DNA of 46,773 nt from Candidatus Saccharimonadota bacterium (GTDB lineage Bacteria > Patescibacteriota > Saccharimonadia > Saccharimonadales > UBA4665), in the NCBI GenBank assembly GCA_027371845.1, contig DAHXLD010000013.1, positions 1 to 46,773 on the forward strand, written 5' to 3'. A program made the position numbers and the translations under genes. The stretch's first letter is position 1; each line of letters opens with the position of its first letter. This document shows positions 1-46,773 of the stretch, piece after piece. A model generated the notes under the pieces. That model made no database searches, was not told where the DNA came from, and saw only the letters and a program-made list of their open reading frames with translations.

Positions 1-283
1 TAATTAAGCTCCAGGAATAAGGACTAGTTCCACCCGAAGCGTTTAAAGTCGTGTAATAAGAAGGGCAATTTGAAGAACTTAGACCGCAAACAGTAACATT
101 CGGTAAAGACGTAGTGGTAATTGATAATGAAGAAACAGTGAGAGCATTAAGACGACTATTTTGATTCAAATTAAAACTTTTGTTAACCATTGAATTGAGC
201 ACTACAAAACTTAACAAGATAAAAGCAAAGAGTAATATTCTTACAATAATTTTTTTATTTAATAATAATTTATTACTTAGCAT
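1..283 (-). CDS. Secreted/membrane-anchored protein with putative Ig-like domain (3' end truncated by window edge)
   Basis: Not in ORF track because it runs off the window. Minus-strand ATG at 283 with GGAGG upstream (revcomp ggaggaaaaaATG). Hand translation MLSNKLLLNKKIIVRILLFAFILLSFVVLNSMVNKS...LPNVTVCGLSSSNCPSYYTTLNASGGTSPYSWSLI: N-terminal hydrophobic segment and an 'asGGtsPYsW' Ig-like signature. Confidence 0.7.
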   Translation of the reverse strand, partial: MLSNKLLLNKKIIVRILLFAFILLSFVVLNSMVNKSFNLNQNSRLNALTVSSLSITTTSLPNVTVCGLSSSNCPSYYTTLNASGGTSPYSWSLI

Positions 284-347
284 TTTTCCTCCAATTGATT
301 ATATATCTTGTAGTTTAAGCCTATTACAACATAAGTCAAATAAGAAG

Positions 348-1697
348 TTATCCTAAAATTAAATCAATAGTCAAAGCAGCCGTCCAGGAAAAGTCATTAA
401 TCCCCAACGGATCACCATTATTTGGATTGAAGTACTCATAAAAACCATTATCTTTAACTAGCTCAATACTAGCTTCTCTTAAAGCTTCGGCATGTTCCGA
501 AAAACCGTATCTTTTTAAACCATCAATAATTAACCAGTTGGTATTAATCCAGGTTGGTCCTTGCCAGTAGCGCCGAGCATCAAACCAATTTGAATCAAGA
601 GGTACGGAAGGAACGGGATATGGAGTTCCGAAACGATGTTCATTTTCTAAAGCTTCTATAATCCTACTAACCCGATCTTTAGAAATTGCCCCCGAATAAA
701 TGGGCATAAATGCGGCAATCGAGGATTGTTTTAATAACTTATGAGAAACAAAGTCTCTTGAAAAGTATTCTTGAGAGTATTCATCCCATAAATCGTTTAA
801 AGCCTTTTTAGCTTTATTAAAGCTTTCTTTTAGGTTGTCTGGAATCTTAACGTCAATAAACTCTGCTATCTCTTCGATCATACTATTAGCTCTAATGAGT
901 ATTGAGTTAAATGTTAAATCTTCAATGGCAAATAAAGAGTGATCAATAATTCTATTAAAATCGTAATTTTTCCGTCTAATTCTTCTTTGAACTGAAAATA
1001 GGGCCAAAGCTTCAACATTAGTAAGCCTTTGATTCTTTAAAGCCAAGATATTATCTGATCGAAACCATTCAAATACATTGTCAAGATGAGTAAAGCGTAA
1101 AAATCTGATCCAGCCAGGCAATAAATGGTCATTAAGTTCATACATCCAGGGTGGGCTATTATCTAGACCACATTCCCACGGATGTATTAATAAGACTAAA
1201 CCTTCCGAATGGGGATCACGTTCGCCATATAACCATTGATGATATTTAATAAGACCAGGGAATACTTCCTTATACCATTCTCTCCTTTTTTGTTTAGAAA
1301 GCTTTTGTCCAATTTTAACAATTGCTTGGGCTAACATCGGGGGTTGGGTAATACCGCTAGTTTCTAGCTCGTCCGGGGCATTAGGGTTAAGCCAACTTCG
1401 CCAAATACGAGAATGTTTATCATACCCGGGAGTTCCGTGCATAAAACTATTATGAAGAATAATACTTGGTAGCATGCCATTTTGCCATTGTCCGGAAAGT
1501 AGACTCAAGACTTCAATTTGAGCTCTTTTAATATCATAATTCGCTAATCCGATGGCTATAAAACAACTATCCCAGAGCCATTGATGGGGGTATAAAATGG
1601 GGCTAGGAACAGTGTGTCTGCCTCTATCATTATTCCTTAAGACTTCCTTAGCTTTTGATACAAGAGCTAAAAGTTGGTCTTTGTCTTTAAGGGCCAT
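348..1697 (-). CDS. Glycoside hydrolase of the MGH1/GH63-like (alpha/alpha)6 barrel family
   Basis: 449 aa ORF; motifs 'QWLWDSCFIAIGLA', 'RYWQGPTWINTNWLIIDGLKRYG', 'FYEYFNPNNGDPLGINDFSWTAAL' typical of mannosylglycerate hydrolase/GH63-like proteins. Confidence 0.75.
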   Translation of the reverse strand: MALKDKDQLLALVSKAKEVLRNNDRGRHTVPSPILYPHQWLWDSCFIAIGLANYDIKRAQIEVLSLLSGQWQNGMLPSIILHNSFMHGTPGYDKHSRIWRSWLNPNAPDELETSGITQPPMLAQAIVKIGQKLSKQKRREWYKEVFPGLIKYHQWLYGERDPHSEGLVLLIHPWECGLDNSPPWMYELNDHLLPGWIRFLRFTHLDNVFEWFRSDNILALKNQRLTNVEALALFSVQRRIRRKNYDFNRIIDHSLFAIEDLTFNSILIRANSMIEEIAEFIDVKIPDNLKESFNKAKKALNDLWDEYSQEYFSRDFVSHKLLKQSSIAAFMPIYSGAISKDRVSRIIEALENEHRFGTPYPVPSVPLDSNWFDARRYWQGPTWINTNWLIIDGLKRYGFSEHAEALREASIELVKDNGFYEYFNPNNGDPLGINDFSWTAALTIDLILG

Positions 1698-1724
1698 AAG
1701 CTAATTATAACTAAAAATAAAACT

Positions 1725-2222
1725 TTAGCGGAAATTATTAAATTGAACCGGATAATCTAATTCCATTACCCTAGTCTTTGAAATGACTTTTTGAAGCTCA
1801 TCTTTACTAGAACTATTAATTCTCAAAGACTCCCCAATAATGGCTATTTTAAGTTTTGGAAATTCAGACCTTAGGGCATTAGATAAACTTTTAGCTTTCT
1901 CCTTATCAATACCGGCTACAAATGGCAATTCTTTAGTTATTCGCATATTGGATGAAACAAGTTCTTTACTAGTATCAATTAACTTTTGGCTTAAACCCCT
2001 AGAGCTTAATTTTCTTCTTATAATATCTATAACAGAATCAATTTGCATTTCACTACTAGCAATAATTTTAAATCCACTTTTTTGATCGTTTAACCATTCA
2101 ATCCCACCTATAGTGTTCTTAAAGTCGTAGCGACTAGCAATTTCTTTTTTAACTTGATCGAAAACGTTATTTATTTCGCTTTTATCGACTTCACTTACAA
2201 TGTCAAAACTAAAATTACTCAT
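1725..2222 (-). CDS. yajQ: YajQ family nucleotide-binding protein
   Basis: MSNFSFDIVSEVDKSEINNVFDQVKKEIASRYDFKNT start is diagnostic of YajQ/UPF0234; SD-like ggaag upstream. Confidence 0.9.
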   Translation of the reverse strand: MSNFSFDIVSEVDKSEINNVFDQVKKEIASRYDFKNTIGGIEWLNDQKSGFKIIASSEMQIDSVIDIIRRKLSSRGLSQKLIDTSKELVSSNMRITKELPFVAGIDKEKAKSLSNALRSEFPKLKIAIIGESLRINSSSKDELQKVISKTRVMELDYPVQFNNFR

Positions 2223-2271
2223 ATAACTTCCTTCTGGTAATAGTTTAACAAATCCTGTTATAATTTTAAAA

Positions 2272-3333
2272 ATGGAAGACGATCAAATTAAAACAATAAG
2301 TTCTGCCAAACAGAAACTTTTAAAAGAGTTATCAGAACTTAAGGTTAAGACCGATATTTTAAAATCTAAAACCCTAAAAACTCTTTTCGAAGAAATTAAA
2401 AATCTTGATTCTAACAAAAGAGCTTCATTCGGAAAAGCTCTTAATGATCTTAAAAATGATCTTCTAAAAGAAGCCTATGAGTCTATTGATTTAAAAAGCA
2501 ATAACATTAAAGATATTGACGTTAGTTCCCCTCTGGACATTAATCAACCAGCCGATTCCTTAACCAGCTTAGAAGGAAGGTTAGGATCAACTCATCCAGT
2601 TATGAGTGAAATGGATCAGATTTTGACTATTTTTCAGAATATGGGCTTTAATTCAATCGAGTCCTATGAAATTGATGACGATTTTCATATGTTTGAAAGC
2701 TTAAATTTTCCCCTAGATCATCCAGCTAGAGACGATTTTGATACCTTTATTTTAACCAGCGTAGATCAGTCTAAAAGACCGCTTGTAGCCGCTGCTCAAA
2801 CCTCAACCATGCAGAATCGGGTTATTAAACAAAATGCTAACGATTTAATAGAAAAGAATAAACCGATTGCCTACGTTATCCCAGGTAGAGTATTTCGTAA
2901 AGAAGACTTAGACGCTAGACACGAACATACGTTTTATCAGATCGAAGGTCTTTATATAGCCAAGAAAGTAACAGTCGCTAATTTAATTGACACCCTAAGG
3001 CAATTCATGAGTGCATATTTTAATAAAGAACTTGAACTTAAGACTCAACCCTTTTATTTTCCCTTTACTGAACCTTCGTTTGAATTTGCTGTAAGTTGCC
3101 CATTTTGCGCCAAGGGAGGGTGTAACATCTGTTCATATTCAGGGTGGATTGAACTTCTAGGCTGCGGAATGATACATCCCAACGTACTAAAAATGGCCTC
3201 GGTAGATCCCGCTAAGTATAGTGGCTTTGCTTTCGGTATAGGCTTTATGAGAATGGTGATGATCAAATACAATATTGAAGATATTAGGCATTTCTTTAAT
3301 GGCAAATTAGATTTCTTGAGGCAATTTAATTAA
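2272..3333 (+). CDS. pheS: Phenylalanine--tRNA ligase alpha subunit
   Basis: 353 aa; 'GSTHPVMSEMDQI', 'FYQIEGLYI', 'GWIELLGCGMIHPNVL', 'GFAFGIGFMRMVMIKYNIEDIR' class II aaRS motifs; carries a CxxC...CxxC insert (SCPFCAKGGCNICSYSGW). Confidence 0.97.
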   Translation: MEDDQIKTISSAKQKLLKELSELKVKTDILKSKTLKTLFEEIKNLDSNKRASFGKALNDLKNDLLKEAYESIDLKSNNIKDIDVSSPLDINQPADSLTSLEGRLGSTHPVMSEMDQILTIFQNMGFNSIESYEIDDDFHMFESLNFPLDHPARDDFDTFILTSVDQSKRPLVAAAQTSTMQNRVIKQNANDLIEKNKPIAYVIPGRVFRKEDLDARHEHTFYQIEGLYIAKKVTVANLIDTLRQFMSAYFNKELELKTQPFYFPFTEPSFEFAVSCPFCAKGGCNICSYSGWIELLGCGMIHPNVLKMASVDPAKYSGFAFGIGFMRMVMIKYNIEDIRHFFNGKLDFLRQFN

Positions 3334-3338
3334 ATATT

Positions 3339-3800
3339 ATGAGTACTCTTTTCGATAAAATAATCAATAATCAAATACCTTCCTTTAAGGTTTACGAAGA
3401 CCAAGACTATCTAGCCTTTTTGACGCCTTTTCCTAACACCAAAGGCTTAACCATAGTAATACCAAAAATAAATCCAGGAGCTTACCTTTTTGACTTAAAT
3501 GACGATACTTACTTAGGACTATTACTTATTTCTAAAAAGATCGCTAAAGCCTTGGAAAAAGCTTTAGAGGTCGAAAGAGTCGCCATGGTGGTTGAGGGTA
3601 CCGGAGTTGCTCATGTACACGTTAAGCTTTACCCACTATTTGGAATTACTAAAGAAGAAACTAATGTTTGGTCGACTCATCAAGAATATTATCCCAATTA
3701 TGCTGGCTATTTAACGACCGTTGAAGGTCCTAAAATGAGCGATCAAGAGCTTGAGGAAGTTAAAACAAAGATTAAAGAGGTTTTAGAAAATGAAGGTTAG
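3339..3800 (+). CDS. HIT family protein (variant HxHxK triad)
   Basis: 153 aa; HIT-fold N-terminus 'LFDKIINNQIPSFKVYEDQDYLAFLTPFPNTKGLTIVIPK' and 'GVAHVHVKLYPLFG'. Confidence 0.9.
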   Translation: MSTLFDKIINNQIPSFKVYEDQDYLAFLTPFPNTKGLTIVIPKINPGAYLFDLNDDTYLGLLLISKKIAKALEKALEVERVAMVVEGTGVAHVHVKLYPLFGITKEETNVWSTHQEYYPNYAGYLTTVEGPKMSDQELEEVKTKIKEVLENEG

Positions 3801-6333
3801 CTTAAATTATTTAAATAGGTTTTTAAACTTTGACCTGAAGTCTTTGGATATTAAAGAAGTTGAAAAAGCTATTGGTAGTCAACTTGGAGCATTGGAAGAA
3901 GAAACACTAGCCATAGGCCATCTTTATGACAATATTACGGTTGTTGAAGTTGTTAAAGCAACTCCCATCGAAGGTTCAAATCATTTAAAATTTTGCCACA
4001 TAGATGACGGCGGAGCATTTTCAAAGGCCGATCCCTACCGGAACAAAGATGGAACTATTGGGGTTGTTTGTGGAGCTCCCAACGTTAAGGAAGGACTTAA
4101 GGTTGCCTGGATACCCCCTGGAGCAATTGTCCCAGTAAGTTTTTTCAAAGAACCTTTTATTCTTGAAAGTCGAGAAATATTCTCCCATATTAGCAACGGG
4201 ATGTTAGCTAGTGGACATGAACTTTTTGTTAATAACGATTCGAGCGGTTTATTAATCTTAGATTCAAATCCTTCAAAAGGTACTCTTCTAAAAGAAGTTT
4301 TAGATTTAGATGACCACATCTTAGATATTGAAAATAAGATGTTCACCCATCGTCCGGATTGCTTTGGAATAGTCGGAGTTGCTCGAGAAGTCTCAGGGAT
4401 TTTACACAAGAAGTTTAAATCACCTAATTGGTATAAAGTAGATGATTTAAAACTAACTATCCCTAAAAAGATAAAATATGATCTAAAAATACAAATTGAA
4501 AATAAGGATTTAGTTAAAAGATTTAGTTCTCTAATTTTAAGTAACGTTAAGATAGGACCTAGCCCAATCAAAATCCAAAGTTATTTATTGCGTCAAGGTA
4601 TTAAACCGATTAATAATGTTGTCGATGCAACTAATTTGGTTATGCTTGAAACGGCTCAACCAATGCACGCTTACGATCTTAAAAAGATTTTAAGTATCGG
4701 CCCCAAGGTGGAATTAACAGCTCGTAAAGCTTATCAAGGTGAAAAACTAAAATTAATAAACTCTAAGGAAGTTGAATTAGATTCTAGCAATATTGTTATT
4801 TCCTCCAATAAGAAAGCCGTGGCTTTGGCTGGGGTAATGGGAGGCCTTGATACCGAAATTGATCAAAACACCAAAGAAATAATCTTAGAATCGGCTAATT
4901 TTGACATGTACTCGATAAGAAGAACCAGCATGTCTAAGGGAGTATTTAGTGACTCAGTGACTAGGTTTAATAAAGGGCAGTCCCCCTTTCAAACTAAATT
5001 AGCTTTAATCCGGTTAGCTGAATTAATTAAAGAATTTAGCGATAGTCAAGTTGTTCTTACTTCGGAGATTGTTGACCTTAATTTAATTAATAAAGAAGAT
5101 CTTAGAAATCTTTCTTTATCTAAAACAATTAACATAAACCTTGACTTTATTAATAACCTTTTAGGTTCTAGCTTGGATCTTAAGACAGTTTCTGGTTTGT
5201 TGGAAAATGTTGAATTTAAAACTAAATCTCGTTTTAGTTCTTTAATTATTAAACCTCCTTTTTACCGGACTGATATTGAAATCAAAGAAGATATAGTTGA
5301 AGAAGTTGGAAGACTTTATGGTTATCAACACATTAAAATAAAACCGATTAAACGAAGCATATCGATTGCCAAACAATCTCCCATTCTAGAAATTAAACAA
5401 CAATCTCGGCAGATTCTATCTAAACTCGGGCTTAATGAAGTCATAAGCTATAGCTACTTAGGGTTAAATGAACTTAAAGCCAGTAATCTTGACATAAAGA
5501 ACTCTTTTGAAATAGCTAATCCCCTAAGCCCAGAGCTTAAATACTTCCGTCAGAACATAACTAGCTCCTTAGTTAGTAAAGTCCATCCAAATATAAAATT
5601 AGGTATTAAGGAATTGGCCCTTTTTGAGTTTGGCCAGATCTTTTTACGAACTAATTCAAATTTTAAAGTTGAAAACAACTTTAATAATTTAGGCCTTATT
5701 TATTCCAATTATAACCCTAGTCCCTATTCATCTTTTTATAGCTCTAAAAAGATTTTAACTGATTATCTTCATAAATTACATTTGACGGGTGTTGAATTTA
5801 TTAAAGTTAGTGACTATAAAAACCAAGACAATCTTTTTGTAAATAGCCTTAAAGCTCCCTACAACCCAAGCTTATCGGCTTTAATTCTTAATAGCTCTAA
5901 ACAGGTTCTAGGAATCGTTGGTGAATTTAGTAGCCAAACTGTTAAATATTGTAAATTACCAACTAACACTTCTGGGGTAGAAATTAACCTAGATCTTCTC
6001 TTAGGCCAGCCAAAAGGCTTGGTCTATTATCAGTTAACTAAGTATCCCGTTAATAAACAAGACTTAACTTTAAAAGTTCCTTTAAAAACCACCTTTAACG
6101 AGCTAAAAGATATTATTTATAAAGAGTTTGAGCTTCTTAAAAATGATAACATTTCTTTAAAAATCGAATTAATTTCAATTTTTAGAGCAAAGGGGGCCTT
6201 AAAGACTAAGAATATAACTTTTAGATTTTATGTTAGCGATCTTGAAAGAACTTTATCGGATCAATACGTTAATGGTCTTTTAGATAAGTTAAGCGTAAAA
6301 CTTAAAACTAAGGAAAACATAGAAAGGGTTTAA
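3790..6333 (+). CDS. pheT: Phenylalanine--tRNA ligase beta subunit
   Basis: 847 aa; N-terminal 'MKVSLNYLNRFLNFDLK', B5 and FDX-ACB-like C-terminus 'LTKYPVNKQDLTLKVPLKTTFNEL'; overlaps HIT gene by 11 bp. Confidence 0.96.
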   Translation: MKVSLNYLNRFLNFDLKSLDIKEVEKAIGSQLGALEEETLAIGHLYDNITVVEVVKATPIEGSNHLKFCHIDDGGAFSKADPYRNKDGTIGVVCGAPNVKEGLKVAWIPPGAIVPVSFFKEPFILESREIFSHISNGMLASGHELFVNNDSSGLLILDSNPSKGTLLKEVLDLDDHILDIENKMFTHRPDCFGIVGVAREVSGILHKKFKSPNWYKVDDLKLTIPKKIKYDLKIQIENKDLVKRFSSLILSNVKIGPSPIKIQSYLLRQGIKPINNVVDATNLVMLETAQPMHAYDLKKILSIGPKVELTARKAYQGEKLKLINSKEVELDSSNIVISSNKKAVALAGVMGGLDTEIDQNTKEIILESANFDMYSIRRTSMSKGVFSDSVTRFNKGQSPFQTKLALIRLAELIKEFSDSQVVLTSEIVDLNLINKEDLRNLSLSKTININLDFINNLLGSSLDLKTVSGLLENVEFKTKSRFSSLIIKPPFYRTDIEIKEDIVEEVGRLYGYQHIKIKPIKRSISIAKQSPILEIKQQSRQILSKLGLNEVISYSYLGLNELKASNLDIKNSFEIANPLSPELKYFRQNITSSLVSKVHPNIKLGIKELALFEFGQIFLRTNSNFKVENNFNNLGLIYSNYNPSPYSSFYSSKKILTDYLHKLHLTGVEFIKVSDYKNQDNLFVNSLKAPYNPSLSALILNSSKQVLGIVGEFSSQTVKYCKLPTNTSGVEINLDLLLGQPKGLVYYQLTKYPVNKQDLTLKVPLKTTFNELKDIIYKEFELLKNDNISLKIELISIFRAKGALKTKNITFRFYVSDLERTLSDQYVNGLLDKLSVKLKTKENIERV

Positions 6334-6783
6334 ATGAGAAAAACTGCAAGAGCCATACTTCTTAAAGACGATCAAATATTATTAATGGATCGTAATAAAT
6401 TTGGGATTAAATATCGAGCTTTGGTTGGGGGTAATATCGAATTAGGTGAAACTCCCGAGCAAGCCCTTAAAAGAGAAGTTTTAGAAGAGTCTTCATTAAC
6501 TTTTAAAAACGAAAGATTAGTAATCATTGAAGATGCTGGGGACATATACGGCATACAGTATATTTATCTTTGTGAGTATGCATCGGGTGATTTAAAACTC
6601 GATCTTAACTCAGAAGAATATAAAATAAATAGTATGGGCAAGAATCTCTATCGACCAATATGGTTTCCAATTAAGGACATCTTAAATTCTAATATTTTAC
6701 CAAAAGAACTAGTGCCTTTATTGAGCGACTTTTTAAAACTAGGCTTTCCAAGTCAGCCTTATCAGCTTAAAATCAATAATTAA
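6334..6783 (+). CDS. NUDIX hydrolase
   Basis: Nudix box GGNIELGETPEQALKREVLEESSL; start codon immediately follows the pheT stop. Confidence 0.92.
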   Translation: MRKTARAILLKDDQILLMDRNKFGIKYRALVGGNIELGETPEQALKREVLEESSLTFKNERLVIIEDAGDIYGIQYIYLCEYASGDLKLDLNSEEYKINSMGKNLYRPIWFPIKDILNSNILPKELVPLLSDFLKLGFPSQPYQLKINN

Positions 6784-6818
6784 CTGTTATAATTTATTAA
6801 TTAAGGGGTATATTTAAT

Positions 6819-7352
6819 ATGGCTTTAAAACGAGAAAGATTCTTTGCAATATTCTTTGCGATTTTGTTTCTTCTAACATCTTCTTTCATAACAATCGCTT
6901 TTATAATCTCAAACTATGAATCTAGTCATAATGGTTCTTCAAAACCAAGTTCGAGCAATCTTCAATCTTCAACCGCCCCACCAACTCAAAAATTATCGAA
7001 TTTTACACCGGTTTCGTCGGTACCGAGCTTACAAACAATTGACCTTAAGGTTGGTTCAGGCCCCACGGTTAATCCGGGAGCAACCGTAACAGTCTTTTAT
7101 ACTGGAGCTTTAGCTTCTACGGGCCAAATCTTTCAATCGACTTCTTCAACCGGAAAGCCGATCACTTTTGCTCTAAATCAAGTTATTCCGGGATGGTCAA
7201 AAGGGATTGTCGGCATGAAAGTAGGCGGTATTAGGCGTTTATTAATACCCTCCTCTATGGCGTATGGAGCTTCACCTCCTCCAGGATCCGGTATTCCAGC
7301 TAATGCTGATCTTGTTTTTGACGTAACACTTTTAGCCATATCTAAGAATTAA
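6819..7352 (+). CDS. Membrane-anchored FKBP-type peptidyl-prolyl cis-trans isomerase
   Basis: N-terminal TM; 'VTVFYTGALASTGQIFQSTSSTGKPITFALNQVIPGWSKGIVGMKVGGIRRLLIPSSMAYG' is an FKBP signature. Confidence 0.95.
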   Translation: MALKRERFFAIFFAILFLLTSSFITIAFIISNYESSHNGSSKPSSSNLQSSTAPPTQKLSNFTPVSSVPSLQTIDLKVGSGPTVNPGATVTVFYTGALASTGQIFQSTSSTGKPITFALNQVIPGWSKGIVGMKVGGIRRLLIPSSMAYGASPPPGSGIPANADLVFDVTLLAISKN

Positions 7353-7365
7353 AATGTACTAAATT

Positions 7366-7413
7366 ACACAATATATAGCGTATTGCATTAAAGTTAAGCG
7401 CTATATATAATAA
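7366..7413 (+). promoter_or_regulatory. Predicted tandem NrdR-like operator (two boxes, 32 bp between box starts) over the glutaredoxin-trxB promoter
   Basis: Box 1 ACACAATATATAGCGT at 7366-7381 (15/16 to ACACwATATATwGTGT from memory); box 2 GCGCTATATATAATAA at 7398-7413 (11/16). ATATATAGCG/CGCTATATAT form a 10-bp inverted repeat. TTGCAT(7383-7388)-N17-TATAAT(7406-7411) promoter lies inside. Confidence 0.65.
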
Positions 7414-7462
7414 GTGTATCTTACAAAGATATAACATATAAAACTAAAAGAAGAGGGTTAAA

Positions 7463-7711
7463 ATGCCAAAAAAAATTACTATTTTTACTACTAATACGTG
7501 TAGCTACTGCCACATGGTCAAGCGTTATCTTGGATCAAGAGGCATTGGTTACGAAGAGGTTAATCTTGATCTTAATCCCTCAAGACAAGAAGAGGCTCTT
7601 AAGATTTCTGGAGCTTTAACGGTTCCGGTTACCGTAGTTACTAAATCAGATGATTCAAAAGAAGTTATTGTTGGATATAATCTATCAAGATTAGTCCCTG
7701 CAATATCTTAA
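7463..7711 (+). CDS. Glutaredoxin / NrdH-like redoxin
   Basis: 82 aa; 'ITIFTTNTCSYCHMVKRYL' CxxC and 'LTVPVTVV' cis-Pro; RBS GAGGG. Confidence 0.92.
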   Translation: MPKKITIFTTNTCSYCHMVKRYLGSRGIGYEEVNLDLNPSRQEEALKISGALTVPVTVVTKSDDSKEVIVGYNLSRLVPAIS

Positions 7712-7736
7712 TAAATAAGTTATAATCTTTAGTCTA

Positions 7737-8669
7737 ATGAATAATATTTACGATCTAGTTATTATTGGGGCGGGCCCAGCTTCATTAAGCGCCGGTATTT
7801 ATACTTCTAGAGAAGATATCAACACTTTGATACTTGAGAAGGGAGTTATTGGTGGAATGGCCGCTATTACCGATAGAGTCGATAATTACCCAGGCTTTCC
7901 AGATGGTGTCGGGGGAATTGAGCTATCAGATAATCTTCAAAAACAAGCCGAAAGATTTGGGGCTAAAATCGACTATGATGAAATTATCGAAATAAAAGAA
8001 GACGGTAAGTTTAAAGAGGTTGTTGGTCAAATAGCTAGTTATCGGGCTAAAGCTTTACTTATTGCTACCGGAACAGATTATAAGAAGTTACATGTTCCCG
8101 GAGAAGAAAAATACTTAGCTCGAGGGGTTCATTATTGCGCGACTTGTGACGGAGCCTTTTATAGAGACAAAAAAATTGTGGTTGTCGGAGGAGGAAACTC
8201 AGCGGTTCAAGAAGCTATCTTTTTGACTAGATACGCATTTCATATTGACTTGTTGGTAAGATCTACCATTAAGGCTAGCGATGTCCTAATTAAAGAACTT
8301 AATAAGTACGTTAAAGACAATAAAATTACTATTCATTTAGGAGTGACTGTCAAAGAAATTGTAGGAGGGGATAATAATCTCGTTAAAGAAGTGACAGCTG
8401 TCAAAGAATTAAAAGAATTTACTATTAAAACTGACGGCGTTTTTATCTTTATTGGACTTCTGCCAAATACTAAATTCTTAAAGAATATTGATTTAGATTC
8501 CTTGGGTTTTATTAAAACTGACTTAAAGCTTCAAACTAATATTAAGGGTGTATTTGCTGCTGGAGACGTTAGAAGTGGGGCTACTATGCAAATTGCGTCA
8601 GCGGCCGGCGAGGGAGCTACGGCTGCTCTTATGATTAGAGAATACATCGAACGCTATAAAAGGTTTTAA
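7737..8669 (+). CDS. trxB: Thioredoxin-disulfide reductase
   Basis: GAGPASLSAGIYTSR FAD motif, CATCDGAFYRDK redox centre, GGGNSAVQEA NADPH motif. Confidence 0.96.
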   Translation: MNNIYDLVIIGAGPASLSAGIYTSREDINTLILEKGVIGGMAAITDRVDNYPGFPDGVGGIELSDNLQKQAERFGAKIDYDEIIEIKEDGKFKEVVGQIASYRAKALLIATGTDYKKLHVPGEEKYLARGVHYCATCDGAFYRDKKIVVVGGGNSAVQEAIFLTRYAFHIDLLVRSTIKASDVLIKELNKYVKDNKITIHLGVTVKEIVGGDNNLVKEVTAVKELKEFTIKTDGVFIFIGLLPNTKFLKNIDLDSLGFIKTDLKLQTNIKGVFAAGDVRSGATMQIASAAGEGATAALMIREYIERYKRF

Positions 8670-9337
8670 TAACCATCAAAATAATCTAGTATTATTTTCG
8701 AGCGATCAAGTGTGCTCTTAAGTTTAGTGGCTTTATCTTCAACCATTAGTTGTGGCCCTGATAGGTATATTAAGTAATCTTTGAAATGATTATCTTCTAT
8801 AAGTTTTAAAATAGCTTTGAGCTCAAATTCTTTTGAAGAGTTATAAAGAAAGATATTATCAACTACTTCTCGATAACTTTCTAAGTCGATCATTTCTTCT
8901 GTCCGTGCAATGTAATAGATATAGATAGGTCTTTTTTGATTAGTAATCTTAAGATGCTTCATGATGCTTAAAAGAGGTGTAATCCCTATTCCAGCTACTA
9001 TAAAAATTAATTTTGTCTTTTGGGACATGGGTAATACAAAGTCGCCCATTGAATCATAAACATCAAGTTCAGTTCCTTTTTTAATGGTTTGTAAAGATTT
9101 CTTAAAGCTTGATGACTTCTCGCTATCCGGATGTTTAGTTGTAAACTCTAAGTAATCCTCTTCTGGGGCTGAAGATAAGGTAAACCACCGAACTAGACCA
9201 CGATTGTCGGGATGAGGGTGACTATAATGAAACTCAGAGTACTGGCCGGCTAAATAGTTAAAATTAGCTGGTTTTTCAAATCGATAACTAATTATATTAT
9301 GAGCTTTTTTAGTTTTAGATATAAACTTTATTTTCAT
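8666..9337 (-). CDS. Ferredoxin-NADP+ reductase-like FAD/NAD-binding oxidoreductase
   Basis: 'RWFTLSSAPEE' FAD motif, 'FIVAGIGITPLLSIMKHL' NAD motif, 'YLSGPQLMVE'. Confidence 0.88.
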   Translation of the reverse strand: MKIKFISKTKKAHNIISYRFEKPANFNYLAGQYSEFHYSHPHPDNRGLVRWFTLSSAPEEDYLEFTTKHPDSEKSSSFKKSLQTIKKGTELDVYDSMGDFVLPMSQKTKLIFIVAGIGITPLLSIMKHLKITNQKRPIYIYYIARTEEMIDLESYREVVDNIFLYNSSKEFELKAILKLIEDNHFKDYLIYLSGPQLMVEDKATKLKSTLDRSKIILDYFDGY

Positions 9338-9414
9338 CTTTAAATCCTAAACTCTTCTTAGTATAATAAACATTATATTAAATTACTTAGCTAAACCAAC
9401 CAAAGGAGCGCATA

Positions 9415-9945
9415 ATGCCAGATTTCAATAAAGTACTAGATCCGGGCAACTATAACGATGGCCAAATAAATACAGTTGTCGAGATCTCAAAAGGCAGTAA
9501 TCTCAAAATTGAGTGGGATCGAAAAAAGGCCGCATTTAGGCTGGATCGAATTGAACCCTTAATATACCCTAAGCCCGTAAATTACGGCTTTATACCCAAG
9601 ACTTTAGACGAAGATGGCGATGAACTCGATACCTTAATCGTATGTGATCAAGCTCTGCCAACAGGAATATGGTTGAAAGCTAAAATAATTGGAGTTCTAA
9701 TTTTTGAAGATGATGGGGAAATGGATTATAAAGTTGTTTGTGTTCCAGAGGATAATAGAGACAATGGTGACTCAATTAAAGGCTTAGATGATTTATCGGA
9801 TAAGTTTAAAGCTCAAATAGAAGAACATTTTAAACACTATAAAGATCTTAAGAAACCCGGTTCTACTAAGGTTTTAGGTTGGGGAGATGTTAAAAAAGCC
9901 ATCGAAATAATCGAAGAATGCATTACTAGATACAATAAAGCTTAA
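9415..9945 (+). CDS. ppa: Inorganic pyrophosphatase
   Basis: 'INTVVEISKGSNLKIEWDRKKAAFRLDRI', 'PVNYGFIPKTLDEDGDELDTLIV'; SD AAAGGAG. Confidence 0.96.
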   Translation: MPDFNKVLDPGNYNDGQINTVVEISKGSNLKIEWDRKKAAFRLDRIEPLIYPKPVNYGFIPKTLDEDGDELDTLIVCDQALPTGIWLKAKIIGVLIFEDDGEMDYKVVCVPEDNRDNGDSIKGLDDLSDKFKAQIEEHFKHYKDLKKPGSTKVLGWGDVKKAIEIIEECITRYNKA

Positions 9946-9994
9946 ACTAAAACTAAATAATCTTAATTTTTCCTTAAATTTTAATTTTTTATGC

Positions 9995-10023
9995 TTGTGC
10001 TTAAAAGGCATCTTGTTTATAGT
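9995..10023 (+). promoter_or_regulatory. Sigma70-type promoter for gap operon
   Basis: TTGTGC (9995-10000) N17 TATAGT (10018-10023) upstream of gap ATG 10056. Confidence 0.55.
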
Positions 10024-10055
10024 TTATTAGGTAGAACTAAAAATAAAGGATTGCT

Positions 10056-11075
10056 ATGAAAACAAGGATTGCTATCAATGGATTTGGTCGAATTGGTAGA
10101 AACGCATTTAAGATTGCTTTTAGTAGAAGTGATTTAGAAATCGTTGCAATTAACGATTTAACAGATACCAAAACTTTGGCTTATTTACTTAAGCGAGATT
10201 CAAATTATGGGACTTATGATAAGAACGTAACGTATGATGACGAAAACATTATTGTTGAAAATGTTCCAATTAAGGTTCTAGCCGAAAAAGATCCTCTAAA
10301 TTTACCCTGGAAAGATTTAAATATCGATATAGTAATAGAATCAACGGGTTTTTTTGTCGAACCAGACAAAGCTCGAGCCCATATAACAGCTGGAGCTAAA
10401 AAAGTCGTTATTAGCGCTCCCGTAAAAGGTCCTAGTGCTGATACAGCTCCTACTATTGTTCTAGGTGTAAATGATGACAAGGTTAAAGCCGAAAACGATG
10501 TTTTTAGTAACGCTTCCTGTACGACCAACTGTATTACTCCGGTCGCTAAAGTCCTAGAAACATCTTTTGGTATTGATAAATTAATGATGACAACCATTCA
10601 TAGCTATACGGCTTCTCAGCACTTACAGGATGGTCCTGGTAAAAACTTACGAGAAGATCGAGCTGGGGCTCAAAACATTACTCCAACCACTACTGGTGCT
10701 TCAATTGCGGCCGCTAAAGCTTTTCCAGCCCTAGAAAATAAATTTGGAGGCTTTGAGGTTCGTGTTCCGACTCCGGTTGTTTCTTTAGCAGATTTTGTGG
10801 TCGTAACTAAAAGAGATGTCACGGTTGAAGAGGTTAATGAAGCTTTTAAAAAAGCCGCTAAAGAACCTTATTTTCAGGGGATATTAGACGTAACCGAAGA
10901 TGAGCTGGTTAGTACCGACTTCATAGGTAATAGCCATTCAGCCATAGTCGATCTCAATCTAACGGCCGTAATAGGCGGCAATCTCTTAAAAGTTGTTTCT
11001 TGGTATGATAACGAATGGGGCTACAGCAATAGGCTAGTAGAAATGGTTGCTGATGTAGCTAGGACATTAGTGTAG
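10056..11075 (+). CDS. gap: Type I glyceraldehyde-3-phosphate dehydrogenase
   Basis: 'INGFGRIGRNAFKIAF', 'SNASCTTNCITPVAKVL' active site, 'WYDNEWGYSNRLVEM'. Confidence 0.97.
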   Translation: MKTRIAINGFGRIGRNAFKIAFSRSDLEIVAINDLTDTKTLAYLLKRDSNYGTYDKNVTYDDENIIVENVPIKVLAEKDPLNLPWKDLNIDIVIESTGFFVEPDKARAHITAGAKKVVISAPVKGPSADTAPTIVLGVNDDKVKAENDVFSNASCTTNCITPVAKVLETSFGIDKLMMTTIHSYTASQHLQDGPGKNLREDRAGAQNITPTTTGASIAAAKAFPALENKFGGFEVRVPTPVVSLADFVVVTKRDVTVEEVNEAFKKAAKEPYFQGILDVTEDELVSTDFIGNSHSAIVDLNLTAVIGGNLLKVVSWYDNEWGYSNRLVEMVADVARTLV

Positions 11076-11091
11076 TTAAGCTTAGGCTATT

Positions 11092-11541
11092 ATGATAAAA
11101 GTTTTTATTGCTGCCGATCACAATGGGTATGAACTTAAACATCAGTTGTTAGAATATTTAGATTTAAAAGGCTTTGAAGCAATTGATTGTGGTGATCAAA
11201 AGCTTGATAATGTTGATGATTTTCCAAAATTTGCTGTTAAAGCCGTCAATCAACTTTTAGGTTCAAACGATTTAAATAATAGAGCTATTTTAATTTGTGG
11301 CTCAGGACAAGGAATGTGTATGGCCGCTAATCGATTTAAGGGTATAAGAGCTAGTTTATGTACTTCAACCTCCCTAGCCTATGATGCCCGTAATGATGAT
11401 GATAGTAATGTTCTTTGTTTAAGCTCTAAGGAAATATCTAAAAGTGATAACATTAATATTTTAAACGTATTCTTAACTACCGAATTCTCAAAAGCTTCAA
11501 GATTTGTGCGCCGTATTAATCAATTGGACGAAATTGGGTAA
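11092..11541 (+). CDS. rpiB: Ribose 5-phosphate isomerase B
   Basis: 'FIAADHNGYELKHQLLEYL', 'ILICGSGQGMCMAANRFKGIRASLC'. Confidence 0.95.
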   Translation: MIKVFIAADHNGYELKHQLLEYLDLKGFEAIDCGDQKLDNVDDFPKFAVKAVNQLLGSNDLNNRAILICGSGQGMCMAANRFKGIRASLCTSTSLAYDARNDDDSNVLCLSSKEISKSDNINILNVFLTTEFSKASRFVRRINQLDEIG

Positions 11542-11544
11542 AGT

Positions 11545-12180
11545 ATGATCGTTAGTCCAACCATTACAGCTTCGACCGTTGAGCAATTTAACGATCAGCT
11601 AACTAAAATAAAAGAATTTGCTAAAAGAATCCATTTGGACTTAATGGATGGCCAATTTACTTTAGCTAGATCTTTAGAAATTAAAGACATTCCAGAAATT
11701 AATATTCCCTTAGATATTCATTTAATGTATCGAAATCCTGACGCTATTCTTGATCAAGTAATTGATTTGAATCCTAGTCTAATAGCTGTTCACTTCGAAG
11801 CAAGCTTTGATCATCTAAGGCTGACTTCTAAAATAAAAGAAAGTGGCATTAAGTCGTCATTGGCTATTTTGCAACAAACATCCGTTCAAAACATAAAACA
11901 AGTTTTAAATCTGTATGACCAGGTAATAATTTTTAGTGGTAATTTAGGCTATCAAGGCGGCAAGGCCGACCTTACCTTAATCGATAAGATAAAAACTATT
12001 AAGTCTTTTTCTAATATTGAAATTGCTTGGGATGGAGGAATCAACCTAGATAATATTGAAACCTTAGCCAGTTCTGGCGTTGAAGTTTTTAACGTGGGAG
12101 GTTATATTCAGAATAGTGCTAATCCTAAAAATAGCTACGATTTATTATTAAACAAACTAAATAACACCCTGAATCCATGA
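11545..12180 (+). CDS. rpe: Ribulose-phosphate 3-epimerase
   Basis: 211 aa TIM barrel; 'RIHLDLMDGQFT', 'PLDIHLMYRNP', 'IAWDGGINLDNIETLASSGVEVFNVGGYI'. Confidence 0.9.
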   Translation: MIVSPTITASTVEQFNDQLTKIKEFAKRIHLDLMDGQFTLARSLEIKDIPEINIPLDIHLMYRNPDAILDQVIDLNPSLIAVHFEASFDHLRLTSKIKESGIKSSLAILQQTSVQNIKQVLNLYDQVIIFSGNLGYQGGKADLTLIDKIKTIKSFSNIEIAWDGGINLDNIETLASSGVEVFNVGGYIQNSANPKNSYDLLLNKLNNTLNP

Positions 12181-13028
12181 AACACACTCTAAAACAATTA
12201 GAAACGATAGCCAACACCATAAGAGAAGATATTATAAGTATGCTCTTGGCGGCCGGCAGCGGACATTCGGCTGGTCCGTTGGGTCTGGCAGATATATTTA
12301 CGGCTTTTTATTTCGAGATTTTAAACCATAAACCTAAAGACCCTAATTGGGAAGATCGAGATATCTTGCTTTTAAGTAATGGGCACTGTATACCTGTTCG
12401 GTATGCCGCTATGGCTAACGCAGGTTATTTCGAACGAAGTGAACTAAAAACCCTCAGAAAACTAGATAGTCGATTGCAGGGTCATCCGGAAAGATTAAGA
12501 CTAGATGGCCTGGAAAATACTTCAGGGCCCTTAGGTTCTGGTTTATCTCAGGCTGCTGGAATGGCCCTAGTTTTAAAAAGAAGTAATAACTTAAAACGAA
12601 GAATCTATGTCATTTGCGGTGATGGCGAACTAGATGAAGGCAATGTTTGGGAAGCAGCCATGTTTGTTGGTAAGAATAAACTAAGTAATTTAACACTTAT
12701 TATTGATCGTAATAATATTCAAATTGATGGTTTTACTGAGGACGTGATGCCCCTTGAGGATCTTAAGGCTAAATGGGAAGCTTTTGGGTTTAAAGTTTTA
12801 GAGATTAATGGTAATGATATTGAGGCTGTTATTGATGCTTGCCTTATGGCAAAAGCTATTGAAGAGAAACCAACTGCCATAATTGCTCACACCATACCTG
12901 GCAGGGGAGTTGACTTTATGGAGTCAGATTTTAATTGGCACGGTAAACCACCCAATAAGGAACAAGCCCAAAAAGCTCTTCATGAACTAAGAACACTTGG
13001 AGGAAAAATTCGAAGTGAGCATCAATAA
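12177..13028 (+). CDS. Transketolase, N-terminal (TPP-binding) subunit
   Basis: 'GSGHSAGPLGLADIF', 'CGDGELDEGNVWEAAMFVGKNKL'; ATGA overlap with rpe stop. Confidence 0.94.
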   Translation: MKHTLKQLETIANTIREDIISMLLAAGSGHSAGPLGLADIFTAFYFEILNHKPKDPNWEDRDILLLSNGHCIPVRYAAMANAGYFERSELKTLRKLDSRLQGHPERLRLDGLENTSGPLGSGLSQAAGMALVLKRSNNLKRRIYVICGDGELDEGNVWEAAMFVGKNKLSNLTLIIDRNNIQIDGFTEDVMPLEDLKAKWEAFGFKVLEINGNDIEAVIDACLMAKAIEEKPTAIIAHTIPGRGVDFMESDFNWHGKPPNKEQAQKALHELRTLGGKIRSEHQ

Positions 13029-14010
13029 AAAAAATTCAGACTATTTAACAAGTGATTTAAATAATCCTAAAAGGGAATCACTGAGAAGCGGATTTGGACA
13101 AGGTCTATTAAAAGTTGGACAGATTAATCCTAATGTCTTTGCTCTTTGTGCTGACCTTACCGAATCAACTCAAATGCATCTTTTTAAAGAATCCTTTCCT
13201 GAACGTTTTGTTGAAATAGGAATAGCTGAACAAAATCTAGTGACCGTTGCTAGCGGTATAGCCGCCATGGGAAAGATCCCTTTTGTTTCAAGTTATGCAG
13301 CTTTTAGTCCTGGCCGAAATTGGGAACAGATTAGAACCACTATTTGTTTGAATGATCGACCAGTCAAGATAGTAGGATCTCATTCTGGTATCAGCGTTGG
13401 CCCAGATGGAGCTACTCATCAAATGCTTGAAGATATTGCCTTGATGCGAGTTCTTCCAAACATGGTTGTTATTGCTCCTGGTGATAGTGTTGAAGCTTTG
13501 AAGGCAACCTTAATGATGAGCTTAGATTCCAGACCTAACTACATTAGATTAGCTAGAGAGGCAACACCGGTTATATTTGAAGAAGAAATGCCATTTAAAA
13601 TAGGCCAAGCCTACACTCTTTTAGAGGGTCAAGACATTAGCTTGATAACTACTGGCACGATGACCTATCATGCCCTAAGAGCCGCCCAAGAGTTATTTAA
13701 AAAAGGTATTGATGCCGAGGTTGTTCATGTCCCAACTATTAAACCATTAGATGAAGAAACGATTTTAAAATCCCTAAAAAAAACTAAAATAGCCATTACC
13801 GTTGAAGAAGGTCAGATGAATGCTGGTTTCGGTAGTTCTATTTGCGAACTTGCTTCCGAGAAATATCCAGTACCAATTCTAAGACTAGGCATCAAGGACC
13901 GATTCGGAGAGTCAGGCCAACCCGATCAACTTTTAGAGCGTTTTGGGTTAACTTATACAAATATCATAAAGCAGACTATTAGTTTTATAAACTTAACAAA
14001 AAAAGCATAA
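13015..14010 (+). CDS. Transketolase, C-terminal subunit
   Basis: 'ALCADLTESTQM', 'RFVEIGIAEQNLVTVASGIAAMGKIPFVSSYAAF'. Start GTG 13015 preferred over ORF-track TTG 12997 because the SD GGAGG (12999-13003) sits 11 nt upstream of GTG. Confidence 0.93.
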   Translation: MSINKKNSDYLTSDLNNPKRESLRSGFGQGLLKVGQINPNVFALCADLTESTQMHLFKESFPERFVEIGIAEQNLVTVASGIAAMGKIPFVSSYAAFSPGRNWEQIRTTICLNDRPVKIVGSHSGISVGPDGATHQMLEDIALMRVLPNMVVIAPGDSVEALKATLMMSLDSRPNYIRLAREATPVIFEEEMPFKIGQAYTLLEGQDISLITTGTMTYHALRAAQELFKKGIDAEVVHVPTIKPLDEETILKSLKKTKIAITVEEGQMNAGFGSSICELASEKYPVPILRLGIKDRFGESGQPDQLLERFGLTYTNIIKQTISFINLTKKA

Positions 14011-14028
14011 GCTGTATAATTATATTAA

Positions 14029-14943
14029 ATGCCATTAACGATTCCAGAAATACGAAAAAACTGTTCGATTGCTAGATTACGAATGATCCAAGCCCGTAAA
14101 GAGCATTGGGCTTTTGGGGCCTTTAATCTAGATGACGAGGCTACTTTAAGAGCTGTTGTCCAGGCTTCTTTAAAGAAAAAAGCTCCCGTTTTAGTAGAAG
14201 TCAGCCAAGGTGAGGTAGATGATATCGGACTTTATAACATCAGAGATATGGTGGATAATTTTAAAAGAGAATATGGGGTTGAAATATATGTTAATCTTGA
14301 CCACAGTCCTTCGGTAGACGCTGCCAAGAGGGGGATAGAGGCTGGATTTGAGTTTATTCATATCGATATTTCCATGGCTAATCATAACGCTAGCGAAGAA
14401 GATATTATTGCCTCAACAAAAGAAGTTGTAAACTATGCTAAATTAACGGGTGCTAGTGTTGAAAGTGAACCACATTATTTTAGTGGAGGTTCAAATGTTT
14501 ATAATACCGATATAGATTATGAGGAAATAAAAAAGACATTTTCTACACCCGATGGAGCTAAAAGGTTTATCGATAGAACGGGTATCGATACTTTTGCCGC
14601 TGCCATTGGTAATTTGCATGGCAAATATCCAGTTCCCAAGATTTTAGATTTAGATTTATTAAAACGAATCAGAGAAGTTATTACTTGCAATATTTCATTA
14701 CACGGGGGAAGCGATACGCCGGGGCACTATTTTAGAGAAGCTGTCAAAATTGGGGTAAGTAAGATTAATATCAACTCCGATATGCGATATGCTTATCGCA
14801 CGGCCTTAGAAAAAGTATTAAAAGATAATCCTAATGAGACTTCCGTGGCTAAGTTAGTCACTAAAGAGGTAATTTCGGCAATTCAAGCAGTTGTGGAATC
14901 AAAGATTGACGACTTTAATTCAATTAATAAAATGGTGACTTAA
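14029..14943 (+). CDS. Class II fructose-bisphosphate / tagatose-bisphosphate-type aldolase
   Basis: 'IYVNLDHSPSVDAAKRGIEAGFEFIHID', 'AAAIGNLHGKY', 'ISLHGGSDTPGHYFREAVKIGVSKININSDMR'. Confidence 0.92.
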   Translation: MPLTIPEIRKNCSIARLRMIQARKEHWAFGAFNLDDEATLRAVVQASLKKKAPVLVEVSQGEVDDIGLYNIRDMVDNFKREYGVEIYVNLDHSPSVDAAKRGIEAGFEFIHIDISMANHNASEEDIIASTKEVVNYAKLTGASVESEPHYFSGGSNVYNTDIDYEEIKKTFSTPDGAKRFIDRTGIDTFAAAIGNLHGKYPVPKILDLDLLKRIREVITCNISLHGGSDTPGHYFREAVKIGVSKININSDMRYAYRTALEKVLKDNPNETSVAKLVTKEVISAIQAVVESKIDDFNSINKMVT

Positions 14944-14963
14944 TATTTATAAAAGGTGGGACT

Positions 14964-15965
14964 ATGGCAGATGTATATGATGTTATAAGTGTAGGTGATG
15001 TAGTAACCGATGCATTCATTAGATTGTTTGACGATCGAGCAGAGGTTATTGAAAAAGACAGTAAACAACTATTAGCAATGGAATTTGGTACTAAGATACC
15101 TTTTGATCACGTAGAAATTGTCGAAGCGGTCGGTAATTCAGCCAATGCGGCTGTTTCATTAGCAAAGTTAGGCTTAAGAAGTGGATTTGTGACTAACGTT
15201 GGTGGAGACGCTCATGGACGAGACATGATAACGGCCCTACACCATAATGGCGTCAACACTTCCTTAGTAAGGATTAATCATGATAAAAAAAGCAATTACC
15301 ACTATGTTTTATGGTTTAAGGACGAACGAACGATATTAATTAAACATGAGGAATATGATTATCAATGGCCTCACCTAAGACAATCCGAAACACCTCAATG
15401 GATTTATTTAAGCTCTGTTTCTCAACACGGGATCGATTTTCATGATCAAATAAGCGACTACTTAGACGTTAACCCGGATGTTAAATTAGCTTTTCAACCG
15501 GGAACTTTTCAAATAGAAGCCGGAGTTGATCGATTAAGAAGAATCTATCAAAGAAGTGAAGTTTTGGTTCTAAACCGCGAGGAAGCAGTTACGGTTGGTG
15601 GCGGTAATCACGACGATGTCCATGATTTGTTAAACAAACTTCATGATTTAGGCCCGAAATTAGTTGTCGTTACCGACGGACCAAATGGCGCCTATGCCAG
15701 TGACGGTAATAAGCGTCTTCAAATGCCACTTTATCCAGATCCGGCCCCTCCTAAAGATCGCACTGGAGCAGGCGATGCCTTTGCTTCAACTTTTGTAGCC
15801 GCTATTATAAAGGGAAAGTCTATGGAAGAGGCTTTAAAGTGGGCTCCAATAAATTCTATGAGCGTTGTTCAACGAGTGGGCGCTCAAGCTGGTCTAGTAA
15901 CAGACTACCAGATGGACAGTTACTTAAAAAATGCTCCAGAATGGTATTATCCGAAAGAGTTTTAA
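14964..15965 (+). CDS. PfkB family carbohydrate kinase
   Basis: 'SVGDVVTDAFI', 'GGDAHGRDM', 'DRTGAGDAFASTFVAAIIKG' PfkB signature 2; RBS AAAGGTGGG. Confidence 0.93.
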   Translation: MADVYDVISVGDVVTDAFIRLFDDRAEVIEKDSKQLLAMEFGTKIPFDHVEIVEAVGNSANAAVSLAKLGLRSGFVTNVGGDAHGRDMITALHHNGVNTSLVRINHDKKSNYHYVLWFKDERTILIKHEEYDYQWPHLRQSETPQWIYLSSVSQHGIDFHDQISDYLDVNPDVKLAFQPGTFQIEAGVDRLRRIYQRSEVLVLNREEAVTVGGGNHDDVHDLLNKLHDLGPKLVVVTDGPNGAYASDGNKRLQMPLYPDPAPPKDRTGAGDAFASTFVAAIIKGKSMEEALKWAPINSMSVVQRVGAQAGLVTDYQMDSYLKNAPEWYYPKEF

Positions 15966-16019
15966 ATCTCTTTAAACCTACTTATGCTAAAATAGCTACA
16001 GTATTATTAAAACAAATTA

Positions 16020-17219
16020 ATGACTAAATATTATTCTGAAATACTAAAAATAAAAAACTGGGAGCTTAAAAAATTAATAAATGAGCTCGAGCATAAAACT
16101 AGTAAGCCCAAGCAGGATCTAAAACTTTTTAGTGACATTAAAGAGGCAATTTACTATAAGATTAAGGAATTAAATTTAGACCCTTTTGATAGTAATAGTC
16201 TAGAGATATATCATGCTTTAAGCTCAAAGTTAGATGAATTAGATAAAAAACTAGTTAAATATTTAAGAACAAAATCAGCTCACTATCTTAGCGCTGAAGC
16301 TAATTTAAGTTCTGGACTAAGGCTTTTTTTAAGCGATTTAACTAAAGATCTCAAGGTTTTAAGCGTAAAAAACGTATTTTATAAGAAGTATTTAAAAAGC
16401 AATCCTCCTAAAACTAGCCTGAGAGCTCTAGGATATCGTTCAATTGATTCGCTTATAAAAAAAGAACCAATCGAGCTAGTACTAGTTACCATTAATAGAA
16501 TGGAATCAATTTCTTATTTAAATAAATTTTATGCTCACCATAAAACTTTGAAAATTACCGATTTTGAAGAAAGACCGATACGAATTTTAATGGCTACTAA
16601 AAGATATCAAGAGATCATTAGTACAATTAGCGGTCTAATAGGTAGGGATTTTGTTTTAAGCTTAGAAACCGGTACGGTAATTATTAATGATCTTAGCAAT
16701 CAACCTCTAAGGGGGCAAACTACTAAAGTCCTAATTGAGATATTAGATGATATATTACTTCTTCAAAGTCTAACGAGTTACTTGAAACTATCAGAATTTC
16801 GACCCGACTTTTCTTTGAGAGTTGCCGACGTCTTTGAACATGAACCAACTGTGTATTCTAAATTACATAGCATGAACCTTCCCTTTAAACTTGTTCATAA
16901 ATTAAGCGACCAATACCGATCAAATCTAGACTTTGATTTTCCGTTTTCGGAGGACTTTAAGTTAACTAATTATAAGGAAATACTGCCTCATATAATTAAT
17001 GACTTTAAGTTTTTTATAGATAGTGATCATTTGTACTTTTCGAAAGACTCAAAAAACGTATCTTTAAATATCTTGGATGTTGCTACTAATTTAATGCATG
17101 CTAACGAATTTCATGAAAGAAGCACAAAGAATTTAAGCCGATCCCTATACGACGAATTAATGGGAAGATATTTAAATAAAGCTCAATTAGAAACTATTTT
17201 TGAACAAGAATCTTCCTAG
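16020..17219 (+). CDS. Hypothetical protein, no recognisable family
   Basis: 399 aa open frame in + strand gene context with host-like Lys/Leu/Ser-rich composition; no SD; extended -10-like TGCTAAAAT upstream. Confidence 0.75.
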   Translation: MTKYYSEILKIKNWELKKLINELEHKTSKPKQDLKLFSDIKEAIYYKIKELNLDPFDSNSLEIYHALSSKLDELDKKLVKYLRTKSAHYLSAEANLSSGLRLFLSDLTKDLKVLSVKNVFYKKYLKSNPPKTSLRALGYRSIDSLIKKEPIELVLVTINRMESISYLNKFYAHHKTLKITDFEERPIRILMATKRYQEIISTISGLIGRDFVLSLETGTVIINDLSNQPLRGQTTKVLIEILDDILLLQSLTSYLKLSEFRPDFSLRVADVFEHEPTVYSKLHSMNLPFKLVHKLSDQYRSNLDFDFPFSEDFKLTNYKEILPHIINDFKFFIDSDHLYFSKDSKNVSLNILDVATNLMHANEFHERSTKNLSRSLYDELMGRYLNKAQLETIFEQESS

Positions 17220-17253
17220 ATTTTTAAGCATTAACTTGTTAGAATAGATTAAT

Positions 17254-17823
17254 ATGTATCAATTCTGTGTATCTGGAGCCGCTCGCGGCGTAACTGTTGA
17301 AGAGGGTCAAGAACTAGCTAAAAAAATAGGAAAAGCCTTAGCTAAATCGGGTCATAGTCTTTTAACTGGAGCTACAAATGGACTTCCAAATTATGCCGCC
17401 TTGGCTTATAAAGAAGCTGGTGGTTTAATGAGCGTTGGAATTAGCCCAGCTTCTTCAAAAGTTGAACATGTTTTAAAGTATTGTTTACCAACTGAGTATT
17501 ATGACACTATTATATATAGCGGGCTTCATTATGTCGGTCGAGATAGTTTACTAATTACCTCATCCGATGCCGTAATTAGTATAGGTGGACGAATAGGAAC
17601 ATTGCATGAATTCACGATATCTATGGAGTCTGATACCCCCATCGGCTTTTTACACGGGGCCGGAGGTATCGGAGATGAAGTTGAGCGCTTAATATCGATT
17701 GCTAAACCTTTACGGAAGAATGCTTTTATTGCCTTTAATGATTCTCCCGATAATTTAATAAAGCTATTAACGGATCATTTAGATAAGATTCACTCAGAAA
17801 ATTTAGGTATCTATAAATCCTAA
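17254..17823 (+). CDS. SLOG/LOG-like (TIGR00725-type) Rossmann-fold protein
   Basis: 'FCVSGAARGVTVEEGQELAKKIGKALAKSGHSLLTGATNGLPNYAA' and 'DAVISIGGRIGTLHEFTISME'. Confidence 0.85.
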   Translation: MYQFCVSGAARGVTVEEGQELAKKIGKALAKSGHSLLTGATNGLPNYAALAYKEAGGLMSVGISPASSKVEHVLKYCLPTEYYDTIIYSGLHYVGRDSLLITSSDAVISIGGRIGTLHEFTISMESDTPIGFLHGAGGIGDEVERLISIAKPLRKNAFIAFNDSPDNLIKLLTDHLDKIHSENLGIYKS

Positions 17824-17875
17824 AAAATTACTTTAGCTTAGACAAATAAGTTTATGTGTTAGATAATTTAATGTT

Positions 17876-19843
17876 ATGAGTAAGTTTAGGCTAAGTAGTG
17901 ATTATTCCGCTAGTGGCGATCAACCTAAGGCTATTAGGGCGTTATTTGATGGTTTAAGTAAGGATTATAAAGAACAAACCTTATTGGGAGTTACTGGTTC
18001 AGGAAAAACCTATACCATGGCTAATATAATCGCTAAATACAACAAGCCTACTTTAGTTATAAGCCATAATAAAACCTTAGCTGCCCAGCTTTACTCTGAA
18101 TTTAAGGATTTCTTTCCCGATAACGCCGTAAACTATTTCGTAAGCTATTTTGACTATTATCAGCCTGAAGCTTATATTCCTAGATCAGACACTTATATTG
18201 AGAAAGATTCTCAAATTAATGAAGAGATTGATCGTTTAAGACATCGAGCTACCAATAACCTTTTATCAAGAAGAGATGTTATTATCGTTGCTAGCGTCAG
18301 TTGTATATACGGCATTGGGTCGGTCGAAGATTACGCTAATCTGTCAATTATGGTAACTAAAAACGAACGTAAAGTACGGGATAAGTTGCTACGTCAATTA
18401 ATGGATATCCAGTATCAGCGAAATGATATCGATTTTCATCGTAGCACTTTTAGAGTTAGGGGCGATGTCATAGATATATTTCCAGCCAGTGAACAGAATG
18501 CCATACGAATCGAATTTTTCGACGATTTAGTTGAACGAATTCTTCAGATAAACCCCCTAACTGGAGAATTAATAAGAGAGCTTGATTTTTATAGAATTTA
18601 TCCAGGATCTCATTACGTAACTCCTAAACAAAAATTAGACAAAGCTTTAAATCAGATCGAAGAAGAATTAGACTTAAGACTAAAGTTTTTTAAAAAGAAC
18701 CATAAACTCTTAGAAGCTCAAAGACTAGAACAAAGAACTAACTTTGATCTAGAAATATTAAAAGAAACCGGTTTCGTAAAAGGTATTGAAAATTATTCTA
18801 GATATCTTACTAATCGAGAAACTGGTGAACAACCAGCCACTTTAATTGATTATTTCCCAGATGACTTTCTTTTACTAATTGATGAAAGTCATATGACTTT
18901 ACCTCAAATAAGAGGCATGTATAATGGCGATCGAGCACGAAAAGAAGTTTTAGTCGAGCATGGCTTTAGATTACCGAGCGCCCTAGATAATAGGCCCCTT
19001 ACTTTCAATGAATTTAATAAACATATTAATAAAGTTATCTATATCAGTGCTACCCCAACCGATTATGAACTAAGCCGCAGTCAGCAAGTTGTTCAGCAAG
19101 TTATTAGACCAACCGGCTTGCTAGACCCTCAAATAGAAATACGAAGCACCAAAAATCAACTAGATAATTTATTAGAAGAAATATCTTTAAGAGTTAAAAG
19201 ACATCAACGAATATTAATAACAACTCTAACAAAAAGAATGGCGGAGGATCTTACGACTTATCTAGAAGATCTTAAGTTTAAAGTCGCCTATCTTCATAGT
19301 GACGTAGACACTTTGGATCGGACTGATATTATTAGAGACTTGCGTAGCGGGGTATACGACGTTCTAGTAGGGATTAATTTACTACGAGAGGGATTAGATT
19401 TGCCAGAAGTTTCGTTGGTAGCAATCTTGGATGCCGATAAAGAGGGGTTTTTACGTAGTGAACAAGCTCTAATTCAAATTATTGGTCGAGCCGCTCGGCA
19501 CGAAGAAGGTACAGTTCTAATGTATGCCGATAATGTTACTAAAAGTATGCAAAAAGCTATCGATATTACAAATTCCAGAAGAATTATGCAGCAAAAATAT
19601 AATGAAATTCATCATATAACACCTAAAAGTATTACAAAGAAAAGTAATAAAGTTTTAATTGAAAGACTTAAGGATAAACCAAAAGAGGATGATATTAATT
19701 TGAAAAAAATTCCAAAAAATGAATATCCAACTTTAATTGCTGAATTATCGTCTCAAATGGAATTAGAATCGGCTAACTTAAGATTTGAAGAAGCCGCCAA
19801 GCTTCGAGATCTAATTAATAAGATTAAAAAAGAACTTTTATGA
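17876..19843 (+). CDS. uvrB: Excinuclease ABC subunit B
   Basis: 'GDQPKAI', 'LLGVTGSGKTYTMANII', 'YFDYYQPEAYIP', C-terminal UVR motif. Confidence 0.97.
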   Translation: MSKFRLSSDYSASGDQPKAIRALFDGLSKDYKEQTLLGVTGSGKTYTMANIIAKYNKPTLVISHNKTLAAQLYSEFKDFFPDNAVNYFVSYFDYYQPEAYIPRSDTYIEKDSQINEEIDRLRHRATNNLLSRRDVIIVASVSCIYGIGSVEDYANLSIMVTKNERKVRDKLLRQLMDIQYQRNDIDFHRSTFRVRGDVIDIFPASEQNAIRIEFFDDLVERILQINPLTGELIRELDFYRIYPGSHYVTPKQKLDKALNQIEEELDLRLKFFKKNHKLLEAQRLEQRTNFDLEILKETGFVKGIENYSRYLTNRETGEQPATLIDYFPDDFLLLIDESHMTLPQIRGMYNGDRARKEVLVEHGFRLPSALDNRPLTFNEFNKHINKVIYISATPTDYELSRSQQVVQQVIRPTGLLDPQIEIRSTKNQLDNLLEEISLRVKRHQRILITTLTKRMAEDLTTYLEDLKFKVAYLHSDVDTLDRTDIIRDLRSGVYDVLVGINLLREGLDLPEVSLVAILDADKEGFLRSEQALIQIIGRAARHEEGTVLMYADNVTKSMQKAIDITNSRRIMQQKYNEIHHITPKSITKKSNKVLIERLKDKPKEDDINLKKIPKNEYPTLIAELSSQMELESANLRFEEAAKLRDLINKIKKELL

Positions 19844-20890
19844 TCTTCTTAAATTATTTCTAGTTTCATAGCCAATAACTGGAGCTCTAAGAGGTATATC
19901 TAGTTCTAAAATTCTAAAAACTTCGACAGCTCGGTCTATTTGTTCTTTTATAAGCTCTGGTTTAATAACAACTAATTCGGCCGATATTTGATTTAAAAGA
20001 TATTTATCTATAGCGGCCGATAAGCTAATAATGTCGCATCCTGATAAAGCATTCCCTAAATTCGCTACATTAGTTTTGACTCTAGTATTTAAGCTAGTAT
20101 TGTTATAACGGGCAAAATCAATTGCAGCTTTTATAAAGTATAATGAGTTGGCTAAAGCTAGACCATAATCATTGCCAAACTCAACTGAAACTATAGTGCT
20201 TGAACTTGATGACTCGTGGAGTATATTAAAAACTTCCATAAAAAACTCATAAGTTAGAAATGGGTCAGCTTGATTAGAGGTATCCTTAAAGTTAATCAAA
20301 TTAGTTCCTAATCTTTCTAATAAGTTCCTAATCATCTGCCTTAAGAAATTCGAGTTAACTTCCGGTCTCATTGGGTCTTCAAAGGAGGTTCCAAAAACAA
20401 TATCTTCATTATCTAGCAACAGACTCATGGCAAATTCCAATGGCCCTTCGAGTATCCTATCGAAGTTAATTTCATCACCAAAAATAGAAACTCTGCTATA
20501 TTCCGACTCCTTAGTAGGTATGACAAATTCTAATTCTGAAGCCCTAAACCTCTCTATAGCTTCAAAAGCTATTTCTATAGATTCCTGACTTAAGTTACTA
20601 ACGATCGATAATCTAGGCACTTCTAAAGCACTTAAGGAGTCGGGGTCTTTTTGACTGCAATCAATTTGGGTCAATGTTTCAAAAGCCGAGCTAACCGTAG
20701 ACACTAAACCCGTTTGAAGTTCGTTATTGGGATCCCCAAGTTCAATAACACTGGCTCCAATTCTAGCAACTAAACCAGCAACCCTCATGACTCTATCAGA
20801 ATCTAAATTTGGATATTGTCCTAGTAATTTATTGACGGTAGTATCTACAAATTCTACACTTACTCCGTTTAATTCCAATAATTCAGACAT
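19838..20890 (-). CDS. Degenerate 2-isopropylmalate synthase-like (DRE-TIM/HMGL-like) protein, predicted catalytically dead
   Basis: 350 aa; collinear with LeuA from memory: VEFVDTTVNKLLGQYPN vs DTTLRDGEQxxG; VGL..RIGASVIELGDP vs LGVDVMEVGFP; FEDPMRPEVNSNFLRQMI vs CEDAGRTPIADL; VSVEFGNDYGLALANSL vs ISVHTHDDLGLAVGNSL; IPLRAPVIG vs IPANKAIVG. Metal ligands and RD motif replaced. Confidence 0.65.
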   Translation of the reverse strand: MSELLELNGVSVEFVDTTVNKLLGQYPNLDSDRVMRVAGLVARIGASVIELGDPNNELQTGLVSTVSSAFETLTQIDCSQKDPDSLSALEVPRLSIVSNLSQESIEIAFEAIERFRASELEFVIPTKESEYSRVSIFGDEINFDRILEGPLEFAMSLLLDNEDIVFGTSFEDPMRPEVNSNFLRQMIRNLLERLGTNLINFKDTSNQADPFLTYEFFMEVFNILHESSSSSTIVSVEFGNDYGLALANSLYFIKAAIDFARYNNTSLNTRVKTNVANLGNALSGCDIISLSAAIDKYLLNQISAELVVIKPELIKEQIDRAVEVFRILELDIPLRAPVIGYETRNNLRRS

Positions 20891-20907
20891 TTAACTAATA
20901 TAAAACA

Positions 20908-21966
20908 CTATAATTGAGACTTTGTCAAAAATAGATAATGTAGGGTAGTCATAAGACCGTGAGTTAATAGCGTTAAATGATTTCCATTTTCGATTAAAAC
21001 TCTATGTTTGTTCTTTGGGTGCTCTCTAGCTTTCTTCCAATTACTATTTCTATATTGTGGTTGAGAAACTTTATCGTCAGCATAAAGTTCGTCAATAACG
21101 ATCGTTTCTGGAGGAATTTCTTTTTCTACGCCGACTAATGGAGAGTGAAGGATTGAATAAGCAATTATACTACTTGCCATAACCTGTTGAGCGCTAGTTG
21201 GTAATGTCTGAACCATTTCTAATGATCTTTTTAGAATTGACAATGGGTCTAAATCTTGAACTAGATATTTTGCAGCTGGAACAATTTCACCTGTAGTAAA
21301 TTGACGAAAAACACACGACAAGTCAGAAGGAGAGTAGGCGTTATGACCAGAAGAGCATATAGATATAATTTCAAGTATTTTTAATTTAGGATTTAATCTC
21401 TTACTGTTTAGGGCCGCCATTTCATAAGACATCATGCCTCCGAGTGAAGCTCCGGTAATAATCAATTCCTGCCCGTTAGTAGAGATACTTTCAAGCAAGT
21501 CTAATTTACGATTAGCCATACTTTTAAAATCATGTAAGCTTAGGAGTTGTTGATTAGTTAAGGGTTGGTCATAACCGTCGGTGGTTATCGCCACCACGGC
21601 TGAATTGTGTTCTCTGGCAACTTTAGTTATTTCAAAAACTGAAGGTAGTTCGGCACCCCTGTGACCAGGTACAAAAAGTGAAAAGTTATAAACTACAATC
21701 GGATTGCCGTTATTTAAGTACTCTTGATTAAAGACCCGATAGGTCATTGGTATATTAGATCCGTCGGTTGAAATGTAGGTTTTCGGATCCTGTAACTCAC
21801 GATTAAAGTCGCTATTAAAATTAGGTTCTAAAAGTCTTGATACCCTTCCTAGAAAGCTATGATCATAATCCTCTTGGACTGGTTCCGAGACTATTTGTTT
21901 TAGGCCGACTAAATCAGGGTTTTCTGCTAAACCGTATAAATTTAATTCTTCAACCGCTAAAACCAT
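20908..21966 (-). CDS. Alpha/beta hydrolase fold protein
   Basis: 'LIITGASLGGMMSYEMAAL' nucleophile elbow (GxSxG), 'VIDELYADD' and 'ENGNHLTLLTHG' candidate acid/His. Confidence 0.78.
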   Translation of the reverse strand: MVLAVEELNLYGLAENPDLVGLKQIVSEPVQEDYDHSFLGRVSRLLEPNFNSDFNRELQDPKTYISTDGSNIPMTYRVFNQEYLNNGNPIVVYNFSLFVPGHRGAELPSVFEITKVAREHNSAVVAITTDGYDQPLTNQQLLSLHDFKSMANRKLDLLESISTNGQELIITGASLGGMMSYEMAALNSKRLNPKLKILEIISICSSGHNAYSPSDLSCVFRQFTTGEIVPAAKYLVQDLDPLSILKRSLEMVQTLPTSAQQVMASSIIAYSILHSPLVGVEKEIPPETIVIDELYADDKVSQPQYRNSNWKKAREHPKNKHRVLIENGNHLTLLTHGLMTTLHYLFLTKSQL

Positions 21967-22076
21967 TTTGATATTTCTTAAATAACCTAATATTAAATAT
22001 ACTCCTAATTTTTAAAAAATAAATTTTAATAAATTATCTTAATTTTATCTATCTAAACTGATATAATCTTTATTAA

Positions 22077-22373
22077 ATGAGTCAAATATTAACTAAGGAC
22101 GATGTCCTTAAAGTCGCTAAATTAGCCAGAATTGAGATCTCTTCCCAAGAGCTCGAAGATTATCTAAAAGAACTTTCTGAAATTATTGAATATGTTAAGC
22201 AACTCGAAAAAGTTGATACTTCAAACTTAAAGCCGACTAATCAAGTAACCGGCTTAAGCAATGTTTATCGAAATGATCAGGTGTTGGATTACGGCTACAC
22301 ACCCGGGGATCTTTTAGATTCATTAAATAAAATTGAGGATTCATATGTCAAAGTAAAAAGGGTTATCGAATAA
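22077..22373 (+). CDS. gatC: Aspartyl/glutamyl-tRNA amidotransferase subunit C
   Basis: 98 aa; 'VLKVAKLARIEISSQELEDYLKELSEIIEYVKQLEKVDTSNLKPT'. Confidence 0.95.
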   Translation: MSQILTKDDVLKVAKLARIEISSQELEDYLKELSEIIEYVKQLEKVDTSNLKPTNQVTGLSNVYRNDQVLDYGYTPGDLLDSLNKIEDSYVKVKRVIE

Positions 22374-23791
22374 TGTGGCCGTCTCTAAAGGATCTAGCTA
22401 AAGATTTAAGAAATGGTCAAGTTAAATCGGTCGATTTAGTTAATAAGACCTTTCAATTAATTGAAGATAATAAGGAATATAAAACTATAATTTCGGTGCA
22501 AAAAGACTCGGCTCTTAAAAAAGCTCAAGCAATTGATGAGGCCTTAAAATCTGGACATAAATTAGGTCGTTTAGCTGGCATTCCGTTTATTGCTAAGGAT
22601 AATTTTTTGACTATTGAAGGCTACACGACAGCCGCTAGTAATGTTTTAAAGAATTTTCGAGCTCCTTATCAGGCAACCGCTATAAATCTATTAGAAGAAG
22701 AAGGAGCAATTTGTGTTGCTAAATCAAATATGGACGCCTTTGCTCACGGATCTAGCACGGAAAATAGTGATTTTTTTACAACTTCAAACCCTTTTGATCA
22801 AGAAAGAGTCCCCGGAGGTTCATCTGGTGGTTCATCTGCCAGTGTGGCCTTAAATATCGCTCCGTTTAGTATTGGGACTGATACCGGAGGTTCGATAAGA
22901 CAGCCGGCAAGCTTTTGTGGAATTGTAGGCTATAAGCCTACCTACGGCTTAGTAAGTAGGTCTGGGGTTATCGCCATGGCCAGTTCCACTGATACGATCG
23001 GAAGTCTTACTAAAAGCGTTTCTGATGGAATATTGATCATGGACATTATTAGCGGCCAAGATAAGCTCGATTCGACTACTTTAGACAGCCAGTATAAAGT
23101 TGACTCTAAGCGAATTACTAAAGTAAAAAAAGCACGTATAGGCATCATTAAAGAGTACTTAGACTATGGTCTAGATGATTCAGTTCGTAAAGGACTAGAT
23201 CTGACCATTCAAAAATTAAAAGACCAAGGTTTTTTGTTAGAGCCAGTAAGTATTAGTAGTTTGCCACTTGCCTTAGCTGTTTATTATGTTCTTTGTCCAG
23301 CTGAAGTCTCCTCAAATTTAAGTCGTTATGATGGACTTAGATATGGCTACAGTGACGATCAGTCTAAAGATCTTGAAGATAGTTATTTTAAAAATCGAAC
23401 TAATGGCTTTGGTAAGGAAGCAAAAAGACGAATTATGATTGGCACTTATGTCCTAAGTAGCGGTTATTACGAAGCTTATTATAAAAAGGCTCAATTGGTT
23501 AGAACTAAAATTATTAACGATTTTAAGGAAGTTTTTTCTAAATACGATTTTCTTATTGGCCCCACCGTTCCAACTGTTGCTTTTAAGAAGAATTCTAAAA
23601 ACTCACCGCTTGAAATGTATTTGAATGACATTATGACGGTAGCCGCTAATTTAGCCGGACTTCCAGCTATTAGCTTACCAGTATTAATGAACGATAATCT
23701 TCCGGTTGGAATTCAGCTTATTGCTAACCAAAAAAAGGATAATGAATTGTTGTCCTTAGCATTAGAAGTAGAGGAAATTCTTAAATCATGA
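22373..23791 (+). CDS. gatA: Aspartyl/glutamyl-tRNA amidotransferase subunit A
   Basis: 'VPGGSSGGSSASVALNIAPFSIGTDTGGSIRQPASFCGIVGYKPTYG' amidase signature. Confidence 0.97.
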   Translation: MWPSLKDLAKDLRNGQVKSVDLVNKTFQLIEDNKEYKTIISVQKDSALKKAQAIDEALKSGHKLGRLAGIPFIAKDNFLTIEGYTTAASNVLKNFRAPYQATAINLLEEEGAICVAKSNMDAFAHGSSTENSDFFTTSNPFDQERVPGGSSGGSSASVALNIAPFSIGTDTGGSIRQPASFCGIVGYKPTYGLVSRSGVIAMASSTDTIGSLTKSVSDGILIMDIISGQDKLDSTTLDSQYKVDSKRITKVKKARIGIIKEYLDYGLDDSVRKGLDLTIQKLKDQGFLLEPVSISSLPLALAVYYVLCPAEVSSNLSRYDGLRYGYSDDQSKDLEDSYFKNRTNGFGKEAKRRIMIGTYVLSSGYYEAYYKKAQLVRTKIINDFKEVFSKYDFLIGPTVPTVAFKKNSKNSPLEMYLNDIMTVAANLAGLPAISLPVLMNDNLPVGIQLIANQKKDNELLSLALEVEEILKS

Positions 23792-24225
23792 AAATAAATT
23801 TAATAGAGATACTACTAGCTATTTTAGTTTTATTAATAATATTTACCTATGCTTATATTAAATTTAAATACAAAAAAATAAATGTTAAAAAGTATCAAAA
23901 AAAATGGAATATATTACAACAAATGTGTTCCGATAAAAAGCTTTGGTATCAGGCTATAATTGAAGCCGATACTTTGCTAGATGAAGCTTTAAAAAAGAAA
24001 CACTTCCACGGTAAAACAACCGGTGAAAGATTAGTTTCTGCTCAAAATATTTTTAGCGAAAACTCTGATGTATGGTTTTCTCATAAACTTAAAAACAAAA
24101 TAGCGGATAATAATATCACTAAAATAACTAAAAAAGATACTGTTAAAGCCCTTAAGGGCATTAGAAGTGCTTTACGTGACTTAGAGGCTCTTCCCGGAAA
24201 TAAACCTAGAGGTGTCGAGAAATAA
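23788..24225 (+). CDS. Hypothetical membrane-anchored protein between gatA and gatB
   Basis: 145 aa; N-terminal TM 'LIEILLAILVLLIIFTYAYI'; ATGA overlap with gatA. Confidence 0.82.
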   Translation: MKINLIEILLAILVLLIIFTYAYIKFKYKKINVKKYQKKWNILQQMCSDKKLWYQAIIEADTLLDEALKKKHFHGKTTGERLVSAQNIFSENSDVWFSHKLKNKIADNNITKITKKDTVKALKGIRSALRDLEALPGNKPRGVEK

Positions 24226-24227
24226 TT

Positions 24228-25715
24228 ATGAGTAACCCTAAAGATAAAGTCATTAAAACCAAAAATCATCTAGATTATATTCCAACCATAGGAATTGAAT
24301 GTCATGTCCAGCTTAAGACTAGGACTAAACTATTTTCTGGGGCAGATAATGATGCTAAAGAAGCTCCCCCGAATACTTTAATTAATCATATCGACCTAGG
24401 TCTTCCGGGTGCTTTACCGGTCTTAAATAAAGAAGCAGTAGTACTGGCCATAAAAGCGGCCAAAGCATTAAATACTAGAGCCTCAAATTTTTCTAAATTT
24501 GATCGAAAACATTACTTTTATCCTGATTTACCGATGGGATATCAGATAAGCCAATTCGATGAACCAATCATATTAGGTGGTCATGTTAGGTTTTTTGATC
24601 CCACTTCCAAAGAATTTAAAATCATAAATATTACCCGAGCTCATTTGGAATCAGATGCTGGTAAAAACATTCATCCAGATAAAAAAAACTATTCTTTAGT
24701 TGATCTTAATAGGGCTGGAACTCCACTTTTAGAAATAGTTAGTGAACCTGAATTACATTCGGCCGCTGAAGCAAGACTTTACGCCGAAAAACTATACCTA
24801 TTAATGAGGTACGCTGAGGTGACTGAAGGAAATCTATATTATGGAAATATGAGATTTGACGTTAATGTTAGTATCTCTAAAGATAATACCTTAGGAACAA
24901 GAGCTGAGATTAAAAATCTAAATAGTTTTAGATCGATAGAAAGAGCTGTTAATTATGAGATAACCAGACAGACTAAATTATTGAACAGTAATCAGAAAAT
25001 TATCCAAGAAACTAGAGGGTTTAATGATCAACAAGGTACAACCTATAGTCTCCGCTCTAAAGAAAATGCCGACGATTATCGATATATGCCGGAACCAGAT
25101 GTTCCGCCAATAATACTAGAAAATGATTTTATTGATAAAGTTGAAAAAGAAATTCCTAAATTACCAGATTATTATACCGATCGTTTAAGAAAATTAGATA
25201 TTGACGAAGTCAGTTCGTATATATTACTAGACTATGAGCTGGAGGAAGGTAAAGGAGTTTTGGAATATGTCCTCGGGTTACCAGAAAGTGATGCTAAAGC
25301 AATAGTTAATTGGATTATAAATATAGAATCTCCTATAGTTTTAAATAACCCTAATATTAGTAGTGAGCTATTAAAAAAGATTCATAATATTTACTTAAGT
25401 TTACGAGCAATTACTAAAGAAGGTCTAATTAATTCAAATTCTATTAAAGAATTAATAAAAAAGTTATTTCAAGAAAAAAATATACCAGAAGATTTAAAAC
25501 AATACATATCTAAACTAGGACTTTTTCAAAATTCCGACAGCGATGAACTCGATCAATTAGTTAGTAAAGTTATTAAAGAAAATCAAAAAGCTTTTAATGA
25601 CTTAAAAAGTGGTCAACAGAAAGCGATTGGTTTTTTAATAGGTGAAGTAATGAAAGAATCTGGTGGCAATGCTAATCCTGGAATGGTAAAGACTTTAATC
25701 GAGAAGAAACTATAA
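24228..25715 (+). CDS. gatB: Aspartyl/glutamyl-tRNA amidotransferase subunit B
   Basis: 'IPTIGIECHVQLKTRTKLFSGADN', 'DLNRAGTPLLEIVSEPE', 'YRYMPEPDVPP', C-terminal YqeY-like domain. Confidence 0.97.
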   Translation: MSNPKDKVIKTKNHLDYIPTIGIECHVQLKTRTKLFSGADNDAKEAPPNTLINHIDLGLPGALPVLNKEAVVLAIKAAKALNTRASNFSKFDRKHYFYPDLPMGYQISQFDEPIILGGHVRFFDPTSKEFKIINITRAHLESDAGKNIHPDKKNYSLVDLNRAGTPLLEIVSEPELHSAAEARLYAEKLYLLMRYAEVTEGNLYYGNMRFDVNVSISKDNTLGTRAEIKNLNSFRSIERAVNYEITRQTKLLNSNQKIIQETRGFNDQQGTTYSLRSKENADDYRYMPEPDVPPIILENDFIDKVEKEIPKLPDYYTDRLRKLDIDEVSSYILLDYELEEGKGVLEYVLGLPESDAKAIVNWIINIESPIVLNNPNISSELLKKIHNIYLSLRAITKEGLINSNSIKELIKKLFQEKNIPEDLKQYISKLGLFQNSDSDELDQLVSKVIKENQKAFNDLKSGQQKAIGFLIGEVMKESGGNANPGMVKTLIEKKL

Positions 25716-25727
25716 GGATTAATTATT

Positions 25728-26636
25728 ATGAAACAAAATAAAGTAATTACTAAAGCCGTAATCGCAGCTGCTGGGTTTGGAACAAGGTTTCTGCCTCAAA
25801 CAAAGGCAATGCCTAAAGAAATGCTTCCATTAATAGATAAACCCGTTATTCAATACGTGGTTGAAGAGTTAGTGTCGGTGGGTGTTAAAGATATCATAAT
25901 TGTTACAGGTTATTCTAAAAGAGCTATCGAAGATCATTTTGACAAACCTAATGAGGATCTAAGAGGCAATCTTTTAATGGGTGGGTCTAAAAAAGCTCAT
26001 TATATTAAAATGATTGACCAAATCTCAGAAATGGCAAACTTTATTTATGTTAGGCAAAAAGGACCTTACGGTTCAGCAACCCCGCTTTTAAACACCGAAC
26101 ATTTGCTAGGGAATGAACCCTTTTATTACACCTGGAGCGATGATTTTATTGTTTCAAGTCCCCTACGATTTAAACAAATGCTTGATAGTTATAATAAATA
26201 TCAGGCTCCTATTTTAAGTTGCATTGAAGTATCTAAAGAGCAAGAATACGATCGTTATGGAATATGTGGTGGTCAGAAAATTGATCCGAGTACGATTAGA
26301 ATCGATCAGATTATAGAAAAACCCGGGATTAAAAAAGCTCCCTCTAATTTGGCAACTGTTAGTGGATACGTTTTAACTAAAGATGTCTTTAAGTACTGTC
26401 GAACAGTTTTAAAAAACTTAAAAAACGATCAGGAATTTTACGCTGTCGACGCCTTAAATTTGATGGCAAAAAGTAACAATAAAGTTATAGGAAACATTAT
26501 TCAAAACGCTAAGTATTATGATTTAGGTAATATTATGGATTACCATAAAACTGTTATAGACTTTGCTCTTCAAAATAAAGAGCTAGGCCCCGAACTAAAA
26601 GATTATATAAGAAAACAAATAAAGACACTCGAATAG
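25728..26636 (+). CDS. galU: UTP--glucose-1-phosphate uridylyltransferase
   Basis: 'KAVIAAAGFGTRFLPQTKAMPKEMLPLIDKPVIQYVVEE' nucleotidyltransferase signature. Confidence 0.95.
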   Translation: MKQNKVITKAVIAAAGFGTRFLPQTKAMPKEMLPLIDKPVIQYVVEELVSVGVKDIIIVTGYSKRAIEDHFDKPNEDLRGNLLMGGSKKAHYIKMIDQISEMANFIYVRQKGPYGSATPLLNTEHLLGNEPFYYTWSDDFIVSSPLRFKQMLDSYNKYQAPILSCIEVSKEQEYDRYGICGGQKIDPSTIRIDQIIEKPGIKKAPSNLATVSGYVLTKDVFKYCRTVLKNLKNDQEFYAVDALNLMAKSNNKVIGNIIQNAKYYDLGNIMDYHKTVIDFALQNKELGPELKDYIRKQIKTLE

Positions 26637-26791
26637 TTTTTAGATAATTCCAATGTCAAAAAAATGACGGCTATATAAGAACTTATAAGATATAAATTAC
26701 TTAATTATTTTTATACATAATTAAAAGCTAAAAATGTGGCCAGTAACAATAAATCGTCTTAAACAAATGTCTAAGATGTATAATTATGTTT

Positions 26792-27028
26792 ATGACACCT
26801 AAAAAAGGCCCTGAAACAGGGAACGAAGACGAACCAGTTGTTAATGAATCTGAACTTCTTGAGCGTAGAATAAATAGATTACGGGCCACAATTACTTATT
26901 ATCTTGACAATGTAGCTCCCCTAGAAGATAACGGAGGTTTATTACCCAGTGAAAAAGTCGATGTTTATCGGGGTATATTAGCCGAAATGCTAGCTAAAAG
27001 AGCTCAATTAAATAGACCAAATGAATAA
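26792..27028 (+). CDS. Small hypothetical protein
   Basis: Start moved from ORF-track ATG 26786 to in-frame ATG 26792, because TATAAT at 26779-26784 puts a TSS at about 26791; acidic/coiled-coil-like 78 aa. Confidence 0.6.
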   Translation: MTPKKGPETGNEDEPVVNESELLERRINRLRATITYYLDNVAPLEDNGGLLPSEKVDVYRGILAEMLAKRAQLNRPNE

Positions 27029-27045
27029 TTCGTGTTGTAAATGTC

Positions 27046-27070
27046 GCTTTTTACCAAAAAGCCTTTTTTT
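27046..27070 (+). terminator. Rho-independent terminator downstream of small ORF
   Basis: GCTTTTT(27046-27052) ACC AAAAAGC(27056-27062) C TTTTTTT(27064-27070). Confidence 0.6.
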
Positions 27071-27107
27071 AGTATAATCAAAGTATCAAGTACAAGTGGA
27101 GGATAGC

Positions 27108-30100
27108 TTGGTAACACAAACACTAAAACTGAAGTCTTCTGATTATGTTCATTTGCATAATCATACTCAATATAGTCTCTTAGACGGATTAACAAAAATC
27201 TCTGATCTCATTCCATATGTTAAAAAACAAGGCATGGAAGCTATTGCCATAACAGATCATGGGACTTTGTCTGGATTAATAGAATTCTATAAAGAAGCTC
27301 GAAATCAAGGGGTTAAGCCCATCCTTGGTATCGAGACCTATGTTGCTAGTCGAAATTTAGAAAACAAAGAAGTCGGACTAGACAAGAGTAATTATCATTT
27401 AATTCTCTTAGCTAAAAACAATCAAGGGTATCAGAATTTAATGAAGTTATCGACCATAGCTAATCTAGAAGGATTTTATTATAAACCAAGAATAGATAAA
27501 AAAACTCTTAAAAAATATAGTCAAGGATTAATTTGTTTAAGCGCTTGCATGGGAAGTGAACTGGGCCAAGCCTTATTAGATGACGATTTAAAAAAGGCCC
27601 TTTCAATTGCTCAATGGTATCAAAAAGTTTTTAAAGATGATTACTATTTAGAGCTTCAAGATCATGGACATCCCGATCATCCAACTTTTAATATCGAACA
27701 ACAAAAGGTAAATAATTCTTTATTAAAAATAGCTAAGAAACTAAATATAAAGACGGTTGTGACATGCGATGCGCATTATTTAAGACACCAAGATCAAAAT
27801 GCTCACGAAGCTTTGTTATGTATACAGACGAACTCATTTTTAAAAGATACCAATCGATTTAGTTTAAAAGAATTTGAATTGCATGTGACCGATCCCATGG
27901 AAATAATAAAACGCTGGGGATTAACCAATCCAGAGGTCATTACTAACACTAAAGAGATAGCTGATAAATGTCAGGTTGAAATTAAATTAGGTGAAACCTT
28001 AATACCTAAATTTGAGGTACCGGATAACTTTAAGGATGAAACTAGCTACTTAAAAGAACTAGTCTTTAAAGGTTTAAATATTAGATATTTGCCTAAAAAT
28101 AATCTTAAAACAATTGAAGACATCAAGAAAGCATTACCTAAAAATATTATGGAAAGAGCTAACTATGAGTTAAGTGTTATTCAATCCATGCACTTTAGTG
28201 GCTATTTTTTAATTGTCCAAGAATTTATAAATTGGGGTAAAAATCAAGGCATAGTCTTTGGTCCAGGAAGAGGATCGGCTGCTGGGTCAATAATCGCTTA
28301 TGCTCTAAGAATAACCGAAATTGATCCTCTTAAGTATAATTTAATGTTTGAAAGGTTCCTAAATCCTAATCGTATATCGATGCCCGATATAGATATCGAC
28401 ATTCAAGATAGTCGTCGGGATGAAGTTATTGAATATTGTGTTTCAAAATATGGATCAAATCGAGTCGCTAACATTGTAACTTTTGGTAAAATGGCGGCTC
28501 GCAATGCAGTTCGAGACGTGGCTAGAATCTTAGAGGTTCCCTACCAAGAAGCCGATAGATTAGCCAAAATGTTACCAATGCCCCTTCAAGGTAGACATAT
28601 TCCCCTTAAAATAAGCTTAAAAGAAGACCCCCGGCTTAAAAGTGAATATCAAAATAATGAAACAGCCCGCTCTATCTTTGATCTCGCTGTCCAGCTAGAA
28701 GGCACTATTAGAAGCCATGGCGTCCACGCCGCAGGAGTAGTCATCGCACCAAGCGATATTTCAGAGCACGTACCATTAGAATTAGCTCAAAAAGGGGTTA
28801 TTGCAACCCAGTATAATATGGGTCCAATAGATGAACTTGGGTTATTGAAAATTGACTTCTTAGGATTGTCGAATTTAACAACCATTAATAACACTATTCG
28901 TATTGTTAAAAAAGTTTATAAAAAAGATATTAAGATTTTTGAGATACCTAACGACGATCTTAAGACTTTTAAACTTCTTCAAAAAGCCGATACGACTGGT
29001 ATATTTCAGCTTGAATCTTCTGGAATGAAAAGATACCTTAAAGAACTTAAGCCGACTTTATTCGAAGATATTGTAGCTATGGGCGCTTTATATAGACCAG
29101 GTCCAATGTCGGAAATACCTAACTTTATTAAGGGTAAAAATAACCCTGATAGCATAACTTATCTACATGAGTCCTTAAAACCAATTCTTGAAGAAACTTA
29201 TGGAGTTATAGTTTATCAAGAGCAAATAATAAAATTACTCCAATTAGTTGCTGGGTATACTGCCGGGGAAGCTGATTTAGTTCGAAAAGCTATTGGTAAA
29301 AAAAACCGAACTATTATGGCCGCCGAAGAACCTAAATTTATTAAAGGCTGCCTTGATCAGGGGCTTTCAAAAAAGTCGGCTCAAAAACTTTGGGAATTAA
29401 TTCAACCCTTTGCTGATTATTCTTTTAATAAAGCCCACGCTACCTGTTATGGACAAATATCTTATTGGACTGCTTATTTAAAAGCTCATTACCCAAGCGC
29501 TTATATGGCTGCTCTTATGACCACCGATTACGACAATAGCGATAAACTGGCGGTTGAAATAAATGAATGTCAAAGAATGGGCATTAAAGTATTACCTCCC
29601 AGTATTAATAAATCCTTTGTTGAATTCGGTATTGATTCAAGCACTAACGAGATCCGTTATGGATTAAAAGCTATAAAGAATGTTGGTGAAGGAGCGGCCG
29701 AAGAAATAGTTGAAACTCGAAAAGATAAACCTTATAAATCAATTGAAGATTATTTAAACAGAGTTAATCTTAAGGTATCAAATAAAAAAGTTTTAGAAAG
29801 TCTTATTAAGGTTGGAGCTTTTGATGAATTTGAAGACAGACAATTACTTTTAGATAACATTGAAGTTTTAAGTGAATATGCTACAAAAAAACGGCAAACA
29901 AATAATAGTAATCAGGTGAATATTTTTGCCAGTTTAGGCGATCATGAGTCAAAACACTTGGATTCTCATATTAAATTAATAAAGAAGGGCAATAAAACCG
30001 ATCAACGTCAATATATAACATGGGAAAGAGAATTGCTTGGTCTCTATATTAGCCAGCATCCTCTAGCCGAATTTGCCGATTATATTGCCAAAAACTCTGA

Positions 30101-30677
30101 CAATAACAAGGATTTTAAAAACCTAAAAGAAAACGAGCTAATTAATGTTATAGGAATTATTTCAAAAATTCATAACATAATGACAAAATCTAACCAAAAA
30201 ATGGCTTTTGTGCGAGTTGAAACTTTAGATAAAGAGTTTGAAATTGTAGTTTTCCCTAAGTTGTATGAACAAATGATACCTTCACTAGATAAAGATAAGA
30301 TTTATATATTTAAACTTAAAATGTCTGCTAAAAATAATAATAATAATCCTTTTAGCATGATCGCTGAATCATTCGAGGAAATAGATGCTAATAGTGTAAC
30401 TAAATCTACTTATAACGGTCCGGGAGCCAAAGATAGGGATCAAAAATTTAACGAAAAAGTTTATATCAAACTAAAAGATTTATCAGATACCAAGACATTA
30501 AGTAAAATTAAGACTAAAATTGATCAAAATTCTGGTCTATATCCAGTTATTATCATAACCGGCGAAAACACTAAACTTCAGGCTATTAAATTGCCTGGCG
30601 GGATAAACATAGAAAATACTAGCTTTATGGAGGACTTAACTGATCTAGTTGGTCAGGATAACCTTAAAATAAGTTAA
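27108..30677 (+). CDS. dnaE: DNA polymerase III subunit alpha
   Basis: PHP domain 'YVHLHNHTQYSLLDGL', 'FGPGRGSAAGSIIAYALRITEIDPL', 'MPDIDIDIQDSRRDEVIEY'. TTG 27108 preferred over GTG 27096 because the GTG is embedded in the SD GTGGAGGA. Confidence 0.93.
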   Translation: MVTQTLKLKSSDYVHLHNHTQYSLLDGLTKISDLIPYVKKQGMEAIAITDHGTLSGLIEFYKEARNQGVKPILGIETYVASRNLENKEVGLDKSNYHLILLAKNNQGYQNLMKLSTIANLEGFYYKPRIDKKTLKKYSQGLICLSACMGSELGQALLDDDLKKALSIAQWYQKVFKDDYYLELQDHGHPDHPTFNIEQQKVNNSLLKIAKKLNIKTVVTCDAHYLRHQDQNAHEALLCIQTNSFLKDTNRFSLKEFELHVTDPMEIIKRWGLTNPEVITNTKEIADKCQVEIKLGETLIPKFEVPDNFKDETSYLKELVFKGLNIRYLPKNNLKTIEDIKKALPKNIMERANYELSVIQSMHFSGYFLIVQEFINWGKNQGIVFGPGRGSAAGSIIAYALRITEIDPLKYNLMFERFLNPNRISMPDIDIDIQDSRRDEVIEYCVSKYGSNRVANIVTFGKMAARNAVRDVARILEVPYQEADRLAKMLPMPLQGRHIPLKISLKEDPRLKSEYQNNETARSIFDLAVQLEGTIRSHGVHAAGVVIAPSDISEHVPLELAQKGVIATQYNMGPIDELGLLKIDFLGLSNLTTINNTIRIVKKVYKKDIKIFEIPNDDLKTFKLLQKADTTGIFQLESSGMKRYLKELKPTLFEDIVAMGALYRPGPMSEIPNFIKGKNNPDSITYLHESLKPILEETYGVIVYQEQIIKLLQLVAGYTAGEADLVRKAIGKKNRTIMAAEEPKFIKGCLDQGLSKKSAQKLWELIQPFADYSFNKAHATCYGQISYWTAYLKAHYPSAYMAALMTTDYDNSDKLAVEINECQRMGIKVLPPSINKSFVEFGIDSSTNEIRYGLKAIKNVGEGAAEEIVETRKDKPYKSIEDYLNRVNLKVSNKKVLESLIKVGAFDEFEDRQLLLDNIEVLSEYATKKRQTNNSNQVNIFASLGDHESKHLDSHIKLIKKGNKTDQRQYITWERELLGLYISQHPLAEFADYIAKNSDNNKDFKNLKENELINVIGIISKIHNIMTKSNQKMAFVRVETLDKEFEIVVFPKLYEQMIPSLDKDKIYIFKLKMSAKNNNNNPFSMIAESFEEIDANSVTKSTYNGPGAKDRDQKFNEKVYIKLKDLSDTKTLSKIKTKIDQNSGLYPVIIITGENTKLQAIKLPGGINIENTSFMEDLTDLVGQDNLKIS

Positions 30678-31519
30678 ACTACCTTTCCGACCGTTAGTAA
30701 CACCATACTTAAAAATATAATAATTAATATTAAAACTATATCAATTAGATAGTGCTTTAATAAATATTTTTCGCTATTTTTAAAGTATTTAATTATTTTT
30801 TTAAAATTTCTAACAACTAGAATAATTATTAATATAAAGATTATAAAAGAAGTTAAAAACAGATATGTTTTAGAATTGGTTATTCCTAAGGCTTCGGCAG
30901 AGCTTAAATCAAGAGAACTTGAGCCGTAACTAACAAAAGGTGTGAGAATAATATTATGAGCTTGTTTTGGGGCAAAAATAGCGATTATAACTTTTTGGTA
31001 CTTATGATTAAAATTAATAGTCTTAGAAGCTATGCCAATTTGACTATAGTCAGGATTTAAAATATTTTGTTTATCGGAAGAGTTAATTAACCACCCATTG
31101 ATAATATAATTGTTATTTCTAAAGCCATAAGCTAGATTTAAGCCATATTCAGCATAAGAAGCTTGAGTACTTTTTAAGTTAGCGGCTACTTGCTTAAGAG
31201 CCTTACTAGATGAAGTATTATTTAATTGATTTAGCTCAACTTCAGCTAAACTACTTAAATTTGAATCAAGGTTTATTGATTTATATCGATGATTACTTCG
31301 GACGTTATTAATGGCTGTAATTAAATTATTGTTACTAAGATTAGAATGATTAATTACCATTAACTTAACCCCACTAATAACTAGTAGACCAGCAATAATT
31401 AAGAGAGGTAAAAATGGCCAATAAATCTTTTGGTAGTTTTTACCCTTCTTATGATGTTCTCCAAAACGTCTTTTTGTTTGCAAAGTTTGCTTTGGGTCTC
31501 TTTTTTTAACCAAAGTCAT
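30674..31519 (-). CDS. Membrane protein with CAP/SCP-like extracellular domain
   Basis: N-terminal TM, 'LITAINNVRSNHRYKSINLDSNLSSLAEVELNQL' ... 'WLINSSDKQNILNPDYSQIGIAS' CAP motifs, two C-terminal TM helices. Confidence 0.78.
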   Translation of the reverse strand: MTLVKKRDPKQTLQTKRRFGEHHKKGKNYQKIYWPFLPLLIIAGLLVISGVKLMVINHSNLSNNNLITAINNVRSNHRYKSINLDSNLSSLAEVELNQLNNTSSSKALKQVAANLKSTQASYAEYGLNLAYGFRNNNYIINGWLINSSDKQNILNPDYSQIGIASKTINFNHKYQKVIIAIFAPKQAHNIILTPFVSYGSSSLDLSSAEALGITNSKTYLFLTSFIIFILIIILVVRNFKKIIKYFKNSEKYLLKHYLIDIVLILIIIFLSMVLLTVGKVV

Positions 31520-31562
31520 TTTTTATAAGTCTTAACAATTATCATTTTAAAGCATAAAGCTT

Positions 31563-32072
31563 TTAAAATAAAGTAAAATAAAATAATGCCATGGCAGCTG
31601 CTTGAACGACATTAAAAGATTCTTTTTTGCCGAACATTTTAATTTCAATAATATGATGGCAGGAGTTAAGCACTTTTTGTTCGACTCCATTTATTTCGTT
31701 GCCCACTATAAGAGCAATCTTAGAAGAAGATGTCTTAATTTGATCTAAAAATATAGAATCCTTAGCTTGCTCAAGAGCTAGTATTAAGTAATTATCTTTT
31801 TTTAGCTCGTTTACTAGTTTTAATGCCTCTTTATAATAATCATAAGATATTAAATCCACGCTTCCCAAGGCTGTTTTATCTATTTGTTTAGTAGCTTTTA
31901 AGATTTGATGAGGTAATCTAGAATCGTTTAAAACCTTGGGGTATGGAGTAATGCCACACAAGTAAATTTTTCTTAGACCAAGCCCCTCAGCGGTTCTAAA
32001 TAATGACCCAACATTATGGGCACTTCTAATATTATCTAAAATAAGTACTATATTTCTATTATTTTTAACCAT
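31563..32072 (-). CDS. TrmH/SpoU family RNA methyltransferase
   Basis: 'LILDNIRSAHNVGSLFRTAEGLGLRKIYLCG', 'ALIVGNEINGVEQKVL', 'FNVVQAAAMALF' SPOUT motifs. Confidence 0.93.
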   Translation of the reverse strand: MVKNNRNIVLILDNIRSAHNVGSLFRTAEGLGLRKIYLCGITPYPKVLNDSRLPHQILKATKQIDKTALGSVDLISYDYYKEALKLVNELKKDNYLILALEQAKDSIFLDQIKTSSSKIALIVGNEINGVEQKVLNSCHHIIEIKMFGKKESFNVVQAAAMALFYFTLF

Positions 32073-32094
32073 AAGCCTTTATAATATCTTAAAT
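32073..32094. promoter_or_regulatory. Compact divergent promoter with symmetric -10 (trmH/pilB)
   Basis: Plus-strand TATAAT 32080-32085 and minus-strand TATTAT 32086-32081 overlap by 5 bp; start codons at 32095 (+) and 32072 (-). Confidence 0.6.
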
Positions 32095-33702
32095 ATGAGT
32101 CAAGATGCCCGTTATGATGAAGAGCTATCTACTCAGCGTCGAGCTGGATTGCTGAACTTCAGTTATTATGACACTTCTGGTTCTAATCCCAAAAACTTAT
32201 ATAAAGATATTTTAACCGTTGATGAAATTAAAAATTACCGAGTTGTTCCTATTACGGTAGACAACAACCACATAATGTTTGGAATCTTAACAACAACCTC
32301 GCCTAATGCCATAGATTATCTTAAAAGTAGGTTTCAAGATCAAGTAATAGCTTTTGCAGTTATTTCAGATACTGGTTTTAAGGAATACGTTGATAGTTAT
32401 GATCCACCAACTAAAATCGAATATCAAGAAATAGAATTAAATAACGCTAATAGTGACGATTTAGTAACTTCAATTTCTTCGATACTAGATCAGGTTAATG
32501 CCAATGACATGTTGGCTTATTTGGTTGAACAAGCCCATAAGTTAAATGCATCCGATATTCATATCGAGACTAAAAAAGATGACGTTTTAATTAGATTTAG
32601 AATTGACGGCGTCTTACACGCTATCGCTCGATTAACTTATGATAAATACCGAACTTTAATATCGGCCGTAGCTAGTGCCGGCAACATTTCAACTTCTTCG
32701 AAAGAACCTCAACAAGGTCATATCTATCAAAAGGTTAAAATGGCCACAGGGACTCAAGTTGATGTTAATTTAAGACTTGAAACCGTTCAAACTATCAATT
32801 CTATGGATGTTGTTATGAGGCTCTTTAATATGGATCAAGACATGTATAACCTTGATCGACTAGGGTTGAACGAATTTGAACGTAAGATTTTAGAGGATAT
32901 TATTTCTAAACCTTCAGGACTAGTAATGATCGTTGGACCGACTGGCTCAGGGAAAACAACAACACTCTATTCTATGATTAATGCCCTATCTAGTGAACAA
33001 CGTAAAATTATAACTATTGAAGATCCGGTCGAGTATCAGTTAGATGATATTACTCAAATTTCTATTACTCCTGAAGATAATATTGCCAATAAGGGATTCT
33101 CGGATAAACTTAAAGCCATTTTAAGGCTTGACCCAGATATTGTTATGGTCGGTGAAATTCGAGACTCTGAAACTGCTAAAACGGCCCTTCAAGCAGCCTT
33201 AACTGGACATTTAGTCTTAACTACCTTTCATGCCGGATCAGCTGCCAGCGCCCTAAGTCGACTTTATGAAATAATTGGTCAAAATCCTTTGTTCGTATCT
33301 TCTATTAGATTGATTATGGCTCAAAGATTAGTAAGAAAGTTAGATCAAGATTCTAAGGAGGAGTATACCCCTTCCGAAAAAGAGCTGGCTCGAATTACTG
33401 AAGTCGTCGAATCTCTCCCGGACAATATAGAAAAGCCTAATTTAGATAACTTAAAGTTATATAAAGCCGTTCAGACCGATAATAACCCGTTTGGCTATAA
33501 GGGCCAAATTGCTTTAAGGGAACAATTTTTAATGACAGACAATCTTTCTAAAATATTAAACGATCCAGATCGAACGCCCAGTACCAAAGACATTGAAGAA
33601 GCGGCTTTTAGAGATAAAACTATAACTATGATCCAAGATGGAGTCCTAAAAGTGATTAAAGGCGAGACATCTACCGAAGAATTGTTTAGATTATTTGGCT
33701 AA
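32095..33702 (+). CDS. Type IV pilus assembly ATPase PilB/GspE
   Basis: 'ASDIHIETKKDDVLIRFRIDGVLH', Walker A 'GPTGSGKTTTLYSMI', Asp/His boxes 'RLDPDIVMVGEIRDSETAKTALQAALTGHLVLTTFHA'. Confidence 0.95.
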   Translation: MSQDARYDEELSTQRRAGLLNFSYYDTSGSNPKNLYKDILTVDEIKNYRVVPITVDNNHIMFGILTTTSPNAIDYLKSRFQDQVIAFAVISDTGFKEYVDSYDPPTKIEYQEIELNNANSDDLVTSISSILDQVNANDMLAYLVEQAHKLNASDIHIETKKDDVLIRFRIDGVLHAIARLTYDKYRTLISAVASAGNISTSSKEPQQGHIYQKVKMATGTQVDVNLRLETVQTINSMDVVMRLFNMDQDMYNLDRLGLNEFERKILEDIISKPSGLVMIVGPTGSGKTTTLYSMINALSSEQRKIITIEDPVEYQLDDITQISITPEDNIANKGFSDKLKAILRLDPDIVMVGEIRDSETAKTALQAALTGHLVLTTFHAGSAASALSRLYEIIGQNPLFVSSIRLIMAQRLVRKLDQDSKEEYTPSEKELARITEVVESLPDNIEKPNLDNLKLYKAVQTDNNPFGYKGQIALREQFLMTDNLSKILNDPDRTPSTKDIEEAAFRDKTITMIQDGVLKVIKGETSTEELFRLFG

Positions 33703-33737
33703 TAAATAATTCTTGCTAATATTGTTGTTGTTTTATT

Positions 33738-33761
33738 AAGGATAGCCTAATCCTTGGTTTT
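33738..33761 (+). terminator. Weak intrinsic terminator after pilB
   Basis: AAGGAT(33738-33743) AGCCTA ATCCTT(33750-33755) GG TTTT; extendable by two G-U pairs. Confidence 0.4.
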
Positions 33762-33803
33762 AGTCTTGATTTAAAGTGATTTATAGGTTAAAATCTATCG
33801 GAT

Positions 33804-34244
33804 ATGGAAAGCTTAATTGAGCAAATCTCAAAGAAATACTTAAAAGCCTCGGTCGTTAAGGTAAAAAGTGGCGATACCGTTAAAGTGCATCAAAAAATTA
33901 AAGAAGGAAACAAAGAACGTATCCAGGTTTTTCAGGGATTAGTTATTAAAACCACTCAACCTAAAAGCCATATGTCCAGAATTACCGTTAGAAGAATTGC
34001 TAGTGGTGTAGGGGTTGAAAAAAGCTTTTTATTGCACAGTCCCTTAATTGTAAAAGTTGAAGTTACTAAAAGAAGTAAAGTTCGAAGAAATTACTTAACC
34101 TATATGCGTCAAAGAACTGGTAAGTCAGCCAGATTAAGTAGCGTTGATTTTGATCGTAACGAGGTTAATAGAGTAAACGATATTGAACCACCTAAAGACA
34201 CTAAGCCAGTAGAAACAACTCCCGAAGAAACCCCTAAAGAGTAA
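33804..34244 (+). CDS. rplS: 50S ribosomal protein L19
   Basis: 'GDTVKVHQKIKEGNKERIQVFQGLVIK', 'FLLHSPLI', 'RSKVRRNYLTYMR'; acidic Pro/Glu/Thr C-terminal tail. Confidence 0.96.
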   Translation: MESLIEQISKKYLKASVVKVKSGDTVKVHQKIKEGNKERIQVFQGLVIKTTQPKSHMSRITVRRIASGVGVEKSFLLHSPLIVKVEVTKRSKVRRNYLTYMRQRTGKSARLSSVDFDRNEVNRVNDIEPPKDTKPVETTPEETPKE

Positions 34245-34796
34245 ATGCTAATAGGTATTGATGAAGTAGGTCGAGGCGCTCTAGCTGGACCGTTAGTAGT
34301 TTCTTGTGTTTCTTTAAATAAAAAAATTGATGGTTTAAGAGATTCTAAAAAATTATCTAGTCTAAAACGTCAAGAATTATATTCAAAAATATTTTTAAAT
34401 ATAAACTATTGTTCAATAGGATGGGTTTGGCCTCATGAGATTGATAACCTTGGATTAACAAAAGCCACTAGAATCGCAATTTTAAGAGCTTTACAAAATA
34501 GCAAAATAAACCACGACTTTAAGATTATTCTAGATGGCAATATCAATTACCTAAAAGGCTTAAATTATCAGGTTGAAACAATTATTAAAGCTGATGATTT
34601 AATAGATGAGGTTAGTGCTGCTAGCATTATCGCAAAAGTTACAAGAGATAAATATATGTTTGAATTAGATAAATATTATCCTTTATATAATTTTAAGAAT
34701 AATGTCGGATATGGAACCAAAGAACATATAAAAGCTATTAGACAATTAGGACCAACTTCAATTCATCGCTCCTTATTTTTAAAAAAGATCATTTAA
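34245..34796 (+). CDS. rnhB: Ribonuclease HII
   Basis: 'MLIGIDEVGRGALAGPLVVSCV', 'DEVSAASIIAKVTRDKYM', 'GYGTKEH'; abuts rplS. Confidence 0.95.
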   Translation: MLIGIDEVGRGALAGPLVVSCVSLNKKIDGLRDSKKLSSLKRQELYSKIFLNINYCSIGWVWPHEIDNLGLTKATRIAILRALQNSKINHDFKIILDGNINYLKGLNYQVETIIKADDLIDEVSAASIIAKVTRDKYMFELDKYYPLYNFKNNVGYGTKEHIKAIRQLGPTSIHRSLFLKKII

Positions 34797-37332
34797 AATA
34801 CTTTTTAATCTTATCTAGATCGTTTTCTTTCCAATTGCTTTGCCAATCTAATATTTCAAGGGCTTGTTTAAATGAACGTTCCAGCGAGGGAGTCATAACA
34901 GATTTAAAAAAATAAACAAATTCTTTCTTAAAAGCTTTATTTGAATAAAACCGAGCAACGTATATTGGAGTTCTATAAAAACTTAAATCTTCTCCAGTCA
35001 TTAGTTTCAAATTACTCCAGTTATCTTTTAGCCATAGCCAAATTTTATCTTTAGCTTGATCGTTTAAAAATAAATGAGATATCCAATAATGGATATCTTG
35101 ACTTCTAATTTTATCCGATTTTAAATAATTAATAGTTTTATCAATAAGTTTTTGATCTTTAAAATCGGTAATTGATCCTAATAGATAATTCTTAACTTCT
35201 GGGTTATTGCTTTCTTCGTGTAATTTTATTAGCTTATCGTAATCCTCGGGGTTATTGTTTTTAGAAATTTGAGCATAAATTACCGGTCTAATCTCTGGAG
35301 AAACATTAACTAGCGAAGGATCTTTTTTAAACATTTCGCTAGCATAATCCTTAAAATCTTGATTAAAGCTTCTAACGGCCATAGCTAGTATTAAAGGTCT
35401 TAAAAGAGTATCAAAAATCGTATCTTTAGATTTTGATTTAAAACCTAATCTTTTCAACTGTTTGGATATTAAGGATTCAATAAAAGGACTCATTTTTTCA
35501 AAAAGATCTTGATCGTTAAAAACAACTTTAATTGTATTTAAAGAACCCGCTATCAACTGCCAGTCTTCTAGATCCGTTAAATCAGATAAATCTTTTATTA
35601 AATCAAGATAAGTAACTATTGAAATCTCGTTAGTTTTAGAAATTTCAAATATGTCACTCAAGAACCCGACTCGATCTAAGAGGTCTAATTTAATTAAACC
35701 ATAGTCTTTGACGTCTTTAATAATCTGGTTATCATAATTGACTCGATAAAAGCTTCGATGCCCCTTGTTTATCAAAACGGGATTATTCGAATCTTCAATT
35801 TTTAAATTGGCTTCTTTAGATCTAAGTAGTAAATTTAAATCATAAAAACTCGAGTTAATTGGTACTGGCCAATTGTTATCTGTCGTTTCTTTAATTCTAT
35901 CTAGCAAAAATCTTTTTTGAGAAAAATGTATATTGTCACCATGTTTAATTACTTTAACTTCCGGAAAACCACTTAAAGATGTCCAACTTCCCATAAAATC
36001 TAGAATGTTTTTATCTGAAACTTCGCTTAAACTTTGCCATAGATCGGTCGTTAAAGTATTAGAATATTCATTACGTTTTAAATATTTTCTGATACCTGCC
36101 ATAAAAGTTTTGGAACCTAGAAAATCTTCCAACATCATAATAATAGCGGCTCCTTTTTCATAGCTAATGTTGTCAAAAATAGTTTTAATTTCGTCCGGAT
36201 GATTAATTTCTACCTGTATTGGGTGAGTGTTATTAAGCTGATCTAAACTCATAGCCACAAATTGTTCTTCAATAATGAAACTTTTCCAAACCTTCCAATC
36301 AGGAAAAAGATTATCAACGGCTACATAGCTCATAAAACTAGCAAAACTTTCATTAAGCCACAAATCTGTCCACCACTTCATTGTGACTAGATTACCAAAC
36401 CATTGATGAGTTAACTCATGAGCAATAACGTTCGCAACGTATTGTTTCATATATAGGGAACTTTCATTCTTATTTATTAATAGAGCCTGTTCCCTAAATG
36501 TAATACAACCCCAGTTTTCCATTGCGCCGCTGGCAAAGTCTGGTATAGCAATAAAATCACACTTACTTAGTGGATACTTAATATCAAAATAACTTTCATA
36601 AAATTCTAAAGTTTTTCTGGCGACCTCTAAGGCAAACAAAGTATCTTCTTTTTTACCCATTATTGAATAGACTCGAATTTTCTTTTGATCTTTAGTTATG
36701 GTTTCGTTAAAATCAAGATTGCCAAATACAAAAGATAATAAGTAGGTACTCATCTTAGGTGTTATTTCAAATAAGACGGTATCTTTATTAACGCCTTTAA
36801 TCTGGCTTTCGATAGGCGTATTTGAAATATACGAATTAAATTTATGGTTAGTTTCAAGTTTTAATTTAAAAGTTGCTTTAGCTTCAGGTTCGTCGACACA
36901 AGGTAAAGCCTCTCTAGCATAGTGGGATTCAAATTGAGTTAGAATAATTAATTCTTTTTTGTCCTTATAGTAGCTAGGGTATATTCCATTTAAAGAATCA
37001 TTTATTTTACCTTCATAATCAATAACTATTAAATAATCACCAGCGTAAATCAGTTTGTCAAAATGTAGCCTTAGTTCTTGATATCGGTTATGGGTATTAA
37101 TCCTTTCAACTTTAATTTCTTTTTTTTGTTTATTTTGCAAGATAAATACTTGAGCTTTTAATACTTTAAGATCTTTTAAATGCAAAGTAATTCGTTTTGA
37201 CGGTCTTTTAGTGACTTTGGCTTGAAGCTCCACTCTACCTTTAAAAGTCATCTTAGGTATATCAAATTTTATCGATACATCATAATGAGACGGCTTTAAA
37301 TCTTTATAAAGTCTTTTTACTTTTAACGACAT
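34789..37332 (-). CDS. M1 family metallo-aminopeptidase
   Basis: GAMEN motif 'SGAMENWGCITF', HEXXH 'VIAHELTHQWFGNLVTMKWWTDLWLNESFASF'. Confidence 0.95.
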   Translation of the reverse strand: MSLKVKRLYKDLKPSHYDVSIKFDIPKMTFKGRVELQAKVTKRPSKRITLHLKDLKVLKAQVFILQNKQKKEIKVERINTHNRYQELRLHFDKLIYAGDYLIVIDYEGKINDSLNGIYPSYYKDKKELIILTQFESHYAREALPCVDEPEAKATFKLKLETNHKFNSYISNTPIESQIKGVNKDTVLFEITPKMSTYLLSFVFGNLDFNETITKDQKKIRVYSIMGKKEDTLFALEVARKTLEFYESYFDIKYPLSKCDFIAIPDFASGAMENWGCITFREQALLINKNESSLYMKQYVANVIAHELTHQWFGNLVTMKWWTDLWLNESFASFMSYVAVDNLFPDWKVWKSFIIEEQFVAMSLDQLNNTHPIQVEINHPDEIKTIFDNISYEKGAAIIMMLEDFLGSKTFMAGIRKYLKRNEYSNTLTTDLWQSLSEVSDKNILDFMGSWTSLSGFPEVKVIKHGDNIHFSQKRFLLDRIKETTDNNWPVPINSSFYDLNLLLRSKEANLKIEDSNNPVLINKGHRSFYRVNYDNQIIKDVKDYGLIKLDLLDRVGFLSDIFEISKTNEISIVTYLDLIKDLSDLTDLEDWQLIAGSLNTIKVVFNDQDLFEKMSPFIESLISKQLKRLGFKSKSKDTIFDTLLRPLILAMAVRSFNQDFKDYASEMFKKDPSLVNVSPEIRPVIYAQISKNNNPEDYDKLIKLHEESNNPEVKNYLLGSITDFKDQKLIDKTINYLKSDKIRSQDIHYWISHLFLNDQAKDKIWLWLKDNWSNLKLMTGEDLSFYRTPIYVARFYSNKAFKKEFVYFFKSVMTPSLERSFKQALEILDWQSNWKENDLDKIKKYFK

Positions 37333-37396
37333 CTAACTACTTATATTAAATAATTCCTTTACTATTATCAATAAATAAACTACAATAATAATGTCT

Positions 37397-37423
37397 AACC
37401 GGCCAAATGAGGTCGGTTTTTTT
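37397..37423 (+). terminator. Intrinsic terminator/attenuator-like hairpin in nusA 5' leader
   Basis: AACCGGCC(37397-37404) AAATGA GGTCGGTT(37411-37418) followed by TTTTT; 8-bp stem with one G-U pair and a 7-T run, 17 nt before nusA ATG. Confidence 0.65.
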
Positions 37424-37440
37424 AAAAAAGGAGAATAAAT

Positions 37441-38592
37441 ATGGACATGGACGTTAAACAATTAGTTGTAGCCATTAAATCTATTGCTGAAGAAAAAAAC
37501 TTACCAGAAGAAGCTGTGAAAGAAGTTGTCGAGCAAGCGCTGGCGGCAGCCTACAGAAGAGATTACGGCGACCGAGACCAAGAAATTCGGATCCAAATGA
37601 ACTTAAATAACGGCCTAGTTGAAGCATTTATTACTAAAGATGTGGTTGACCAGGTCGAAGAAGATAAAAGTGCTTATGAAATTAGCCTTAAAGAAGCCTT
37701 AAAGATAAAAAAAGATCTTAAGGTTGGTGATCAAATTGAAGTTAAAGAAAGTATCAAAAAGTTTGGACGGGTAGCCGCTCAAACCGCTAAGCAAGTTATT
37801 TTACAAAAATTAAGGGAAGCTGAGCGAGAAATTATCTTCAGCGAATACGAAGATAAAATAGGTACAGTTGTAAATGCTAATATATCCCGAGTTGAAGGTA
37901 ATATATTAAGAGTTGATCTAGGAAAGGCTCAAGCTATTATGCCTAGAAGTGAGCAAATTCAAGGCGAACATTATTACCCCGGACAACGAGTTAAGGTCTA
38001 TTTGAAAGAAATTGAAAAAGGACTAAGAGGACCTCAAATTATTGCTAGTCGAGGAAGTACTGAATTTATTGAGAAATTATTTAGAAACGAAGTTCCCGAG
38101 ATGGAAAGTAACGCTGTTGAAATTAAAGCTATTGCTCGGGAAGGTGGAGTAAGATCTAAAATAGCTGTTAAAAGTAACGTTCAGGGTGTTGATGCAGTCG
38201 GAACCTTTGTTGGAGGCCACGGTATCAGAGTCAACGCTGTTATGAGTGAAGTCGGAGAGCAAGAAAAGATAGATATTATTATCTATAGCGAAGAACCAAA
38301 AGAATATATTACCAATGCCTTAAGTCCTACTAAAATTAATAAAGTAATTCTTGACGAATCAAATAAAAAAGCTGAGGTTCTAGTCGACGAAGACCAGTTA
38401 TCCGTAGCTATTGGTAGGGGTGGTCAAAATGTTAGATTGGCCTCAAAGTTAACAGGATATGAGATTGATGTCAAAATGGACAGCAAAGAAGAAGTTCAAG
38501 AAAAAGTTAAACCACCAAAATTAAAGAAAAAATCAGAACTAGAAAACTCTTTACTGGAAGCTATCGAAGAACACGGACAAGATAACAATTAG
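37441..38592 (+). CDS. nusA: Transcription termination/antitermination factor NusA
   Basis: 'EVVEQALAAAYRRDYG', S1/KH 'AREGGVRSKIAVKS', 'VDAVGTFVGGHGIRVNAVMSEVGEQEKIDII', 'VAIGRGGQNVRLASKLTGYEIDV'. Confidence 0.96.
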   Translation: MDMDVKQLVVAIKSIAEEKNLPEEAVKEVVEQALAAAYRRDYGDRDQEIRIQMNLNNGLVEAFITKDVVDQVEEDKSAYEISLKEALKIKKDLKVGDQIEVKESIKKFGRVAAQTAKQVILQKLREAEREIIFSEYEDKIGTVVNANISRVEGNILRVDLGKAQAIMPRSEQIQGEHYYPGQRVKVYLKEIEKGLRGPQIIASRGSTEFIEKLFRNEVPEMESNAVEIKAIAREGGVRSKIAVKSNVQGVDAVGTFVGGHGIRVNAVMSEVGEQEKIDIIIYSEEPKEYITNALSPTKINKVILDESNKKAEVLVDEDQLSVAIGRGGQNVRLASKLTGYEIDVKMDSKEEVQEKVKPPKLKKKSELENSLLEAIEEHGQDNN

Positions 38593-38615
38593 CACTCTTG
38601 ACAGCCGAGTGCCAA
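38589..38615 (+). promoter_or_regulatory. CIRCE element (HrcA operator) upstream of clpC
   Basis: TTAGCACTC(38589-38597)-N9-GAGTGCCAA(38607-38615), one mismatch to TTAGCACTC-N9-GAGTGCTAA. Confidence 0.9.
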
Positions 38616-38626
38616 GTCGGTAATAT
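38598..38626 (+). promoter_or_regulatory. Sigma70 promoter interleaved with CIRCE
   Basis: TTGACA(38598-38603)-N17-TAATAT(38621-38626); the -35 lies in the CIRCE spacer. Confidence 0.85.
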
Positions 38627-38693
38627 ATTTTATAGGATCACTATTAAAGCTTATTTAAAGATCCGGATGTATAATTAAGAATAGAGGATATAT

Positions 38694-41183
38694 ATGTTAC
38701 CAGAATCAAGTCCAGATTTTAAGGATTTTTTAGCTCATTTAACCGCTAATGCTAGAATGAGTCTTAAAGAATCTGATACGATAGCTCAAAACCTTCGTAG
38801 TGCCTATATTGGGACTGAACACTTGTTATTGGGATTATTGTCTCAAGAAACATCTACAGCCGCAAAAATTTTAAAAGACGCTGGTATAACTTTAGATAAG
38901 GCTAGATTAAATCTTAACTATGCACCTAATTCATCGGTCTTACAAATAGGAGCAAAAGGATTAAGCGCAACAGCTAAACTTACTTTAAGAACAGCTTATG
39001 ATATATCTCAAGAAGCCGATCAAGAACTTTGTGGCACCGAACATATTTTATTTAGTATTTTGTCTCAAAGAAGCTCGAGAGCTAATCAGATATTAAGAGA
39101 AATGCGCGTAGATACCGAACGACTACTCGCTGAAGTAACAAGATTTATTAATCATCAACAATATGCTTCTTCGTTTGTTGATTCAAAATTAAAAAATAAG
39201 GATCGAAGAGGGGCTAATAATGTCATTGACTTATTTGGTATCGACCTTACAAAACGAGCCAAAGAAAACAAACTTGATCCACTTATTGGAAGAGATAACG
39301 AAGTTAAGCGTTTAATTACAATATTAAATCGCCGGACGAAAAATAATCCTGTTTTAATTGGAGATCCAGGAGTTGGTAAAACAGCCATCGTTGAAGGACT
39401 AGCAGAACGTATAGTTAAGGAAGACGTTCCCGATAGTTTATTAGATAAAAAAATAATAGTTTTAGATATGGCCGCAATGATAGCAGGCACAAAATATAGA
39501 GGCGAGTTTGAGGATAGACTAAAAAAAGTTATTAATGAACTTGAAAATGATTCTAGTATTATTGGATTTATTGATGAACTCCATTTGATTGTTGGAGCTG
39601 GGTCGGCCGAAGGATCAATGGATGCGTCAAACATTTTAAAACCAGCCTTAGCAAGACGTAAAATGCAGATTATTGGAGCAACTACCGCCAGTGAATATAC
39701 AAAATACATAGAAAAGGATTCAGCTCTTGAAAGACGTTTTCAACCAATTTATGTCAACGAGCCATCTCCTCAAGAAACAATTAATATTCTAAAGGGCCTA
39801 AAGCCACACTATGAGAAATTTCATCATGTCAAAATTAGCGATGAGGTCATAGAAGATACCTATAATTTGGCTAAAAGATATGTTAGCGACAGATTTATGC
39901 CAGATAAAGCTATCGACCTCCTCGACGAAACCTGTGCCAATATTCGAATAAGCAATTCCAAAACTAATCCAGAAATTAAAAAACTTCAAAAAGAATTAAA
40001 GCTTTTAAACTTCAACATAGATGAAGCCGTTGATCGACAAGACTACGAATTAGCTGCTAAATATAAGACCGAAGCATCAAGAATTTTAGTTAATATTAAA
40101 GACCTTGAAAATAAATATAAGATTAAGGATAAGTTTATAGTTAAAAGTGAAGACGTAGCTGAGGTTATAGCCAGAATTACCGGTATTCCATTAAAAAAAG
40201 TTATAAAAAGTGAAGCTAAATATTTGCTTAATTTAGATAAAATTCTTCAAAAGAGAGTAATTGGCCAAGAAGAGGTCATTAAGGCCGTAGCTAAGGCCAT
40301 TAAAAGAAATCGCTCTGGAGTATCTTCAGGGACACGACCAATAGGCTCATTTATCTTTTTAGGTCCAACCGGTGTAGGAAAGACCGAGTTAGCTCGAATT
40401 TTAGCCAAAGAATATTTAGGTAGCGAAAATGCTTTAATCAAAATTGACATGAGTGAATTTGGAGAGAAGCACAATGTTTCCAGATTAGTCGGAGCGCCTG
40501 CTGGTTATGTCGGTTATGACGAACAAGGACAACTTACCGACAAGATCAGAAGACAACCTTACTCTTTAGTACTATTTGATGAAATCGAAAAAGCACATCC
40601 AGATACTTTTAATATTTTGCTCCAGATTCTAGAAGACGGAGTATTGACTGACGCCAAGGGACGTAAAATAGATTTTACCAACACAATTGTTATTATGACC
40701 TCAAATATTGGTGCTGAAAAACTCCAAAAGGATCAAAGCTTAGGGTTTAATTTTAGTCAGGATCAAAAGCTTGAAGAGGTTCTAAAGCAAAACGAACAAA
40801 GTGTCATCAAAGAGTTAAAACGAATGATCAGGCCTGAACTTTTAAACCGAATAGATAAAACAATTGTTTTCAATAGTTTATCTAAAAAAGATATTTTAAA
40901 AATTATCGATCTTCAGATTAACGAGCTAAACGATAGACTTGTTAAGAAACAGATTGCCGTTATTTTGGACAATAAGGCTAAAAGGTATTTACTAGAGCAT
41001 GGTTATGATATTAAAAACGGAGTTAGACCCCTTAGAAGACTAATTCAAAATACCATTGAAGACTTTGTAGCCGAGTATACGCTTAAAGATGAGTTATCGA
41101 AGGGAGATATTCTAAACGTAACCGTTCTTAAAGATAAGCTTAAATATGTCATTTCGAACGAAACTAAAACTATTAAGAAATAA
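38694..41183 (+). CDS. clpC: ATP-dependent Clp protease ATP-binding subunit ClpC
   Basis: Clp_N repeats, Walker A '[20 protein letters not shown]', UVR-like '[21 protein letters not shown]', second AAA '[22 protein letters not shown]'. Confidence 0.95.
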
Positions 41184-41213
41184 CTAACAGTTTAATGCTA
41201 TAGTGTAGCTACA

Positions 41214-42548
41214 ATGGTCAAAAAAGATCTTAAGTACATTTGCAACAATTGTCTGGAGAAGTTTTTTACGTGGAGCGGGAAATGTCCTAATTGTGGAGAA
41301 TGGAACACTATTGAGGAAAAAATAGATCTCAATAAAAATTCTAAAATAAAGGGCAAAATAATTGAGAGTAGTAATTTATCTAAAATTGTTTTAAATAATA
41401 ATACCGATCGAATATTACTAAAAGAAAAACAAATTAATACCGTTTTTGGCGGAGGAATAGTTAAAGGTAGTGTCACGCTAGTAGCAGGAGAACCCGGTAT
41501 AGGTAAAAGCACTCTTTTACTCGGCTTAGCTGACTTAATAGAGAGTAAGTATAAGATTTTATATGTCAGCGCCGAAGAATCATTATCTCAACTGTATTTA
41601 AGGGCTAAAAGAATGAAGGTTAATAATCCTAACCTTAATTTAGCTAGCAATAATTTAACTGATGACATTACTAGTACTATCTATGAAAAGAAGTATGATT
41701 TAGTAATTGTCGATTCTATTCAAACTATTCAAATAGCCGAAATAAGCTCATCCTCTGGGAGTGTTTCACAAATAACAAATTCAACTAATGTTATTATCGA
41801 AGCGGCTAAAAAAACCGACACGTCTGTAATCTTAGTAGGACATGTTACTAAGGAAGGCAACATTGCTGGACCTAAACTCTTGGAACATCTAGTTGACGTC
41901 GTATTGCAATTTGAGGGCGATAAGTTTGGAAACTTTAAAATCTTAAAAGCTTTAAAAAATCGCTTTGGATCCGTTAATGAGGCCGCCATCTATGAAATGA
42001 GCGATATTGGACTAAAAGTTGCCCTAAACCCCTCCAAAGAGCTATTAAAGGAACGATTAATTAGTGACGGATCGATCGTCCATGCCGCCATGGAAGGTAA
42101 CCAAGCAGTTTTAGTAGAAATTCAAGCTTTAGTAAATCCTACTAAATTCGGATATCCTAAAAGAACTGCTAGCGGTTTTGATATTAATCGTCTCAATATG
42201 TTAATTGCCATTCTGGAAAGAAGAACGAAACTTAATCTATCAGATAAAGACGTCTATATTAACGTTGTCGGGGGCTTAACCTTGAAGGATCCTTCAAGTG
42301 ACCTAGCAGTATCTATGGCGATAGCTTCAGCCGCCGCCAAAAGAAAACTAAATAAAGATCTTGTTGTGATTGGCGAAATTGGATTAAGCGGCGAAATAAG
42401 GCACGTACCTTTTGTTAAAAAAAGGTTTGATGAAGCTATAAATCTAGCCTTTAAGGGTGTTATTGGGCCAAAAACTAAGGAAATAACATCAAAAGAATAT
42501 TTTTCTACCCTAGACTTAAAGACCTGTCTAAATACTTATCTTAAATAA
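41214..42548 (+). CDS. radA: DNA repair protein RadA
   Basis: C4 zinc finger 'YICNNCLEKFFTWSGKCPNCGEWNTI', Walker A 'GEPGIGKSTLLLGLA', KNRFG motif, Lon-like C-terminus. Confidence 0.96.
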   Translation: MVKKDLKYICNNCLEKFFTWSGKCPNCGEWNTIEEKIDLNKNSKIKGKIIESSNLSKIVLNNNTDRILLKEKQINTVFGGGIVKGSVTLVAGEPGIGKSTLLLGLADLIESKYKILYVSAEESLSQLYLRAKRMKVNNPNLNLASNNLTDDITSTIYEKKYDLVIVDSIQTIQIAEISSSSGSVSQITNSTNVIIEAAKKTDTSVILVGHVTKEGNIAGPKLLEHLVDVVLQFEGDKFGNFKILKALKNRFGSVNEAAIYEMSDIGLKVALNPSKELLKERLISDGSIVHAAMEGNQAVLVEIQALVNPTKFGYPKRTASGFDINRLNMLIAILERRTKLNLSDKDVYINVVGGLTLKDPSSDLAVSMAIASAAAKRKLNKDLVVIGEIGLSGEIRHVPFVKKRFDEAINLAFKGVIGPKTKEITSKEYFSTLDLKTCLNTYLK

Positions 42549-42552
42549 ATAT

Positions 42553-45500
42553 TTATTTTTTCTTATAAGGAGTAGTTACACTACTGTTTAAACTGTAGCC
42601 GTCACCATCGGTCAGAACTATTGAAAGACCGGAAGGAATAACTGAGTTAGCGGTACAGGTTGTTTGTTGCGAAGAACAGTCAACACCGTTTACGTTTACG
42701 TTGTAGGTCGGCATACCACCAGTCCAACTGAATACATCAAATCCTGATGAATTTTTAGTGACACTTAAATTAGATAGAGCTGCTGCATAGGTAACGTTAG
42801 TTGAGTTACTAGAGGAATAAAGAACGCTATCGACAACCGTTGCAGTAATGCTTCCGGATCCGTTACTAGTAGGCAAATATTTAAAATTGTAATTAAAATT
42901 CTGACTACTAGACGTTGGAATTTGAATAGTTTTTATTGTATTACCGTTTAGAGTTATGTTTATTGTACCTGCTGGAGCAGTCGTATAACTACCTCCCGAA
43001 AGCGGATGTGTCCCAGCTGTGGCTGCTACTGTAATAGTACAGGATGTATCGCATTGGTTATTACTAGTGCTACTAGGACTTCCAGGCCCTGGGTTTTGAC
43101 TGACCGTAACTGTTACAGACGGTGGAGTATCATTACAGTTATGAACATTATCAGTTTGAGTTGTAGCTATTGACTTACCACCACCCTGTTTAGCCTCAAG
43201 ATTTTGTTCATTGCCTACGAATGTTGGATAAAAAATATCAGCTGAAAAAGAGCTATCATTAGCTCCGCCAACTACTTGTTTAGCTAAGCTTGGGGTACAG
43301 CTTGTTGCAAGTAAGCCCGATACTTTATCTATAGTTTCGGATGTTGATCCGCCGTTCTTGCCGGAATACCATGATGGGAATATTTCGTCAGTAGGTCCAG
43401 GTTCCTGATCTCCGAAATCAATATGAGTTCTTTGAACAAAGCCAGGTAATACTTTTATGTCTGAAGGTTGCGTCCAATTGACAGGTTTCATATTTAGGGA
43501 GTCAAGGGCTTGAGTCATCCAGGTTCTAGTTAATGGCTCTGTTAAATATTCCATTTGCCCGGCCGTAAGAGCCCGATTACGCGTATGATAACCAACCCAG
43601 CTAACTATTGCATATTGAGTTGTCCAGGCCGTCATAAGACCATCAAAGTTGTAGTTGGTCGTACCGGTCTTAACAGCAATATCCCATCCATTATAATGCT
43701 GGAACTTATATCCACCGGCAGATAATGGAGTACAATAAGTGGCTGTACAATTTCCGGGCAAATAAGATGCTCTAGGATCAGATAAGATGTTATCTATAAT
43801 ATAGGCGGCGTCAGGCCTAATAACCTGAACTGGTTTTGGTTGAGTCCATTTGTATAAAGTTTTACCGCTGGCGTCTTGAACACTTAAAATATAGGTTTGT
43901 GGTAGAGTTTGGCCTAGTCTTGCTAAACTAGCGTCGGCGTTGACTTGTTGATCGATATGAATATAAGCACCATCTCCGATTCCGGCTGAAGCATAACATT
44001 GAGATTGTTGATTAGGGCCAGCCGTTTCAACATTAACGTTAGGCTGATAACAATTATAGGCATCTTTAGCATCCATCATGGCGTTAAAGGTGCTAATAAA
44101 TTTATCAATTGAAGTTAAGTGACCATTGGAATTATCATTTGGTACTTCTGATAAAACCGCTTTAATAGCAGGGACATTTCTTGATCCAGCCAAGGCGTAT
44201 CTTACCGTTTCTGGACCAGGATATTTAAAGTCATAATCCTCTAAACAATTTCCACCGTTGGCTGGTAAAGCATGATTAGTACATGGATAATAGCTCATAA
44301 TTGGCTGTTGGACGTCATATAAAACCGAGCCTGCACCAACATCGGTATTATTATTAATTAATGTTCCATAAACAATCGGCTTAACACTAGAACCTGGTGA
44401 AATATTGATGTTAGCGTAATTTATCTGACCATAGCTAGGATTATTAAAGTTAACCCCTCCAACTAAGGCAACCATTTGGCCCGTTTTAACATCTTCAGCG
44501 GCCATAGCTTCTTCGTCTCCCAAGTCTCTTACAACGTTCCGATAATTATTAGCAACGTCTTGTTCAGCGTAACTTTGAAGTTGAAGGTTAAGAGTTGTTA
44601 TAACCTTTAATCCTCCTCGACTTACTACTTGACTACCTAATTGATTTTCAAGTTGTTGTTTAGCTACCAGAACAAAGTAAGGCGCCTTAATGTTGGTATA
44701 TTTACCCTGCATAGGCTGAATCTCACTTAGAATGTCAACTTTCATAGCGGCTTGAGCTTGAGATTCGGTAATATAATGTTGTTGAACCATCATTTTATAA
44801 ATGTATTGCATTCTGCCAATTAGAGCCTGGGAACTAAAGGTATTACCGGCAGCAGGGTTGAATTGAGTTGAACCATAAGGAGAATAATAACTTGGGCTTT
44901 CGGGTATAGCTGACAGCATGACAGCTTGAGGTAGAGTTAATTGGGAAGCATTTACCCTAAAGTAATCCTCAGCAGCAGCTTGAACGCCGTAATCGACACC
45001 TCCGTACGGAGCAATGTTTAAATAACCGGTTAAAATTTGATCTTTAGTGTATTCTCGTCCAACCTCAACCGCTAAAATTAATTCTTTAATTTTACGAGTA
45101 ATAGTTCTATTATCAGTCCAATTTTCATTCAACTTTACGACCTGTTGAGTAATAGTTGAGCCTCCTTCAAGAACACCATTTTGGTGAAACAAATCGTGAA
45201 ATGCAGCCCTAAAAATACTTCTTATGTCAAAAGCCCCTTCTTTATAAAAGTTCTTATCTTCAATGGCAACAGTGGCCTCTTTCATGTAAGGAGATATTTG
45301 ATTACTTTGTACTGGAACTCTTTTAATACCACTATAATCCTGGAACAAAAGTACTTTCCCGGTTCTGTCATAATAGGAGACGCTTCCTCCCAGATTATCT
45401 CCAGCTATATCCTTAAGCTGGGGTAAGTCTTTTCGAAAGTAGGCAAATAAACCGATAGTTAATATGAAGCCCACTACAATCGCTATCCCAACGACTCTTA

Positions 45501-45741
45501 GCCCCATAATTAAACCTTCACGACTAAACCAATAATGATACAAATGTGAGGGCTTAAGTCGATATAAAATTCTTTTGTATTTTTCTTTTGGCAGAGTACT
45601 TAAATAAAGGGCTTTTTTAGCAGCCTGTTCAGCTTTACGAGATTTCTTACGATCTGATAAGGATTGATTTATTCTTAATGAGTTATTTCTTGATCTAGGT
45701 AAGTGGCTTGTTTTTCGACCCCGTGAGTTAAATTGAACCAT
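42553..45741 (-). CDS. Bifunctional penicillin-binding protein 1A (GT51 + transpeptidase) with C-terminal Ig-like extension
   Basis: GT51 'AIEDKNFYKEGAFDIRSIFRAA...GGSTITQQVVKLN'; transpeptidase SPGSSVKP, SRN, KTGTT; about 200 aa Ser/Thr/Asn-rich C-terminus with CDTSC and other Cys. Confidence 0.95.
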   Translation of the reverse strand: MVQFNSRGRKTSHLPRSRNNSLRINQSLSDRKKSRKAEQAAKKALYLSTLPKEKYKRILYRLKPSHLYHYWFSREGLIMGLRVVGIAIVVGFILTIGLFAYFRKDLPQLKDIAGDNLGGSVSYYDRTGKVLLFQDYSGIKRVPVQSNQISPYMKEATVAIEDKNFYKEGAFDIRSIFRAAFHDLFHQNGVLEGGSTITQQVVKLNENWTDNRTITRKIKELILAVEVGREYTKDQILTGYLNIAPYGGVDYGVQAAAEDYFRVNASQLTLPQAVMLSAIPESPSYYSPYGSTQFNPAAGNTFSSQALIGRMQYIYKMMVQQHYITESQAQAAMKVDILSEIQPMQGKYTNIKAPYFVLVAKQQLENQLGSQVVSRGGLKVITTLNLQLQSYAEQDVANNYRNVVRDLGDEEAMAAEDVKTGQMVALVGGVNFNNPSYGQINYANINISPGSSVKPIVYGTLINNNTDVGAGSVLYDVQQPIMSYYPCTNHALPANGGNCLEDYDFKYPGPETVRYALAGSRNVPAIKAVLSEVPNDNSNGHLTSIDKFISTFNAMMDAKDAYNCYQPNVNVETAGPNQQSQCYASAGIGDGAYIHIDQQVNADASLARLGQTLPQTYILSVQDASGKTLYKWTQPKPVQVIRPDAAYIIDNILSDPRASYLPGNCTATYCTPLSAGGYKFQHYNGWDIAVKTGTTNYNFDGLMTAWTTQYAIVSWVGYHTRNRALTAGQMEYLTEPLTRTWMTQALDSLNMKPVNWTQPSDIKVLPGFVQRTHIDFGDQEPGPTDEIFPSWYSGKNGGSTSETIDKVSGLLATSCTPSLAKQVVGGANDSSFSADIFYPTFVGNEQNLEAKQGGGKSIATTQTDNVHNCNDTPPSVTVTVSQNPGPGSPSSTSNNQCDTSCTITVAATAGTHPLSGGSYTTAPAGTINITLNGNTIKTIQIPTSSSQNFNYNFKYLPTSNGSGSITATVVDSVLYSSSNSTNVTYAAALSNLSVTKNSSGFDVFSWTGGMPTYNVNVNGVDCSSQQTTCTANSVIPSGLSIVLTDGDGYSLNSSVTTPYKKK

Positions 45742-45883
45742 AATTGTTTGATCTACCCTCTTATAATGATTAAGATTATTATATCAAATATAAAATAAAA
45801 GTATTAAATTTTTTAATAATTTAAGAGTTGTTATTTATAATTAAGATATTAAACATAAATTTTAGTATAATATGGCTTAGATT

Positions 45884-46773
45884 ATGGGACTATTAGAAGA
45901 ACTTAAATACCGGGAATTAATTTATCAAACAACTTTTAAAGATTTAAATGTTATTGATAACAATAAATTTACGATCTATTTAGGAGTTGACCCAAGCGCT
46001 GATTCGATGACAATAGGCAATCTAGCGGCCATATTTTTAGTTAAGCATTTTCAAAATTATGGCCATAAGATTTTCTTACTAATTGGGGGAGCTAGTGGAC
46101 AAATAGGAGATCCTGATGGCAAAAAACAAGAACGTGACTTAATCGATCCAGAGATTATAAAGAATAATATTAAGTTAATCTCAAATCAATTTAAAAAACT
46201 TTTAAATAAAGATAATTTAACCATTGTTAATAATAATGACTGGATTAAGAATTTAGGGTACTTAGATTTTTTAAGAGATATTGGTAAGCATGTTCCTCTT
46301 AGACAAATGGTTGGTCGAGATTTTGTTCAATCTCGAATATCCGAAGAAGGAAACGGTATTAGTTATGCTGAATTTAGTTATAGCTTAATCCAAGGATATG
46401 ACTTCTACTATTTATTTCAAAAATATGGCGTAAATTTACAGCTTTGCGGAGCTGATCAATGGGGTAATTGCTTAACTGGAGTAGATCTAATACGAAGAAA
46501 ACTTCAAAAAGAAGTCAATGTCTTATCATTACCTTTAATTGTTAATAAAAATACTGGATTAAAATTTGGTAAGACAGAAAGCGGAGCTATTTGGCTAGAC
46601 CCTAATAAAACTACTCCAACAAGTTTTTATCAATTCTTTGTTAATCTTGAAGATCAATCCTTAGAATATTTCTTAAAAGTCTATACCTTACTAAGCCAAG
46701 AAGATATTGAAAAGGTTTTAAAACAACATCACAAGAATCCTAATCTTAGGATAGGTCAAACGACCTTAGCCTT
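45884..46773 (+). CDS. tyrS: Tyrosine--tRNA ligase (truncated by window end)
   Basis: Not in ORF track (no stop). Hand translation MGLLEELKYRELIYQTTF...YLGVDPSADSMTIGNLAAIFLVKHFQNYGHKIFLLIGGASGQIGDPDGK...QLCGADQWGNCLTGVDLIRR...LKFGKTESGAIWLD. Confidence 0.95.
   Translation, partial: MGLLEELKYRELIYQTTFKDLNVIDNNKFTIYLGVDPSADSMTIGNLAAIFLVKHFQNYGHKIFLLIGGASGQIGDPDGKKQERDLIDPEIIKNNIKLISNQFKKLLNKDNLTIVNNNDWIKNLGYLDFLRDIGKHVPLRQMVGRDFVQSRISEEGNGISYAEFSYSLIQGYDFYYLFQKYGVNLQLCGADQWGNCLTGVDLIRRKLQKEVNVLSLPLIVNKNTGLKFGKTESGAIWLDPNKTTPTSFYQFFVNLEDQSLEYFLKVYTLLSQEDIEKVLKQHHKNPNLRIGQTTLA

Follow-up and report, generated by a model that had tools for sequence, protein, structure and literature searches.

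The analysed window, a stretch of 46,773 nucleotides, corresponds to contig C9 of a Saccharibacteria MAG that comprises 530,004 bases in 19 contigs and is ~66% complete. It carries a two-gene unit encoding a glutaredoxin-fold protein (grx) and a thioredoxin reductase (trxB), preceded by a predicted promoter and by two boxes that resemble binding sites of the repressor NrdR. The features of this locus are as follows:

7366..7381, + strand: putative NrdR box 1, ACACAATATATAGCGT, 15/16 to the consensus ACACwATATATwGTGT
7383..7388, + strand: predicted -35 element, TTGCAT
7398..7413, + strand: putative NrdR box 2, GCGCTATATATAATAA, 11/16 to the same consensus, following box 1 after a 16-bp spacer
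7406..7411, + strand: predicted -10 element, TATAAT, inside box 2
7463..7711, + strand: 82-aa glutaredoxin-fold protein with a CSYC active site (Pfam PF00462, 59 bits)
7737..8669, + strand: 310-aa thioredoxin reductase TrxB with a CATC site, second gene of the unit (TIGR01292, 314 bits against a cut-off of 343)

The glutaredoxin scores best against the NCBIfam models for YruB (56 bits) and NrdH (49 bits), in both cases under the cut-off; with 48.8 bits against the 85.75 bits demanded by the NrdH model TIGR02194, a strict NrdH identity was rejected. Since its scores fall under the cut-offs of the NrdH, YruB and glutaredoxin-3 models, the protein was assigned to none of these families. TrxB is encoded on the same strand as the glutaredoxin in 79 of 80 related loci. 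In known thioredoxin reductases, the 2'-phosphate of NADPH is bound by the motif HRRxxxR. This motif is missing from the TrxB of the window, which has an LVRSxxKAS-like sequence instead; at loci L200-L279, HRR was found in none of the 79 TrxB relatives scanned, the motif region being located in part of these only. On sequence grounds, this TrxB may use NADH or another donor. A flavohemoprotein-reductase-like FAD/NAD oxidoreductase is encoded convergently with trxB on the minus strand (8666-9337), the stop codons of the two genes overlapping by a few bases.

The two boxes begin 32 bp apart, and the promoter is interleaved with them: the -35 element begins 2 bp past box 1 and lies 17 bp from the -10 element. 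The positions of the strong first box and the weaker second one, as well as the TTGCAT-N17-TATAAT promoter with its -10 element in box 2, reproduce the original prediction. The TTGCAT element is weak and was not listed by a generic promoter scan because it agrees with TTGACA at only 3 of 6 positions; it corresponds, however, to the conserved TTG(A/C) of orthologous promoters. Box 1 is the sole match to ACACwATATATwGTGT in the window when up to two mismatches are allowed (one observed against a mean of 0.06 in shuffled sequences, with any match in 6 of 100 shuffles), and the sole zero-mismatch match to the looser pattern ACACNATATATNGNGT in the 530-kb assembly, where the remaining sites have two mismatches. 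Box 2 is a weak palindrome and unremarkable alone, its weight coming from spacing and conservation. Taken together, the pair agrees with the consensus at 26 of 32 positions, a score that was never reached when the upstream region was dinucleotide-shuffled 100 times. The facing arrangement of the two boxes also accounts for a 10-bp inverted repeat, ATATATAGCG/CGCTATATAT; its reading as a hairpin or terminator was rejected, no terminator-like site being detected there.

Conservation of the pair was assessed in 80 grx upstream regions, of which 79 belong to orthologs in a collection of genomes at species level and one is that of the window. In 75 of the 80 regions, the best box pair outscores 99 or more of 100 shuffles, as compared with 1 of 160 control windows and none of 30 regions upstream of trxB, in line with the expectation that the boxes would be kept in orthologous promoters. 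Together, the shuffles and this conservation rule out a chance match as the origin of the boxes. A 16-bp spacer is best in 41 regions and a 17-bp spacer in 34 (75 of the 80), box 1 shifting by one base; the distance between the -35 and -10 elements is constant at 17 bp. The TTG of the -35 element is kept in more than 90% of aligned promoters with a 16-bp spacer, TATAMT is conserved as the -10 element, and RCGCTATATATA of box 2 is found at the same spacing in orthologous promoters. In congener G035 (L204), box 1 is perfect (16/16). The exact matches to the 14-mer CACAATATATAGYG that were listed for 93 family genomes number 56; of these, 55 precede this glutaredoxin gene on its strand, as judged from the coordinates by eye. 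Genome G007 has an extra full grx-type box pair and promoter, including an exact box, in the vicinity of a transposase-like ORF (L086, G007:C3:31344); no glutaredoxin gene follows there. A search of 380 genomes across the phylum with a strict whole-promoter pattern and zero mismatches matched two family members only, and says little about wider spread.

Part of the conservation of box 2 reflects the promoter itself, given that this box overlaps the -10 element, and one could regard the whole as an unusual core promoter or as a site bound by some unrelated redox regulator, resembling NrdR boxes in the AT-rich core only. We consider this very improbable. Box 1 lies outside the -35 and -10 elements, yet is well conserved, and the listed exact matches, roughly one for each genome, fall at a single gene. 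Neither the ACAC/GYGT ends, nor the spacing of 16-17 bp, nor the occurrence of the same pairs upstream of nrdR-nrdJ would be explained by a core promoter.

The last observation comes from relatives, as neither nrdR nor a ribonucleotide reductase (RNR) gene was found in the ~66%-complete assembly. The presence of nrdR, on which the original prediction depended, is thus not seen in the genome itself but is well supported for the family: NrdR occurs in 89 of 93 family genomes, including all 53 near-complete ones, and the RNR barrel domain in 83 of the 93 and 51 of the 53. In two congeners, the gene order is ftsA, ftsZ, nrdR, nrdJ, a thioredoxin-like gene, bL21, and parA. A query with ftsZ, the thioredoxin-like gene, bL21, and parA retrieved all four in both congeners and none in the assembly studied here; because these neighbors are missing too, the simplest reading of the nrdR/RNR absence is an assembly gap that removed the whole ftsZ–parA block. 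The product of the gene right after nrdJ in both congeners (L173:2967-3239, L174:7032-7313) is a 90-93-aa thioredoxin-like protein without CxxC, and its L174 copy matches no model of Pfam or NCBIfam.

Similar boxes at nrd genes, also anticipated, were found in both congeners, where the region upstream of nrdR-nrdJ carries the pair ACACTATTTGTAGTGY-N17-GCGCTATATRTAGCAW, the individual pairs being ACACTATTTGTAGTGC-N17-GCGCTATATATAGCAT and ACACTATTTGTAGTGT-N17-GCGCTATATGTAGCAA. Sites matching one pair pattern lie directly upstream of nrdR, according to their coordinates, in at least 27 family genomes. In 30 of 32 regions upstream of nrdR, the best pair is spaced by 17 bp, and 17 of the 32 outscore 99 or more of 100 shuffles. 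Boxes of the same type are therefore present at RNR genes of the relatives, the RNR genes of the studied genome lying outside its assembly. These pairs, along with the 75 conserved ortholog promoters, support the reading of the grx site as an operator to which NrdR would bind.

The family encodes a second candidate binder. NrdR2, a divergent paralog of NrdR, is the main rival for the grx boxes and would allow a division of labor in which NrdR acts at nrdJ and NrdR2 at grx-trxB. Almost every family genome encodes it. The protein retains the zinc ribbon (PF22811, 45.5 bits) and the WRRR patch, whereas its ATP cone has diverged too far to be recognized by Pfam. However, a 16-bp palindrome that overlaps the NrdR2 start codon, TGWCAATATRTWGWCA, is conserved in 26 genomes. 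It has the core of the NrdR box, but its ends are TGAC/GTCA where the box has ACAC/GTGT; NrdR2 thus probably has a specificity of its own. The grx boxes agree instead with the nrdR-nrdJ boxes and with the published NrdR consensus. If TGWCAATATRTWGWCA is the site of NrdR2 itself, its specificity differs from the grx boxes and NrdR is favored at grx; we judge binding by NrdR2 to be unlikely. The NrdR2 proteins (L175-L180, L280-L299) have 132-137 aa and are encoded beside thrS and a glycosyltransferase gene in the loci read. The sequence TTWTCCACTAG lies ~36 bp upstream of TGWCAATATRTWGWCA at the NrdR2 start, and the NrdR2 mRNA may be nearly leaderless.

The grx site agrees with known NrdR biology in both its geometry and its promoter overlap. 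For four NrdR proteins from three phyla, the optimal spacer is 15-17 bp, equivalent to three helical turns between box centres (PMC12051234), and the 16-bp spacer at grx falls within this range. NrdR boxes overlap the polymerase site (PMC12176259); at grx, the predicted -35 element just past box 1 and the predicted -10 element within box 2 are both conserved. Specific binding of NrdR requires dATP plus ATP or ADP (PMC12176259). We consider it highly probable that the element over the grx–trxB promoter is an NrdR operator. By analogy with the biochemistry of NrdR proteins from elsewhere, this zinc-ribbon/ATP-cone repressor would, at high dATP levels, bind as a tetramer to both boxes, three helical turns apart, and cover the -35 and -10 elements lying between and inside them; its occupancy would block transcription of grx and of the downstream trxB. 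The same repressor presumably controls nrdR-nrdJ, and under such common control the RNR and the grx–trxB pair would rise and fall together.

The RNR of the congeners belongs to the B12-dependent class II (NF005122/NrdJ_Z, 1349.8 bits against a cut-off of 859). A six-cysteine C-terminal motif, for example CYNCGNQTQRSGSCYVCTSCGSTTGCS, occurs in 28 of 32 RNR sequences, the remaining four of which look partial or represent a different RNR; in the congeners, the NrdJ_Z/PRK06556 match and the six cysteines together identify a class II NrdJ with a cysteine-rich domain. The Stackebrandtia NrdJ, which has a C-terminal zinc domain, showed no turnover in vitro with two thioredoxins and one glutaredoxin of its own host, and its native electron donor was not found (PMC5704485). 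Because of the shared apparent NrdR control, the Grx–TrxB pair is a candidate donor for NrdJ, and the proposal that the glutaredoxin is the RNR reductant, put forward in the original prediction, is strengthened by this co-regulation and by the adjoining trxB. Nevertheless, we regard the step from TrxB and glutaredoxin to NrdJ as evenly balanced, given that redox pairs may be co-regulated for other reasons and that other glutaredoxin-like proteins are encoded in the family genomes.

In particular, NrdR may control grx-trxB while the glutaredoxin serves as a general thiol reductant rather than as the NrdJ donor, the co-regulation then meeting needs of growth or redox balance. This explanation, to which we give somewhat less than an even chance, draws on the failure of the Stackebrandtia enzyme, with its similar C-terminal domain, to accept electrons from its own Grx or Trx (PMC5704485), on the sub-cut-off NrdH score of the glutaredoxin, and on the thioredoxin-like protein that the nrd operon has of its own, even though that protein lacks CxxC. 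It fits less well with the position of TrxB next to this particular Grx, with the lack of an exact box at other glutaredoxin genes among the matches listed for the 93 family genomes, and with the NrdR control of NrdH-type redoxins within nrdHIEF in other bacteria (PMC12176259).

At least 13 family genomes (L089, L105, L106, L182, L126, and others) also have NrdR-like box pairs ahead of mraZ, at a distance of ~150-260 bp. Of 30 mraZ upstream regions, 10 beat shuffles, and a few best pairs fall on MraZ repeats instead. No such pair was seen in the genus studied here, and the mraZ region of the studied genome (L172) is without one. After many of the pairs come a DnaA-box-like CTGTGGATAA, a hairpin resembling a terminator, and GTGGGT repeats (MraZ boxes); because of CTGTGGATAA and the hairpin, the target of these pairs is ambiguous.

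The proposed operator can be compared with several known systems. It shares with those of E. coli nrdHIEF and Streptomyces nrdRJ the two 16-bp palindrome-like boxes, the spacer of 15-17 bp, and the promoter overlap, and in Saccharibacteria relatives nrdR lies beside nrdJ as it does in Streptomyces. In contrast to both, the target is a grx-trxB unit located away from the RNR genes, and the boxes favor GCGCTATATATA halves. The glutaredoxin resembles NrdH, the class Ib RNR reductant, in being a small CxxC redoxin under apparent NrdR control, with trxB adjoining here; unlike NrdH, it scores far below the family cut-off (49 against 86 bits), is encoded outside the RNR operon, and would have a class II partner. 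The enzyme type and the six C-terminal cysteines are those of Stackebrandtia NrdJd, for which the native reductant was not found, whereas the redox pair described here appears to share the repressor of NrdJ (PMC5704485). An NrdR box at a non-RNR gene is known from topA of P. aeruginosa, where a single box is associated with activation (PMC4409342), as opposed to the pair over the promoter at grx.

Among the papers searched, none was found on NrdR together with Saccharibacteria or Patescibacteria, and grx–trxB appears from its sequence to be a new NrdR target in Saccharibacteria. A wider scheme is possible but doubtful, in which an NrdR network in Saccharibacteria joins the class II RNR to TrxB and glutaredoxin as a dedicated reductant, the missing donors of NrdJ with a cysteine-rich domain, and reaches the mraZ cell-division cluster in many genera, the paralog NrdR2 having diverged from it with a TGAC...GTCA operator of its own. 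The pairs upstream of mraZ point to a possible link between dNTP supply and cell division. The box pairs described here would give an NrdR regulon for Saccharibacteria, and for NrdJ with a C-terminal zinc domain, a type in which the obvious donor candidates failed in one enzyme, the operator, conserved and apparently shared, singles out one particular Grx–TrxB pair as candidate donor.
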